A stretch of 43,246 nucleotides of DNA from the NCBI GenBank assembly GCA_021808985.1, contig JAKBAQ010000002.1, forward strand, positions 1 through 43,246, given 5' to 3'. This DNA comes from Pseudomonadota bacterium. GTDB taxonomy: Bacteria; Pseudomonadota; Alphaproteobacteria; Acetobacterales; Acetobacteraceae. The notes under the pieces are model-generated. The model was given only the letters and a program-made list of their open reading frames with translations. It ran no database searches and had not been told where the DNA came from. The number at the start of each line of letters is the position of its first letter. Within the stretch, counting starts at the first letter, position 1. Made by a program: the position numbers and the translations under genes. Positions 1-43,246 of this stretch are shown here, piece by piece.

Positions 1-486
1 GAGCAGATAGCCCCGAAAGGCGAGCTCCTCGGCAAGGCCGGTGAGCAGGCTCGCCAACAGCCAGGCCGCGCCATAATGAAACACCGCGATCCAGCCGATT
101 CTCCCCACCACGGCAACGCCATGGCCGCTTACCAGCAGCAGCCCCACCAGCAGGCCCAGCGCCGCCACGCCGGCGGCAAGCCCCTGCGCGGTCAGCACCC
201 CCCGCCGCGCGCCAGCCAGGCCATAGGTGCTAAAAGGCGCATCCTCCAGCACGGCCATGGCGCCGGTGGCGCCCAGGGCCGGCAGCAACAGCGCCAGCTC
301 GTTAAGGCCGATGAACAGCGGCGTATAATGGCCGTTGACGATCAGCCACGCATCTCCGGTATGGCTGATGACAATGGCGAGCAGAACCATAACCACGGCA
401 AGCTGGGCCATGCCCAGGGCAACAAAGACCGCCGCGCGCCAGCCCGCGGGCACACACGCCCTGTTCAGCCAGCCCCGCACGCTCAT
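1..486 (-). CDS. CPBP-family intramembrane metalloprotease (partial, runs off window start)
   Basis: Reverse-strand reading frame starting MSVRGWLNRACVPAGWRAAVF... and ending ...LLASLLTGLAEELAFRGYL; EExxxR-type CPBP motif 1; multiple hydrophobic segments. Confidence 0.7.
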   Translation of the reverse strand, partial: MSVRGWLNRACVPAGWRAAVFVALGMAQLAVVMVLLAIVISHTGDAWLIVNGHYTPLFIGLNELALLLPALGATGAMAVLEDAPFSTYGLAGARRGVLTAQGLAAGVAALGLLVGLLLVSGHGVAVVGRIGWIAVFHYGAAWLLASLLTGLAEELAFRGYLL

Positions 487-510
487 CAGGCTGCGCCGCG
501 CGGCTTCGCT

Positions 511-1734
511 TCAGCTACGAGTCGTGGTGGCCATCGAGACGTTGCGCGCCTCGGGGCCGAAGAGCATCAGCACGATAAGCAGCACCGCCACGCTGCCGGC
601 CACGAGCGCCAGGGCGTAGCCGTAATCCCCGCCATGGCGCATGGCGATATCAACCTGCAGCGGCGCATTCACCGAAGCGATGAAATTGCCCAGCTGATAA
701 ATGGCCCCGGGGAATGTGCCGCGGATTTCCGCCGGCGACAGCTCATTGAGATGCACCGGCACCACGCCCCAGGCGCCCTGCACGGCAAACTGCATGAGAA
801 AGGCGGCAAGGCCGATCTCCACCGCGCCGGCGCCATATGCCCAGAAATAGAGCACCAGCAGCGAGAGCACGCAGGCGCCGATGATCGCATAACGCCGGCC
901 GATGCGCTGGCTGAGCCAGCCGAACGCGATACCGCCCAAAATGGCGCCGAGATTATAGAGCAGCACGATATCGGTGAGCGTGGCATGGTTGAAATGCATC
1001 TGCCTGGCCAGGAACAGCTTGGGATAAATATCCTGCGTGCCGTGGGAGAAGAAGTTGAATGCCGTCATCATCACCACGCCATAAACCGCCAGCCTGGCAT
1101 TCTTGCGCAGCACCTCCCAGATGGAGACCCTCGGCCCAACCTTGATCTTCTGGAAGGCGGGGCTTTCCTCAATCTGGCTGTTGATGAAGAAAATGAGCAG
1201 CGCCGGCGCCGCGCCCACGAAGAACATCCCCCGCCAGCCGAGGAAATGATAGGCAAAGCCGAACAGCAGCGTGGCGAGAAAATAGCCCGAAGGATACCCC
1301 GCCTGCAGCAGCCCCGAGACCCAGCCGCGCCAGCGCTCGGGGATCGTCTCCATCGCCAGCGAGCTGCCCACGCCCCATTCGCCGCCCATGGCCACGCCAA
1401 ACAGCGTGCGGATGGCCAGGAATGAAGCGAACGACCAGGCAAAGCCGCTGGCCGCCTCAAACAGCGAGTAGAGCAAGATGACCAGCATCAGCACTGGCTT
1501 GCGGCCATATTTGTCAGCCAGACGCCCGAAGATGAAGGCGCCCACCGCGCGGGTGGCGAGGGTCAGCGTGATCGCCAGGGTGATGGAGGAGACGGAGACG
1601 CCAAAGGTCTTGGCCACGTCGTCAAACGTGAAAATGAGAATGAAAAAGTCGAACGCATCGAGCGTCCAGCCCAGATACGCCGCCGCCACGACATTGCGGG
1701 CGCGCCTAAAATCCTCTTGCACGGTTGCGGACAT
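511..1734 (-). CDS. MFS transporter (metabolite:H+ symporter type)
   Basis: 12-TM-like protein with GRLADKYGRKPVL loop 2-3 motif and LGWTLDAFDFFIL N-terminus; likely start MSATVQEDF at 1734 rather than 1785. Confidence 0.85.
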   Translation of the reverse strand: MSATVQEDFRRARNVVAAAYLGWTLDAFDFFILIFTFDDVAKTFGVSVSSITLAITLTLATRAVGAFIFGRLADKYGRKPVLMLVILLYSLFEAASGFAWSFASFLAIRTLFGVAMGGEWGVGSSLAMETIPERWRGWVSGLLQAGYPSGYFLATLLFGFAYHFLGWRGMFFVGAAPALLIFFINSQIEESPAFQKIKVGPRVSIWEVLRKNARLAVYGVVMMTAFNFFSHGTQDIYPKLFLARQMHFNHATLTDIVLLYNLGAILGGIAFGWLSQRIGRRYAIIGACVLSLLVLYFWAYGAGAVEIGLAAFLMQFAVQGAWGVVPVHLNELSPAEIRGTFPGAIYQLGNFIASVNAPLQVDIAMRHGGDYGYALALVAGSVAVLLIVLMLFGPEARNVSMATTTRS

Positions 1735-1886
1735 TATTTTCCTCATCAGCTGTATCTGTCGCACGGAACGATGTCTGACCGGCAATCTGAATGGTATTTC
1801 GGGTCAGCACAATGGCTCTCGCCCGGCCCAAACACAGCGCGCCGAAGCTGAGACGATGACGCTTTGGAACAGCCGCAATGCGAGGA

Positions 1887-1908
1887 AATGGTCGGAGTGA
1901 GAGGATTC
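1887..1908. repeat. att-like direct repeat, distal copy
   Basis: Identical to 3473-3494; reverse complement GAATCCTCTCACTCCGACCATT matches the tRNA-Pro 3' end including CCA. Confidence 0.9.
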
Positions 1909-1952
1909 TATTAACCTACTAGAAAACAAAGATAATAAATACTATATCTATC

Positions 1953-1970
1953 TGCACGGGTTTTGCACAG
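1953..1970 (+). repeat. Arm-type-like repeat pair (TGCACGGGTTTTGCACAG)
   Basis: Two TGCAC half-sites 11 bp apart; same architecture as 2013-2030 and 3400-3417. Confidence 0.55.
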
Positions 1971-2012
1971 CATTTGTGCAGCTAGGAATATCAATAACTT
2001 ATATTCGCGGCC

Positions 2013-2030
2013 TACACGAATTCTACACAG
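2013..2030 (+). repeat. Arm-type-like repeat pair (TACACGAATTCTACACAG)
   Basis: Two TACAC half-sites 11 bp apart, ending ACACAG. Confidence 0.55.
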
Positions 2031-2043
2031 TGGAGTTTGAACC

Positions 2044-2307
2044 GTGGCGTTCATAACCGACAACGAGGAGTTAAAGCCCGGCCTCATTATCTTCCGGCGT
2101 TGCGACATGGCACACCGCAATTTCTACTGCCCCATCAAACTTCTGAAAGAAGACCGCTACAAGACCGTCTCATTGTACACGGCGGACCGGGGAACGACGC
2201 GTGACCGTGCCTTCGATCAGGATGCGAACATCCGTTTTCGCCTCAAACACGACGTGCCGGTGTTCAACCGCCCCTTCCGGCAGGTAGCAGAAAGTCTATT
2301 TGAGTAG
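2044..2307 (+). pseudogene. Truncated tyrosine recombinase/integrase N-terminal fragment
   Basis: GTG-start 87-aa ORF ITDNEELKPGLIIFRRCDMAHRNFYCPIKLLKEDRYKTVSLYTADRGTTRDRAFDQDANIRFRLKHDVPVFNRPFRQVAE resembles the N-terminus of island integrases from memory; stops before any catalytic domain. Confidence 0.65.
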
Positions 2308-2329
2308 TCAGCGTGGATCGGGAAATATT

Positions 2330-3154
2330 ATGGTTTTGGCCGCAATCGATGTTTGGAACGCTGCAACTTTCGATGATGAACTTTCCTCGTTCCTAGCCGA
2401 TAATGCCGATCTCATCAGAAACTACATAACAACCGAGCGCGACATTTTTTTGTCTTACGAGCTTGGACGCAGGCCAGGCCGACCTCTACTGCGTCCAAAT
2501 AATCCTCACGCTTGTTCATTTCTCGCGCTTGAAGAGGCTGTCGGCAAGGAAATGTCATCACGAGTCGTCCGTGCTTGGCACTATACGCGGTTGACAGACA
2601 CAGAGCTGGAAACAATGCAGCGCGAAGGCATTCAATTGTCGACAGTAGCATCACTCCGGGCTCGGCTAGATGCTCTTGTTGCATCGGGGGTGCTATCCAC
2701 ACATGGGGCAGATAGCCTATTTTCTCAAAGCCCACTTAACCAGGGGAAATTGGAAATACGTTCGAACAAATTCTACATGGTGTCGCATCCAATAGCCATT
2801 GATGATGGTGACGTTGTGCCGCTGATGGCTCATTGGGGGGGAGAGGTCGTATCAATGTTGGTTGAAGACGCAGATTTACTTGCTCTTCTCTCATCTATTG
2901 GAAAGCCCCGTGTTCTTGAAATTGAGGCTCCTCTCTCCCTCTCTCAGCACAGCTATTCAGCGGCAGAAGCCGTGATCGCCACATTTAGCCGATCTTTAGG
3001 TTGCATTCCGGATAATCGCGGTTTTGACCTTTACATCAGCTCGCCCCTACCACCGAATGCTCTCAAGCGCGTACATGGTAATGACGATAACACTTTTTAT
3101 GTTTTGGGCCGCGGGTATCCAGCCGATTATGCCCATACCAATTCCGCCGATTGA
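2330..3154 (+). CDS. Uncharacterized islet cargo protein (~274 aa)
   Basis: Intact ORF (ORF track starts 2300; ATG at 2330 gives MVLAAIDVWN); contains RAWHYTRLTDTELETMQREGIQL, FYMVSHP and MAHWGGEV segments. Confidence 0.75.
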   Translation: MVLAAIDVWNAATFDDELSSFLADNADLIRNYITTERDIFLSYELGRRPGRPLLRPNNPHACSFLALEEAVGKEMSSRVVRAWHYTRLTDTELETMQREGIQLSTVASLRARLDALVASGVLSTHGADSLFSQSPLNQGKLEIRSNKFYMVSHPIAIDDGDVVPLMAHWGGEVVSMLVEDADLLALLSSIGKPRVLEIEAPLSLSQHSYSAAEAVIATFSRSLGCIPDNRGFDLYISSPLPPNALKRVHGNDDNTFYVLGRGYPADYAHTNSAD

Positions 3155-3399
3155 AAAGCGCTCACTGGAGAGTGATGGTTAGGAAAGATCCATCTAAAAA
3201 ATTAGACCAATGCAGCGATGCCATTCCCCGGCTCCCTGCTGGGTCTGTTGAAGCTTGTTGCGTGAGAACCAATTTGCTTTGAAAAATTTTTGCCGGTCAC
3301 TCAATCCTACGCTGGCAAATTCGCGAAGAATCGGCCCCATAATCGTCTTTAATGGTCCAAAGACCTGGGAACATTCACTGAAAAATCCGCAAATAATTC

Positions 3400-3417
3400 T
3401 GCACAACTCCTGCACAG
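3400..3417 (+). repeat. Arm-type-like repeat pair (TGCACAACTCCTGCACAG)
   Basis: Two TGCAC half-sites 11 bp apart, ending GCACAG, near the opposite element end. Confidence 0.55.
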
Positions 3418-3472
3418 GCAAATTTTAGATCAAATAACCATTATAAATCAATTTCTTGTAGACGATCGATAT

Positions 3473-3494
3473 AATGGTCGGAGTGAGAGGATTC
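3473..3494. repeat. att-like direct repeat, tRNA-proximal copy
   Basis: Identical to 1887-1908; lies in the T-arm/acceptor/CCA end of tRNA-Pro. Confidence 0.9.
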
Positions 3495-3552
3495 GAACCT
3501 CCGGCCCCTGCGTTCCGAACACAGTACTCTAACCAGGCTGAGCTACACTCCG
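3475..3552 (-). tRNA. tRNA-Pro (anticodon CGG), CCA encoded
   Basis: Reverse complement CGGAGTG TA GCTC AGCCTGGTTA GAGT A CTGTG TTCGGAA CGCAG GGGCC GGAGG TTCGAAT CCTCT CACTCCG ACCA; C1:G72 and A73. Confidence 0.93.
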
Positions 3553-3721
3553 ATGCGAGCCCCTATAGCTGAACCCGCCCCCATACCGCAAGATGCCCGG
3601 CCAAGAAGAGTGCCGCGCCCTGTTTTGTGTATAAAAATCCACGTTTTCAATAAGTCATGGACAAAATCGTAGGTATTACGCTAACTGCGCGGGCAAACCT
3701 CTTGGCCAGCATCCCATAAGC

Positions 3722-4519
3722 ATGTGCGTAAACTGTTTCAGCCGCCGCCGTTTCGCCCAGTTCGCCCTCGGCCTCGCCGCCACGGGCATGACAGGCGCCG
3801 CCCCCGCACGCGCGACAATCCGCACCCTGCCCGTGGTGATGATCGACCCCGGCCATGGCGGGCACGACCCTGGCGCCATCGCCCCGGATGGTGTGTTCGA
3901 GAAGACCATCACCCTCGCGACCGGGCTGGCCCTGCGGGAGAGCCTGTTCGCCACCCGGCGCTACCATGTTGAGATGACCCGCACGCGCGATGTGTTCGTG
4001 CCGCTGGAGCAGCGCGTCGCCGACGCGGTGGCGGCCAAGGCGGATCTGTTCCTCTCCCTGCATTGCGACCATCTGCCCGAGGCCAACCTGCGCGGCGCCT
4101 CGATCTTCACCCTCTCGAACACCGCCTCTGACAAGCTGGCCGCCAGCATCGCCGAGGATGAGAACAATGCCGGCGCGGCGAGCGCGCCGATGGCCGGCGT
4201 CTCGCCCCAGGTCGCGGGAATCCTTGCCAGCCTGGAGACGCGCGCGACCAAGCTCGGTTCCGCCACCTTCTCGCTGGATCTGGAAAAATCGTTCATGGGC
4301 ATGATCCCCATGCTGCCGGACCCGCGGCGCAGCGCCAATTTCGCGGTGCTGCGCGACCCCTCAACCCCCAGCAATTTGCTGGAAATGGGCTGCCTGACCA
4401 ACCCGCTGGACGAAGCCCGCCTGCGCAACCCCAAGCAGCGGGCGTTGCTGGCAAGGCGGATCACCCTCGCCATTAACATGTATTTCACGCATTTCGTCGA
4501 TGGGCAGATGGCCGGATAA
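3722..4519 (+). CDS. N-acetylmuramoyl-L-alanine amidase (Amidase_3)
   Basis: VVMIDPGHGGHDPGAI, EKTITLATGLAL, DLFLSLHCDHLP and LLEMGCLTNPLDEARL motifs. Confidence 0.92.
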   Translation: MCVNCFSRRRFAQFALGLAATGMTGAAPARATIRTLPVVMIDPGHGGHDPGAIAPDGVFEKTITLATGLALRESLFATRRYHVEMTRTRDVFVPLEQRVADAVAAKADLFLSLHCDHLPEANLRGASIFTLSNTASDKLAASIAEDENNAGAASAPMAGVSPQVAGILASLETRATKLGSATFSLDLEKSFMGMIPMLPDPRRSANFAVLRDPSTPSNLLEMGCLTNPLDEARLRNPKQRALLARRITLAINMYFTHFVDGQMAG

Positions 4520-4659
4520 TCGCCATGCGGCGTGAGCCGGCCGTGGCCGCATGAAATTGGGTGCCATCCCCGCCCGGGCATGGCCACGGCCAAATTGTTG
4601 CATCAATTTTATCCGATGCATCCTCGCAGGCATGAAAATGGAGTGCTAAGGAGCCGCCT

Positions 4660-7236
4660 ATGCCCGACTCAAGAGACTCCTTCAGCGCCGGTGAACGCTT
4701 AAGCCCCCCTCGCCGTGAGCCACCGCGCCAACCGCCACGCAAGCCCTCGCCGCCCCGCGGCGCCGGGCGCGGCCCCAAAAAGCCAACTCTTTTCAGCCGG
4801 ATCACCAGCTTCTTCGTCACCGGCTTTTACCGGCTGGTGTTTTTCGGCGCGGTTGCCGCCATTATCGTCGGCACCGGCACGTTCCTCATCTTCAGCGCCG
4901 GGCTGCCCAGCATAGAAGCCCTGAAAACCTACACCCCGCCGCTGGAAAGCCGTGTCTACTCGGATGATTTCCACCTTGTCTCCGAACTTGGCGGCGAGCA
5001 TTGCATATATGTGCCCTACGACCAGATCCCGCCGCTGGTGGCGCAGGCGTTCATTTCCGCCGAAGACCGGCTGTTCTGGGTGGAGCCTGGGGTCAACCCG
5101 CTGGCCATCATTCGCGCCGCGCTCACCGATCTGGCCCGCCTGGGCAGCGGGCGCCGCCCGCAAGGGGCTTCCACCATCACCGAGCAGGTGGTGAAGAACA
5201 TGCTCCTCGACAACCACATCACCTTCGGCGCCAAGATCAAGGAAGCGCTGCTGGCGATGCGCGTGAGCCAGGCGATGACCAAACAACAGGTCATCACGCT
5301 TTACCTCAACGAGGTGGACCTGGGCCACAACACCTTCGGCATCGCCGCGGCGGCGCAGACCTATTTCAACAAGCCCCTGAGCCAGCTGGATATCGCGCAG
5401 GCCGCCTCGCTGGCGGCCTTGCCCAAGGCGCCGACCAATTACGACCCCTTCTTCCATCCCAACGCCGCGCTGACCCGGCGCAACTTCATCATCGGACGCA
5501 TGCTGGCCGACGGCGCCATCACCCAGGCCCAGGCCGACGCCGCCACCGCCGAGCCCCTGCTGCCGCATGCCGGCGCCACATTCACCTCCACCACCAGCGG
5601 AGACGGCTATTTCGCCGATGCCGTGCAAGCCGACCTGATCCAGCGCTTCGGCGCGGATACCGTCGAGCAGGGCGGGCTGATCGTGCATACCAGCCTGAAC
5701 CAGACCCTGCAGCGCGCCGCCAACGAGGCTGTGCGCAACGGGCTTGAGCATTATGACCGCATTTACGGCGGCTGGCACGGCCTGGTGGCGCATATTGACG
5801 ATGCCGCCCTGGCCACCAACTGGCAGGCCGATCTGGCCAAGCAGCCAACCCCGCCGGGCATGCGGCACAATTGGCGGCTGGGCATCGTGATCAGCTCGGA
5901 TGACGCCGCCGCCCGTGTCGGCTTCGTGAATACTCTCACCAACACGGCCAGAACCGGCACCCTGCCGCTGCAAAACATGCTGTGGACCCATGCCGGCGCG
6001 GTCGCCAGCATTTTGCACCCTGGTGACATCATCATGGTCTCCGGCGGCAGAATCCTCTCCCTGGAGCAAATTCCCACGGTCCAGGGCGCGCTGATCTCCA
6101 TGGACCCGCGCACCGGGCGCATCCTCGCCATGGTCGGCGGCTGGAGCCACGACATCAGCCCCTATAACCGGGCAACCCAGGCCGAGCGGCAGCCCGGCTC
6201 TTCGGTGAAGCCGCTGGTCTATCTCACCGCCATGGAACAGGGCGTGCAGCCCGACGCCCCCGTGCTGGACGCCCCCTTCGTGCAGCAGATGCCCAACGGC
6301 ACCACCTATCGCCCCGGCAATTATGAAGACAGTTTCCAGGGCCCCGTGCCGGTCTTCCACGCCCTGGAACAATCCCTCAACCTCGCCACCCTGCATCTGG
6401 CGCGTCAGATCGGCCTGGATAACATCGCCAACACATTCCAGAGCTTCGGCATCGTCAACCAGATGCCGCCTTATTACCCCTCGGCGATCGGCGCGATTGA
6501 CACCACGCTGTGGAAAATGGCCACCGCCTACGCCACGCTCGACGAATATGGCCGCCAGGTGCAACCCACGCTGATCGACAGTGTCACCGGCCCGGACGGC
6601 AAGGTGCTCTACCAGGCGCAGAACCAAAGCTGCGACAATTGCATGAACGGCGACCCCACTCAGCCGCCCATCATTGACTATTCCGGCGCCCAGCTGGCCG
6701 ACCCTGATTCAGTGTTTCAGATGCTGACCATGATGAAGGGCGTGGTGCTGCGCGGCACTGGCGTTCCCGCCGTGGCCGGCATCAGCCAGCCGGTGGCGGG
6801 CAAAACCGGCACCACCAACAATTTCAACGATGCCTGGTTCATCGGCTTCACCCCCGGCGTGCTCACCGGCTGCTGGGTCGGCTATGATACGCCCAGAAGC
6901 CTCGGCAATAATCAGACCGGCGGCAATGTCTGCGGCCCGATCTGGAATGAATATATGAAGGTCGCGCTCGTCAACCAGCCGGACATGGACTTTCCCGCCC
7001 CACCCGGCATGAGCCTGCAGCAAGTGCCCGAACCGGACGGCACCATGGTGAGCGAAGCCTTCAAACCCGGACAGACCCCGGGCGCCCAAGCCGCCGACAG
7101 CCTGCTCGGCGGCAGCCCCGGCCAGACGCCCCCCGCGCAGACTACGCCCGGCGCGCCGGGAACGCCCACGACGCCAGGCGGCGCGTCCGCCCCCTCGCCA
7201 TCGTCCATCGATAAATCCCTCGGCGGGCTGTATTAA
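4660..7236 (+). CDS. mrcA: Penicillin-binding protein 1A (transglycosylase/transpeptidase)
   Basis: GT51 motifs (SAEDRLFW, QGASTITEQVVKNMLL) and transpeptidase SxxK/KTGTTNNFNDAWF; Pro/Gly-rich C-terminal tail. Confidence 0.92.
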   Translation: MPDSRDSFSAGERLSPPRREPPRQPPRKPSPPRGAGRGPKKPTLFSRITSFFVTGFYRLVFFGAVAAIIVGTGTFLIFSAGLPSIEALKTYTPPLESRVYSDDFHLVSELGGEHCIYVPYDQIPPLVAQAFISAEDRLFWVEPGVNPLAIIRAALTDLARLGSGRRPQGASTITEQVVKNMLLDNHITFGAKIKEALLAMRVSQAMTKQQVITLYLNEVDLGHNTFGIAAAAQTYFNKPLSQLDIAQAASLAALPKAPTNYDPFFHPNAALTRRNFIIGRMLADGAITQAQADAATAEPLLPHAGATFTSTTSGDGYFADAVQADLIQRFGADTVEQGGLIVHTSLNQTLQRAANEAVRNGLEHYDRIYGGWHGLVAHIDDAALATNWQADLAKQPTPPGMRHNWRLGIVISSDDAAARVGFVNTLTNTARTGTLPLQNMLWTHAGAVASILHPGDIIMVSGGRILSLEQIPTVQGALISMDPRTGRILAMVGGWSHDISPYNRATQAERQPGSSVKPLVYLTAMEQGVQPDAPVLDAPFVQQMPNGTTYRPGNYEDSFQGPVPVFHALEQSLNLATLHLARQIGLDNIANTFQSFGIVNQMPPYYPSAIGAIDTTLWKMATAYATLDEYGRQVQPTLIDSVTGPDGKVLYQAQNQSCDNCMNGDPTQPPIIDYSGAQLADPDSVFQMLTMMKGVVLRGTGVPAVAGISQPVAGKTGTTNNFNDAWFIGFTPGVLTGCWVGYDTPRSLGNNQTGGNVCGPIWNEYMKVALVNQPDMDFPAPPGMSLQQVPEPDGTMVSEAFKPGQTPGAQAADSLLGGSPGQTPPAQTTPGAPGTPTTPGGASAPSPSSIDKSLGGLY

Positions 7237-7268
7237 CCAAAACCTGGCGCCGCCTCACACCCGGCGGC

Positions 7269-8489
7269 TCAGAGATCGCCGAACATCCGCAACAGCCCCT
7301 TGCGGCGCAGCTGCATCGCCCGCCGCCGCGCCGCGGGGGTGACACGTTTTGTCCCCGGCGGCAGATAAGCCTCCAGCGCGGCTGCCTTGATCAGCCGGAC
7401 GACAGGCTGCTCCGGCCTGGTGGCCGCATGATACGCCCGGCCCACGATCGTCCCTTCCCGATGCCCATCCGGGTCCAGCCAGTTGGCGATCCCGGGATCC
7501 TTCAGGCAGATGACGGCGCGAAACTTGCCATCCGCATCGATGGCGGCGAGCCGCTGGTTGATCTCGCTCTGATGGTCGAGATAATTGATCGGCTTGGTCC
7601 AGACATTCTGGATTTGATAAGACCAGAACCCCGCCCTGGGCGCATCGCACTCGATCAGCAGCGCCTCATCCTCCTGAATATCGAACACCCCCCAGCTATA
7701 GATCGTATTCGGGCTGCCGGCCGCATCGGCGGCGATCTCGCTGCCTGGCACAACGGCGAGCCTGTTCTTGCGCCCGTCATTCTTGCGCAGGTACAGATCG
7801 TAAATATCGATGTTCCACACCTTGACCAGGAAGGTCATGAGATCAGCGGCGCGGCGGATCCGCCCGGCCATCGCGGCGGCATCCGTGTCGCCATTATCAA
7901 CCGGCCCGTCCAGCAGCTCGATATCCAGCTCACCGCGATCAACATACCAATCATCGTGGAAGCGCCTTATGAACACGAAATTGCACCGCGATTGCTCGTC
8001 CAGCGCGAGCCAGTGGCCATCCCGCGGCGTGGCGCTGAGAATAACCTCAAAACGCCCGTCAGCGCCGGCCATGGCCGCGAGGTCCGCATGGGTAACCTGG
8101 CGCTGCCCGGCACCGCCGAGAATGGTGTTGAATATCTGCATGACAAGGATCTTCATGCCGCCAACCCGGCCGGACAGGCGATAGCTGTGCCGCCCGTCCA
8201 CCACCGCGCACACATGGTAGAGATCGCCGCTCGTGCCGCCCAGCGTGTGGCTGTTATGGAACCAGGCGCGCGTGTTGATGACCGGATGATCCATCCGCGG
8301 CGCGACGGCCATGTCATACGCCATTGAATGGGCTTCGAGCAGGCCATGATAGGCCGAGGCCCGGTGGTCCGCGCGGCCGCGAAACCGCTCGGTCTCCTCC
8401 ACCGCCAGACGCGCGCGCTCCGCCGCCTCGCGGAAATAGGCCCAAGCCTCATGCAGCACGCGAACATCCCCATCAGCTTCGCCGTTCAC
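7269..8489 (-). CDS. DUF1214-domain-containing protein
   Basis: 406-aa ORF with C-terminal FWSYQIQNVWTKPINYLDHQSEINQ... typical of DUF1214/DUF1254-type proteins. Confidence 0.65.
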   Translation of the reverse strand: MNGEADGDVRVLHEAWAYFREAAERARLAVEETERFRGRADHRASAYHGLLEAHSMAYDMAVAPRMDHPVINTRAWFHNSHTLGGTSGDLYHVCAVVDGRHSYRLSGRVGGMKILVMQIFNTILGGAGQRQVTHADLAAMAGADGRFEVILSATPRDGHWLALDEQSRCNFVFIRRFHDDWYVDRGELDIELLDGPVDNGDTDAAAMAGRIRRAADLMTFLVKVWNIDIYDLYLRKNDGRKNRLAVVPGSEIAADAAGSPNTIYSWGVFDIQEDEALLIECDAPRAGFWSYQIQNVWTKPINYLDHQSEINQRLAAIDADGKFRAVICLKDPGIANWLDPDGHREGTIVGRAYHAATRPEQPVVRLIKAAALEAYLPPGTKRVTPAARRRAMQLRRKGLLRMFGDL

Positions 8490-8639
8490 AACATCATCCT
8501 TTTCCGGTTTTTCATTTTCACGACTCAGCTAACCGAAACGGACTGGCGGCCAGCCATGCGCGAGCACTCCATTGCGGCATGTCATTTCCCCTTTTCGGTT
8601 ATTCTGGCCGCAGTTGCGCGCCGCTGTCACGGAAATACG

Positions 8640-8660
8640 CCGGATAAATTTATTATCCGG
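8640..8660. promoter_or_regulatory. Candidate operator palindrome ccggataa-attta-ttatccgg
   Basis: Perfect 8-bp arms with 5-bp spacer in the divergent intergenic region between the DUF1214 gene and the TetR gene. Confidence 0.45.
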
Positions 8661-8715
8661 ACGCCACCTTTAAAAATTTATCGGCGCCGCCAAAAGCCGC
8701 GGAAAAGGCTGGGCG

Positions 8716-9561
8716 ATGAGCCCGCATATCCGGACGGCACGGCGCAACCCACCCCACGCTTTACAGAAGGGTAACGGGATTCTAGGAATTTCCGGCCCGG
8801 CCGGTGCAAGCATGGCCCGTTTTTTCGCGGCGCCGGGCATGGAGGAACACACGGTGCCGGCAAACAGGCAGGATACGGCGCAGACATTCCCGGCGGGGGC
8901 GCCGGACCCGTGCCGCCCCGCCTATCTCTTGCAAGCCACTCTCCCGGCCAGCAAGAGATGGCAAAACCACCACGCGCGCCGCGCCCTCATCCTGGCGGCG
9001 GCCCGCCGTCTCATCAGTGATGCCGGGCTGGAAGGCGTATGCCTGCACTCCATCGCCAAATCCTGCGGCATCTCTGTCCCCACCATTTACAACATCGTCG
9101 GCAACCGCGCGCATGTTCTGGACGAATCCTCGGCTGAATGGGTGCACTGGCTGGCGCTCTCCGCCAGAAGCAACGCGCCGGCGGAAGGGCAGCTGTTGGC
9201 GATCCTGCTGGCCTTCTGGAACTCAGCGCTCCGCTTTCCGCAATATACGATGAAGGCGGTGAGAAACTCAGTCATGCCCGGCCTGCCGCTGCACCGCGCT
9301 TTCCGCGACGCCGGAAGCCTGGCGATCCTCGATCTCCTGGCCATCCTGAAGTCGCAGAACCTTCTGCGCGGGTCGGTCGACATAGAATCCTTCGCCTGGC
9401 ATGTCACACAATCAGTCCATGCCGGCGTGTGCGACTGGTGCCTCGCGCCCTACGAATCATTGCGCTTCGAGCGTAATTTCACCGAAGGGCCAGGGCTGAT
9501 GCTGCTCGGCGCCCTGCGCGGCCAAGCGGCAAGGCGCATCGAACAGGCTTTGGATGCCTGA
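8716..9561 (+). CDS. TetR/AcrR family transcriptional regulator
   Basis: N-terminal HTH region ARRALILAAARRLISDAGLEGVCLHSIAKSCGISVPTIYNIVGNRAHVLDE; true start may be downstream (e.g. 8812). Confidence 0.8.
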   Translation: MSPHIRTARRNPPHALQKGNGILGISGPAGASMARFFAAPGMEEHTVPANRQDTAQTFPAGAPDPCRPAYLLQATLPASKRWQNHHARRALILAAARRLISDAGLEGVCLHSIAKSCGISVPTIYNIVGNRAHVLDESSAEWVHWLALSARSNAPAEGQLLAILLAFWNSALRFPQYTMKAVRNSVMPGLPLHRAFRDAGSLAILDLLAILKSQNLLRGSVDIESFAWHVTQSVHAGVCDWCLAPYESLRFERNFTEGPGLMLLGALRGQAARRIEQALDA

Positions 9562-9592
9562 CAGGGCCACCCCCATTTTCCGGAGTTGAATC

Positions 9593-9946
9593 ATGTCTGA
9601 ACACAGTGTCACCATCTACTACAATCCCGCCTGCGGCACGTCGCGCAGCACATTGGCGATCATCCGCGACGCCGGCATTGAACCCGTGGTGATCGAATAT
9701 CTCAAAACCCCGCCCAGCCGGGACACTCTGGCGGTTCTCGCCAAACAGGTTGGCGGCGCGCGCACCTTGCTGCGGGAGAAGGACAGACTCGTCACGACAC
9801 TCGGCCTGGGCCCTGATATCCCGGATGATGCCATCCTTGACGCCATCGCCGCCCACCCGATTCTGCTCAACCGCCCCGTGGTGATTACCCACAAAGGCGC
9901 CAAAACCTGCCGCCCGGCGGAGACCGTGCTGGAACTGCTGCCTTGA
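9593..9946 (+). CDS. arsC: Arsenate reductase (glutaredoxin type)
   Basis: VTIYYNPACGTSRSTLAII active site and RPVVITHKGAKTCRPAETV C-terminus. Confidence 0.92.
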   Translation: MSEHSVTIYYNPACGTSRSTLAIIRDAGIEPVVIEYLKTPPSRDTLAVLAKQVGGARTLLREKDRLVTTLGLGPDIPDDAILDAIAAHPILLNRPVVITHKGAKTCRPAETVLELLP

Positions 9947-9970
9947 GCGCATCTGGCTAAGAGATTGTTT

Positions 9971-10133
9971 TAAAAGTTTTTTTAAAAAAATTAAGGATAA
10001 TTCTAAAAGTTTTTTTGGGGTTTGGCCTTTTTTTTACAAAAAAGGGCCAGAATCTTGGGAAGCTTTTTATAAACCCCCTCCAAACCCCGCGAGGCGGTGA
10101 GGCTGCGCTTGCCCGCACCCCGCACCGCCTCGC
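9971..10133. repeat. Structured intergenic repeat cluster
   Basis: taaaagttttttt direct repeat (9971-9983, 10004-10016); nested inverted repeats ggggtttgg/ccaaacccc (10017-10025/10080-10088), ggcctttttt.../aaaaaagggcc (10024-10048), gcgaggcggtg/caccgcctcgc (10089-10099/10123-10133). Confidence 0.7.
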
Positions 10134-10309
10134 CTCGCTCTCACTCTCTGCTCATTTGCTCACTTTGGTGTTACTTTTTGGTTTACAAGGTCAGAACAGC
10201 ATCCGCCGGTCGACAATTATCGCTGCTCACGGCGCCTGGATGCAGGCCGCCAACCCACGTAGCGGCATGTTTTCGCAAATCACCATGCCGTTCAGGCGCC
10301 AAGCATCGC

Positions 10310-10546
10310 TCAAACTCCCGATGACACAAGCCGCCCATCAGCCTGCAAGAAAACCGCCCCGCAAGCGCCAGCCCGCCATCTTTCTTGCGCAAAACCACCC
10401 CTTGCCGCAGCCCGCGCGGGCGGCGCAACCCGGCTGTTGCGGGCCATCTCCCACGCCAAGACTATAATTTCCCGCAACTGCGCCGCGCACACCAGAAACA
10501 TGCTGGCGCAAGCCGCCATCGAAGCCAGTCCAATCACGATGTTCAT
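10310..10546 (-). CDS. Hypothetical small protein with N-terminal hydrophobic segment
   Basis: 78-aa ORF MNIVIGLASMAACASMFLVCAAQL...; no recognised family. Confidence 0.25.
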   Translation of the reverse strand: MNIVIGLASMAACASMFLVCAAQLREIIVLAWEMARNSRVAPPARAAARGGFAQERWRAGACGAVFLQADGRLVSSGV

Positions 10547-10564
10547 GCCAATCTCCCTTTTTCC

Positions 10565-11728
10565 TTAAAACAAGCTCATCTGCGCCATCGCCGCGCGCGC
10601 CGCCGGTGCCGCGAACACCCCGCAATCCAGCTTCATCCGCTCCTGGTTCAGCCCCAGCCGCCCCACCACCCGCTCCAGCCGCTGTCCCAGCAGCTCAGCG
10701 TACGGCCCGCTGCCCTGAAAGCGCGTGTGGAAGTTCGGATCATTCAACGCCCCGGCCCGGCTTTGGCGGATCAGGCTGAGTACATGGCTGGCCCGCTCGG
10801 GCAGATGTTTTTGCAGCCAGTCCGCGAACAAATCCCCCAGCTCATGCGGCAGGCGCAGCAAAATCGAATGCGCGCTCCGCGCCCCGGCCTTTGCCGCCGC
10901 CTCCACGATGCTCTCCAGCTCCGCATCGTTCAGCCCTGGAATCATCGGTGAAGCCAGAACCCCCACCGGAATCGCCGCTTGCGCCAGCCCGGCAATCGCC
11001 GCCAGCCGCCGCGCCGGAGAGGCCGCGCGGGGTTCCATGGTCCGCGCCAGCACCGGCTCCAGCGTGGTGATGGACACATGCACCTGCACCAGATTTTTCA
11101 CCGCCATGCGGCTCAGAATATCCAGATCCCGCAACACGCCGGCTGATTTGGTGATAATGCTCACCGGATGATTGAACCGCTCCAGCACCTCCAGCAGGCT
11201 GCGCGTGATACCCAGCGTGCGTTCCACCGGCTGATACGGATCCGTGTTCGACCCCAGCACGATAACCCCCACCTTGTAGCCTGTTTTTGAGAGTTCCTTT
11301 TCCAGCAGGCGCGCCGCCTCCGGCTTGAAGACAATCCGCGTCTCGAAATCCAGCCCGGCGGAGAACCCCAGATACGCATGCGAGGGCCGCGCGAAACAAT
11401 AAATGCATCCATGCTCGCACCCGCGATACGGATTGACGCTGCGGTCAAAATTCAGATCCGGGCTGTCATTGCGGGAGATAACGCTCTTCGTCGCGTCGCG
11501 GATCAGCGTGGTCCGTGGCTGGCTTTCTTCCTCGGGCGCAGTCCAGCCATCGTCAAAAGCCTCCACCCGCGCATGCTCAAACCGATTCGGTGGGTTGCAG
11601 GCCGTGCCCCGGCCCTTCCAGACCCCATCCTTCACATCCTGCTTGATATGTAGCCGGGAAACCGCCGCCATGTTCCTGCTCCGTTCCGGCGACATTAAGT
11701 CATTCCGCCTCCGGCAAGTCAAGAACAA
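10565..11728 (-). CDS. PA0069-family radical SAM protein
   Basis: NPYRGCEHGCIYCFARPSHAYLG (CxxxCxxC) and VIVLGSNTDPYQPVERTLGITRSLLEVL. Confidence 0.9.
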   Translation of the reverse strand: MFLTCRRRNDLMSPERSRNMAAVSRLHIKQDVKDGVWKGRGTACNPPNRFEHARVEAFDDGWTAPEEESQPRTTLIRDATKSVISRNDSPDLNFDRSVNPYRGCEHGCIYCFARPSHAYLGFSAGLDFETRIVFKPEAARLLEKELSKTGYKVGVIVLGSNTDPYQPVERTLGITRSLLEVLERFNHPVSIITKSAGVLRDLDILSRMAVKNLVQVHVSITTLEPVLARTMEPRAASPARRLAAIAGLAQAAIPVGVLASPMIPGLNDAELESIVEAAAKAGARSAHSILLRLPHELGDLFADWLQKHLPERASHVLSLIRQSRAGALNDPNFHTRFQGSGPYAELLGQRLERVVGRLGLNQERMKLDCGVFAAPAARAAMAQMSLF

Positions 11729-11747
11729 AATGAGAACAATCGTCTTT

Positions 11748-12287
11748 TTAGCTGGCCAGATGTTCCTTTAGCCGCGGCATCAGCTCCACCAGGTTGCATG
11801 GCCGGTGGCGTGAATCGAGCTGATAGCGCAGAATATCGTCCCAACCGTCCTTCACCGCGCCCGTGCTGCCCGGCAGCGCGAACAGATAGGTGCCATTGGC
11901 AACCCCGCCCACCGCGCGGGACTGCATGGTCGATGTGCCGATTTTCTGGTAGGAGAGCATACGGAACAGCTCGCCAAACCCCTCGATCGTCTTCTCCAGC
12001 ACGCGCGCGAACGCCTCGGGCGTCACATCCCGCCCGGTGACGCCTGTGCCCCCCGTGGTAATCACCACATCAATGCTCGGATCGGCGATCCAGCCGCGCA
12101 GCTTCGCCTCAATCGCATCGGCGTCATCGCGGATAATCGCCCGCGCCGCCACGACATGCCCAGCCCCCGCGATACGCGCGGCCAGCGCGTCTCCCGACGT
12201 ATCATCCAGCGTGGTGCGCGTATCCGAAATCGTCGCCACCGCGATCTGCACGGGAAGAAAAACCCTTGCCTCGTCAATCCGGTGCAT
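11748..12287 (-). CDS. moaB: Molybdenum cofactor biosynthesis protein, MoaB/MogA-like
   Basis: VVITTGGTGVTGRDVTPEAF and FALPGSTGAVKDGWDDIL motifs. Confidence 0.88.
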   Translation of the reverse strand: MHRIDEARVFLPVQIAVATISDTRTTLDDTSGDALAARIAGAGHVVAARAIIRDDADAIEAKLRGWIADPSIDVVITTGGTGVTGRDVTPEAFARVLEKTIEGFGELFRMLSYQKIGTSTMQSRAVGGVANGTYLFALPGSTGAVKDGWDDILRYQLDSRHRPCNLVELMPRLKEHLAS

Positions 12288-12292
12288 CAGGC

Positions 12293-13918
12293 TCAGTTCA
12301 CCGAAGCGGTATAGAAATTCGTATCCAGCCGCGGGAAATTCCCTTCCGCCAGCTGATCCAGGCTCTCCGGCTTCAGCCCGATCTCTTCGGCATAAAGCCA
12401 GCTGTCAGCCATCACCTGGCGTACGAAACGGCGGGTCTCATCGTTGGGGATGGTCTCGATGAAGAGCAGCGGATCGGTTTGGTCCTGCGTCGCCCAGCTG
12501 GCGACGGCATTTGGCCCGGCATTATAGCTCGCCAGAATCGCCAGCAGATTATCGTTGATCCCCGGCTGTTGGCCCAGATAGCGGATATAGCCCTGCCCCA
12601 GGGCGAGGTTCGCCGAAGGATCGTTGAGCGAGCCGCTCACCCCCTCCTGGCGTCTGACATAGGAAGCCGTCACCGGCATGAGCTGCATCAGCCCGCGCGC
12701 ACCGCAGCGCGATACGGCATCAACATCAAACCCTGATTCCGTGCGCGCCAGCGCGTACACCAGCGCCGGATCAACGGTGAAGCCGCCGGCGGGATGCAGC
12801 GCCGGAAGCGGCAGGCGCGCGCCGGCGATCTCATCCACAGGGTTCGGCAACTCACTGGCCACTGAAATGGTCACATCCACCAGCCCGGCACGGGCGGCCA
12901 CGGCCATCACTGCCCGGCCAAGGTCCGGGTTGGCCTGAATCTGCGGCCACAGGGCGCGCAACGCCGTTTCAGCCTGGCCGGTGGCGCCCACCTGCAACAG
13001 GGCGAAGGCCAGATGCCCGTCAGGCGTCGCGTCCACCGCGGTGATATCGGCTTCCGTCAATGTCGCCGAAATGCCGCTGGGGCCAAACCCCTGCCCCAAA
13101 AGCCGCCCCGCCAGCATGCCGTAGAAGGTATCGCTGGCCCCCGCGGCCTGATGCAGCCAGTTGAGATAGGCTTCCGGCTGCTGCATGCGCAGCGCCGCGC
13201 GGGCTGCCCAGAACTGGCTGGCGGCCCGGTCGTCATCAGAAATTCCCGCCATCCCGGCGGTGGCGCCAAAGGCGGCGGCGGCGGCGGTCAGGTCACCCTT
13301 TTCCCAGGCATCGATACCGGTCATGAACTGCCGGTGCCAGATGTAGCTGTCCGGCGCGATCGCGGGGTCCGCCGCGGCCCCGGCGGTGATCGTGGTTTCC
13401 GGCAGCAATGAAACCACCGGCGCCGCCGGCATCTGGCTGGCGCGCAGCTTGTGGCGCATCAGCGCGTATATATCCACCGCCTCCGGCTGGCTGCCATATT
13501 GCGCGTACCACGCGATCAGCTCAGCCGGCGTGCTGATATAATTCTGGCTCAGATACCGCTGCGCCAGGATCGGCCCCACCAGCGAGGTATCGTCCAGCCG
13601 CGCGATCAGCCTGTCCGCCTCGCTAAATTCCCCGGCGGACTGCGCCGCCATAATGCGCTGATACATCACCACGGCGCTCGGCGGCAGCGGCTCGGGCAGG
13701 ATGATTTCAACATTGGCTGAGGGCGCGTTACGCGGCACGGCGTAAGCCACACTGTCCCCGCCTGTTGCGCTGGCGGGCGCTGAGGGGGGCGGCATCGGTC
13801 CCATACCTTGTCCCCCATCGGGGGACTTCGCCTGCGCGCTCGTGGAGGTCACGAGCCCTAGGGCAAAAACAGACACCGTGGCCAAAGCAAGCCGGGTGAC
13901 GTTCAGGCGGGAGAGCAT
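12293..13918 (-). CDS. Soluble-type lytic murein transglycosylase
   Basis: C-terminal SLT domain ALARTESGFDVDAVSRCGARGLMQLMPVTA...ILASYNAGPNAVASW; signal peptide MLSRLNVTRLALATVSVFALGLVTSTSAQA (start 13918; ORF track 13936). Confidence 0.9.
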   Translation of the reverse strand: MLSRLNVTRLALATVSVFALGLVTSTSAQAKSPDGGQGMGPMPPPSAPASATGGDSVAYAVPRNAPSANVEIILPEPLPPSAVVMYQRIMAAQSAGEFSEADRLIARLDDTSLVGPILAQRYLSQNYISTPAELIAWYAQYGSQPEAVDIYALMRHKLRASQMPAAPVVSLLPETTITAGAAADPAIAPDSYIWHRQFMTGIDAWEKGDLTAAAAAFGATAGMAGISDDDRAASQFWAARAALRMQQPEAYLNWLHQAAGASDTFYGMLAGRLLGQGFGPSGISATLTEADITAVDATPDGHLAFALLQVGATGQAETALRALWPQIQANPDLGRAVMAVAARAGLVDVTISVASELPNPVDEIAGARLPLPALHPAGGFTVDPALVYALARTESGFDVDAVSRCGARGLMQLMPVTASYVRRQEGVSGSLNDPSANLALGQGYIRYLGQQPGINDNLLAILASYNAGPNAVASWATQDQTDPLLFIETIPNDETRRFVRQVMADSWLYAEEIGLKPESLDQLAEGNFPRLDTNFYTASVN

Positions 13919-14064
13919 GTTGAGGGCTCCTCGCATGGGAATTTTCCCTACACATTCAGCCCTTGTGACGCAAGAGCCTGTAGCGAGACAATTCTCATAT
14001 TACGAGACGTTTTTAGCAGTTTCCGGAGGTTATGACCCGTCCTTTAGTTCACTATTTCGTGATA

Positions 14065-14916
14065 TTAATGTGATTCCACTTTATCGGAGGTTAATTCCAA
14101 AAATTCTCGCAACTGCAATAAATCACGCCAGGCCTCCGCCTTGGCCATGGGCGTGCGCAGCAAATACGCCGGATGGTAGCTGGGCAGACAAGGCAACGGC
14201 GCCGCCAAGCCAGGTATTTTCACCTGCCGCCACACGCCGCGCAGCCGCCTTATCCCCTGTTCACGCTCCGGCGGCGGCAAAACCGCCTTGGCCGCCACCG
14301 CCCCCAGCAGCAGCACGCAGCGCGGCCGCACCAGGGCGATATGGCGCAGCAGAAAAGGCAGGCACACCGCCATCTCGGCCTCTGTCGGCGTGCGGTTGCC
14401 GGGCGGGCGCCATGGCACGGTATTGATGATTCGCACCTTGGCCCGCTCAAGCCCGATGCTGCCCAGCATTTTATCCAATAGCTGCCCGGCGGGCCCCACA
14501 AAGGGCCGGCCCGCCCGGTCTTCTTCCGCTCCCGGCGCCTCGCCCACCACAACCAGCCGCGCATCCGCCGCGCCATCGGCAAACACCAGCTGAGTCGCGG
14601 TGTCGCGCAGGGCGCAGCCAGTAAACCCGGCGAGCGCCTTTTCCAGCGCATCCAGGCTCTCACATCCAGCCGCCAGCTGCTCCGCCTGCGCCACCCCGCC
14701 CGGCAGCGCCGCGGCAAGGCGGGGCGCCTGTGCCCGCGCCACCGGAGCGGGAGCCTGCGCGGCGGCCGGCGCGGGCGCAACCCGGGCCGCTCGCCGGTCC
14801 TGCACGGCATCCAGCAGCGCCTCATCGGCTCCCCACTCCACCTGCAGGCGCAGCGCCTCGATCAAATCCATAAAACCATACTTAACCATACCCACGGCGA
14901 TTGAAATAACCGCCAA
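14065..14916 (-). CDS. Uracil-DNA glycosylase, family 4/5-like
   Basis: LVVVGEAPGAEEDRAGRPFVGPAGQLLDKML, INTVPWRPPGNRTPTEAE and PSYHPAYLLR; likely true start at MDLIEALRLQ. Confidence 0.9.
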   Translation of the reverse strand: MAVISIAVGMVKYGFMDLIEALRLQVEWGADEALLDAVQDRRAARVAPAPAAAQAPAPVARAQAPRLAAALPGGVAQAEQLAAGCESLDALEKALAGFTGCALRDTATQLVFADGAADARLVVVGEAPGAEEDRAGRPFVGPAGQLLDKMLGSIGLERAKVRIINTVPWRPPGNRTPTEAEMAVCLPFLLRHIALVRPRCVLLLGAVAAKAVLPPPEREQGIRRLRGVWRQVKIPGLAAPLPCLPSYHPAYLLRTPMAKAEAWRDLLQLREFLELTSDKVESH

Positions 14917-15018
14917 TATGATCTTAACCCTTTACCCAGCCAGGAACCAAGCGGTTGAGACTTTACGCAAGCTAACAAGTTTCCGTATAGGACTGCGACC
15001 AGAACAGGAGTGAAGAAA

Positions 15019-16656
15019 ATGTCAGACCAGATGGAACCGCGCGAGGCGATGGAGTTCGATGTGCTGGTGGTAGGCGCCGGCCCTGGTGGCCTGTCCGCCG
15101 CCATCAAGCTCAAGCAGCTCAACCCGGAGCTTTCCGTCTGCGTCGTGGAAAAAGGCGGTGAGGTCGGCGCCCATACCCTCTCCGGCGCCGTTCTGGAGCC
15201 GCGCGCCCTGCTGGAACTCTTCCCCGAATGCGACCCGGCGCTGATCCCCCTGGCCACCCCGGTGTCCGAGGATCGCTTCATGTACCTCACCGAGACCAAG
15301 GCCTTCACCTCGCCGGTCACCCCGGCGACCATGCACAATCATGGCAACTATATCGTCTCGCTCGGCAATGTCGTGCGCTGGCTCGGCCAGCAGGCGGAAG
15401 AACTCGGCGTGGAAATCTATCCCGGTTTCGCCGCCGCCGAGGTGCTTTTTGATGGCGCGCGCGTCGCCGGCGTGGCCACCGGCGACATGGGCATCGGCAA
15501 GGACGGCAAGCCCACCGGCAATTTCCAGCGCGGCATGGAGCTGCGCGCCACCTACACCATCTTCGCCGAAGGCTGCCGCGGTTCGCTCTCCAAGCAGCTG
15601 ATGGCCAAATTCGACCTCAACGCCAAGAACGACCCGCAGACCTACGGCATCGGCATCAAGGAGCTCTGGGAGGTCAAACCCGAGCATTTCAAGAAGGGCC
15701 TCACCATTCACAGCGTCGGCTGGCCGCTGAAGTCCGACACCTATGGCGGCTCCGCCATCTATTTCTTCGGCGAAAACCTCATGGCCTACTGCTTCGTCGT
15801 CGGGCTGGACTATAAAAACCCCTATCTCTCGCCCTTCCAGGAGATGCAGCGCTACAAGACCCACCCGGCCATCGCGCCGTTCTTTGAAGGCGCCAAGCGC
15901 ATCTCCTACGGCGCGCGCGCGCTCAACGAGGGCGGTTTCCAATCTCTGCCCAAGCTAACCTTCCCCGGCGGCGTGCTCATCGGCTGCGCCGCCGGCACCT
16001 TGAATGTGCCCAAGATCAAAGGCAGCCACACCGCGATGAAATCCGGCATGGTCGCCGCCGAAGCCATCGCCGAGGCACTGACCGGCGAGCGCCCCGACGA
16101 GGTCATCGCCTATGCCAGCAAGCTGGAAGCCAGCTGGGTCTGGCCCGAACTGCACAGCGTGCGCAACGTCCGCCCCGGCTTCGCCAAATGGGGCTTCTAT
16201 GGCGGCATGATCAACGCCGCCATCGACACCTACATCTTCCGCGGCAAGGCGCCCTGGACCCTGAAGAACCATTTCGACCATCTTCAGCTCAAAAAAGCCA
16301 AGGACTGCCAGCCGATCAACTACCCCAAGCCGGACGGCAAGCTCACATTCGACCGTCTCTCCTCCGTTTTCCTCTCCAACACCAACCACGAGGAAAACCA
16401 GCCCGCCCACCTCACCCTGCTCGATGCCAGCAAGGCCATCAGCGTCAACTACAATGAATATGCGAGCCCCGAGACCCGCTATTGCCCGGCCGGCGTGTAT
16501 GAAATCGTCGGCGAGGATGCCGGCAACCCGCAGCTGCAAATCAACGCGCAAAACTGCGTCCATTGCAAAACCTGCGACATCAAGGACCCCACCCAGAACA
16601 TCAACTGGGTCGTCCCTGAAGGGGCAGGCGGTCCCAACTATCCGGGCGGCATGTGA
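15019..16656 (+). CDS. Electron transfer flavoprotein-ubiquinone oxidoreductase
   Basis: [23 protein letters not shown] site; C-terminal 4Fe-4S region [33 protein letters not shown]; start [11 protein letters not shown]. Confidence 0.95.
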
Positions 16657-16717
16657 GGTTCCGTTCGCGGCCAGAGGGCGTTGATAACCGGCATCAACCG
16701 GTAATGGCCTGAAAGCC

Positions 16718-17296
16718 ATGGAAAACGACCGTTTGGCGGCATTCAGCGACGGCGTTATCGCCGTCATCATCACCATCATGGTGCTGGAGCTGAAACCCCC
16801 GCAGGGCACCGGAACCGGCGCCCTGCTGGGCGCCGTCCCCACCTTCGTCAGCTACATCCTCAGCTTCGTCTATGTCGCGATATACTGGAACAACCACCAT
16901 CATTTCTTCCAGCTTGTCCCGCGCGTCACCGGCGGCATCCTCTGGGCCAACCTGCATCTGCTGTTCTGGCTCTCGCTGGTTCCCTTCACCACCGCCTGGC
17001 TCGGTCAACACTACGCCGCCGCGCTCCCAACCGCGCTCTATGGCGTCAGCCTGCTGATGGCGGCGCTCGCCTGGTATATCCTGCAAATCACGATCATCCG
17101 CAGCCAGGGCCAAAACTCCGCTCTCTCGAAAGCCGTCGGCGGCGACCTCAAGGGCAAGATTTCCCCGATTCTCTACACGGCCGGAATTATCCTGGCGTTT
17201 TTCAGCACAACGGGCGCCGATGGCATATACGCCGCCGTCGCCATTTTATGGCTCATCCCCGACCGCCGCGTCGAACGCGAGCTTGGCCGCCGGTAA
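16718..17296 (+). CDS. TMEM175/DUF1211-family membrane protein
   Basis: N-terminal DRLAAFSDGVIAVIITIMVLELKPP and WNNHHHFF signature. Confidence 0.88.
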   Translation: MENDRLAAFSDGVIAVIITIMVLELKPPQGTGTGALLGAVPTFVSYILSFVYVAIYWNNHHHFFQLVPRVTGGILWANLHLLFWLSLVPFTTAWLGQHYAAALPTALYGVSLLMAALAWYILQITIIRSQGQNSALSKAVGGDLKGKISPILYTAGIILAFFSTTGADGIYAAVAILWLIPDRRVERELGRR

Positions 17297-17312
17297 CACC
17301 CGGCGGCCAAGC
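17281..17312. terminator. 13-bp perfect stem-loop at convergent gene junction
   Basis: gcttggccgccgg (17281-17293) / loop taacac / ccggcggccaagc (17300-17312), between TMEM175-like (+) and argB (-). Confidence 0.6.
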
Positions 17313-17319
17313 CACCCGG

Positions 17320-18216
17320 CTATTTGTGGATCATCGTGCCGATGCCGCCAGCGGTGAACAGCTCCAGCAGCAGCGCGTGCGGCACGCGGCCATCCAGAAT
17401 GGTGGCGCCCTTCACCCCCAGGGTGACGGCTTCCATGCAGGTTTCCACCTTCGGGATCATCCCGCCCGAGATGGTGCCATCGGCGGTCAGCGCCTGAATC
17501 TGCGCCAGGCTCAGATCCGGCATCAGGTTCTTGTCCTTGTCCAGCACGCCGGGCACGTCGGTGAGCATCAGCAGCCGGTTGGCGTTCAGCGCGCCGGCGA
17601 TCGCGCCAGCGGCCGTATCGGCGTTGATGTTATAGGTCTCGCCATTCTCCCCGGTGCCAACGGGTGCGATGACCGGGATCAGCCCGGCGCCGGTCAGCGC
17701 ATGGATCACGCGCGTGTCGATGAAAGCGGGCTCGCCAACGAAGCCAAGATCCAGCACGCTCTCAATATGCGAATCCGGGTCCTTCTTGGTGCGGTGCATT
17801 TTGCGCGCGCGGATCAGCCCGCCATCCTTGCCCGAAATCCCCACCGCCAGCGCGCCGGCGCGGTTGATCAGCCCCGCCACCTGCTTGTTCACGCTGCCCG
17901 CCAGCACCATTTCCACCACCTCGACCATGGCGGCATCGGTCACGCGCAGCCCGTCGATGAAGCTGGATTTGATCGCCAGCCGGTCCAGCATGGCGTTAAT
18001 CTGCGGCCCCCCGCCATGCACGATCACCGGATTGATGCCAACCTGCTTGAGCAGCGCGATGTCGCGGCCGAACTCGCCCGCCAGAATATCCTCGCCCATC
18101 GCATGGCCGCCATATTTCACCACGATGGTCGCCCCCGCATAGCGGCGCAGAAACGGCAGCGCGCTGGCGACGATATGCGCCTGGGCGGCGGCGGTTTTCA
18201 GCTCCTCAGTATTCAT
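17320..18216 (-). CDS. argB: Acetylglutamate kinase
   Basis: [44 protein letters not shown]; start [12 protein letters not shown] at 18216. Confidence 0.95.
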
Positions 18217-18241
18217 CTCGGCTCCTGGAAAAATTCTACCG

Positions 18242-18940
18242 CTAGATAAAGCCCGCGATGCTGGCGCGCAAATCGTCCATCCCGCGCCCGGTGACACTGG
18301 AAGTGGAAATCACGAACGGCAGCGCCGCCGGGTGCTCCTTCGTCAGCGCGATGATCTCGTCCTGCTTGCGGCGCAGCGCCGCGGGCTTCACGTCATCGGC
18401 CTTGGTCAGCACCAGCTGGTAGGCCACGGCTGACTGGTCGAGCAGTTCCATCACCACCTCATCGGCGGGCTTCAGCTCGATGCGCGCGTCCAGCAGCAGA
18501 AATACCCGCCGCAGATTCGGCCGCCCGCGCAGATAATCGAGCATCAGCCCCTGCCAGTCACGCTTGATGGCTTTGGGCGCCTCGGCATAGCCGTAGCCAG
18601 GCATGTCCACCAGCACGATGGGCGCTGCCTCCATCCGGAAGAAATTCAACTGCCGGGTGCGCCCCGGCTGGTGCGACACGCGCGCCAGCGCCTTGCGCCC
18701 GGTCAGCGCATTCAACAGCGAGGATTTGCCCACATTGGAGCGCCCCGCGAAGGCCACTTCAATTCCGTTTGGCGCGGGCAGATGGTCGAGCCCCTGCGCC
18801 GCATGGAAGAATTCGCAATGCGAGGCGAAGAGTTTCCGCCCCGCCTCCAGCTGCTCCGGGCTGAAAGTCCCGGCCGCGAAAACTAGATTTTCGCCGGCAC
18901 CCTCGCCCGTGGGTTGCCCGCCTGGCGCATGATCAGCCAT
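18242..18940 (-). CDS. engB: Ribosome biogenesis GTP-binding protein EngB/YihA/YsxC
   Basis: [44 protein letters not shown] track start 18970. Confidence 0.94.
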
Positions 18941-20607
18941 TGTTGTCCTACCGAAAGAAGATTGTTCCAAGCCCAGTATAGCACAAGGCCGGAAGGAGAG
19001 CGCGCCAGCATGAAGGTGAATATCAGCGGCATGAACTGGAACATGCGTGCCTGCACCGGGTCCGCCGGCGCCGGGTTGAGCCGCTGCTGGAGGAACATGG
19101 TGAAGCCCATGATGATCGGCAACGCGCCGATATGCAGTAACGGGCTGATATGCGTGGGATCGAAGGGAATCAGCCCGAACAAATTGAACAAATTGGTCGG
19201 GTCCGGCGCAGAGAGGTCATGAATCCAGCCAAAAAACGGCGCCTGGCGCATCTCGATGGTAATGAAGATGACCTTGTACAGCGAGAAGAACACGGGGATC
19301 TGCACCAGCATCGGCAAGCAGCCGGAAGCGGGGTTGATCTTCTCCGCCTTGTAGAGCGCCATCGTCTCCTGCTGGAGCTTGGCGTTGTCATCCTTGTACT
19401 GTTCGCGCAGGGCCTTAATCTTCGGCTGCACCAGCTTCATCTTGCCCATTGAGCGATAGGAGTAGCTGGCCAGCGGGAAGAAGAGCATCTTGATGCCAAC
19501 GGTGAACACGATAATCGCCAGGCCGAAATTCCCGAGCAGCGAGTTCAGCCAATCCAGCGCGAAGAAGATCGGCTTGGTGAGAAAGTAGAGATGCCCGAAA
19601 TCCACCGCCTTGTAGAAATTGGGGATGCCATATTCGGCCTGATACGCATCGAGGACCTTCACCACCTTGGCGCCCGTGAAGAGATGGCTGGTTAGGCTCG
19701 CCGTTCCCCCCGCCGCCACGGCCTGCGGCGCCGCGGTGATGAACGAGGTCTGATACGCCCCGCCATCCCCGTCGCTCACCGTGCCATAGCTCATGGAGCC
19801 CGTGAGGTTCATCGACTGGTCCGGCGCCACGGCGGTCAGCCAGTATTTATCGGTGATGCCGATCCACCCGCCCGGGCTGGTCTCGCTATAGGCCACGCCG
19901 CCCGGCGCCCGCGCGCCGTCAGACTTCAGCGACTTGTAGGATTCCTGCTTCAGCGTGTCCTTGAACACGCCGAGCGGGCCGTCGAAGAGAATATAGCTCG
20001 TCTGCTCAATCGGCTTGTAGTCGCGCACCACGCGCGACCAGGGGAAAACCTGCACGGCCGCGCCGGTATGGTTCACCACCTGCTGGTTGACCGTGAACAT
20101 ATACCTGTCATCGACCGAGAGCAGCAGCTGGAAGGTCAAACCCTGCCCATTGTCCCAGGAGAGGGTAACCGGCGTCTGCGGTGTCAGCTTGTTGGCGGAG
20201 GCCGTCCAGAGCGACGTGTCATCCGGCACCTTCACATTGCCGACCGCGGTCCAGCCAAATTGCGCGTAGGAGGGTTTGTCCCCGCCCCGGCTCCCGAGAA
20301 TCTGCACCAGCGGCGAAGTCGGGGCGACGGTCTCGTGGTAGCCCTTGAGCACCACATCGTCGAACACCGCGCCGGTGAGCAGCACGCTGCCGGAGAGTTT
20401 CGGCGCGTCAATGGCCAGGCGCGGCCCGCTGGCGGCGGCGGCCGGGCCGGCTGCGTTCGCTGGCGTGCCGCTGGCTTCCTGCGTCTGGGCGGCCGTTTGC
20501 ACGGGCACGGGCGCCGGATGCGGCAGATATTTCTGGAACGCATACTGAAACACCAGCATGATGCCGAGTGACAGGGCGATGGCAAGCATCAGGCGCTTCT
20601 GGTCCAT
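18883..20607 (-). CDS. yidC: Membrane protein insertase YidC
   Basis: MDQKRLMLAIALSLGIMLVFQ N-terminus; C-terminal insertase domain with INPASGCLPMLVQIPVFFSLYKVIF. Confidence 0.96.
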   Translation of the reverse strand: MDQKRLMLAIALSLGIMLVFQYAFQKYLPHPAPVPVQTAAQTQEASGTPANAAGPAAAASGPRLAIDAPKLSGSVLLTGAVFDDVVLKGYHETVAPTSPLVQILGSRGGDKPSYAQFGWTAVGNVKVPDDTSLWTASANKLTPQTPVTLSWDNGQGLTFQLLLSVDDRYMFTVNQQVVNHTGAAVQVFPWSRVVRDYKPIEQTSYILFDGPLGVFKDTLKQESYKSLKSDGARAPGGVAYSETSPGGWIGITDKYWLTAVAPDQSMNLTGSMSYGTVSDGDGGAYQTSFITAAPQAVAAGGTASLTSHLFTGAKVVKVLDAYQAEYGIPNFYKAVDFGHLYFLTKPIFFALDWLNSLLGNFGLAIIVFTVGIKMLFFPLASYSYRSMGKMKLVQPKIKALREQYKDDNAKLQQETMALYKAEKINPASGCLPMLVQIPVFFSLYKVIFITIEMRQAPFFGWIHDLSAPDPTNLFNLFGLIPFDPTHISPLLHIGALPIIMGFTMFLQQRLNPAPADPVQARMFQFMPLIFTFMLARSPSGLVLYWAWNNLLSVGQQWLIMRQAGNPRARVPAKI

Positions 20608-20613
20608 GGGGCT

Positions 20614-20847
20614 TTACGAGTCCTTGAGTGGTGGAACCGGGTCGAAGCCGCCCGGATGCCAGGGATGGCAACGCAGAATCCGGCGCCCGGCGAGCAAACT
20701 GCCGCGCCCGGCGCCGTGCGTGCATATCGCCTCCCGCGCATAAGCGCTGCAGGAGGGGTAAAAACGGCAATTGGCGCCAATCACCGGGCGCAATGTCAGT
20801 TCATAAACGCGGATCGCACCCGAGAGCATATAAGCCGCCGGGCTCAC
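20614..20847 (-). CDS. yidD: Membrane protein insertion efficiency factor YidD
   Basis: IRVYELTLRPVIGANCRFYPSCSAYAREAI; GTG start at 20847 overlaps the rnpA stop (GTGA). Confidence 0.93.
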   Translation of the reverse strand: MSPAAYMLSGAIRVYELTLRPVIGANCRFYPSCSAYAREAICTHGAGRGSLLAGRRILRCHPWHPGGFDPVPPLKDS

Positions 20848-21188
20848 GCCAGAGCCTCCGCGAGCGCGGCCTTGATGCCGCCGCATAATGTCTCAAACGG
20901 CAAGCCAGCCGTTTCCTGCCGGCAGATCAGCACCAGCTCGACACCGGGAAGCTCACGCCCGGCCAAAACCAGCCGGGCGGCCTCCTTCAAGCGCCGTCGC
21001 GCGCGGTTGCGCGCCACGGCGTTGCCTATTTTCTTGGTGGCGGTGTAGCCGGCCCGCAATGGCGCCTGGCTCTCGCCGCGGCAAAACTGCATCACGAAGC
21101 CAGGCTTGGCCAGCTTGCGCCCGCGCGCGGCCATACGCAGAAACTCCGCGCGGCGCTTAAAAGTTTCCGGTGGAGACAATGCGGGCAT
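20844..21188 (-). CDS. rnpA: Ribonuclease P protein component
   Basis: GYTATKKIGNAVARNRARRRLKEAARL; position between rpmH and yidD; start MPALSPPETFKRRAEF (21188). Confidence 0.93.
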   Translation of the reverse strand: MPALSPPETFKRRAEFLRMAARGRKLAKPGFVMQFCRGESQAPLRAGYTATKKIGNAVARNRARRRLKEAARLVLAGRELPGVELVLICRQETAGLPFETLCGGIKAALAEALA

Positions 21189-21222
21189 TGTCAGGCCCTT
21201 AAAGGCGCGCGGCGCGGGAAAA

Positions 21223-21357
21223 TCAGGCGGAGAGTTTGGCGCGCCCCTTGGCACGGCGGCTGGCGATAACCTTGCGGCCGCCAACGGTTGCCATGCGGGC
21301 GCGGAAACCATGCCGGCGCTTGCGGACAAGTTTGGAAGGTTGATAGGTCCGTTTCAC
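21223..21357 (-). CDS. rpmH: 50S ribosomal protein L34
   Basis: Reverse-strand GTG-start translation (M)[43 protein letters not shown]; absent from the ORF track. Confidence 0.96.
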
Positions 21358-21521
21358 GTGATTCACTCCGGCGATAGCTAATATAAACTTACAAAACAGG
21401 TCTCGGCCGAACCGTCCCCGGTCCAGCGCAACGAGGCCGGGATATAGGCGGCGCGCGGAGCGCCGTCAATGCAAGGGCGGTGGCGCTTGCCCTGGCCCGC
21501 CACAAAGTGCACCTTGCGCCC

Positions 21522-22448
21522 ATGCATATATCCTCAGCAGCGCGGCCGCGCACCGTTCTGGCCTTGCAAGGGGGTGGGGCGCATGGCGCCTTTACCTGGG
21601 GGGCGCTGGACCGCCTGCTGGAGGATGGGTTGCGCTTTTCAGCCGTCACCGGCGTCTCTTCCGGCGCCATGATCGCCGCCATGGCCGTGCAGGGTTATGT
21701 CCATAACGGCCCCAAGGGGGCGCGCGCCTCGGTCAGCAAGCTGTGGCACCGCGTCGCCGAGGCGCATATTTTCGGCCCCATGAACGCCTCGATGGACTGG
21801 CTCTGGGGCTGGGACAAGGGAATGGAGCTGGGCAATGAAATGGCCTGGGCCGGCATCACCAGCGCCCTGCGCCTGTTTGACCCCGGCCAGCTCAACCCCT
21901 TCAGGCAGAATCCGCTGGCTCCCCTGCTCGCCGAGCTGCTGGACCTGGACGCCATCCGCAGCGCCGAGGCGCCGCGTCTCTTCGTCGCGGCGACCGATGT
22001 CGAATCCGGCGCCGCGAAAATATTCACCAACGCCGACATGAGCGTTGACGTGCTGCTCGCCTCGGCCTGCATCCCGATGATGTTCCCCGCCGTCAAAATC
22101 GGCGGGCGGCACTATTGGGATGGCGGCTATTCCTGCAATCCGGCGCTCGCCCCGGTGCTCTCGCCACGGCCTGAGCGGCTGGTGCTCATCCGCGCGCAGC
22201 CGCGCGTGCGCAAGGGCGTGCCCAACAGCACGGCTGATATCGTCCACCGCCTGCACGAAATCGCCTTCCAGGCGCCGCTGGACGCCGAACTCGCCCTCGT
22301 GCCCAAACAGGTGCGGCTGCAGGACATCTCCGCCGACGCCGCGCTGGCCCGCCATCCGCTCACCTCCAAAATGAACACCGAGAAAAACTTTCTGGACAAT
22401 CTCTTCGCCGCCGGGCGGGAGGCTGCCGGGGTCTTCCTGCCCGCATGA
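21522..22448 (+). CDS. Patatin-like phospholipase
   Basis: VLALQGGGAHGAFTWGALDRLL and GVSSGAMIAA (GxSxG), DGGY; ORF track start 21480. Confidence 0.9.
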   Translation: MHISSAARPRTVLALQGGGAHGAFTWGALDRLLEDGLRFSAVTGVSSGAMIAAMAVQGYVHNGPKGARASVSKLWHRVAEAHIFGPMNASMDWLWGWDKGMELGNEMAWAGITSALRLFDPGQLNPFRQNPLAPLLAELLDLDAIRSAEAPRLFVAATDVESGAAKIFTNADMSVDVLLASACIPMMFPAVKIGGRHYWDGGYSCNPALAPVLSPRPERLVLIRAQPRVRKGVPNSTADIVHRLHEIAFQAPLDAELALVPKQVRLQDISADAALARHPLTSKMNTEKNFLDNLFAAGREAAGVFLPA

Positions 22449-23929
22449 ATCGCCCTCAGCGCAAATCCTTCGTGCGGCATCTCGAACTCGAATTATTCGG
22501 CACGAGCCTCTCCGGCCGCGTGCTCTGGCTCACCGTCGCCATTATCATGGGGGTTGAGCTGGTGATGATGACCCCGATGCTGGGCAAGGAGCGCCAGCAC
22601 TGGATGTGGGACCGTATCAGCCTGGCGCATGTCGCGGCACTCACCGCCGCCCGGCAGGGCAGCACCCCATCCCCCGGCCAGCTCCTGTCCCAGCTGATCG
22701 ACCTGGAATCGATCAAGCTGACCCTGCCCGACTCCACCATGCGGCAAATGGCCCGCGCCCACGTCGCGCAACCCGCGCGCATCGTATATCTGGCCCGGGA
22801 AACCGTGCTCTACAGCAGCTGGCGCGCACTCTACCGCATCGCCGGGTTCGGCGCCCCCCAGATCGAGGTGATCGCCCCAAGCCCGCTCCAGGCCAACGCG
22901 ACCGTTGACATCATCGTCAACAGCGCCGGGCTGAACAAAGACCTGCACGACTACGCCACGCATCTGGCGGTGATTTCGCTCATCGTCGCGCTGGCGACCG
23001 GGCTGCTGCTGTTCGCGGCGCTTAACCGGCTGCTGGTCCGGCCCATGCGGATCATGACCGAAAACATCTCCAGCTTCCGCAACCATCCGGAAGATGCCGG
23101 GCAGGGCGAGCTGAACGCGCTGGCCGCCCGGGGCGACGATGAGATCGCCAAGGCCGCGCGCGAGCTGAAGGACATGCTGGACGCCATGCGCACCGCCCTC
23201 TGGCGCAACGCCCGCCTGGCCGCGCTCGGCACCTCGGTGGCAAAAATCAGCCATGATCTGCGCAACATCCTCACCTCCGCGCTGCTCCTCGCCAGCCACC
23301 TGCAGGACAGCACCGACCCCTCCGCCCAGCGCGCCGTCCGCGCGCTCAGCGGCGCGGTGGAGCGTGCCGCCGAGCTGGTCAGCCGCACGGTCGATTTCGC
23401 GCGCGAAGGCCCCCCCGCCATCATCCGCACGCCGGTCTGCCTGCGCGACGTGCTGGACGAAGCAATCCTGATCGTCCGGCCCGATGGCGCCAGCATCACC
23501 ATCGAAAACCATGTGCCCGCCGAGCTGATCCTGCCGCTCGACCGCATGCAGATCTACCGTGTGCTGCTCAACCTGCTGCGCAACGCCGCCGAGGCCGGGG
23601 CCAAAGCCGTGGTGGTGACCGCGGAGACCGAAACCGACACACCCAAGATCATCATAACCGATTACGGCCCCGGCCTGCCGCCGCGCGTGCTGCAAAATCT
23701 GTTCAAACCCTTCACCGGCTCGGGCCGCCAGGGCAGCTCCGGCCTTGGGCTCGTCATTGCCCGCGACCTCATGCGCGCCCATGGCGGCGAGCTCACCCTG
23801 GCGCAAACCAGCGCGCTGGGCACGGTGTTCGTTCTGGAGCTGGCCGGCAGTGACATGCCCACCACCAGCCCCGCCCCGCCACCGCCGCAAACCCTCCATA
23901 AGTCTACCGATCCAATGGAGTTTTTCTAA
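22445..23929 (+). CDS. Sensor histidine kinase
   Basis: Two TM segments, HAMP-like linker, H-box KISHDLRNILTSALLLASHL, ATPase motifs DYGPGLPPRVLQNLFKPF and SSGLGLVIARDLMRAHGGEL. Confidence 0.9.
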   Translation: MNRPQRKSFVRHLELELFGTSLSGRVLWLTVAIIMGVELVMMTPMLGKERQHWMWDRISLAHVAALTAARQGSTPSPGQLLSQLIDLESIKLTLPDSTMRQMARAHVAQPARIVYLARETVLYSSWRALYRIAGFGAPQIEVIAPSPLQANATVDIIVNSAGLNKDLHDYATHLAVISLIVALATGLLLFAALNRLLVRPMRIMTENISSFRNHPEDAGQGELNALAARGDDEIAKAARELKDMLDAMRTALWRNARLAALGTSVAKISHDLRNILTSALLLASHLQDSTDPSAQRAVRALSGAVERAAELVSRTVDFAREGPPAIIRTPVCLRDVLDEAILIVRPDGASITIENHVPAELILPLDRMQIYRVLLNLLRNAAEAGAKAVVVTAETETDTPKIIITDYGPGLPPRVLQNLFKPFTGSGRQGSSGLGLVIARDLMRAHGGELTLAQTSALGTVFVLELAGSDMPTTSPAPPPPQTLHKSTDPMEFF

Positions 23930-24054
23930 GTTTCACTTTGCGGCAAGACCGGTTCAAACGCCAAAAATTTTTTCCGGCCACCACACCAAAAGAAGAATAT
24001 GCTTATTTTTCGTGTGTCATTGATCTTGGAGGAAAAATCATTTTCTAAGAACGC

Positions 24055-24630
24055 ATGATCCCCGTGGCACTCGACCCCAAGCACCTCCAGCTGGCCATCG
24101 CCGGCAACGGCGCGCTCGCCCTGCGCCGGCTGCTTTCATTGCGCCGCGCGGGCGCCAGCGCCGTCCTGGTCTTCGCCGATGCCCCCGAACCGGAGCTGGC
24201 GGCGCAGGCCGGTGAGCATCTCCGCCCCTTCCCGCCCGATGCCGCCGCTCTGGCCGAACTGCACCTGCTCTGGATCACCGATCTGCCCGTGCACATCGCC
24301 ACCGGGCTGGCCGAAGCCGCCCGCCAGGCGCGCGTGCTGGTGAACGTGGAGGACATTCCCTCCGGATGCGACTTCCATTCCGTGGCCGAGGTCCGGCGCG
24401 GAGACCTGCTCATCACCGTCTCCACCAGCGGCGCGGCCCCCGGCCTCGCACGCGGCCTCCGCCGCGGGCTGGAAGCCTGCTTCGGCCCGGAATGGGACGC
24501 GCGGGTCGAGGAAGTCGCCGCCCTGCGCCAGGCCTGGCGTGAGGAGGGCCTGAGCATGCCCGAAATCAGCCAGCGCATCGAGGCCCTGATGACGGAGCGC
24601 TGTTGGCTCTCCTGCCCCAAACCCCAATAA
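24055..24630 (+). CDS. Precorrin-2 dehydrogenase/siroheme synthase N-domain-like protein
   Basis: LAIAGNGALALRRLLSLRRAGASAVLVFA, VLVNVEDIPSGCDFHSVAEVRRGDLLITVSTSGAAPGLARGLRRGLE; next to cysH. Confidence 0.85.
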   Translation: MIPVALDPKHLQLAIAGNGALALRRLLSLRRAGASAVLVFADAPEPELAAQAGEHLRPFPPDAAALAELHLLWITDLPVHIATGLAEAARQARVLVNVEDIPSGCDFHSVAEVRRGDLLITVSTSGAAPGLARGLRRGLEACFGPEWDARVEEVAALRQAWREEGLSMPEISQRIEALMTERCWLSCPKPQ

Positions 24631-24727
24631 GCCACGCCGGCAAGCTCTCCTTTTCGTTGTTTTAGGTATATTCCATGACCATCCCTCCCCTCCCGACTCC
24701 GACCAGGCACGACCATAAGGAGGCCGC

Positions 24728-25420
24728 GTGATGCTCGACACGGTAGACCCCGCCGCCGGGCTGGCCGTGCTGGCTGACGCCATCACCTCCCGTTTCGCCG
24801 GCAAAATCGCCCTGGTGTCCTCCTTCGGCACCGAATCGGCGATCCTGCTGCACATGGCCGCGCAGATCGACAAGGCGACGCCGGTCGTCTTCCTGGAAAC
24901 CGGCAAGCTCTTCCCCGAAACCCTGGCCTATCGCGACACGCTGATCGCCCGCCTCGGCCTCACCGATGTGCGCAACATCCGCCCCAGCCCCACGCAGCTC
25001 GCCACCTGGGACCCTGAAGGCACGCTCTGGGAACGTGACACCGAACTCTGCTGCGCGATTCGCAAAACCAACCCACTGGACCAGGCCCTGGAAGGCTTCA
25101 CCGCCTGGATCACCGGGCGCAAGCGTGTCCAGGGCGGCGCGCGCGCCAGCCTGCAACTGGTGGAGCCCGGCGCCGATGGCCGCATCACGGTCAACCCGCT
25201 CGCCTTCTGGAGCGACGAGCAGCTGGACGCCTATTTCCTCACGCACGATCTGCCGCGCCACCCGTTGCAGGCCCAGGGCTACACTTCCATAGGCTGCGCC
25301 ACCTGCACCCTGCGCCCGCTGCCCGGCCAGGATAAACGCTCCGGCCGCTGGGCCGGGCAGAAAAAGACGGAATGCGGCATCCACACCGCCCGTCTGTCCG
25401 CCACGGCCTGGGAGATCTGA
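24728..25420 (+). CDS. cysH: Phosphoadenylyl-/adenylyl-sulfate reductase
   Basis: IALVSSFGTESAILLHMAAQIDKATPVVFLETGKLFPETL; cysteine motifs ELCCAIRK and CATCTLRP; C-terminal ECGIHT. Confidence 0.93.
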   Translation: MMLDTVDPAAGLAVLADAITSRFAGKIALVSSFGTESAILLHMAAQIDKATPVVFLETGKLFPETLAYRDTLIARLGLTDVRNIRPSPTQLATWDPEGTLWERDTELCCAIRKTNPLDQALEGFTAWITGRKRVQGGARASLQLVEPGADGRITVNPLAFWSDEQLDAYFLTHDLPRHPLQAQGYTSIGCATCTLRPLPGQDKRSGRWAGQKKTECGIHTARLSATAWEI

Positions 25421-25421
25421 C

Positions 25422-26846
25422 CTATCCGCGATGCCCGCTCAGCGCCTCGCCGGCCGTGGGGTGCAGCCTGGCGCAAAACGGCACCGCCATCAATGAGAAC
25501 AGCCCCACCACGATAAACCCCATCGCATAGTCCGACTGCATCGCCACCGCATGGTGGTGCAGCCGGGCGGAGACCTCGAGCGTGGTGGCGCCCACCACAA
25601 TCCCCAAGGTCAGCGTCAGCTGCTGGATGGTGGAATATAGCGAGGTCGCGGCCGACATCTGGGCGCGCGGCACATCGCCATAGGCGATAGTATTGAACGC
25701 GGTGAACTGCAGCGAGCGGAAAAACCCGCCCATCAGCAAAATCGCATCCAGCACCAGCGGCGGCCAGTCCGGCTGAAAGCTCGCGCACACCATGATGAAC
25801 AACGCCGCGATGAAGCCGTTGAGCATCAGCACGGTGCGAAACCCGAACCGCCGCAACAGCGGCTGCGCCGCCGGTTTCATCGCCAGCGCGCCGGCGGCCG
25901 ATGCGAAGGTGATCAACCCGCTCTGCATGGGCGATTTGCCAAACCCCAGTTGCAGCATCAGCGGCAGCAGAAACGGCAGCGCCCCCACGGCAATGCGGAA
26001 CAGGCTGCCCGCCACCACCGAACTAGCGAAGGTGGGTATCCGCAGCAGCGTGAAATCCAGCACCGGATGCGGGTGGCGGCGCATATGCACCATATAAACC
26101 CCAACCGCGCCCACCCCGGCCGCGAGCGCGCCAAACGTCCAGGAGAGCGGCACGAGATTGCGGCCCGCCGTCTCAAACCCCACCATCATCGCCGCCATGG
26201 CGAACCCGGTCAGGATCAATCCCCATATATCCAGCTTGCCGCCCCGCTCCGCCTCGCGGCTGTCGGGAATGAACAGGCTCACCGCGATCACCCCGATGAT
26301 GCCGATCGGCACGTTGATATCAAACACCCAGCGCCAGGAAAAATAAGTGACGATAAACCCGCCCAGCGGCGGCCCCAGAATCGGGCCGATGAGGGCCGGC
26401 ATGGTCAGCCATGACATCGCGGCCACCATCTGCGCCCGGCTGACCGAACGCAGCAGCACCAGCCGCCCCACGGGCAGCATCATCGCCCCGCCCAGCCCCT
26501 GCACCACCCGCGCCAAGACCAGAAACCCAAGGCCGGGCGCCATTCCGCAGGCCACCGAGGCGATGGTGAAAATCACGATCGCCAGGCGGAACACCTGCCG
26601 CGCGCCGAAATGGTCCGCCACCCAGCCGCTGGCCGGGATAAACACTGAAAGGCTGATCAGATACGAGGTGAGCGCCACGCTCATATGCAGCGGCGGCGCA
26701 CGGAAACTGCGCGCCATCGCCGGCAGCGCCGTGGCGATCACCGTGGAGTCCAGATTCTGCATGAACAAGGCCGTGGCGATGATCACCGCCATCAGCCGCA
26801 TCCGGCCCACGGAAATAACCGGTTCGGCTTCGCTCTCCGCCATCAC
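25422..26846 (-). CDS. MFS transporter, DHA2 (multidrug) family
   Basis: 14-TM-like; LDSTVIATALPAMARSF, GWVADHFGARQVF, VQGLGGAMMLPVGRLVL. Confidence 0.9.
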   Translation of the reverse strand: MMAESEAEPVISVGRMRLMAVIIATALFMQNLDSTVIATALPAMARSFRAPPLHMSVALTSYLISLSVFIPASGWVADHFGARQVFRLAIVIFTIASVACGMAPGLGFLVLARVVQGLGGAMMLPVGRLVLLRSVSRAQMVAAMSWLTMPALIGPILGPPLGGFIVTYFSWRWVFDINVPIGIIGVIAVSLFIPDSREAERGGKLDIWGLILTGFAMAAMMVGFETAGRNLVPLSWTFGALAAGVGAVGVYMVHMRRHPHPVLDFTLLRIPTFASSVVAGSLFRIAVGALPFLLPLMLQLGFGKSPMQSGLITFASAAGALAMKPAAQPLLRRFGFRTVLMLNGFIAALFIMVCASFQPDWPPLVLDAILLMGGFFRSLQFTAFNTIAYGDVPRAQMSAATSLYSTIQQLTLTLGIVVGATTLEVSARLHHHAVAMQSDYAMGFIVVGLFSLMAVPFCARLHPTAGEALSGHRG

Positions 26847-27193
26847 TCGCGGCTGGCGCCGGCACTCTCCAGCTGGCGCAGATAATTCCGCCAGCGGATG
26901 GTGTAGTCCCGCCCCAATTCCTCAAGATAGTCCCAGGTGAATATCCCGGTATCATGCCCGTCGGAAAAACTCAGCCGCAGCGCGTAATTGCCGGTGGGCT
27001 CAACACCGCTGATCGCCACATGCTTCTTGCCTGTCACCAGCTTGGCCTGCCCCGGCCCATGCCCCTTCACCTCGGCGCTCGGGCTCTCCACCCGCAGATA
27101 CTCCGCCGGCAGGCTCAGCACGCTGCCATCCGCGTAGCTGAGCTCCAGCAAATTTTCCGCGCGCCTCAGCTTTATCTGCGCCGGCACGCTCAT
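26843..27193 (-). CDS. DUF971-family protein
   Basis: [35 protein letters not shown]...[15 protein letters not shown]. Confidence 0.88.
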
Positions 27194-27381
27194 GGATTAA
27201 GAACGCGCGCTTCTTCCGCCAGCATGATCGGTATGCCGTTACGGATCGGGTAGGCCAGCCCAGCCTTGGCGCTTATCAGCTCTCCATGCTCCCTGTCATA
27301 GGTCAACGGCCCGCGGGTGAGCGGGCAAACCAGTATCTCCAGCAGCCTGGGGTCGATCGGCGGTTCATTATCCATGCTCAA
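27190..27381 (-). CDS. Trm112/YcaR-family (UPF0434-like) protein
   Basis: [54 protein letters not shown]. Confidence 0.92.
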
Positions 27382-28049
27382 CTCGCTTTCGGTTCGTCCT
27401 CATCATCACTCCCGCCCTCGAAGGCGTTGATCTCAAGCAGCGCCAGAAGCACGCGGGCGCGTTCGGCCTCGTCGCGCGCCTCCAGCAAAGCCTGCTTCTC
27501 CTCCGCGTCAAACGGGCAGGCCATGGCCAATGAGACGACCAGCGCCGCATCCGGCATCTCGGCGATGGTGTCCCAGTTCGCCTCCACGCCGGTTTTGCTG
27601 AAATAGCGCCGCAGCGCCGCCACCAATATCCCGCGCTCATAGGGCAGGCATGCCTGCGGCTCCTGCAAATCCGCGGCAAAACCGCTGAAGGCCCCGCGCA
27701 CCCGCCGATAGCCGCGCCGCATTTCCACTTCCTCGACAATGGTGAACCGCGCGACTCCGCTCAGCGTTATGAGATAACGCCCCCCGCCGCTCTCCTCAAA
27801 CGCCGAAATCCGCCCCAGGCAGCCAATGCGGTACAGGCCGGGGCCATTATCGCCCCGCGCCAGCCGCCTGTCGGGCTGCACCATGCCCAGCATCCGCCCA
27901 GCACCCAGCGCATCCTCCACCATGGCCAGATAACGCGGCTCAAATATATTCAACGGCAGCCTGCCGCCGGGCAGCAGCAGCGCACCCGCGAGCGGAAACA
28001 CCGGAAACTCATCCGGCAATTCCTCAAGCCTGGGATGCAATGCGGTCAT
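27378..28049 (-). CDS. LON peptidase substrate-binding (LON-N) domain protein
   Basis: [39 protein letters not shown]. Confidence 0.9.
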
Positions 28050-28052
28050 GCG

Positions 28053-29003
28053 TTAACGGAACAGCAGCGCCGAAAGCTTGCGCCGCGCCGCCATGGTGGC
28101 TTCATCGTCAAACCCCCAGGCCTCAAAAAACTTCAGCAGCTGCAGCCGCGCCGCATCCTCGTTCCAGGCCCGGTTGCGGCGCACGATCTCCAAAAGCGCA
28201 TCCGCCGCCGCCGCGCGCTCGCCCGAGGCGTTCAGCGCCGTCGCCAGCTCGTAGCGCGCCTCGAAATCATCCGGGTTGGCGGCCAGCCGCGCGTCCAGCC
28301 CGGCACGCGCGCCCTGCGCCTTGCGCCCTTCGGCCACCAGCGCCAGGGCGGAGCGGGCGCCGGCAATCTCGCCATGCTCCGCCAGCTTCTCCGGCACCCC
28401 CGCCAGCACCTCGGCCGCCTGCTCCTCATCCCCCAGCGCGATCAGCGCCCGCACCAGGCCAGACCATGCCTCCGGCTTTTCCCGGTCCGCCTGCACCGCG
28501 GCGGCAAAATGCTGCGCCGCCGCCTCGGCATCGCCCAATTCCAGCAATTCCTTGCCCTGCGCGATCAGCTCCGCCCCCGGCGCCGCCGAACCCGCCATTT
28601 TCAGCAACCCCTCGACGAATCGCCGCACCTCGCTCTCCGGCAGCGCGCCAGAGAACGTATCGGCAACCTGCCCCTGCCAAAACGCCACCACCGTGGGCAC
28701 GGACTGCAACGGCAGCCCCATACGGGTGAGCTGCGCCACCAGCGCCTGGCTCTTGTCGATGTCAATTTTCACCAGCCGCACCCGCCCGCCCTGCGCGCGC
28801 ACCACCTTCTCGAGCACCGGCGTCAGCGTCTTGCAGGGGCCGCACCATGTCGCCCAGAAATCCACCAGCACGGGAAGCTCCCGCGACGCATCGACCACAT
28901 CGGCCATGAAGGTGGTCTGGTCACTGTCGATGATCATATTTGCCGGCGGCGGCGCCGGAGTCGCATCGGTCTCGGTACTGAAAAGGCTGCTCATCACTCT
29001 CAA
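28053..29003 (-). CDS. Thioredoxin-TPR co-chaperone (YbbN/CnoX-like)
   Basis: LPVLVDFWATWCGPCKTLTPVLEKVV thioredoxin domain with C-terminal helical repeats; start may be MSSLFSTETD. Confidence 0.88.
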   Translation of the reverse strand: MRVMSSLFSTETDATPAPPPANMIIDSDQTTFMADVVDASRELPVLVDFWATWCGPCKTLTPVLEKVVRAQGGRVRLVKIDIDKSQALVAQLTRMGLPLQSVPTVVAFWQGQVADTFSGALPESEVRRFVEGLLKMAGSAAPGAELIAQGKELLELGDAEAAAQHFAAAVQADREKPEAWSGLVRALIALGDEEQAAEVLAGVPEKLAEHGEIAGARSALALVAEGRKAQGARAGLDARLAANPDDFEARYELATALNASGERAAAADALLEIVRRNRAWNEDAARLQLLKFFEAWGFDDEATMAARRKLSALLFR

Positions 29004-29130
29004 TCCGTAAGTGTTTCCTTCAGGCAGTATATAGTATCAATCCGCCCGCTCACACCCCACGCAAAGTAACTCGCGGCGGGAGGCTTGCAATCCTCGCCGA
29101 GGCACCTTAAAGAGCCGCTCACGCCATGAG

Positions 29131-29205
29131 CGGGCGTAGCTCAGGGGTAGAGCACAACCTTGCCAAGGTTGGGGTCGAGGGTTCGAATCCCTTCGCCCGC
29201 TCCAT
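29131..29205 (+). tRNA. tRNA-Gly (anticodon GCC), CCA encoded
   Basis: GCGGGCG TA GCTC AGGGGTA GAGC A CAACC TTGCCAA GGTTG GGGTC GAGGG TTCGAAT CCCTT CGCCCGC T CCA. Confidence 0.95.
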
Positions 29206-29230
29206 TCTCTACAAAATCAAAGGCTTGGCA

Positions 29231-29250
29231 CGGCGGCTTTTCAGCCGCCG
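29231..29250 (+). terminator. Candidate hairpin downstream of tRNA-Gly
   Basis: cggcggct/tttc/agccgccg perfect 8-bp stem; only a weak T-tract follows. Confidence 0.35.
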
Positions 29251-29326
29251 CCTTTGCCGCGGCGCCATCGGAATATTGATATTTTCCGCCGAACGGACGA
29301 GATGAAGCGCGAAAGGAACCGTTTAC

Positions 29327-29557
29327 ATGAGGCTGACCCGCTTGTTTCTATTGGCGTTGCCATTGGCCCTTGCCGCCTGCAATGAAAATGGCGCCCGCGC
29401 GCAGGGAGATTTCAACGCGGCCGGCCAGAATCTCGGCCAGGGCCATCTCGGCAGCGGCTTCAGAGACATTGGCCAAGGCTTTAGCGACGGCGCCAACGCC
29501 ACCGGCGAGGCCATCGTGCATACGGCGCATGCGGTGCAGCAGGGCTTCAGCCACTAA
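29327..29557 (+). CDS. Small lipoprotein, hypothetical
   Basis: MRLTRLFLLALPLALAACNENG signal with lipobox LAAC; glycine-rich mature region. Confidence 0.6.
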   Translation: MRLTRLFLLALPLALAACNENGARAQGDFNAAGQNLGQGHLGSGFRDIGQGFSDGANATGEAIVHTAHAVQQGFSH

Positions 29558-29572
29558 GCCCGGCCCCTCACA

Positions 29573-31585
29573 TCACCCCGGGGGCAATTCCCGGGTAAAC
29601 GGCCCGCCAAACAAAAACCGCCCGGCCATATGCCCCTCGCGTATGGCCGCCTGCAAATCGCGCGGCGTCTTTGCATCGCCAACAATCTCCAGCACCGGCA
29701 CCTTGCCGCGCAATTCGCCGTGCAAGCCGTTCAGCGGCTCGCGTGAGAGCACCATCACCACCAGTTCCGCCGGATATGTCTCCAGTTTTTCGCTGGCCAG
29801 CTGCCGCACCACGCTCTCCTCGGGGCGGATCTCCATCAGCTGCGCGCGCGTCACCACCCGGAACTCCCCTTTCAGCAGATGTTCCAGCGCCGGGTCCACC
29901 CGCGTCCAGCTCTCCACCGTGGGCGCCAACTGGCTAAAGCGCGTCACGAAAGTAACGGCCACGTTCCGCTCCACCAGCCATTGCGCCACGGCCAGCGCCT
30001 CATAATGCCCCACATCGTCAAAAACCAGCGCGCTGGCGGGCAAAATCCGGTTGGCCCCCACTGTCAGCAAATCCACCGAGGAGAGCACATGCGGCAAACC
30101 CGCGCCCTTTAATTGCGTGCCCGGCGTCGCGATCTGCCGTCCATCCATGCGCGGCAGCCCGCCCGTGGCCACCACCACGGCATCCGGGCGCAGGGCCAGA
30201 ATATCAGCGGCTTCCACATAGGTGTTGGTGCGCACGTCCACACCCAGCCGGTAAAGCTCGCGCTCCTGCCAGTTGGTGATATCAGCCAGCGTCTGCAGCC
30301 GCGGCGCCAGTTTGGCGATGTTGATATTCCCGCCCAAATCCGCCCGCGCCTCCAGCAATATCACCTCATGCCCGCTCAGCGCCGCCAGCCGCGCCGCCTC
30401 CATCCCCGCCGGCCCACCCCCGGCCACGACCACCCGCTTCGCCTCGCCGGCCGGCACAATCAAATCCTCCGCCAAAGTCAGCTCCGCGCCAACCGCCGGA
30501 TTCACCGCGCATCCAAGCCTGGCCGAAGCCAGCAGCCCGCCCACGCAGCCCTGATTGCACGAAATGCACGGCCGCACCTCCTCCACGCGCCCGGCGCGCG
30601 ATTTGCGCACCAGGTCCGGATCAGCGATATGCGCGCGCTGCAGCACGATCAAATCGCCCGCATCATCGCGCAGCAACTGCTCGGCCTCCTCCAGCGTGCG
30701 CACCCGCCCCGCCGCCAGAATGCGCGGAATCCTCAAGGCCCCCGCGACAATCTTGCCGCTCGACGGCAGCATCGACTCTTGCGGAAAATCCATCCCCGGC
30801 AACATGCGCGGCAACACATAATAGCTGCCCTGCGAGCCGTGGATGAAATCGATCAACCCCTCCCCCTCCAGCGCCCGCACAATCGCGCCACACTCCTGCG
30901 CCGTAATCCCCCCTTGCGTCGCTTCATCGCTGAGGCGAATCCCGATCGGAAATCCCGGCGATACCGCCGCACGGCACGCCCGCAGCGTCTCGCGCAAAAA
31001 CCGCAGGCGGTTCTCCAGGTTGCCGCCATACTCATCCTCGCGCCGGTTCATCAGCGTGGAGAGAAACTGCGTGAACAAATACCCATGCCCGGCATGAATT
31101 TCCACACCCGCAAGCCCGCCCTCCTCACAGCGCCGCGCAGCCTGGGCAAAGGCCGTCACAATCAGCGCGATCTCCTCCTGCGTCATGGCCACCGGCACCA
31201 CGCCGCTCAACGGGTTGGGCGTGGCCGAGGCGGAGAGCGCGACCCCATTGATATCAGGATACATCACACCGCCATGCGCCAGCTGCTGAAACACCGCCAT
31301 GCCATAAGGCGCGACGATTTTTTGCAATTTCTGGTACCGCGCGATGATGCCGTCATCATATGAATTCAGCCCGATCGTGAAGCTCGTCGGATGCACCGAG
31401 CACATTTCCAAAAATGAAAGTCCAACTCCGCCCTTTGCCCGCGCCTCATGGTAGGCGATCAGCTCATCGGTCAAAAACCCCTTGCCGATCCACGTGCCAT
31501 GCGCGCTGCGCACCACGCGGTTGGGGATGTTGAAGCGTCCAATCTGTATCGGCTCAAAAACGCGCTTGAATGTGCTCACGCTCAT
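29573..31585 (-). CDS. OYE-family NADH:flavin oxidoreductase / 2,4-dienoyl-CoA reductase-like with Fe-S cluster
   Basis: TIM-barrel EIHAGHGYLFTQFLSTLMNRREDEYGG; CISCNQGCVGGLLASARLGC (Cx2Cx3Cx11C); GGGPAGMEAARLAALSGHEVILLEA. Confidence 0.9.
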   Translation of the reverse strand: MSVSTFKRVFEPIQIGRFNIPNRVVRSAHGTWIGKGFLTDELIAYHEARAKGGVGLSFLEMCSVHPTSFTIGLNSYDDGIIARYQKLQKIVAPYGMAVFQQLAHGGVMYPDINGVALSASATPNPLSGVVPVAMTQEEIALIVTAFAQAARRCEEGGLAGVEIHAGHGYLFTQFLSTLMNRREDEYGGNLENRLRFLRETLRACRAAVSPGFPIGIRLSDEATQGGITAQECGAIVRALEGEGLIDFIHGSQGSYYVLPRMLPGMDFPQESMLPSSGKIVAGALRIPRILAAGRVRTLEEAEQLLRDDAGDLIVLQRAHIADPDLVRKSRAGRVEEVRPCISCNQGCVGGLLASARLGCAVNPAVGAELTLAEDLIVPAGEAKRVVVAGGGPAGMEAARLAALSGHEVILLEARADLGGNINIAKLAPRLQTLADITNWQERELYRLGVDVRTNTYVEAADILALRPDAVVVATGGLPRMDGRQIATPGTQLKGAGLPHVLSSVDLLTVGANRILPASALVFDDVGHYEALAVAQWLVERNVAVTFVTRFSQLAPTVESWTRVDPALEHLLKGEFRVVTRAQLMEIRPEESVVRQLASEKLETYPAELVVMVLSREPLNGLHGELRGKVPVLEIVGDAKTPRDLQAAIREGHMAGRFLFGGPFTRELPPG

Positions 31586-31636
31586 ATCCCCCTGGAATCA
31601 GCTTTTTTCCGGCTCTCCGGCCCGCCGCTCATTGTT

Positions 31637-33295
31637 CTAGCGATGATTGGTCCGCATCGCCGCATCACGCCCCGCGCGCCGGCCACTGAAAACCGTATCG
31701 GCGATGGTGACACCGCTGACAAATCCATTCGAGCATATGCCCACCGCCGTCCGCCCCGCCGCATAAAGCCCGTTTATGATGCCGCCATCCGCGCGCTTCA
31801 CATTGCCCGTGTTGCCGTCCACCACCAATCCGCCCATGGTAATGCTCTGCGCCGGCGCGAATTTATTATCCATTGATAAATTGACCGCGAAAAACGGCCC
31901 CTTATCCAAAGGATACATTAAATCAGGCATTTTCCCAAACGGGTCAGCCCGCCGTGCGTGCACCGTGGCGTTGAATTCGGTGACGGTTTCCTTCAGCCCC
32001 GCCGCGTCAACCCCAATCTTGCGTGCCAGCGCCTCCAATGTCGCACCCCGCCTGGTGCCGCCGCCAAAAATATTCAGCAGCGCCGGCAAACCCCATACAA
32101 GAAAATTTCCACCCGGAAAAAACGATTTCCAAACACCGTGCCAGAAATCGCCGGCATTCAGAATCAGCCAGGCCTTCGCGTCCGGCTGCGCCAAAATCGC
32201 GCCGCCCACCAGCATCGCATAGGCCGCCTCATTAAAAAACCTTTTGCCATGCGTGTTCACGGCAATGCCATGAGCAAAAACATTCGGCGGCACCAGCGTC
32301 CGCGCGACACTGATATTGCGCATCAAATCGCTCGCCCCGCCCGCCGATTCACCAAGCCCGATGCCACTGCCATCATCCCCCATTGAACCAAGGCGCAGCA
32401 GTTTGTCATAATGCTTGGCAAGCGCGGGGTGATGCTGCTTCACCAGGGCATAATTATTATTATATCCGCCAGTCGCCAAAACAACTCCGCCAACGGCACG
32501 TATGAGCTTTCGCTGCGCAACACCCGCCTCCAGCGCCTTCGCCGCCGCCATGGCCTTTTCCGCGCGGCGATGATTGAACGGCAACCATGGATTCACCATT
32601 TTATAAAGCTTCTGGTGCTTCTTGGCTAATTCGGGTGGCAAGGGGTTTATCTCAACACCCAGCACGCCTCCCGCCGCATCAATCACCAGGCGCGTAACGG
32701 GGGCATGCGCTATCAGGCGTGTCCCCTTGGTAAGCGCCGCCTCACGCAGCTTGCTGAAATAGACCCCGCCGCCTGGCCCATTCACCGCCACCCGGTGCCC
32801 GCGCGGCGCCGGCCGCGCCACCGCCGCATAGGCCGGAACTTTTTCATTGCCTGAATAGTACAAATAAAAATTATCCGGCGGAAACGCGGTCTTCTCCTCA
32901 AACACCTTGCCGCCATAAGGCACGCCCAGCCCCGCGAGCCACTCTATGTCGGCATTGCTGCCATCGCAGAACCGGCGCAGCGTATCGCCGCCAATCGCCC
33001 CGGCGCTGCCCTCTGCCTCCAGATATTTATACATTTCATCAGCATTATCGTCATACCCGTTCGCGCGCAGATACCGCGTGCCGCCGGCATAAATAACCCC
33101 GCCGCTATAAGCTGTCGCCCCGCCGCCGGCAAACCGGTCTATGGCGATCACACTGGCGCCAATCTCCCGCGCCTGAATCGCCGCCACCGCGCCCGCGCCG
33201 CCAAACCCGACAATGACGACATCCGCCTGATCATCCCAGGAAATTTCCTCTGCATGGCTGACCTTTATGGGTGCTGCAATTCCGATATTCTCCAT
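31637..33295 (-). CDS. FAD-dependent oxidoreductase (3-ketosteroid-delta1-dehydrogenase/fumarate reductase flavoprotein-like)
   Basis: ADVVIVGFGGAGAVAAIQAREIGASVIAIDR...GGGATAYSGGVIYAGGT; ORF track start 33310, likely start MENIGIAAP. Confidence 0.85.
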   Translation of the reverse strand: MENIGIAAPIKVSHAEEISWDDQADVVIVGFGGAGAVAAIQAREIGASVIAIDRFAGGGATAYSGGVIYAGGTRYLRANGYDDNADEMYKYLEAEGSAGAIGGDTLRRFCDGSNADIEWLAGLGVPYGGKVFEEKTAFPPDNFYLYYSGNEKVPAYAAVARPAPRGHRVAVNGPGGGVYFSKLREAALTKGTRLIAHAPVTRLVIDAAGGVLGVEINPLPPELAKKHQKLYKMVNPWLPFNHRRAEKAMAAAKALEAGVAQRKLIRAVGGVVLATGGYNNNYALVKQHHPALAKHYDKLLRLGSMGDDGSGIGLGESAGGASDLMRNISVARTLVPPNVFAHGIAVNTHGKRFFNEAAYAMLVGGAILAQPDAKAWLILNAGDFWHGVWKSFFPGGNFLVWGLPALLNIFGGGTRRGATLEALARKIGVDAAGLKETVTEFNATVHARRADPFGKMPDLMYPLDKGPFFAVNLSMDNKFAPAQSITMGGLVVDGNTGNVKRADGGIINGLYAAGRTAVGICSNGFVSGVTIADTVFSGRRAGRDAAMRTNHR

Positions 33296-33350
33296 CTCAT
33301 CCCCACTCACTCATTGTTATATAATTTGCCCTGCTGCGATATGCCCCCGC

Positions 33351-35324
33351 TCACATCCGGCGCGCGCAGCGATGGCCATCATGCACCGCCGCCAACAAGT
33401 CGCGGGGAGAAAGCGCGTCCCCGATCAAATGAATATCCGGCACACGGCCCCGCAATTCATCAAACAACCCGCGCACCGGCACTTGCGCGGTCGCAAGCAC
33501 CACGATCCCAGCCTCAACCCGCTCCAATTTCTCCGTCCCCACCGGCCTTATCAAGCAATGATCAGAGGTAATCGAAACCAGATGATGGTTGACGATCAAC
33601 CGGAAATCCCCCTGGTTCAGCCGCCGCAACGATTCCGCATCCCGGCTGGAGCCGAGCATTTTTGGCGCGAAGGAGGAAAGGCTGGTCACAAAAGTCACGC
33701 CCGCCCCCGCCTTCAGCAACGTCTCCGCCGCGGCAATCGCATCATAACGCCCGGTATCATCAAAAACCAACGCCCGCTTGCCCATGAAAGCGGACTCCGC
33801 CATCATCACCACCCCTGCGGGATCATACACATGCGGCAGCGCCGTGCCCGCCGGCAATTCCCCCGGTATCGCCGCCTGCCTGCCATCTCCAACCGTCATC
33901 CCGCCGGTCGCGATAATCAGCACATCAGGATTTTCCGCCAGCACATCTCCCACCTCGGCATACAGGCTCAGCCGCACATCCACGCCAAGTTTGAAAATCT
34001 GCCGTTGCATCCAGTCCAGAAAATCTCCGAATATATGCAAATGCGGCGCACGCCTGGCAATTTGCAGCATCCCGCCAAGCTCCTTCCTGGCTTCGGCCAG
34101 AACAACCCTATGCCCGCGCAACGCGGCAATCCGCGCGGCCTCCATCCCCGCCGGCCCTCCGCCGATGATCATGATTTTCTTGGCCGTCTCGGCCTTGGTC
34201 AGCAACGCCTCATCCAGTGTGGCCTCATATCCCGCCGCCGGATTCACGGTGCATTGCATCCGTCCAATCTGCAGCAGCCCGGCAATGCATCCCTGGTTGC
34301 ACGCAATGCACGGGCGCACATCCTCCACCCGTCCTTCCCTGGTTTTGCGCACCAATTCCGGATCGGCGATTTGCGCGCGCACCAGGGAGACAATGTCAGC
34401 CTGCCCGCCGCGCAACACCTGTTCGGCCTCTTCCAACGTGCGATAACGCCCCGTCACCAGCCGCGGCAACCTCACCGCCTGGGCGATTTTTTCATTAACC
34501 GGCAACTGATACCCCGCCGGCACCGCCATGGTGGGCGCCATGCCAGACATCAAAAAATAATCGCTGAAGGTAATATCAAGAAAATCAATCAGCCCCTCAG
34601 CCTCCAGATGTGCCGCCAAGTCGGCGATATCCTGCGCCCCCACACCGCCTTTCGCCGTGCTGGCACCCATCCGCGCGCCCACCGGAAAATCCGGCCCCAC
34701 GGCCGCGCGTATGGCCCGCAGCACCTCCATCATAAAGCGCGCGCGCTGCAACAACCCGCCATTATAGCCATCATCACGCCGGTTGGTCAGCGGCGAGAGA
34801 AATTGCTGAACAATATAGCCATGCCCCGCATGCAGTTCCACGCCATCCAGCCCCGCATCACGGCATTTGCGCGCGGCCTCCGCGAAAGCCGCGACCAGCT
34901 CATCAATATCTTCCTGTCCCATCGGCACGCCGATAATCCCGGTCAACGCGCTCGGCGTCGCGGATGGCGCCCACGGCATCGCCCCGCCAGCCCCGCCCAG
35001 ATTATGCCCGCCATGCCAAAGTTGCTGAAAAACCCTCATCCCATGCGGGCGCACCGCCGCCATCAGCTTCTCGAACCCACGCATGGCGTTGTCATCGATC
35101 AGATACGCGATCTGCGAATTCGGATGCACCGACCCCGCCTCCAGAATGCTCAGCCCCACCCCGCTGCGCGCCCGCGCGGCATGATACGCCACAAAATCGT
35201 CATTCACCGAGTTGGGAAACATCGTCGTGCTGTTCGCTGCCCGGGCGATACGGTTCGGTACGAGCACGGAACCTATTTTAATCGGCTCCCAGACGAGCTT
35301 CAACGGCATCTGCCAAATCTCCAA
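33351..35324 (-). CDS. OYE-family NADH:flavin oxidoreductase with Fe-S cluster (second paralogue)
   Basis: ELHAGHGYIVQQFLSPLTNRRDDGYNG; CIACNQGCIAGLLQIGRMQC; GGGPAGMEAARIAALRGHRVVLAEA. Confidence 0.9.
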   Translation of the reverse strand: MEIWQMPLKLVWEPIKIGSVLVPNRIARAANSTTMFPNSVNDDFVAYHAARARSGVGLSILEAGSVHPNSQIAYLIDDNAMRGFEKLMAAVRPHGMRVFQQLWHGGHNLGGAGGAMPWAPSATPSALTGIIGVPMGQEDIDELVAAFAEAARKCRDAGLDGVELHAGHGYIVQQFLSPLTNRRDDGYNGGLLQRARFMMEVLRAIRAAVGPDFPVGARMGASTAKGGVGAQDIADLAAHLEAEGLIDFLDITFSDYFLMSGMAPTMAVPAGYQLPVNEKIAQAVRLPRLVTGRYRTLEEAEQVLRGGQADIVSLVRAQIADPELVRKTREGRVEDVRPCIACNQGCIAGLLQIGRMQCTVNPAAGYEATLDEALLTKAETAKKIMIIGGGPAGMEAARIAALRGHRVVLAEARKELGGMLQIARRAPHLHIFGDFLDWMQRQIFKLGVDVRLSLYAEVGDVLAENPDVLIIATGGMTVGDGRQAAIPGELPAGTALPHVYDPAGVVMMAESAFMGKRALVFDDTGRYDAIAAAETLLKAGAGVTFVTSLSSFAPKMLGSSRDAESLRRLNQGDFRLIVNHHLVSITSDHCLIRPVGTEKLERVEAGIVVLATAQVPVRGLFDELRGRVPDIHLIGDALSPRDLLAAVHDGHRCARRM

Positions 35325-35400
35325 AAGAGTTCATTCCCCAGGATATTTTATGTCTCCAGCCAAGTCCCACGCGGTGTTTGAAACGACCGGCGCCCCGCCT

Positions 35401-35895
35401 TTACAAGATAATGCTGATGCTGCCCTGCCCGCGCAGCACGTCAATATCCAAAATAACCCGCTTGCTCCTTATCTTGTATGCTGCACCATGCGCGACCAGC
35501 TGATAGCGGTACTGACCGATATATTGCACAATCTCAGCCCGGCGGATGCGGAACACGCAAAAATTCGCCGCCACCCTCAATTCCTCCCCCTCCTTGCCCA
35601 GCACCCGCACATTGCTCACCAAGCGCCGCAAGTTCGAGCGTGGCACCTCGCAAAACCCCTTGCTGCTCTTCAGCCGCTCCAGCCGCGCGGCCAACTGCGC
35701 CCGGTCATCCATGATAACGAACATGGTCTCCGCGGCTGAAAGCGTTGCGCCATCCTGCACGCCAATCGGCGGAATCAGATATTGCGCATCATCGGTCAGC
35801 AGCGCCTCCCATTCCGTCAGTTTCCAGCCATCGAGCAAATCCGCTTCCAGAAACAGGAAATTCTCAACACTATCCTTCAGGCTCAGTTCCGGCAC
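35401..35895 (-). CDS. Aromatic-ring-hydroxylating dioxygenase beta subunit
   Basis: ENFLFLEADLLDGWKLTEWEALLTDDAQYLIPPIG...RLVSNVRVL; probable GTG start at 35895 just after the alpha-subunit stop. Confidence 0.85.
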   Translation of the reverse strand: MPELSLKDSVENFLFLEADLLDGWKLTEWEALLTDDAQYLIPPIGVQDGATLSAAETMFVIMDDRAQLAARLERLKSSKGFCEVPRSNLRRLVSNVRVLGKEGEELRVAANFCVFRIRRAEIVQYIGQYRYQLVAHGAAYKIRSKRVILDIDVLRGQGSISIIL

Positions 35896-35899
35896 GGCA

Positions 35900-37207
35900 T
35901 CACCCTTCCATCGTTTCCTCACCGCGCAGCATCCGGTCCCATTGGGTCCACCAGGCGCGGTGCTGCGCCTCATCGGATTGGTCGCCGACATTCACCATGA
36001 AATCCTCGGCATATCCTGGATACATGCCTTTGGAATAATCATGCAGAAACGGCGGCGATTGATGATCCGCGATCGCCCGGCGGTCAAACATTTCGTAATC
36101 GTCAGGATGCGCGAATCCCCCGGGTCCGACAAATGTCAGATGGTTCTGCAAACGCACCTTGCGCACCAGCGGGTCTTCCCCCACGGGCACCAGGCTCCAT
36201 ATGTTGGAGCGCGAGCTCGTCGCACTCTCCGGATAAGAGGTGCGGATCGAAAGAGAAAGCACATCGTTCAATATCGTGTTTGGAAAAATCAACAAATTCC
36301 GTGTCCGCGTGGTCATCCGCGTGCCACGCTCCTCGCCCCATTTCGCGAGAATTTCAGCCTTCTTCGTTTCAATCAGCGGCCGGGTCTCCTCGCCGAAGGC
36401 TGGAATCCAATCAGCCACCGGCTTGCCGACCTTGATCCCAAGCTCAAACCCGCCATGCCCATTGCCAAAGGCAAACCCGCCGCCCGCATAGGCCGCCGCC
36501 TGCTGCTGCGGTGTATCCCCCGCGCGCTTGGCCGCGTACTGAAAATACGTCGAATGCAGGCTCGGCCCATGGTAGGAATCAATCTGATTCTCGGTGATTG
36601 ATTTCCAGTTGAAATTGACACGGAACTCCTGTTCCCCTGGCGTCACTTCAAGCCCCCGCTCATTCTGGTCGATGATCAGATCGATCCACTCCTTCGCCCC
36701 GGCCAGATATTTCTCCAGGCTCACCGCGCGCGGATTCATGTTCATGAAGTAAAATCCGCCATACTGCTCCAGCCTCGGCACGGGATGCAGATTATACGTG
36801 CCATCCTCATTAAAACCGGGCGGATACCCCGACCGCGCGCCCTGGTCCAGCAGCTTGCCCTTCGCGTCGAACACCCAGCCATGATACGGGCAGCTGAACG
36901 TATTGCCCCGCCCGCATTTCTCGGTTGAAAGCAGAACCCCCCGATGCGTGCATAAATTATGATAGGCATGAATCCCGCCATCCCGGTCCTTGTTGAACAG
37001 GATGCTGTAGCTGCCAACCTGACGCGTCAAAAAACTTCCAGGCAGCGCCACCTCGGATTCATGCGCCACATAAAGCCAGCAACGGTCGAAGATATAGGCC
37101 CGTTCGCGCTCAAACAGCGCCTGATCATAAAATGCGCGTTTATCAACCATGAACCGGCCTTTTTCCCGGTTGATCCGCACATAGCCTTCCAATGCCGCCT
37201 CACTCAT
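35900..37207 (-). CDS. Aromatic-ring-hydroxylating (Rieske) dioxygenase alpha subunit
   Basis: Rieske motif CTHRGVLLSTEKCGRGNTFSCPYHGWVFD; DSYHGPSLHSTYF in the catalytic domain. Confidence 0.92.
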   Translation of the reverse strand: MSEAALEGYVRINREKGRFMVDKRAFYDQALFERERAYIFDRCWLYVAHESEVALPGSFLTRQVGSYSILFNKDRDGGIHAYHNLCTHRGVLLSTEKCGRGNTFSCPYHGWVFDAKGKLLDQGARSGYPPGFNEDGTYNLHPVPRLEQYGGFYFMNMNPRAVSLEKYLAGAKEWIDLIIDQNERGLEVTPGEQEFRVNFNWKSITENQIDSYHGPSLHSTYFQYAAKRAGDTPQQQAAAYAGGGFAFGNGHGGFELGIKVGKPVADWIPAFGEETRPLIETKKAEILAKWGEERGTRMTTRTRNLLIFPNTILNDVLSLSIRTSYPESATSSRSNIWSLVPVGEDPLVRKVRLQNHLTFVGPGGFAHPDDYEMFDRRAIADHQSPPFLHDYSKGMYPGYAEDFMVNVGDQSDEAQHRAWWTQWDRMLRGEETMEG

Positions 37208-37227
37208 GGCACCCCTCCTGAGACTGA

Positions 37228-38484
37228 TTATGCCGCGCCCTTCTCTCCCGTCCGCGGATGCAGCCGCACATGCAAGGCCTGCGGCCCGCGGAAGGTGATT
37301 CCGCCGCCAAAGCGCAGCGCCTCATCAAGAACCTCGAAGCTCTCATACCTGCGCAAGAATTCAGGGAAAAACTCTGTCAGCTGCATTTTCGCCAGCAAAT
37401 GCCCAATGCAATGGTGCGTCCCCGGCCCAAAGGTCACGTTATTGCCTTGCGGGCGCGTCAAATCCAGCCGCTCCGGCTCGGCGAACACCCGCGGATCACG
37501 ATTCGCCGCCGCGGTCATGATTGTCGCGATCTGCCCTTTTTTAAGCTGATGCCCCTTCCACTCAAAATCCTCCGCCACGATCCGTCCCTGCGACGTCGAC
37601 ATCGCGATATAGCGCATCAGCTCCATGATCGAGTTCATAATCGTATCCGGATGCGTCAGCATATAGTCGCGCGCCGGCTTGTCCTTCGCCAGCGCGTTAA
37701 TTGAAAGCGACATGGTGTTCAGCGTCGTGTCATGCCCGGCCAGCAGCACCAGAATCAGCTCGCCGATCAACTCCTCATCCGAGAACCGCGTCTCCTCGGT
37801 TCCCGCATGCACCAGCGTTGATACGAAATCCCCGGCCGGATTGCGCCGCCTTGTTTCAATCTCCGGCCGAAAGGCCTCCGCCATTTCCGCGAAGGCCGCG
37901 TCCGCGCGCGCCAAAATCTCCCGGTTCGGCCGGCCGCTGCCCGCCGCATTGGCCAGATAGGCCCATTCCTTCAGCTTCGGCAGGTAGAACGCCTCATCCT
38001 GCAAGCCCATCAGCCGCATGATATTGCGCGCGGTAATCGGCCTGCCAACCTCCTCCACGAACTCAACCTCGGCCCGCCCGGCCATGCTGTCCAGCACGTC
38101 ATGAATAACCTTGCACGCCAGTGGCCGGTAATCCTCCACCACCTGGCGAGAGAACGCCTTCATCATCAACATGCGCACGCGCGTATGCTCCGGCGGATCA
38201 AGGTTGATCAGAAAATGCGGAAAATATCTCAGCATGTTGGGAATCAGCTTCTGCCGCTCATCGGCATCCGGCAGCACGAAGTTCAGCAATTTATGCCGCG
38301 CGGTTGAAAATGGCAAACTGCCAGAAAACGCCTCGGCAACTTCCGCATGGCCGGTAATGATCCAGGATTGCTCCGTCTCGCTCCACACAATCGGCGAGAT
38401 CTCCCGCAGCGCGTTGAGCTGCGTGATAAATCGGTTGCCGATCTGCTCCACTTGCGAGAAATCGACATTCTGGATGTTGGCCAT
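37228..38484 (-). CDS. Cytochrome P450
   Basis: I-helix LLAGHDTTLNTM; heme loop VTFGPGTHHCIGHLLAKMQL. Confidence 0.94.
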   Translation of the reverse strand: MANIQNVDFSQVEQIGNRFITQLNALREISPIVWSETEQSWIITGHAEVAEAFSGSLPFSTARHKLLNFVLPDADERQKLIPNMLRYFPHFLINLDPPEHTRVRMLMMKAFSRQVVEDYRPLACKVIHDVLDSMAGRAEVEFVEEVGRPITARNIMRLMGLQDEAFYLPKLKEWAYLANAAGSGRPNREILARADAAFAEMAEAFRPEIETRRRNPAGDFVSTLVHAGTEETRFSDEELIGELILVLLAGHDTTLNTMSLSINALAKDKPARDYMLTHPDTIMNSIMELMRYIAMSTSQGRIVAEDFEWKGHQLKKGQIATIMTAAANRDPRVFAEPERLDLTRPQGNNVTFGPGTHHCIGHLLAKMQLTEFFPEFLRRYESFEVLDEALRFGGGITFRGPQALHVRLHPRTGEKGAA

Positions 38485-38628
38485 GGCATTTCCTTGCTCA
38501 GCGGATTGGGTCGGTTCAACCTCTTATGCCGGCATTTGTATGTCCCAGCCCCGGCCCCTGTCCATCGTTATTTGGATTTGGTCCGCACAGTGGCACACGG
38601 CTCTACCATCGCGCACGATAAATGCCCT

Positions 38629-39477
38629 ATGAACATGCCATCCATGGAGCAAGCCGCGATGAATCCAGCCACCAAACCAAAATCCCCGCCGCGCCCGGTC
38701 CATGCGCTGCTGAAAGGCATGGCCTGTCTCGCCACCATCGCGCAGCATGACGGGCTGACCCTGGTTGAAGCCGTGCGCGCCCTCAAGCTGCCCAAATCCA
38801 CGGTCTACCGCCTGCTGGAAACCCTGCGCCTCGGCGGCTACCTGGTGCAGGACGATGCCCTGCGCTACCGCGCCAGCGCGCTGGCGGGCAATCTCGCCCC
38901 CCGGCATCAGGATAACCAATGGGTGCGCGAAGCCGCCTATCCGGCCCTGGTGGCGCTTGGCAACGCGGCCGTCTGGCCGGTCGGCATCGCCACCCCGGCG
39001 GGCATCTCAATGTATGTGCAAAGCACGACGAGCGATAAATCCCCCTTGGCCATCGAGCGCTTCCGCGCCGGGATGACCCTGCGCATGGACACCACCGCCG
39101 CCGGCTATCTTTTCCTCGCCTATCAGTCGCAGCGCCTGCGCGGCATCTATCTGGCCGCATTGCGCCGTCAATCCGCCGGTTTTGAGACCCCGACATTCGA
39201 TCGTCCGGCTTTTGAGCAGCGTCTTACCAAAATCCGCGCCGACGGCTACGTCATCATGCCCTCCACCCACATGGAATCCGTGCTCTGCGTTCCCGTGCTG
39301 CTGGAGCGGCGCATCGTCGCGGTGGTCGGCATGCGCTACATCCGCAAGGCGCTCTCCAATGCCGAGGTCATGGAAACCTTCGTCCCCCTGCTCACCGCCA
39401 CCACGCGCAAAATCGCGGCGGAAATATCCAGCCGGAAAATGACCGTGAAGGCCAATGAAATTCAGCCGCCGCGCTGA
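38629..39477 (+). CDS. IclR-family transcriptional regulator
   Basis: Wing-HTH LLKGMACLATIAQHDGLTLVEAVRALKLPKSTVYRLLETLRLGGYL; C-terminal effector domain; start chosen at MNMPSMEQ (ORF track 38347). Confidence 0.88.
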   Translation: MNMPSMEQAAMNPATKPKSPPRPVHALLKGMACLATIAQHDGLTLVEAVRALKLPKSTVYRLLETLRLGGYLVQDDALRYRASALAGNLAPRHQDNQWVREAAYPALVALGNAAVWPVGIATPAGISMYVQSTTSDKSPLAIERFRAGMTLRMDTTAAGYLFLAYQSQRLRGIYLAALRRQSAGFETPTFDRPAFEQRLTKIRADGYVIMPSTHMESVLCVPVLLERRIVAVVGMRYIRKALSNAEVMETFVPLLTATTRKIAAEISSRKMTVKANEIQPPR

Positions 39478-39564
39478 CCGTTCTCGCATAATCACCCGGC
39501 GGGATTGAAACATCCCCCGCCCCGCCCCACAATGGCGGAACCGGCCAAAACGGGGAGGATCGCC

Positions 39565-39774
39565 ATGTGTCCGCACTGCGCTGATGGTTTCAGTCACCCG
39601 CAACCCGGCCCCGCCCGGATTGCGCAGCTTCTCGCCCTGCTCGAACAACCCGGCGCCCTGCCGCCGGATGCCGCCCTGCGGATCGCCAGGGAACTCCTGC
39701 ATTGGGCCGGGCGCGCGCAGCCAGGCCTCGTGTGCGAGCCGGTGGCCCCGCCCGCCGCCCCGCTGGCGGCCTGA
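39565..39774 (+). CDS. Small CxxC-containing hypothetical protein (69 aa)
   Basis: MCPHCADGFSHPQPGPARIAQLLALLEQPG...; ggggagg ribosome-binding site ahead of ATG 39565; abuts the M20 gene. Confidence 0.5.
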   Translation: MCPHCADGFSHPQPGPARIAQLLALLEQPGALPPDAALRIARELLHWAGRAQPGLVCEPVAPPAAPLAA

Positions 39775-39777
39775 GCC

Positions 39778-41034
39778 ATGGCCACGCCAGCAACCACGCT
39801 GCCCGTTCCCTCCGCCAGCCTACTGGCGCAGCTTGAGCAGATCTATCAAGACCTGCACGCCAACCCCGAACTTTCCATGCAGGAGCACCGCACGGCATCC
39901 ATCGCCGCGGCATGGCTGCGCCAGCATGGCTATGCGGTGAGCGAAGGCGTCGGCGGCACCGGGGTCGTCGGGCTGCTGCGGAATGGCGAGGGCCCGGTCG
40001 TCCTGCTCCGGGCAGACATGGACGCCCTGCCCATCAAGGAGAGCACCGGCCTCGCCTATGCCAGCACCAAAACCGGGACTGACCGTTTCGGCCAAACCAC
40101 CTCAATCGCCCATTCCTGCGGGCATGACATGCACGTGGCCTGGCTCATGGGCGCGGTCTGCATCCTGGCCACCAACCAGGCCGCGTGGCGCGGCACGGTC
40201 ATGGCCGTCTTCCAGCCAGGCGAGGAAACCGGCCAGGGCGCCCGCGCCATGCTGGCCGATGGCATGCTCCACCGCTTCCCACGGCCTGATGTCACACTGG
40301 GCCAGCATGTCATGCCGCTGCCCGCCGGGCGCATCGGCTGGCGCGCCGGCACCATACTCTCCGCCGGCGACAGTTGGGAGGTCACCATGTTCGGCCGCGG
40401 CGCGCATGGCTCGATGCCGCAAAAAAGCGTTGACCCGGTGGTAATGGCGGCCTCGGCGGTGATGCGCCTGCAAACCGTGGTCTCGCGCGAGGTGGCGATG
40501 ACCGACTCCGCGGTGCTGACCGTGGGCAGCCTGCAAGCCGGGATGAACGAGAACGTGATCCCTGACCGCGCCCTGCTGCGCCTCAACATCCGCACCTTCA
40601 AGGCCGAGGTGCGCACGCGCGTGCTCGCCGCCGTCAAGCGTATCCTCGAAGCCGAGGCCACGGCCTCCGGCGCGCCGCGCCCGCCCGAATTCTCGGTGCT
40701 GAGCGAATTCCCGCTCACCCGCAACGATGCCGCGGCCACCCGCAAGGTGGTGGCCGCGCTGGAGCGGCATTTCGGCGCCGCGCGCGTGGGCGAAATTCCC
40801 CCCGCCACCGCCAGCGAGGATTTCAGCCTCTTCGGCGCCGCCTGGAACGCGCCGGCGGTATTCTGGATGATCGGCGGAATAGACCCGGCCAATTATGAAG
40901 CCGCCAGCAAGGTGGATGAGCTGCCCGCCAACCACGCGCCGGACTTCGCGCCCGTGCTCGACCCCACCTTGCGCACCGGCATTGAAGCCATGCTCACCGC
41001 CGCCGGCGCCTGGCTCTGTCCGGACCATGCATAG
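39778..41034 (+). CDS. M20-family amidohydrolase (hippurate hydrolase/aminoacylase-like)
   Basis: VVLLRADMDALPIKESTGLAYAS, HSCGHDMHVAWLMG, FQPGEETGQGARAML. Confidence 0.92.
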   Translation: MATPATTLPVPSASLLAQLEQIYQDLHANPELSMQEHRTASIAAAWLRQHGYAVSEGVGGTGVVGLLRNGEGPVVLLRADMDALPIKESTGLAYASTKTGTDRFGQTTSIAHSCGHDMHVAWLMGAVCILATNQAAWRGTVMAVFQPGEETGQGARAMLADGMLHRFPRPDVTLGQHVMPLPAGRIGWRAGTILSAGDSWEVTMFGRGAHGSMPQKSVDPVVMAASAVMRLQTVVSREVAMTDSAVLTVGSLQAGMNENVIPDRALLRLNIRTFKAEVRTRVLAAVKRILEAEATASGAPRPPEFSVLSEFPLTRNDAAATRKVVAALERHFGAARVGEIPPATASEDFSLFGAAWNAPAVFWMIGGIDPANYEAASKVDELPANHAPDFAPVLDPTLRTGIEAMLTAAGAWLCPDHA

Positions 41035-41668
41035 CGCCGTCCTGAAGGACCTCACCGGTGCGCTGGACTGGGTGGGCACCCTGGCATTCGCCCTGAGCGG
41101 CGGCCTGCTCGGCGTGCGCAAGCGTTTCGACCTGTTCGGCGTCCTCTTCCTCTCCTTCGTGGCGGCGGTGGCTGGCGGCATGATGCGCGACATACTGATC
41201 AACGCGCTCCCCCCCGCCGCGGTCACCGACACGCATTATTTCCTGATCTCGATCGGCGCCGGGCTGCTCACCTTCTACTGGTATCCAAGGGTCGTCTCCC
41301 TGCAACGCCAGATTTTACTGTTTGACATGATAGGCCTGGCCCTGTTCGCCGTCATCGGCGCCCAGAAGGCGCTGGATTACGGCATCAACCCGCTGATGGC
41401 CGCTCCCATGGGCATGCTCACAGGCATCGGCGGCGGCATGGCGCGAGACGTCCTGGCCGGCGAAATCCCCTTCGTGCTCCGGGCAGATCTTTACGCCATC
41501 GCCGCCCTGGCAGCCGGCGCCGCCGTATCGGCCGGGCACATCATCGGCCTGGCGCCGCTGCTCCCCATGCTGCTTGGCGCCGCGCTCTGTATCTTCCTGC
41601 GCCTGATGGCGCTCTACCGCGGCTGGCGCGCCCCAATGCCCCGCTGGGCCAGCGGCAAACACACCTGA
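41027..41668 (+). CDS. Trimeric intracellular cation channel (TRIC/UPF0126) family protein
   Basis: DWVGTLAFALSGGLLGVRKRFDLFGVLFLSFVAAVAGGMMRDILI and GMLTGIGGGMARDVLAGEIP. Confidence 0.9.
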   Translation: MHSAVLKDLTGALDWVGTLAFALSGGLLGVRKRFDLFGVLFLSFVAAVAGGMMRDILINALPPAAVTDTHYFLISIGAGLLTFYWYPRVVSLQRQILLFDMIGLALFAVIGAQKALDYGINPLMAAPMGMLTGIGGGMARDVLAGEIPFVLRADLYAIAALAAGAAVSAGHIIGLAPLLPMLLGAALCIFLRLMALYRGWRAPMPRWASGKHT

Positions 41669-41712
41669 AACCCCCTCGCCATCAACATCATCCAGAGACA
41701 ATTTGCAGCCCA

Positions 41713-41799
41713 TGGTGCGGGCGGCCGGAATCGAACCGGCACGGGATTGCTCCCAACGGATTTTAAGTCCGTTGCGTCTACCGGTTTCGCCACGCCCGC
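41713..41799 (-). tRNA. tRNA-Leu (anticodon TAA), CCA encoded
   Basis: Reverse complement GCGGGCGTGGCGAAACCGGTAGACGCAACGGACTTAAAATCCGTTGGGAGCAATCCCGTGCCGGTTCGATTCCGGCCGCCCGCACCA; long variable arm. Confidence 0.94.
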
Positions 41800-41903
41800 A
41801 TACGCGCCAGTGTAACCGCAAAACGCAGCCGGTCAAAGAGGGGCGGCGGACCTATTTTCTTTGTTGTCAGTCAGGTGGCCTCCATTGCGCCCAGAGCACG
41901 CGC

Positions 41904-41932
41904 AAAAAAAGGCGGTGCCCGAAGGCACCGCC
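41904..41932 (-). terminator. Rho-independent terminator (minus strand)
   Basis: ggcggtgcc-cgaa-ggcaccgcc perfect 9-bp stem followed on the minus strand by TTTTTTT. Confidence 0.8.
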
Positions 41933-42030
41933 CAGTATGGAGAGGAAACATAACCACGAGTTTGCACAGTGCTAAACTCATAAAGTTACGGTTTGGTTTA
42001 AACGCCCGCCCCCACCCGCGCCAAAATTGC

Positions 42031-42921
42031 CTATACGGTGCGCTGGGCTTTCTCCCGCGCGGCGGAGGCCTTTATGGCCTCTCGGGCACGCTCCCACTGC
42101 TCGCCGGTCAACCGCGAGAGGCCGGCGAAAGTGCTCGGCGCGGCAAGGTGGTGGCCGCCATCAATGCCTATGGTTTGGCCTGTAATGTAATCGCACCCAT
42201 CCGCCTGCAGAAATATCATGAGATTCTGCAACTCGGGCATCTCGCCAAAACGACGCATCGGCACCTCATCCGCCTGGCTGGCGCCAATCGAGGCCTCGGG
42301 AATCGGGCTCAGTCTCTCCCACGCGCCTTCCGTCGGAAACGGGCCGGGGGCAACCGCGTTGAGGCGGATGCCATAAGGCCCCCATTCCACGGCGAGCGAC
42401 ATGGTCATGGCATGCAAGGCGGTTTTCGCCATGGCGGACGGCACGACAAAGGCCGACCCCGTCCACACCCACGTAACCAGATTGCTCACGATGGACCCCC
42501 GCTGCCCCGCCGCGATCCAGCGCTTGCCCACCTCCAGCGTGGCGTAGAAATTGCCGTCCATCACCGTGGAGCGGATCGCCTCATAACCCCGCGGGGTAAG
42601 GTCCTTGGTGGGGGAAATAAAATTGGCCGCCGCGTTGTTGACCAGTCCAGTCAGCGCGCCATCCTGCCAGATTCGCTCAGCCATGGCGGCCACGGAGTCC
42701 GGTTCGCGCAAGTTGCAACCAATCGCGATAACCTTGCCCCCCGTCCCGGCGCTGATCTCAGCGGCGGCCTCCGCCAGAATGCCCTCGCGTCGGCCGCAAA
42801 TATAAACCGTGGCGCCATGCTGGGCAAAGCCGCGGGCAATCTCACGGCCAAGGCCGGTGCCCCCGCCGGAGACGAGAATACGCTTGCCCGCCAGGGCATC
42901 GCTGCGAAACGGTGAAACCAT
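42031..42921 (-). CDS. SDR-family oxidoreductase (peroxisomal 2,4-dienoyl-CoA reductase-like)
   Basis: ILVSGGGTGLGREIARGFA, LVNNAAANF, GPFPTEGAWERLSP, ITGQTIGIDGGHHL. Confidence 0.88.
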   Translation of the reverse strand: MVSPFRSDALAGKRILVSGGGTGLGREIARGFAQHGATVYICGRREGILAEAAAEISAGTGGKVIAIGCNLREPDSVAAMAERIWQDGALTGLVNNAAANFISPTKDLTPRGYEAIRSTVMDGNFYATLEVGKRWIAAGQRGSIVSNLVTWVWTGSAFVVPSAMAKTALHAMTMSLAVEWGPYGIRLNAVAPGPFPTEGAWERLSPIPEASIGASQADEVPMRRFGEMPELQNLMIFLQADGCDYITGQTIGIDGGHHLAAPSTFAGLSRLTGEQWERAREAIKASAAREKAQRTV

Positions 42922-42933
42922 GTTTTGTTTCCT

Positions 42934-43245
42934 TTACTCTTTGTTTTTCGCGGGTTTGCCGAGCCTGCCCGCGAACATTTGCTTGGCGATAATCGTCTTC
43001 ATGATCTCTATGGAGCCGCCCGCGATTTTGACAATGCGCGCATCGGCATAGGCACGGGTGATCGGATATTCCCACATATAGCCCCAACCGCCAAATAGTT
43101 GCAGGCATTTATCCACGGCCTCGCAATGCAGTTCACAAACGAACATTTTCGCCATCGCCGCGTCAACCGAATCCAGTTTCCCCTGCATGAACAAATCAAT
43201 GCATTTATCGGTATAAACCCGGGCCACGGTCGCCTTCGTCTGCAA
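42934..43245 (-). CDS. Acyl-CoA dehydrogenase, C-terminal portion (runs off window end)
   Basis: KCLQLFGGWGYMWEYPITRAYADARIVKIAGGSIEIMKTIIAKQM. Confidence 0.9.
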   Translation of the reverse strand: MQTKATVARVYTDKCIDLFMQGKLDSVDAAMAKMFVCELHCEAVDKCLQLFGGWGYMWEYPITRAYADARIVKIAGGSIEIMKTIIAKQMFAGRLGKPAKNKE

Positions 43246-43246
43246 A

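What the first reader, a model, noticed from the sequence alone, without database searches (positions are those of the whole stretch)
1887..3494. Minimal ~1.6-kb genomic islet inserted at tRNA-Pro(CGG)
A perfect 22-bp direct repeat (1887-1908 = 3473-3494) brackets AT-richer DNA. The right copy is the last 20 nt of tRNA-Pro, including CCA, plus 2 bp. This is the classic signature of tyrosine-integrase insertion into a tRNA 3' end. The element is unusually small and has no functional integrase, so it is either a decayed island or a non-autonomous islet mobilised in trans.
Basis: partly seen in the sequence, partly recalled or inferred. Interest (0 to 1): 0.75.

Follow-up and report, generated by a model that had tools for sequence, protein, structure and literature searches.

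The report
Stripped-down mobile element at tRNA-Pro
A 1.6-kb piece of foreign DNA sits at the end of a proline tRNA gene in an Acidocella-type bacterium; it is the shrunken remnant of a larger mobilizable element that has lost its integrase but kept both recombination ends and one intact-looking cargo gene, an ordinary kind of object that could be dissected here in unusual detail.

Summary
A perfect 22-bp repeat (1887-1908 = 3473-3494) brackets AT-rich DNA, and the right copy is the last 20 nt of an intact tRNA-Pro(CGG). About 25 congeneric genomes have the empty site, with the MFS gene beside a single tRNA end. The islet is an integrase-element remnant, not a chance repeat. ORF1 (2044-2307) is the N-terminal arm-binding domain of a tyrosine integrase; the core-binding and catalytic domains are gone. 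A motif model built only from arm sites of relatives finds exactly three sites in 43 kb: two beside attL, one beside attR. The closest full-length relative is a ~14.8-kb element in another genus of the family, in a tRNA-Gly 3' end, with intact integrase, relaxase, coupling protein and ArdC, and almost the same core-to-arm spacing. The islet therefore fits the published definition of a cis-mobilizable element (CIME), here a deleted derivative of an integrative mobilizable element. Its cargo, ORF2 (2330-3154), belongs to a widespread family without a Pfam entry on alphaproteobacterial mobile DNA; a resemblance to the ADP-ribosyltransferase fold is weak. No helper integrase was found in the host assembly. 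New member of a known kind.

The parts
1887..1908 (.). attL core: displaced copy of the last 20 nt of tRNA-Pro plus 2 bp
   Evidence: exact 22-bp repeat; the left flank is the chromosomal DNA seen at empty sites
1952..1970 (+). arm-type site pair 1, CTGCACGGGTTTTGCACAG, 43 bp from the attL core
   Evidence: 19.0 bits with a matrix trained on relatives only; the same position in relatives
2012..2030 (+). arm-type site pair 2, CTACACGAATTCTACACAG, just upstream of the int remnant
   Evidence: 23.0 bits; relatives have a pair at about this distance from the int start
2044..2307 (+). ORF1: N-terminal arm-binding domain of a tyrosine integrase, truncated where the core-binding domain starts
   Evidence: 57-69% identity to the N-termini of full-length integrases; domain limits in those; no significant trace of the remainder in the islet
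2330..3154 (+). ORF2: 274-aa cargo protein of a widespread family without a Pfam entry; ATG start supported by homologues
   Evidence: 51 genome, 4 viral and 19 plasmid relatives; no family match; confident AF2 model
3399..3417 (+). arm-type site pair 3 (right arm), CTGCACAACTCCTGCACAG, 55 bp from the attR core
   Evidence: 22.9 bits; third pair at the far end of the G613, G645 and G001 elements
3473..3494 (.). attR core, forming the 3' end of the restored tRNA-Pro
   Evidence: exact 22-bp repeat
3475..3552 (-). tRNA-Pro(CGG), the integration target, intact
   Evidence: ARAGORN; conserved between MFS and amidase genes in the genus

Best explanation
[quoted passage not shown] The ancestor carried attP with paired arm-type sites on both sides of a core equal to the last 20 nt of tRNA-Pro. 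Integrase recombined attP with the tRNA, which displaced the original 3' end to 1887-1908 and restored the tRNA with element DNA at 3473-3494. Later deletion removed the core-binding and catalytic parts of int and the transfer genes. What remains is the left end with two arm-site pairs, the int arm-binding domain, one cargo gene (ORF2), and the right arm with attR. Shown: repeat, empty site, int N-terminus, three arm sites, matching geometry in a full-length IME, absence of int catalytic sequence. Inferred: the order of events, that ORF2 was cargo of the ancestor rather than a later insertion, and present immobility for want of a helper. Whether a related integrase in trans could excise it is open.
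For: Empty sites in close relatives; islet absent from congeners; ORF1 aligns to the N-termini of full-length integrases in G013, G613, G612, G645; relatives-only matrix finds three arm-type sites in 43 kb, all in the islet, on both sides; G613 element has the same layout: core to pair 45 bp against 43, right pair to core 56 against 55, integrated at the same position of a tRNA-Gly 3' end, with relaxase, NikA/MobC-like protein, coupling protein and ArdC; GC drop.
Against: No relative carrying both this int and ORF2 was found, so the intermediate states are not seen. The pair spacing upstream of int is 60 bp here against 50 bp in relatives. The assembly is a draft of 289 contigs and about 93% complete, so a helper could be missed.
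Confidence: 0.88

Rival explanations
1. Active non-autonomous islet: a streamlined satellite that regularly moves in trans with integrases of related IMEs, ORF2 being its selected payload.
For: attL, attR and all three arm-site pairs are kept, and ORF2 is open with the conserved residues of its family.
Against: Only one copy was seen; no second genome in the genus has the islet, no related integrase elsewhere in the host, and no tRNA-Pro-targeting full-length relative was found.
Confidence: 0.08
2. Repurposed unit: ORF1 is kept as a DNA-binding repressor acting on the arm sites and controls ORF2.
For: ORF1 is open, has an SD-like sequence, and lies just downstream of two arm pairs; integrase represses its own promoter at attL in KplE1 (PMC2951348). 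Another copy (G017) is also cut just after this domain.
Against: ORF1 departs from 4 columns invariant in relatives, including R30P; pN/pS is not informative; no promoter above chance was found there on the plus strand.
Confidence: 0.06
3. Chance repeat or assembly artefact: the duplicate tRNA end and the AT-rich DNA are unrelated to an integrase element.
For: The contig comes from a fragmented draft, and tRNA ends can mislead assemblers.
Against: Empty sites, the int N-terminus, and three arm-type sites at the distances seen in a complete relative.
Confidence: 0.02

Closest known systems
CIME (cis-mobilizable element; definition read in PMC5704250)
   Same: Integration and transfer genes lost, attL and attR kept, at the 3' end of a tRNA gene.
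   Different: Much smaller than its relatives, keeps the integrase arm-binding domain and arm sites; mobilization not shown and no accreted partner element present.
IME of the G613/G645 type (unnamed here; relaxase, coupling protein, ArdC, tyrosine integrase)
   Same: Integrase N-terminus 57-69% identical, same arm-type motif, almost the same core-to-arm distances, same position within a tRNA 3' end in G613.
   Different: Those are ~15-22 kb with intact int and mobilization genes and lack ORF2; targets are tRNA-Gly or other sites, not tRNA-Pro.
KplE1 prophage attL/intS region (PMC2951348)
   Same: int starts next to attL at a tRNA, so that arm-type sites overlap the int promoter region.
   Different: intS is complete and its autoregulation was measured; here int is truncated and nothing was measured.
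SSV-type split ('suicidal') integrases of archaea (PMC8371274)
   Same: An N-terminal integrase fragment lies at one end of the integrated element.
   Different: There att lies inside int and a C-terminal fragment sits at the other end; here att is outside int and no C-terminal fragment was found.

Membership tests
CIME | attL and attR retained | tested here: met
   22-bp cores and arm-type sites at both ends
CIME | integration gene lost | tested here: met
   int reduced to ~84 N-terminal residues; catalytic part absent
CIME | transfer genes lost | tested here: met
   only ORF1 and ORF2 have homologues; neither matches a transfer family; G613 relative has relaxase and coupling protein
CIME | can be moved by a related element | not testable with these tools
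   needs an excision assay; no helper found in the host assembly
tRNA-integrated tyrosine-integrase element | direct repeat of the tRNA 3' end with an empty site in relatives | tested here: met
IME (autonomous) | own functional integrase and mobilization genes | tested here: not met
SSV-type split integrase element | att inside int, C-terminal fragment at the other end | tested here: not met
   no int sequence beyond residue ~84 in the islet
ADP-ribosyltransferase superfamily (ORF2) | fold similarity at a significant level | tested here: inconclusive
   Tpt1/KptA first in Foldseek, probability 0.95, E 0.04, TM 0.22-0.32
KptA/Tpt1 family (ORF2) | profile similarity to the family | tested here: not met
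   hhalign probability 0.3%, E 0.2

The most novel reading that the evidence does not exclude
The islet is a functional two-gene unit: the retained integrase arm-binding domain acts as a repressor on the arm sites upstream of it and so controls ORF2, a toxin- or defence-like protein, while the intact ends let passing IMEs carry the unit. A hint is that in genome G017 of the same genus another int of this family is also cut just after the arm-binding domain with its arm sites kept, and the G001 copy is frameshifted at residue 66.
Probability: 0.07. Interest if true: 0.65.

Novelty: new member of a known kind. Interest (0 to 1): 0.36.

Why it matters
It shows how far a tRNA-borne IME can be worn down while its recombination ends stay readable, and it gives a way to recognise such remnants: arm-type site models from full-length relatives. 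The same comparison outlines an apparently unnamed IME group in Acetobacteraceae, and a widespread protein family on mobile DNA without a Pfam entry as a candidate for functional tests.

Tried and rejected
SSV-type split integrase: rejected, att lies outside int and no C-terminal fragment was found. ORF1 as a family of its own: rejected, it matches the N-terminus of 405-487-aa integrases. Selection on ORF1 from pN/pS: uninformative, 0.29-0.46, like intact pairs; ORF1 departs from 4 otherwise invariant columns including R30P, not clearly more than intact relatives do. KptA membership of ORF2: no profile support. Direct repeats around ORF2 homologues: the ~1.58-kb spans in L072 and L108 are intergenic repeats in gene-dense DNA, not att sites as far as I can see. 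A 1.2-kb MFS-tRNA gap in G001 holds a sulfotransferase-like ORF and no att repeat. Phage and plasmid collections gave no match to ORF1, and phages none to the islet DNA or ORF2. The first genome-contig scan with ORF2 alone found nothing; the alignment found 51 loci. Four later scans of viral contigs got no answer from the server.

Full report
OBSERVATION. The repeat AATGGTCGGAGTGAGAGGATTC is exact at 1887-1908 and 3473-3494. tRNA-Pro(CGG) is 3475-3552 on the minus strand, so the right copy is its last 20 nt with CCA plus two bases. The 20-mer is present twice in the host assembly, both here, and once in most congeners. GC is 48% inside and 63% outside.

EMPTY SITE. The order MFS gene, tRNA-Pro, amidase is kept in the genus. 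Four close relatives (G009, G002, G022, G011) join MFS upstream DNA directly to one copy of the repeat, and about 25 relatives have 32-380 bp between MFS and tRNA. The islet DNA has no counterpart in the 37 other congeners beyond ~200-bp matches to the int N-terminus. The AA before TGG in attL is also present at empty sites of the close relatives, so the core shared by design may be only the 20 tRNA bases.

INTEGRASE REMNANT. ORF1 (2044-2307, GTG start) was invisible to Pfam, PHROGs, NCBIfam and PADLOC at useful scores. Translated searches across genomes showed it to be the first ~84 residues of a tyrosine integrase: 65% to a 405-aa protein of G013, and 69%, 61% and 57% to full-length proteins in three other genera, G613, G612 and G645. 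In two full-length proteins Pfam sees a SAM-like core-binding domain from residue 78-79 (just under its cut-off) and the catalytic domain from about 200. ORF1 thus stops where the second domain starts. No convincing trace of the rest was found in the islet.

ARM-TYPE SITES. Upstream of int, relatives carry two pairs of the form CTGCACAGnnnCTGCACAG, 11-bp period, 50 bp apart. I first noticed the pattern in the window by eye, so I tested it with a matrix trained on 11 sites of relatives only. In the 43-kb window, both strands, it gives 1952, 2012 and 3399 at 19.0, 23.0 and 22.9 bits; the next best is 8.9, and the maximum in 400 simulated islets is 13.6. One caveat: the register and length of the matrix were chosen after seeing the window.

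FULL-LENGTH RELATIVES. The same matrix finds a third pair far downstream in G613, G645 and G001. In G613 it lies 56 bp from a tRNA-Gly(GCC) 3' end, and the other end of the element has TGGAGCGGGtGAAGGGATT against TGGAGCGGGcGAAGGGATT. Distances in window and G613: core to first pair 43 and 45 bp; last pair to core 55 and 56 bp; the right ends also share flanking bases. The G613 element is about 14.8 kb and encodes a MobA/VirD2-type relaxase, a NikA/MobC-like protein, a TraG/VirD4-type coupling protein and ArdC; relaxase, coupling protein and ArdC recur in G645. In G001 a 50-bp repeat of the 5' end of an ABC-F-like gene, called ettA here from its N-terminal sequence and my own knowledge, marks both ends of a ~13-kb element. 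The G013, G017 and G612 copies also lie at this 5' end. The integrase group thus uses different targets, and the window is the only tRNA-Pro case seen.

SAME SITE, OTHER ISLET. G004 has an unrelated ~1.5-kb insertion at the same tRNA-Pro, with a decayed 50-bp copy of the tRNA end and no integrase, so this tRNA is a recurrent target in the genus.

CARGO. ORF2 (2330-3154) has 51 relatives in genome contigs, 4 in viral contigs and matches in 19 plasmid records, mostly Alphaproteobacteria. Conserved residues include H84, Y85, R87, E92, W169-G-G-E172, E197 and D233. No library names it. Neighbours vary: toxin-antitoxin-like genes, SIR2, TrlF-like ATPase, a terminase-like gene, and no conserved partner was seen. 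The AF2 model is confident (pLDDT 94.1, pTM 0.90). Foldseek ranks Tpt1/KptA first, but with E 0.04 and TM 0.2-0.3, and profile comparison does not support membership of that family. An ADP-ribosyltransferase-like role is therefore a lead only.

READING. The anatomy fits the published CIME definition. Integration, deletion and present immobility are inferred. No related int was detected elsewhere in the host assembly; its other tyrosine recombinases look XerC/D-like or P4-like by eye. Autoregulation of int at attL is demonstrated in KplE1 and makes a regulatory role of ORF1 conceivable, but nothing here shows it.

Noticed in passing
L038 (G004:C3) 8971-10582: A second, unrelated ~1.5-kb insertion without integrase at the same tRNA-Pro, bracketed by a 50-bp, 94% copy of the tRNA 3' half.
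   Followed up: partly
L044 (G013), L045 (G017), L046/L173 (G001), L157 (G612): Relatives of this integrase sit at the 5' end of an ettA-like ABC-F gene; in G001 a 50-bp repeat of that gene start marks both ends of a ~13-kb element.
   Followed up: partly
L045 10392-10625 (G017); L046 9034-9270 (G001): Two further copies of this int are broken near the end of the arm-binding domain (truncation in G017, frameshift at residue 66 in G001); why the break recurs there is unexplained.
   Followed up: partly
L157 500-1310 (G612): A CRISPR-like array of a ~32-bp repeat with ~66-bp period lies directly downstream of the full-length int.
   Followed up: no
L072 5704-7340; L108 149-1900: ORF2 homologues flanked by imperfect intergenic repeats (TGGAAACCGGYCTGCA...) about 1.58 kb apart in two MAGs; the repeats look like intergenic elements, function unknown.
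   Followed up: partly
L092 2178-3111: An ORF2 homologue starts 15 bp after the 3' end of tRNA-Arg(CCT) in a Phenylobacterium MAG; no repeated tRNA end on the short contig.
   Followed up: partly
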